DNA from: an uncultured Clostridia bacterium
GTDB lineage: Bacteria; Bacillota; Clostridia; Oscillospirales; Ruminococcaceae
Length of the DNA stretch: 12,242 bases
Reading direction: 5' to 3'
NCBI GenBank assembly: GCA_945931735.1
Contig: CAMEPN010000020.1
Location: forward strand, 1-12,242
The notes below the pieces were generated by a model. That model ran no database searches, was not told the origin of the DNA, and saw only the letters and a list, made by a program, of their open reading frames with translations. Numbering within the stretch: the first letter of the stretch is position 1; each line of letters starts with the position of its first letter. Made by a program: the position numbers and the translations under genes. Below are positions 1 through 12,242 of the stretch, one piece after another.

Positions 1-2
1 TC

Positions 3-881
3 AGCGATGATAATTATACGCGCGATAAGCGGAATGGCTTAATTACATACGATATCGACTTTGACAGGGACACAATAACACGTCACGAAAAAGGCAGGCA
101 GTTCAAGCTGAACGAGATGAGCAAAATCCCGCTTGGCGCGGCGTATTCGCTTATGAGATTTCATGGTGCTGGCGTTCCGGCAGCTGTTTCTGACTGCGAA
201 TATGATGAGTATAATGATATGTCCGGACTATTTGGAAACCGCGATTCTGAAATCAAGGACCGCGGTTTTGTTATATATAGCAACGATGAGTATTTCGAGG
301 CGTATTTAAATTACCTGAAGAATACAGGAGGCTATCAGTTTATTCGTTTTGTAAACGTCAGCGGGTCACAGTACATTTCTTTCAGCCAGCGCGGTTTTGA
401 CAATATCAAGTCTTTTCTGATGCAGAAGCTACAGACAAAGCGTGAGGAAGCTGACCGCCTGGAAGCAGAAATCAACGAAGCATTCAGCGCTGCGGAGCCG
501 ACCGAAATTCCTAAAGATGAAAAATCCGAACTTTCAGAGCTTATAGAAAAGCTCGGTTTGCAAAGTCACTCATACACTTTCAGCGTTGTTTCTCTGGACT
601 CGGAGATTTACGTTACCGGAGCGTATGTAGAGAGCGCTGACGAGCTTGATGAGCTTGGAATCCTCGGTCAGTTTGACAGGGATTTCGGACATGGCGATAC
701 CGTTCATGCTGAGATAAGTTATTATATCATCGGGCAGTCCGGCGTGGAATCCGAAAGGCTCCCGGATGAATTTGGGTGCGACATCGTGTCGCACCTGGAC
801 GCGGCGGTTCAGTACGCCGACCTGCTGGAAGAACGGCCGCTAACGATTGATTTCGGTGATTATGAGATGGCGTTTGAGTGA
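3..881 (+). CDS. Unidentified element protein, 5' end outside window
   Basis: The frame is open from the left edge to the TGA at 879-881, so the gene starts upstream. The first in-window ATG (117) has no Shine-Dalgarno sequence before it and is probably an internal Met. Reading from 117 there are 254 residues. The stretch around 108-170 (LNEMSKIPLGAAYSLMRFHG) looks like a conserved domain edge. Residues about 99-123 (counted from 117) are charged and heptad-like (QKLQTKREEADRLEAEINEA), consistent with a short coiled coil. A second alpha/beta-looking segment follows (TFSVVSLDSEIYVTGAYVES). The tail is acidic and ends DFGDYEMAFE. A copy of the dispersed 21-bp palindrome lies in frame at 775-795 and encodes GCDIVSH. 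I do not recognise the family. Its neighbours suggest a cytoplasmic accessory protein of a conjugative element. Confidence 0.8.
   Translation, partial: SDDNYTRDKRNGLITYDIDFDRDTITRHEKGRQFKLNEMSKIPLGAAYSLMRFHGAGVPAAVSDCEYDEYNDMSGLFGNRDSEIKDRGFVIYSNDEYFEAYLNYLKNTGGYQFIRFVNVSGSQYISFSQRGFDNIKSFLMQKLQTKREEADRLEAEINEAFSAAEPTEIPKDEKSELSELIEKLGLQSHSYTFSVVSLDSEIYVTGAYVESADELDELGILGQFDRDFGHGDTVHAEISYYIIGQSGVESERLPDEFGCDIVSHLDAAVQYADLLEERPLTIDFGDYEMAFE
775..795. repeat. Dispersed palindrome, copy 1 (inside a gene)
   Basis: Arms GGTGCGACA and TGTCGCACC (9 bp, perfect) flank a TCG centre. This is the only copy lying in a coding sequence. Its 21-nt length is a multiple of three, so it keeps the frame. The next copy begins only 88 nt after it ends. 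Confidence 0.9.
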
Positions 882-883
882 TA

Positions 884-912
884 GGTGCGACACGGTGTCG
901 CACCTTTTTTTT
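884..912 (+). terminator. Dispersed palindrome copy 2 with T8 tract: intrinsic terminator or attenuator
   Basis: A perfect GC-rich stem (GGTGCGACA / TGTCGCACC, CGG centre, 884-904) begins 3 nt after the stop of the preceding gene and is followed at once by eight T (905-912). This is the form of a Rho-independent terminator. The next gene's ribosome binding site starts only about 5 nt after the T run, leaving no room for a new promoter. The hairpin therefore either reduces readthrough into the next gene or is overridden in a regulated way. Confidence 0.75.
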
Positions 913-927
913 GAAAGCGAGGATAAA

Positions 928-1665
928 ATGGCACTATACGCAAGGCAGATAAGCCCATCTGAGCAGACCTCTCCATTCTGGGACAGCGCCGAAATATGGG
1001 ACGGCATTTTTCTTTATGAGCCGGTAAGAAAATACGCAGTAGATCCGCACTACAAAAGCATTCTTGAGGTTTTGCAGAACTATTTCGATGTTTCGCATGA
1101 CATTGCGGACAGCAGGTGCGGCGAGTACGATTCCATCGCAGAATACATAAATGACGTTTCACCGCGGCAGGACAATAACCAGTACACGGAAGAACAGCTC
1201 ACCGGCTGGGAGGACGCCGCAAAGTCGTACAATTTCCCGAAAGCAGACGGCTACAATCCCTATTCGCGAATATACGATGAAATGTGGGGAATCTGCAAGG
1301 CGCTCAGTCTTGTTTCAGGCGAAGAATTTGACTGGAAGGAGATCCACGGCTGTTGTCAGGGAGAATACAACCGCGTAATTTACCCGGAGAGCAGATTTTC
1401 AGAGCAGGATATCAAAAATTTTGAATGCGAGTTTTTTAATCTTGGTACAGAGTGGTGCGTAACGGACGAAAAGCCGGATTCTCCAAACGAGATATGCGGC
1501 GGCTGTATTTACTGCCACAACACTGATATTGACAGCATTCGCAGGGAAATCGCCGAGTGTTTCGAATGCGAGCCGGGTGACATTCACCTTTATTCGTACC
1601 ACGAAAAGACCGTCTGCTACTTTGAATCAGAGCAGGACGAGGAAGAATTCGGCATGGAGATGTAA
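928..1665 (+). CDS. Unidentified element protein with CQGE / FFN-GTEW signature
   Basis: This is a 245-residue soluble acidic protein with no signal peptide or membrane segment. I chose the ATG at 928 because GCGAGGA (917-923) precedes it. The longer open frame from 847 would start inside the previous gene and read through the terminator hairpin. Visible signatures are CCQGEYNRVIYPES (from residue 142) and FECEFFNLGTEW (ending at residue 176). Similar 'C-QG-(W/Y)...YP...FE-E-FN-GTEW' patterns occur, from memory, in hypothetical proteins of phages and conjugative elements. A Cys cluster (C190, C193, C196) could bind metal, but this is unproven. The C-terminus is very acidic and ends EQDEEEFGMEM. 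A position in the presumed leading region would suit an anti-defence protein, but I do not see a definite ArdA or ArdC match, so the function is left open. Confidence 0.8.
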   Translation: MALYARQISPSEQTSPFWDSAEIWDGIFLYEPVRKYAVDPHYKSILEVLQNYFDVSHDIADSRCGEYDSIAEYINDVSPRQDNNQYTEEQLTGWEDAAKSYNFPKADGYNPYSRIYDEMWGICKALSLVSGEEFDWKEIHGCCQGEYNRVIYPESRFSEQDIKNFECEFFNLGTEWCVTDEKPDSPNEICGGCIYCHNTDIDSIRREIAECFECEPGDIHLYSYHEKTVCYFESEQDEEEFGMEM

Positions 1666-1670
1666 GGTCA

Positions 1671-1691
1671 GGTGCGACACCGTGCCGCACC
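1671..1691. repeat. Dispersed palindrome, copy 3 (imperfect)
   Basis: Left arm GGTGCGACA, centre CCG, right arm TGCCGCACC. One base of the right arm has changed (T to C), leaving one mismatch in the stem. It lies 6 nt after the previous stop codon and ends about 6 nt before the GGAAAGGAAA ribosome binding site of the next gene. The altered right arm is the same variant seen in the half copy at 2975. Confidence 0.85.
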
Positions 1692-1709
1692 TCCGGAAAG
1701 GAAAATAAA

Positions 1710-2972
1710 ATGGATATCTACAAAAACAGTCTTAAATACGCAAAAGAAAACGGCGAGCTTGAACGGTACCGCGAAAGTATGAATCTGTGTGATGAATGCG
1801 GGACGTTTATAAGCCATTCCATCGCCGAAAATTTCAACAATAATTACCTTGATGTTAAAAAAGTCACTGCGGAAGCCGCCGGGAAATACGGCTTTGAGCC
1901 TGCAATGCTCATGCTTGCGCTACGCGTTGACAGTCTGAAATATGACGGGCGTTTCACCGCCGATAACAAGGAATGGGCGCAGAAGTTACTTGCTGACTAT
2001 CCCAATGCCGAGGAAATCCGGAAAACAGCAGACAGGACGCTCGGAACGGCTCACCCGGTTCTTCTTAACGCCGTGACGGAAGAATTAAGGTCCGCTTTCC
2101 GTGAGAGGAATAAGCAGGAAATCGAGGGCTACCGCATTGTTCAGAGGCTCCAGACTCCCAATTCTGAATTTGTCCTCGGGCAGAACAATAAAATGCCGGG
2201 CTGTTATGTGACTTGGTACAACGCCGACCACAACGGCGGAATCTCCACGGTATGGGGACATTATTTCACCTCAAACGATTCGCAGAATAATCTTGTTTCA
2301 GCATACCGCGACCTGTTCTCCAGAGCGCTTTCTGACGTAAACCAGCACACTCATTTCGAAGAACTCACACCGAAAACAGGCTCTATTATCCGAACCGTAA
2401 ACGGCGAGGATATACAGTTTGAGCTGACTGACGAGGAATGTAACGGAATCTGGGATATGGTCGAACAGCAGAATGTCGAGAGCCATTTCACGGACCTGCT
2501 CAGCGAAAACGGATTTGATGTAGATTCCGCAGATGTAAAGAAAGTGATTACTGAAATGGCGGCGCAGTACCGCGAGGATTTCGGCTTCGGCGATGACGAG
2601 GAGTTTCAGGGATACATAAGCGAACGCGATGACGACCTCAAGGAGCATCTTAATTCCGATACGTTCGGCGATGTGTACGTTGACAATGGCGTTGCAGACT
2701 ACACGGGAAGAATTATGATAATCCGTCCGGAATATTTCAGTTCACGGAGCTTCACTCCCGAGGAACAGCTATTCCTTGCGCAGTCCGGACCGGGCTGTGA
2801 CCCCAAAGAATACGGCGGCGCGGTAAACGGCGTATGTCTGTACGACCGCGAGGAAGCCTCCATCACAAGCGACTGCTTCCTCGGCGCAATGCGTGAGGAA
2901 CACATTCCGATGTGGGCAAGAGAAGCCCGCGATGATATTTCCGAGGAATATGACGAACAGCCGGAGATGTAG
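1710..2972 (+). CDS. DUF3849-type conjugative element protein
   Basis: 420 residues; the ATG at 1710 follows GGAAAGGAAA. Residues about 1-100 carry a DUF3849-like pattern (YKNSLKYAKENGELERYRES, then a DGRFTADNKEWAQKLLADYP segment). A middle region (about 225-295) contains an 'RTVNGEDIQFELTDEE' type segment. The C-terminal part (about 332-405: GRIMIIRPEYF, FLAQSGPGCDPKEYGGAV, then EEHIPMWA) matches a module I recall as common in proteins of clostridial integrative elements. The molecular role of these domains is unknown. The protein is soluble and acidic and ends SEEYDEQPEM. It sits in a co-directional block with the TOPRIM protein downstream, and its intergenic linker is nearly the same as the one before it. 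Confidence 0.85.
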   Translation: MDIYKNSLKYAKENGELERYRESMNLCDECGTFISHSIAENFNNNYLDVKKVTAEAAGKYGFEPAMLMLALRVDSLKYDGRFTADNKEWAQKLLADYPNAEEIRKTADRTLGTAHPVLLNAVTEELRSAFRERNKQEIEGYRIVQRLQTPNSEFVLGQNNKMPGCYVTWYNADHNGGISTVWGHYFTSNDSQNNLVSAYRDLFSRALSDVNQHTHFEELTPKTGSIIRTVNGEDIQFELTDEECNGIWDMVEQQNVESHFTDLLSENGFDVDSADVKKVITEMAAQYREDFGFGDDEEFQGYISERDDDLKEHLNSDTFGDVYVDNGVADYTGRIMIIRPEYFSSRSFTPEEQLFLAQSGPGCDPKEYGGAVNGVCLYDREEASITSDCFLGAMREEHIPMWAREARDDISEEYDEQPEM

Positions 2973-2974
2973 AA

Positions 2975-2987
2975 GTGCCGCACCTCC
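2975..2987. repeat. Dispersed palindrome, copy 4 (right half only)
   Basis: GTGCCGCACCTCC remains of the palindrome, with the left arm missing. From 2975 the sequence matches the end of copy 3 and its ribosome binding site (1682-1705) at 22 of 24 positions, so both junctions appear to derive from one linker. Confidence 0.7.
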
Positions 2988-3000
2988 AGAAAGGAAACCT

Positions 3001-4041
3001 ATGCCGCAGTATAAATACTCCCGTGACGACTACTACCGTCTGACTAACGCTCCCTGCCTGGACGTTGCCAGGGCTCTTGGAATGGAGATAAACGAAAAGG
3101 AAAGCGACCGCAAAAGCTGGAAGATAAAAGGCGAACAGGGGCTGTGCATTTACCGCGAGGGAAACGGCTGGTACCGCTTTTCGGACGGGCGGCATGGATT
3201 TCCTATCGACCTCGTAAAAGACAAGCTCTGCTGTTCTACGGAACAGGCGCTTGATTTCATCGCCCGTTATGTCGTGAACGGAGTTTCCGGGCAGGTGAAT
3301 ATTCCTCGCCGGACTGCCCTGTCAGAGCCGGAAAAACCGCGTGAATTCTCACCGCCGGCACACGACATTTCACCCAGGCGCGTCATGGCATATCTCATAA
3401 AGACAAGAGGAATCGACCCGGAAATCGTGAAAGCAATGATTCAGCAAAAGATGATAGCAGAGGACTCAGTTCATCATAACTGCCTGTTTTTCGGACGTGA
3501 CGAAAACGGAGTGATACGCTCCTGCGCGGTTCGAGGCTCAACGGAAGTGAAATTCCGCGGTGAAGCTCCCGGCGGAGACAAGTCCTGCACATTCGCAATG
3601 GCGGGCAGGAGCGATGTGCTCCGGCTGTTTGAAAGTCCCATTGACGCAATGTCGCACGCCACTTTTACAAAGCTCCTCGGAAAAGACTGGACAGCCGACC
3701 ATCGGCTAAGCGTGAACGGCAGTGGGAACTACGAGAGCATAAAAAGATACCTCGCGAACCACACGGAAATAAAATCCGTGTGGTTTTGCTATGACAGCGA
3801 CCAAGCCGGACGCGACGGTGCGGAAGCCTCCAGCAGTAGGATTTTCGAGGATTTCCCGGACAGAGAATTATCGGTGATGTTCTGCTCTCCTGTCAAAAAT
3901 AAGGACTGGAACGAAGCGCTCCAGCTTTTCCGAGTTTTGGAGAGCCGCGGCGTCACGGTTCGTGAATTTCTTGCTCCCACGGAATTCCGGAGTATTCCGC
4001 CCCCGGACTGTGAACATGACGAATTTGAGTGTGAATTGTAA
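3001..4041 (+). CDS. DUF3991/TOPRIM primase-like protein
   Basis: 346 residues. The ATG at 3001 is preceded by AGAAAGGAAA; an upstream extension to 2893 would overlap the previous gene and is unlikely. The N-terminal part (about 15-85) resembles the zinc-finger-like domain of DNA primases (DVARALGMEI, WYRFSDGRHGFPIDLV) but lacks the CHC2 Cys/His set. A DUF3991-like region follows (about 115-200, with RRVMAYLIKTRGID). The TOPRIM fold is shown by FESPIDAMS (E211, D215) and CYDSDQAGRDG (D265, D267), the acidic metal-binding residues of primases and topoisomerases. Such proteins on mobile elements probably help prime or replicate transferred DNA, though activity for this family is inference. It lies directly before the candidate oriT. 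The tail is acidic: EHDEFECEL. Confidence 0.88.
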   Translation: MPQYKYSRDDYYRLTNAPCLDVARALGMEINEKESDRKSWKIKGEQGLCIYREGNGWYRFSDGRHGFPIDLVKDKLCCSTEQALDFIARYVVNGVSGQVNIPRRTALSEPEKPREFSPPAHDISPRRVMAYLIKTRGIDPEIVKAMIQQKMIAEDSVHHNCLFFGRDENGVIRSCAVRGSTEVKFRGEAPGGDKSCTFAMAGRSDVLRLFESPIDAMSHATFTKLLGKDWTADHRLSVNGSGNYESIKRYLANHTEIKSVWFCYDSDQAGRDGAEASSSRIFEDFPDRELSVMFCSPVKNKDWNEALQLFRVLESRGVTVREFLAPTEFRSIPPPDCEHDEFECEL

Positions 4042-4081
4042 GCACAAGCGTGGCATAGACGCCGCGCAGCTCAGCTTCGAC

Positions 4082-4100
4082 TGCGACATCGTGTCGCACC
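4082..4100. repeat. Dispersed palindrome, copy 5 (shortened left arm)
   Basis: TGCGACA, TCG centre, TGTCGCA (7-bp arms, 4082-4098), followed by CC. The first two G of the left arm are replaced by AC. A run of six T lies at 4112-4117, 12 nt beyond this copy, too far for a classical terminator but possibly contributing to one. It marks the left part of the candidate oriT region. Confidence 0.75.
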
Positions 4101-4131
4101 TGTGAGCATTCTTTTTTCGTAAATTTTCACT

Positions 4132-4146
4132 CCGTACTTTGTACGG
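4132..4146. repeat. Hairpin abutting the proposed nick
   Basis: CCGTAC and GTACGG form 6-bp perfect arms around TTT. On the bottom strand the hairpin starts exactly at the first base after the proposed nick, so it would be at the 5' end of the transferred strand. Confidence 0.7.
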
Positions 4147-4152
4147 CAGGAA

Positions 4153-4172
4153 TAGTGCGGTGTACCGCACTA
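4153..4172. repeat. oriT-type inverted repeat
   Basis: TAGTGCGGT and ACCGCACTA are perfect 9-bp arms around GT. In MOBP oriTs an inverted repeat typically lies a few bases 5' of the nick and is bound by the relaxase or an accessory protein. Here it ends 6 nt before the proposed nick on the bottom strand. It shares the GTGCG...CGCAC frame with the dispersed palindrome but is a distinct sequence. Confidence 0.75.
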
Positions 4173-4181
4173 CTGAACAGC

Positions 4182-4200
4182 GCAGCACCAAAGGTGCTGC
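4182..4200. repeat. Hairpin in oriT region
   Basis: GCAGCACC and GGTGCTGC form perfect 8-bp arms around AAA. No T tract follows, so it is not an evident terminator. It may be a protein-binding or structural element of oriT. Confidence 0.7.
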
Positions 4201-4223
4201 CGTCGGTGTACTGACATAATCAA

Positions 4224-4241
4224 GACACTTGATTTAGTGTC
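4224..4241. repeat. Inverted repeat upstream of the accessory gene
   Basis: GACACT and AGTGTC (6-bp perfect arms) are separated by TGATTT, ending 10 nt before the AGAAAGGAAAA ribosome binding site. It could be an operator or binding site for the ribbon-helix-helix protein encoded just downstream, which would allow autoregulation. That is inference. Confidence 0.5.
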
Positions 4242-4263
4242 ACCATTTTCAGAAAGGAAAACC

Positions 4264-4725
4264 ATGCCTAGAAAGAATCCGGAACGTTCTGTCGTTCTTC
4301 CACAAGAGATGGCTGAGGCTCTTGACAGCTACTCGGCTAAAAAAAGAATAACCACTTCTCAGGCTATCAGGCAGTTTATTGAAAAAGGGCTGTCGATTAC
4401 AAGCTATGAGCAGAGCCAGACCGAGATACGAAATTATATCCGCGAAGAAATCGAAACGGTAATGCCGATAGTAATGAAAAGGTACATGGAACGGCTCATA
4501 GCCATGCAGGCTGTTGCAGCGAGAACATCTGCCGCCGCATTGCAGTGCTGCGTTTCTGTGCTTGCTGAAAATTATATCGACAGCGCAACTCCGGAAGAGA
4601 TACTCGCCAACGCCCTGCGGCAGTCCTGCCGAATAACTAAAACCAAGCCAAAATCTGACGAGGAATATCTCCGGGAAGCTCACGAATGGCTGTCCGCCGA
4701 GCTTGATACGCCAAACGACAAATAA
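4264..4725 (+). CDS. Ribbon-helix-helix relaxosome accessory protein (MobC-like)
   Basis: 153 residues; the ATG at 4264 follows AGAAAGGAAAACC. A GTG at 4237 would add nine residues but overlaps the inverted repeat and lacks a ribosome binding site. The N-terminus shows a ribbon-helix-helix pattern: a basic strand (residues 7-11, RSVVL), helix A (about 14-25, MAEALDSYSAKK), the TTS turn and helix B (about 29-41, SQAIRQFIEKGLS). The rest is helical (SYEQSQTEIRNYIREEIETV). Such proteins bind oriT repeats, help the relaxase nick and often repress their own promoter. Its place between the candidate oriT and the relaxase gene fits this. It does not carry the EM-type tail seen in several neighbours. 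The MobC comparison is by function and place, not by a family match. Confidence 0.82.
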   Translation: MPRKNPERSVVLPQEMAEALDSYSAKKRITTSQAIRQFIEKGLSITSYEQSQTEIRNYIREEIETVMPIVMKRYMERLIAMQAVAARTSAAALQCCVSVLAENYIDSATPEEILANALRQSCRITKTKPKSDEEYLREAHEWLSAELDTPNDK

Positions 4726-4746
4726 CGGTGCTCCCACAGAAAGGCG

Positions 4747-5991
4747 GTGAAACCCATACCCCAAATAATCTACAAACAACAGCACGTTGGAAGCAATGGG
4801 CGCAAATTTACGGCTTCCCGGAACGCTCATTATGTTAAGTACATCGGCGAGCGAGAGCACGTTTTCAAATCCTCTCACGAATCAAATCTTGTGAAATACA
4901 TGGGTGAACGTGAACACGCCGCAAAGCAGTCTGACAATGGGCTTTTCGGATATATTAACGGCAGTTTTTCGGACAATTACAGCACCCCCGAAATGCAGAA
5001 TTACGTCCGAAAAATCTCAACTTCTCACCGCAATGTATTTCACAGCATTTTTTCGTTCACTCCGGAAAGCGCGGAGGAAGCCGGACTGCGGACGCTTATT
5101 GACTGGGAGGAATGGGTGAAATTCCATATCAGCGATATCTCCAGAAACATGAAATTGAAGCAGGAAAACATCGAGTACCTTGCGGCGGTTCATCTGAAAG
5201 AGGGACAGCCGCACGTTCATATCATGTGGTGGGACAAGGCGCAGGAGATTCTTATAAACAAGGTCGATCCGGTGATTTGCGACCAGATACGGATAGATGT
5301 TATCAAAAGCACCTATCACGACCAGTTCGTTGAACTCCACAACAAGGAAAACAGCCTTATAAAAGAGCTTCGCCGACAGGTCGGACACAATGCCGCAGGA
5401 GCGCTTTCGGAAACGAAGCATGACGATTTCACGGAAGCTATTTTTCAGAAGCTCACAGCGATTCGTGAAATGCTCCCGCCGAAAGGACAGGCGGTTTACA
5501 AGCTCATGCCAAAGCCAGTCAAGCAGGAACTGAATTCGCTGACGCATTTTATGATAGACAATATTCCGGAATTCCGCAGTCTGTACGATGAAATACTGGA
5601 CTGCCGCCGGATCTACAATGAAATGCTCCACAGTGATGACAGCAGTTATGGAAAGCTCCAGACGGCGGCGTATATGGGAAAGGTGGTCGATGAAATCGAA
5701 GCCGGAGCTGGGAACACGATTCTTTCCGCGATTCTCAGAGCAATAAAGGATAAGGCGAAAAGTCCCACAGGACGAAACTGCCATGCGGACAGCCATTCGG
5801 AATGGCAGAGGAAATGCACAATTCAGCTTATATCCTCTATCGGAAAACTGCTCGGACAATTCTCCAATTCCAGCCGCGGCAGACTGCATGAGGCTTCAAA
5901 TCAGGTTTTCTGGCGCGGCGACCTCAGCAAGGAACAGATTCGAGAACTCCTGCTGAAAAAGCAGGATAAGGAAAATACTGCCGAGATGTAA
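4747..5991 (+). CDS. mobL: MobL/MOBP-type conjugative relaxase
   Basis: 414 residues from a GTG start. AGAAAGG (4738-4744) lies only 2 nt before it, which is tight; the first in-frame ATG would remove the catalytic region. The His motif AAVHLKEGQPHVHIMWW gives H149, H156 and H158, the metal-binding triad of HUH relaxases. The N-terminus has the Y-x-K-Y-(I/M)-x-x-R block of MobL-like enzymes, with Y29, Y32 or Y51 as candidate nucleophile, followed by NGLFG. The block occurs twice (VKYIGEREH at 30-38, VKYMGEREH at 49-57). The rest is mostly helical. It would cut one strand at oriT, stay linked to its 5' end and pilot it through the type IV channel. The protein ends KENTAEM, sharing the EM tail with unrelated neighbours. 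Confidence 0.85.
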   Translation: MKPIPQIIYKQQHVGSNGRKFTASRNAHYVKYIGEREHVFKSSHESNLVKYMGEREHAAKQSDNGLFGYINGSFSDNYSTPEMQNYVRKISTSHRNVFHSIFSFTPESAEEAGLRTLIDWEEWVKFHISDISRNMKLKQENIEYLAAVHLKEGQPHVHIMWWDKAQEILINKVDPVICDQIRIDVIKSTYHDQFVELHNKENSLIKELRRQVGHNAAGALSETKHDDFTEAIFQKLTAIREMLPPKGQAVYKLMPKPVKQELNSLTHFMIDNIPEFRSLYDEILDCRRIYNEMLHSDDSSYGKLQTAAYMGKVVDEIEAGAGNTILSAILRAIKDKAKSPTGRNCHADSHSEWQRKCTIQLISSIGKLLGQFSNSSRGRLHEASNQVFWRGDLSKEQIRELLLKKQDKENTAEM

Positions 5992-6016
5992 CGGTATTAA
6001 GAAAGGAAAAAACACT

Positions 6017-6343
6017 ATGGACAAATTCAAAGATTACGAGAAGCTTGTAGGCTACTCTTACGCAACCGGCGAGGAAAAAGTAATTCCAAACACGCTGGAA
6101 GATGTTGCCGACTATATCGTCCGCGAGGGATTAATGGGCGATGTCATGATTATTGCAACCGACAACACTCCTGTGCTTAACACAATGGGATTCTTTGTCG
6201 ACAGGTGTTCTGATCCCGAGTATATGGAAGCACTCCGTCCTATTCTGATTGAAAAACAGAATAACTGGGACCAGTACCTCAATGAGGATACAGAAGCTCA
6301 GTCAGATGAAGATGAAGATGAGGACGACCAGCCGGAAATGTGA
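6017..6343 (+). CDS. Small acidic unidentified protein
   Basis: 108 residues with AGAAAGGAAAA before the ATG at 6017. The N-terminal 85 residues look like a compact alpha/beta fold (KLVGYSYATGEEKVIPNT, then EDVADYIVREGLMGDVMIIA). After that comes a very acidic tail (SDEDEDEDDQPEM). There is no signal peptide, membrane segment or recognised motif. It follows the relaxase gene by 25 nt and probably shares its transcript. The PEM ending is the same as in the proteins ending at 2972 and 10332. I do not recognise the family. Confidence 0.78.
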   Translation: MDKFKDYEKLVGYSYATGEEKVIPNTLEDVADYIVREGLMGDVMIIATDNTPVLNTMGFFVDRCSDPEYMEALRPILIEKQNNWDQYLNEDTEAQSDEDEDEDDQPEM

Positions 6344-6351
6344 TTACATTA

Positions 6352-6372
6352 GGTGCGACACGGTGTCGCACT
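6352..6372. repeat. Dispersed palindrome, copy 6
   Basis: GGTGCGACA, CGG centre, TGTCGCACT. The last base is T rather than C, which still pairs as G-U in RNA. It lies 8 nt after the stop of the preceding gene and about 77 nt before the promoter at 6449. The following TTTCATCTT is only weakly T-rich, so termination here is uncertain, but the place between an operon end and a fresh promoter suits a terminator. Confidence 0.88.
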
Positions 6373-6448
6373 TTCATCTTACTCACCATTCAGCAAAACT
6401 CACAAAAAACGAAAAGCAGGTTTGTAAATAGTTTTGCCAATAAACTAA

Positions 6449-6477
6449 TTGACAACTGCTTTCTTTTATGGTAATAT
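6449..6477 (+). promoter_or_regulatory. Near-consensus sigma-A promoter
   Basis: TTGACA (6449-6454), a 17-nt spacer and TAATAT (6472-6477) closely match the housekeeping promoter consensus. The gene start is at 6518, behind AGGAGG (6505-6510). It is the clearest promoter in the window and marks the export genes as a separate transcription unit. Confidence 0.88.
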
Positions 6478-6517
6478 ATACTCAGTAAGATTACATACCC
6501 TAACAGGAGGTTCAAAT

Positions 6518-7117
6518 ATGACACGCTTAAAGACTAACGCACTCAGGACTATTTCAGCGGCAATGCTCATTTCGATTCTCGCCGCAGTGACCGGCTGTTC
6601 AGACAGAAAGCCGGATATAGATTACGACCTTATCGGCGGTACTTACGAAGCCGGAGAGAATGAATACAAAGTCCAGATTTTCAGCGACAGCTCGGATACA
6701 ACTGCGGAAGCTCCCACAGAATCCGAAACAGAAGCGACGACCAGTTCCACTCCCGAAACGACCAAATCCACTACGACTAAACCGGCGGTGACTGTATCCA
6801 CCAGCAAAGCCGCTACTCCGGCGCAGACAGTCCGCACTGACCTGCCGAAAGTAACAGCAGAGCCGCAGTACACCACAGCTTCTACCACGACCACAAAGCC
6901 TAAGCAGACCGAACCAACGGAAATTGAAACGGACGAAAATGGTTTCCCGGCTAACCCTAAAAATGGAGATAAGTTCACGGACAGCACCGGGCAGGAATAC
7001 CAGTTCAACAGCGTATTTGACGCATGGATTCCCGGTAATACTGGAAATCCAGATGTGCAGGAGTTTCCCAGACATGGAGATTATACATACGGCGAGGGGG
7101 AACAGATTCTCCACTAA
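6518..7117 (+). CDS. Thr-rich lipoprotein
   Basis: 199 residues; the ATG at 6518 follows AGGAGG at ideal spacing. Basic start, hydrophobic core (ISAAMLISILAAV) and a lipobox VTGC with the acylated Cys at residue 27 predict a membrane-anchored lipoprotein on the outer face. After an acidic segment comes a long, low-complexity Thr/Ser/Pro/Lys spacer (about residues 54-130), likely extended through the cell wall and possibly glycosylated. A small C-terminal part (about 135-199: NGFPANPKNGDKFTDSTGQ, FNSVFDAWIPGN) looks folded and is the likely functional end. It is transcribed from the strong promoter and is followed by the large secreted protein, suggesting a joint role at the cell surface during mating. 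The family is not recognised. Confidence 0.88.
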   Translation: MTRLKTNALRTISAAMLISILAAVTGCSDRKPDIDYDLIGGTYEAGENEYKVQIFSDSSDTTAEAPTESETEATTSSTPETTKSTTTKPAVTVSTSKAATPAQTVRTDLPKVTAEPQYTTASTTTTKPKQTEPTEIETDENGFPANPKNGDKFTDSTGQEYQFNSVFDAWIPGNTGNPDVQEFPRHGDYTYGEGEQILH

Positions 7118-7134
7118 AATAAAGAACGTCATTG

Positions 7135-7159
7135 CAGGTGCGACACGATGTCGCACCTG
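7135..7159. repeat. Dispersed palindrome, copy 7 (extended)
   Basis: The core is GGTGCGACA, CGA centre, TGTCGCACC (7137-7157), extended by CA and TG to 11-bp arms. A moderately T-rich TTCTGTTTT follows, so partial termination between the lipoprotein gene and the next gene is possible. The ribosome binding site AGGAGG of the next gene begins about 10 nt later. Confidence 0.9.
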
Positions 7160-7182
7160 TTCTGTTTTCAGGAGGATTTGAA

Positions 7183-9603
7183 ATGACTAAAAAGCAGATT
7201 ATTAAAAGAATTTCTGCCTTTGCTCTGCTGTTCTCTTTCAGCACTACTCATGTATTTGCCGACTTAAATTTCGGTAATCAGGACGGTACAGGATTTTCAA
7301 GTGGTACATCAAATAACTATTGGGGCGTTCATACTGATAGTGGAACACCGCTGAATGATACGGAGGGGCTTCGTGTAACAATATACGATGCTGAAACAAA
7401 CAGCAAAGTATTCAATACGATTGACCTGTCGGGAAATGCAAATATATCTGCTGTTTCCAATCTTTATTATTTTGCAGATGGCAGTGAACTGATTTCAAAA
7501 ACCACATGGCTGAACTATATCGGCGGAATTTACAACAGCGTAGACAGCACAGATATGACGAGATTTAATAATATCGTTCTTGAACGTTCTACTCATGGTG
7601 ACGGGTATAGAGTAAACTATGTTGCAGAGCTTTCTACCGTCGATATCGCGTCGGTAAACAACACATCTCACCTCGAAGCAATAAAAGCAATCCTGGGAGA
7701 TGAGCAGTTTCTCACGGATTTATGTGATATAATGGGTGATGGTCTGACTTACGAGGACATATCCAAAGGCAAATACAAAATCGCCTTTGAGCCAGTAGCC
7801 TATTTCCGCTACAACGGTCAGAACTGGGCGATGAGCGCGACAGAATGCGGGCTGCTGAACAAGTACATGAAGAATTATTTTTCTTCCGCATGGAACAGTA
7901 CGAATAATCTCCGTGCGCTTCTTGGTCCGCTTACGCACTCCAACCTGCCGCGCTCTGCTTTTCTTGAAAACAAGGACCTTGGAATTTCAGTGTATTCGCC
8001 CTCCACAAGCGACTACTACAACGGAAATTCAAACTACAACAGCGACACCTGCATTATCCGATGTATGGGAATAGGCGTTCTCACCGGAAACAGCGATGAT
8101 GACGAGGTCGGGGAAGGCACCGCCGCCGCGGAATATCACACCGACACCGATGTTTACACGTCTTTCTATGCTGTGAATATCGGTGATACGCCGTTCATCG
8201 GCAAATCCTCTTTCAGCATATTTGACAACGGCGGTGATACTCCGAAAATGTATGAGCAGCTCAAAGAGGAAAACAAGGAACTTATCAAAGTGACTGGAAG
8301 TCAGTCCGGCGTTTCGTACACCTATGCTTACACCTCCACCGAGCTTGAAACAGTACACGCTGACGAGGACGACCGCATAAAAATTTTCGTTGACAATCCT
8401 GTGAATGTTCCGGACGATGATGGGAATATGCCGTATGTTTCGCCGTATAAACTGCTCGGCTCATACAAGCACGGCGATGAAATCAACCTCGGCAGTTCGT
8501 TCAAGGGAACGGTCGGATACAAAATCAGATCCACGTCCGGCTCTACCTTGAAATCCGGCACGGTTGAGATAACCTGCCCGGCCGGCGGCGAAGAAACAAT
8601 GGGCTGGATAAAGTGGCATACCCCGAGCCGCGAGCAGTCCGTTGTAATTACGCTGGAATCCAAGCGCGACACCCTGCTTCTTCTTGATGAGGACGGCAAC
8701 CAATGCGACAAGCTGACCATCAATGCGGATATCGCAAAGGTCAAGGAATCCACGCCGCCGGACCCGCTGGTTTCGGATACCAAACCGTCATGGCAGAAAG
8801 TATATTCGCAGTCCTCCGTGCAGGAGCGTATTTCCGGATATGTTTCCGGCGACAGCGTTCAGGAACTGAGCTGGTACACCTGGTCGATAGGCGCAGGCTG
8901 GTCGCAGGATTCCGATTACGACAGGCGCAGAGTGAAAATCATAACCGGCGGCATGACGGATCCCTCCAGTCAAACGCCGTACTGGGGCGCAGAAACCGAA
9001 AACCAGGATGTTACCCTATACACATGGGGCGTGGATAATCGGTATTACCCAAGTGCGACTGCCTCAAAAACGATAGGTTCGTTCCATACCGGAGCCGTGT
9101 ATATCTCGACCTCGGATATCCATCTTGAAAAAGTGACCTACTCGGTATCCATGTCGGCGGAAGCCGCGATATCCCCGTCAGATTACTGCAAGACCGCCGC
9201 ATACAGCGAATCCAGCGGAAAATACACAATGAAATCCGGCTATGGAATACAGATAAACGTTGACGCCCACCTCTCCGGAGATACGCAGTACTGCACCGGA
9301 AGCCAGACCGCAAACGTGCTGTTCCCGGAGTTCAACTACAACCGCCACAGCACCACACTTTACAACCGCCTGCTTGAAAAATCGGGCGGCAGTTTTGTTT
9401 TCAGGAAGAATAAATATTCGACTTACAATGACCGTGTTCATTTCACGCCGATTTGGTTTCCGGACAGGAAGAACTACACCGTCTATGTCGAGGTTTTCGA
9501 CGTGTGGTGTCCGGCTGGTCAGCTTTCGGTAAGGCTCACAGACCAGATATTCATTAAGGGCAACGTTTATGACGACTGGCACATTGCGCCGACAAAGCCG
9601 TAG
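7183..9603 (+). CDS. Large secreted protein of conjugative elements
   Basis: 806 residues; the ATG at 7183 follows AGGAGGATTTGAA. An upstream ATG at 7132 would translate the palindrome and is rejected. A Sec signal peptide (KKQIIKRISAFALLFSFS, cleavage likely after VFA at residue 26) is clear. No LPXTG motif, second membrane helix or other anchor is visible, so it is released or held by partners. The first 300 mature residues (GLRVTIYDAETNSK, YKIAFEPVAYFRYNGQNWAM, LTHSNLPRSAFLE, IIRCMGIGVL) match a pattern I recall from large exported proteins encoded near type IV secretion genes in clostridial elements. The rest is beta-rich and repetitive in character, adhesin-like. It has few Cys and many Tyr/Ser/Thr. 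A role in mating-pair contact is inferred. Confidence 0.85.
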   Translation: MTKKQIIKRISAFALLFSFSTTHVFADLNFGNQDGTGFSSGTSNNYWGVHTDSGTPLNDTEGLRVTIYDAETNSKVFNTIDLSGNANISAVSNLYYFADGSELISKTTWLNYIGGIYNSVDSTDMTRFNNIVLERSTHGDGYRVNYVAELSTVDIASVNNTSHLEAIKAILGDEQFLTDLCDIMGDGLTYEDISKGKYKIAFEPVAYFRYNGQNWAMSATECGLLNKYMKNYFSSAWNSTNNLRALLGPLTHSNLPRSAFLENKDLGISVYSPSTSDYYNGNSNYNSDTCIIRCMGIGVLTGNSDDDEVGEGTAAAEYHTDTDVYTSFYAVNIGDTPFIGKSSFSIFDNGGDTPKMYEQLKEENKELIKVTGSQSGVSYTYAYTSTELETVHADEDDRIKIFVDNPVNVPDDDGNMPYVSPYKLLGSYKHGDEINLGSSFKGTVGYKIRSTSGSTLKSGTVEITCPAGGEETMGWIKWHTPSREQSVVITLESKRDTLLLLDEDGNQCDKLTINADIAKVKESTPPDPLVSDTKPSWQKVYSQSSVQERISGYVSGDSVQELSWYTWSIGAGWSQDSDYDRRRVKIITGGMTDPSSQTPYWGAETENQDVTLYTWGVDNRYYPSATASKTIGSFHTGAVYISTSDIHLEKVTYSVSMSAEAAISPSDYCKTAAYSESSGKYTMKSGYGIQINVDAHLSGDTQYCTGSQTANVLFPEFNYNRHSTTLYNRLLEKSGGSFVFRKNKYSTYNDRVHFTPIWFPDRKNYTVYVEVFDVWCPAGQLSVRLTDQIFIKGNVYDDWHIAPTKP

Positions 9604-9615
9604 AAAGGAATCACA

Positions 9616-10332
9616 ATGCCAAACCATGTAACCAATATACTTGCGTTCACAGGACCGCAGGAGAAGATATCCGAAATGCTCGGAAAGATTCAGTTCCCCA
9701 ACAAGCCCGGAACGCTGGATTTCAACAGGGTTATCCCCATGCCGGAATCGCTGGAGATGGATTCCGGAAGTGTTACCAATGATGCGATAGTGTCGTATAT
9801 GAGGGTGGTTAATCCCGATACTCCATCGTATGATGATATAGAAAAGCTACCCTTTAACGACTACATGGAGCTTATGCAAAAGGTAACAAACTTCGTTGGC
9901 AGTCTCTATCCGGACAGAGTAAAAGAAATAACGCCTGACCTGATTCAACTCGGCGGGCGGTACGTTGACAATATCAGGCAGTACGGCTGTTCAGACTGGT
10001 ACGAATGGCGAATACGGAACTGGGGAACAAAGTGGAATTCCTATGACGGCGGCTTCTGCGATGATAACAAAATACTATTCCTGACGGCATGGTCGCCTCC
10101 ACAGGAGATAATCCAGAAGCTCGCAGAGATGAATCCGGAAATCTGCTTTGAACACCTCTGGGCTGACGAAGATTACGGCTACAACTGCGGAAAAGCCGTA
10201 TACGAAAACGGCGGGCAGACCGAGGAATTCCTGCCGGACGGCGGCAGTGAAGAAGCGGAAGAACTTGCAAATTCGGTGTATTCCTACGATATCATTGACG
10301 ATGAATCTAAGGAATGCGAGCCGGAGATGTGA
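9616..10332 (+). CDS. Api92/YubB-like ferredoxin-fold protein
   Basis: 238 residues. AGAAAGGA overlaps the preceding stop codon, and the ATG is at 9616. The start MPNHVTNILAFTG, the middle (YEWRIRNWGTKWNSYDG, W136 region), the FLTAWSPP segment (155-162) and the LWADEDYGYNCG segment are the hallmarks of the Api92/YubB (DUF1281) family, found on plasmids, phages and conjugative elements. The family has a ferredoxin-like fold and no firmly assigned function. The protein is cytoplasmic, with an acidic tail ending DDESKECEPEM. It is probably cotranscribed with the secreted protein gene, only 12 nt upstream. Confidence 0.85.
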   Translation: MPNHVTNILAFTGPQEKISEMLGKIQFPNKPGTLDFNRVIPMPESLEMDSGSVTNDAIVSYMRVVNPDTPSYDDIEKLPFNDYMELMQKVTNFVGSLYPDRVKEITPDLIQLGGRYVDNIRQYGCSDWYEWRIRNWGTKWNSYDGGFCDDNKILFLTAWSPPQEIIQKLAEMNPEICFEHLWADEDYGYNCGKAVYENGGQTEEFLPDGGSEEAEELANSVYSYDIIDDESKECEPEM

Positions 10333-10369
10333 CATCAAACAGCCCTATATTGCTTGCGGAGGAAAGAAC

Positions 10370-10876
10370 ATGAAACACGGAATCACAGAAAATAACAGGC
10401 TCAAAACAATAGAAATCGACAAGTGCGAATCAGTTCCAGGCAGTCCCGAAACCAGTCATACAGCCAGACGTGCAGGCAGGCAAGAGATATTTGAACAGCT
10501 CAAAGACCACCTTGAATATCTTGGAATGATCCCAGATGACTATTTCAAGCTCTCAGAAGCTGAATCAGATATCATTCCGGCAGACTGGCTGGATTTTAAC
10601 AGCATTGTTTCGTTTGACGGGAGCGATGGAATCTTTCTTGATATTTACCTCAACACATCGAATGGCACACAGAAATTTGCGTCTGGGAAAACTCTCAACG
10701 CAAGCACAGACAGCTTTATTTGGCTTTCTAGAATTGCGGCAGAATGCAATCTTATGCTAAACGGAAACGGCTGTGAACTTTTTCTCCCACAGGATATCGA
10801 AGATGAATTACGGAATACGGATAATTCGGAGCAGATTCAAAACTGCGGCGATGAATATGACGAATTTGAACCTTGA
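10370..10876 (+). CDS. Unidentified acidic protein
   Basis: 168 residues. The ATG at 10370 is preceded by GGAGGAAAG (10358-10366). A longer frame from 10148 would lie inside the previous gene and is rejected. The N-terminus is polar and probably flexible (to about residue 30). Then come a helical part (QEIFEQLKDHLEYLGMIPDD) and a beta-rich part (NSIVSFDGSDGIFLDIYL) with a possible calcium-like acidic loop, though this is weak. The tail (CGDEYDEFEP) is acidic like its neighbours but lacks the EM ending. Family not recognised; context suggests an accessory protein of the element. Confidence 0.75.
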   Translation: MKHGITENNRLKTIEIDKCESVPGSPETSHTARRAGRQEIFEQLKDHLEYLGMIPDDYFKLSEAESDIIPADWLDFNSIVSFDGSDGIFLDIYLNTSNGTQKFASGKTLNASTDSFIWLSRIAAECNLMLNGNGCELFLPQDIEDELRNTDNSEQIQNCGDEYDEFEP

Positions 10877-10888
10877 AAGGAATCACCA

Positions 10889-11704
10889 ATGACCACCCAC
10901 GGAAAATACTGCGATTTTGACTTCTATGTTGCCAGCTTTGACGCAGCCAACCGATATGCAGGCACCGAGCCAACGTCCTCCGGACTTTCACTTCTGGAGG
11001 CGGTTTCGGAATTTTACAAGCGGTGCGGCAGATATCCGTCAAGCACTAATATCATGCTCGGCGTGGAATACACGACCAGCCGCCGTGACCTTGAACCTAC
11101 CGGAAAAGGCGCGGCTGACCTGCTCCAGCGAGTAAATGGAGCGCTCAAAATTTCACGGGATTTTGAGCAGTCCGAAGTACTGAAACATGAGGGGCTTATC
11201 GCAAATAATGCTGTTTCGTTCCTGAAACAGCAGAGCGAGAATTTGTACGAACTGAGCGACAAATACACGATAGAATGCGCCCGTAAGATAGCCGAAAGCC
11301 TCAGCCAGATATCCGGAGATCCGCAGAAGTGCCGTGACCTCATGGCGCAGTTGACGGACGAATACGGTCTGGAGCGTTGTAAAGTAATCCTTGCGAACGA
11401 GTATTACGGCAATTCTTCTGGAATGCTGACCCCGGAAACGGCGGCATATCTTGACGAAGCCTGCGACCGGCACGATGACCGTTTCAACATCAATGCACCG
11501 CCGATGGCTCTGGAAAACCTCGCTTCCGCAGTCCGTGAAATCGAAGGGCTGTCCGACACGGAAAACAAGATTCTCCGAGCCGGACTGGTGAACGGTGACA
11601 GAGAGCAGATCCAGAGCTGTTCTGCGCCGATTAAGTCTGAAATCGGTCATCACAACGACCTAGAGAACAATGGACTTGTGCCGGAAGATCAATGGAGTTT
11701 GTGA
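10889..11704 (+). CDS. Unidentified element protein, possibly DUF3849-related
   Basis: 271 residues; AAAGGA overlaps the upstream stop, and the ATG is at 10889. It is mostly helical and soluble. The segment at about 148-175 (LMAQLTDEYGLERCKVILAN) is like the 'EYG-R-..VLAN' core of DUF3849 proteins, as is the following TPETAAYLDEACD, but the match is partial and from memory. The stop (TGA 11702-11704) overlaps the next start (ATG 11704-11706), indicating translational coupling. No EM-type tail; it ends PEDQWSL. Confidence 0.75.
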   Translation: MTTHGKYCDFDFYVASFDAANRYAGTEPTSSGLSLLEAVSEFYKRCGRYPSSTNIMLGVEYTTSRRDLEPTGKGAADLLQRVNGALKISRDFEQSEVLKHEGLIANNAVSFLKQQSENLYELSDKYTIECARKIAESLSQISGDPQKCRDLMAQLTDEYGLERCKVILANEYYGNSSGMLTPETAAYLDEACDRHDDRFNINAPPMALENLASAVREIEGLSDTENKILRAGLVNGDREQIQSCSAPIKSEIGHHNDLENNGLVPEDQWSL

Positions 11705-11877
11705 TGGAAGAACTGAAATTCCTGTCAGCCGCAGTTCTGGCGCTGACCATCGCCGTTTCCTGCCAAGAAGAATACAACCCCGCCGCCGGTTACAGTCAAA
11801 TGTACGGCGGCGCTGTTATTTATGAGTGGCGGCTGGATACGGTTTCGCTGTATTCTCTCAAAGGAATGCGGCTTTAA
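11704..11877 (+). CDS. Small hydrophobic protein
   Basis: 57 residues, starting within the stop of the preceding gene and preceded by GGAG (11694-11697). An earlier in-frame ATG at 11692 would add four residues but has a poorer site. Residues about 5-19 (KFLSAAVLALTIAVS) form a hydrophobic stretch long enough to be a short membrane segment, followed by Cys20. The sequence before Cys (AVSC) is a poor lipobox and the N-terminus is acidic, so a lipoprotein is doubtful. The remainder is soluble. It lies 10 nt before the coupling protein gene, as small membrane proteins often do in conjugation operons. Confidence 0.6.
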   Translation: MEELKFLSAAVLALTIAVSCQEEYNPAAGYSQMYGGAVIYEWRLDTVSLYSLKGMRL

Positions 11878-11887
11878 CGGAGGGAGA

Positions 11888-12242
11888 ATGAAAAACAAAA
11901 GCAAATACTACCGCATTCCAGTCTGCATATTCATCTTCATTATCGGGACTTTTGCCGCCCTGATTTTCTCAAACGCTCTGAACGATATGCTGACTGAGGA
12001 CAGAATAACCACCCGAATGACGGATATCAGCGGACTTATCGGGAACGTCCTCGCTGAGGATAAGCTGAAACAGCTGTTCCTCCTGCTGGAGGTTCTGGTT
12101 CTGCTTATGTGCGCTGTCTATTATGTATGTGCCGACAGGTCATATCAGGCGGAAACCTTTGCGGTGACAGATGAAATATCCGTCCCCGTGCCATACGGAC
12201 AGGGACAGCACGGCACTGCATGGTTCATGTCGGACAAGATAA
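11888..12242 (+). CDS. VirD4/TraG-type coupling protein, N-terminal part
   Basis: 118 residues are visible before the right edge cuts the gene; the ATG at 11888 follows GGAGG (11879-11883). Two membrane helices (about 10-28 and 61-81) enclose an external loop of about 30 residues, the usual anchor of the type IV coupling protein. The segment VPYGQGQHGTAWFMSDK resembles the conserved 'GQGQHGSARW' region that precedes the ATPase domain in VirD4/TraG proteins of Gram-positive elements. The Walker A and B motifs would lie beyond the window. The protein would couple the relaxosome to the secretion channel using ATP. Confidence 0.82.
   Translation, partial: MKNKSKYYRIPVCIFIFIIGTFAALIFSNALNDMLTEDRITTRMTDISGLIGNVLAEDKLKQLFLLLEVLVLLMCAVYYVCADRSYQAETFAVTDEISVPVPYGQGQHGTAWFMSDKI

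Follow-up and report, generated by a model that had tools for sequence, protein, structure and literature searches.

A short two-fold symmetric palindrome dispersed through a MobL-type transfer element of Clostridia as a possible operator

The 12,242-nucleotide stretch of DNA analysed here (the window) is assigned by its gene content to a MobL-type transfer element, and a short palindrome is repeated along it. The core of the element's palindrome reads as TGCGNCA-N3-TGNCGCA, with a centre that is nearly always CGR. The pattern of conservation suits a DNA site with two-fold symmetry better than a hairpin in RNA. Our preferred reading, held tentatively, is that the palindromes are dispersed operators for a dimeric DNA-binding protein that would silence or organise the gene block around oriT. 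In the best form of this reading, the operators may also serve as recombination junctions.

Palindrome copies in the window and in related DNA

The pattern GGTGCGACA-N3-TGTCGCACC occurs six times in the window with 0-2 mismatches when up to 3 are allowed, and once more as a right half. At the same threshold, 200 dinucleotide shuffles of the window gave zero matches. The scan reproduces what a first-pass annotation had described: seven copies over 6.4 kb, counting the right half at 2975; six of them just past stop codons; and none from 7160 to the right end. The six follow their stop codons at 2, 5, 2, 38, 8 and 19 nt, the copy at 775 lies inside a gene, and no match with up to 3 mismatches is present between 7160 and 12242. 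The palindromes and neighbouring features are as follows.

775..795, no strand: palindrome, exact arms (0 mismatches), centre TCG, within open frame 3-881, where it reads GCDIVSHL
884..904, no strand: palindrome, exact arms (0 mismatches), centre CGG, 2 nt past a stop codon and followed by 8 T (terminator-like)
928..1665, plus strand: gene flanked by palindromes 884 and 1671, for which C17, a sister element, yielded no homologue
1671..1691, no strand: palindrome, 1 mismatch (TGCCGCA right half), centre CCG, 5 nt past a stop codon
1710..2972, plus strand: DUF3849 gene, found in C17 at a different junction and again palindrome-flanked
2975..2984, no strand: half palindrome, right half GTGCCGCACC alone, 2 nt past a stop codon
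3001..4041, plus strand: DUF3991/Toprim (primase-like) gene
4040..4099, minus strand: repeated stretch, an inverted copy of which lies inside the large LtrC-like gene (L011 63-122, 90%), with a palindrome at its end
4080..4100, no strand: palindrome, 2 mismatches, left arm shortened, core 4082-4098 exact, centre TCG, 38 nt past a stop codon
4153..4234, no strand: three inverted repeats preceding a small MobC-like gene, likely oriT
4747..5991, plus strand: MobL relaxase gene, above cut-off
6352..6372, no strand: palindrome, 1 mismatch, centre CGG, 8 nt past a stop codon
7137..7157, no strand: palindrome, exact arms (0 mismatches), 11-bp arms at 7135-7159, centre CGA, 19 nt past a stop codon

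The element also codes for ParA and two ParB-type proteins; the latter match ParB_N above the Pfam cut-off in sister element C13. A coupling protein was recognised at C13 38874-40907 by homology to a TraG/VirD4-type protein of MT835532, and a PD-(D/E)XK (PF12784) protein is present in the element. Rfam gave no match in the window and three matches in MT835532, all below the gathering score; no tRNA was found in MT835532.

A check proposed with the first description was whether the motif is confined to the element or spread over the host, and in both metagenome-assembled genomes (MAGs) it occurs only on element contigs. The 2.15-Mb MAG of the window has 8 places at up to 3 mismatches, all of them in fact with at most 2, six on the window's contig (C20) and two on C63; reading the pattern backwards, as a control, matched 5 places under the same limit of 3 mismatches. 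C63 is considered part of the window's element because the window and C63 match neighbouring parts of L011, with ~3 kb between them. This MAG is 70% complete, so further copies may be missing. In the second MAG, all 18 places are on two sister elements. MT835532, a distant relative with a MobL that is 29% identical, carries 15 copies.

With the relaxase as query, the 394 genomes of an order sample yielded only G000 itself, the 391 of a class sample yielded G000 plus five others, and no relative appeared among viral contigs. A count of 434 homologues of the relaxase was also reported. A DNA-level search with window positions 1-8000 found no match among plasmids. A padded motif query likewise found none among plasmids, and among phages it retrieved MT835532 and three weaker records. 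In six MobL-bearing stretches without the motif, no family of palindromes exceeds two copies. Among the listed papers that match the motif letters, no such repeat is described in the title or the start of the abstract.

Symmetry, pairing and placement of the site

T3, C8 and A9 are invariant on both arms in all 43 copies. The arms had been described as conserved around changing centres; the symmetry is indeed constrained, but the centres are not free, being CGG, CGA, CCG or TCG in 38 of the 43 copies. Relative to the genes, these triplets face either way. Position 7 is loose and its changes are mostly uncompensated, with some matched on both arms. One-sided changes number 37: pairing is lost on both strands in 13 of them, and in another 13 only an antisense-strand wobble pair remains.

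Some of the data would suit hairpins in the mRNA at gene ends, with a role in processing or stabilising polycistronic transcripts or in partial termination, a reading we regard as rather improbable. A standard pair is present in 91.5% of cells, and changes that are complementary on both sides fill 7 cells, compared to 2.9 in shuffles (the covariation score was reached in 0 of 500 shuffles). This excess counts against the operator reading, since a hairpin would give it too. Hairpins at gene ends are also consistent with the position of the intergenic copies, 20 of 28 of which start at most 20 nt past a stop codon (9.1 expected, P 5e-5). However, mismatches recur in mid-stem at position 7, which is unpaired in 7 of 30 distinct rows, the loop triplets face both ways, and the sequence of the stem is conserved beyond pairing alone. 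Moreover, copies are found in frame inside two genes. Six lie within the large gene and all read VRHxxA in one frame, indicating that coding and non-coding places are both used.

Termination is suggested by the 8 T after copy 884 and by the T runs behind two copies in G818. Among the six window copies, the T run behind the stem is full (8/8) only at 884; it is 5/8 at 6352 and 7137 and 1-2 at the others. One full run in six is not the form of a set of intrinsic terminators, and it argues against a general role as terminator or attenuator, the attenuator having been among the options first proposed. Most element copies have no evident promoter nearby, which counts against the operator reading. 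In MT835532, 2 of 15 copies lie 7 bp before a good promoter-like site, and these two are copies of each other. A promoter-like TTGACA-N17-TAATAT site lies 78 bp behind palindrome 6352.

Differences between sister elements at the palindromes

When the window and C13 are compared with C17, four orthologous junctions retain the palindrome; 15, 16, 19 and 21 of its 21 bases are alike. The junction orthologous to the half palindrome at 2975 has a full palindrome in C17, at 25302. The C17 homologue of open frame 3-881 is of equal length at the place of palindrome 775, without the palindrome.

As the sequences stand, palindromes bound segments that differ between sister elements. The DUF3849 gene is found at one junction in the window and at another in C17, each time flanked by palindromes; the right-hand palindrome is the half copy in the window, and in C17 it is preceded by one extra small gene. 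Neither gene 928-1665 nor the small gene that follows MobL is shared; both have palindromes at their edges, apart from the MobL side in the window. Within the large gene, a segment between two palindromes is 378 bp in C63 versus 39 bp in C13, in frame in both. C13 has an 88-bp version of the 4040-4099 stretch as an inverted copy linking two palindrome flanks, and several 60-113-bp repeats containing palindromes are present in MT835532. C13 also has two palindromes at places where the window has none.

Each difference in this series favours a REP/RPE-like palindromic repeat propagated by recombination and having no regulatory role. Such a repeat would spread by template switching or gene conversion within and between elements, carrying its flanks and marking gene exchange. 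We judge this explanation somewhat unlikely: copies are kept at four orthologous junctions even though the flanks drift, and most block junctions carry a palindrome, so coincidence with segment edges is expected to some degree. The first-pass suggestion of a small mobile palindromic element gains partial support, in that copies carry flanks and bound differing segments. Rickettsia palindromic elements are described as ~150 bp long and present in many host genes, some in frame (PMC10969869). The repeats here are also palindromic and in some cases in frame inside genes. They differ from the elements so described in being 17-21 bp long, confined to the element and mostly past stop codons.

Integron gene cassettes carry attC, an imperfect palindrome, directly past the stop codon of the gene. 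The order of gene and then palindrome behind the stop is the same here, but no attC core site was observed and the site is far shorter than attC. It is possible, at a low probability, that the palindromes delimit exchangeable gene cassettes around oriT, integron-like but without attC, through a self-complementary 17-bp site past the stop codon that works in either orientation. Through this site, whole genes as well as in-frame stretches of protein would be exchanged between conjugative elements, turned round or doubled.

Possible dispersed operators and candidate binding proteins

The operator reading, one of those offered by the first-pass annotation, is favoured by the base-specific and symmetric site, the loose and mostly uncompensated position 7, and the copies within genes. 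It is further supported by conservation of the sequence between elements that share 29% identity in MobL and 38% in the large LtrC-like protein. A candidate protein, presumably coded by the element, would bind the palindromes at many sites. Bound right behind a stop codon, it would act between genes and may silence them, by a logic like that of the KorB operators of RK2 or phage stoperators. Copies would be spread and exchanged by recombination between palindromes that match in either orientation.

KorB of RK2 is described as a ParB-family CTPase clamp with a 16-bp operator, OB, that sits 4-10 bp or 45 to >1,000 bp before its target promoters (PMC11790492). As in the KorB/OB system so described, several symmetric sites are found on one transferable element that also codes for ParB-type proteins; unlike OB, the site has another sequence, is 17-21 bp and hugs stop codons. 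The stoperators of cluster A mycobacteriophages (e.g. L5) are described as asymmetric 13-mers that are bound by a monomer, oriented with transcription and located at many sites in short intergenic spaces, where a stop of transcription between genes has been proposed (PMC9283540, PMC6550527). The palindromes resemble stoperators, as presented there, in being many, element-wide and in short intergenic spaces, 20 of 28 close behind a stop codon. They are unlike them in being two-fold symmetric, with centre triplets in both orientations.

The two ParB-type proteins of the element are candidate binders. The residues of the ParB helix-turn-helix region do not separate palindrome carriers from the rest, and 10 of 11 other genomes of the family with the core have no ParB match on the same contig. 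Since the element codes for ParA and ParB, the copies might instead be parS centromere sites for this system. One of the G892 copies overlaps the parA end immediately ahead of parB, and a copy in MT835532 is ~200 bp before parA. Yet C13 and C17 have no copy at parAB, the nearest being >5 kb away, and this, together with the ParB recognition residues, makes the centromere role very improbable. We give even less credence to single-stranded DNA structures that act in transfer, for instance as priming sites or entry promoters. In the window's element and C17, the likely oriT has copies within ~10 kb on each side, but their presence on both sides, and the spread of the MT835532 copies over ~30 kb, argue against such a function.

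The same 17-bp core occurs in multiple copies beside promoters in some IMG/VR phages. An IMG/VR scan with the real core gave at least 120 contigs, compared to 1, 0 and 3 contigs for three control palindromes; 96 of those 120 fall into a single DNA cluster, and two others, of 12 and 3 contigs and including L071 and L079, form one linked phage group. In six linked phage records, the core lies 0, 10-11 or 20-21 bp before -35 boxes, spacings expected of a DNA-bound factor on one helix face. The core with the element-type centre CGR is present in 23 IMG/VR contigs; 16 of the 21 new ones are single-copy, and none of the 21 codes for a protein related to the element queries. None of 17 viral records exceeded the ParB_N cut-off; two weak matches were seen. 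Comparison of element with phage proteins gave one match, a C13 protein (64095-65141) far from the palindromes, and none for C17 or MT835532. Shared ancestry between the element's motif and the phage core is unproven. Regarding longer phage stems, in 60 contexts that the search pattern had not selected, the two innermost outer pairs were complementary about as often as in shuffles (30 vs 27.4 and 23 vs 22.3); pairs 3, 4 and 5 were so in 21, 20 and 25, above the shuffled mean of ~15 but within the shuffle range.

If the palindromes are operators, as we tentatively prefer, a class of transferable elements would carry a control site common to the whole element and recognisable in its sequence. 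Cassette junctions, on the other hand, would reveal how such elements reshuffle their genes.

Copies of the palindrome and the element that carries it

The dispersed palindrome is real, element-bound and sequence-constrained. The first-pass annotation had described several copies of one palindrome in the window, and this was borne out: six copies with at most two mismatches and one right half were recovered, and dinucleotide shuffles of the window gave no match. It had also proposed a motif search of the whole genome. All eight places found in the window's MAG (2.15 Mb, 377 contigs, 70% complete), each with at most two mismatches, lie on element contigs, namely C20 (the window) and C63; a backward-read control pattern gave five matches at up to three mismatches. 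The MAG CAMELR01 has 18 places, eight on C13 and ten on C17, its two sister-element contigs, and none outside them (backward-read control, seven).

Coded in the window:
DUF3849 protein
DUF3991/Toprim protein
MobL relaxase
Api92-like DUF1281_C protein
928-1665, acidic-tail protein ending in GMEM
1710-2972, the DUF3849 protein above, with an acidic tail ending in QPEM
4747-5991, the MobL relaxase above, with an acidic tail ending in TAEM
6017-6343, acidic-tail protein ending in QPEM
9616-10332, acidic-tail protein ending in EPEM

Order of genes on C13:
DUF6017 protein, ParA, ParB, PD-(D/E)XK protein, second ParB type, LtrC-like protein (2,476 aa)
accessory genes, primase-like gene, MobC-like gene (no Pfam match; named from its position), MobL, further genes
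coupling-protein homologue, starting at the right end of the window, then genes conserved with the sister element

C63, part of the same element, bears ParB-type genes as well as a large gene that has N6-methylase domains and that we take to be LtrC-like. C13 matches the window at 97.9% over 1-4200 and at 89.4% over 4425-12242; the drop at 4200-4425, seen against the sister-element stretch L011 and spanning the likely oriT and the start of the MobC-like gene, suggests a recombination point. C17 holds the second element of CAMELR01, a sister (MobL, 60%). The PD-(D/E)XK (PF12784) protein of C13 (16421-17266, L161) is 84% identical to its C17 homologue, more than the surrounding ParB and MobL proteins.

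Unrelated proteins of the palindrome block share a C-terminal acidic tail followed by E-M or E-I, also in C13 (6 of 41 listed genes), C17 (7 of 39) and MT835532, a distant MobL-bearing relative (4 of 31). All those of C13 and C17 lie between the LtrC-like and DUF1281_C genes. The tail might serve these proteins as a common C-terminal signal, for instance in transport.

Occurrence in relatives and phages

The exact core TGCGACA-N3-TGTCGCA occurs in one of 299 genomes of a phylum sample, the window's own (backward control, 3), and in 12 of 297 of a family sample, again including it (control, 5). Element-type genes adjoin the core in G892 and G818, the other nine genomes being judged from short flanks. 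Contig C59 of G818, which bears an LtrC-like gene, has three copies, one altered alike on both arms. G892 has five exact cores, one overlapping the parA end immediately ahead of parB; such a position might fit parS sites, a reading that we consider improbable. MT835532, labelled a bacteriophage from human faeces, codes for MobL (28.7%), an LtrC-like protein (38%), ParA and ParB, and the motif occurs in it 15 times at up to two mismatches. Five MobL-bearing stretches from other genomes (23 to 40 kb) and C91 of the window's MAG (6.9 kb) contain no copy at up to four mismatches; their repeated inner arms are only two-copy cases (two in G1299, one in G1143). That the palindromes are single-strand transfer sites is the least probable of the readings.

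Near 33828, 21453, 7740 and 6713 of MT835532 (L141), a stretch of about 45 nt recurs behind several palindromes. It contains a nested hairpin (AGAGC, CGGG-TGCAACT-CCCG and GCTCT, in this order), and the resulting repeats span 73-113 bp, with no tRNA and no Rfam match above gathering score.

The exact 21-base pattern is present in at least 120 IMG/VR contigs, whereas three control palindromes gave 1, 0 and 3; the contigs listed for the 21-base pattern form 10 DNA clusters (96, 12, 3, 3 and six single contigs). One contig of the largest cluster codes for a terminase and an SU10-like portal protein. Among the matches listed, 75 of 149 distinct sites have TTGAC no more than 45 nt away, and 80 of 298 flanks contain it, where shuffles gave 11.4. 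The largest cluster accounts for the commonest offset, 15, and there no -10 box was seen by eye to follow. In six linked phage records of up to 172 kb, the best promoter match stands at offset 0, 4, 10-11 or 20-21 for all 28 deduplicated sites, which represent far fewer independent cases since they are related by descent; the four offset-4 sites have another -35 at 21. The promoter evidence lies in these offsets and not in the score, because half of random windows (1512 of 3000) reach it. In these phages (L187-L216, G1322-G1327) the core TGCGWCA-N3-TGWCGCA lies 0, 10-11 and 20-21 bp before promoters of the TTGAC-N16/17-TATAAT type, a helical-turn spacing that would be like that of transcription factor sites. 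In viral contigs L072, L073, L118 and L131, two to five palindromes, complete or partial, stand within 40 to 200 bp of sequence, and their number varies among close relatives.

Base constraint and position relative to genes

Across 43 copies, with orthologues from both MAGs entered separately, T3, C8 and A9 are invariant on both arms, and arm positions 1, 2 and 7 are only loosely kept. In 38 copies the centre is CGG, CGA, CCG or TCG, in both orientations. One-sided changes (37) comprise 13 mismatched on both strands, 13 with wobble on the antisense strand only and 11 with sense wobble; both-sided changes are complementary in six cases and non-complementary in one. The covariation score was reached by none of 500 shuffles, with seven both-sided cells against 2.9 in shuffles, an excess inflated by relatedness among the 40 copies (30 distinct rows) used. 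This excess counts against a pure protein site. However, a two-fold DNA site is favored because mid-stem mismatches recur, conservation is base-specific and copies lie within genes. The six palindromes within the LtrC-like gene (C63, C13, C17) all encode VRHxxA in one frame.

In C13, C17 and MT835532, 20 of 28 intergenic copies begin no more than 20 nt behind a stop codon (9.1 expected under uniform placement, P 5e-5); the gene ends are those of a simple open-frame caller, and some starts will be wrong. Intragenic copies were omitted (C13 21769, 21808 and 27678; C17 18556 and 18895; one in MT835532), as was C13 31012, covered by a doubtful small frame. RNA hairpins, with which the covariation and such positions would be compatible, are a live rival to a DNA site, albeit a rather unlikely one.

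Changed segments and preferred reading

Among C63/C20, C13 and C17, the linker that separates two palindromes within the LtrC-like gene measures 378 bp in C63 versus 39 bp in C13, in frame in both. Gene 928-1665 of the window lacks a C17 homologue. In C17 the DUF3849 gene occupies another place, flanked by a palindrome on either side, at a junction that is palindrome-free in the window. The elements also differ in the small gene that follows MobL, which has a palindrome on each side in C17 and on the right side only in the window; that of C17 weakly matches part of the DUF3849 protein (25%, E 1e-4). In C13, an 88-bp inverted copy connects an LtrC palindrome flank with the primase junction. This association of palindromes with changed segments is suggestive only, because most junctions of the block carry palindromes. 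A repeat propagated by recombination is a live rival and a real possibility, ahead of the hairpins. The best reading, held tentatively, is that the palindromes are putative operators of a dimeric regulator, with recombination between copies.
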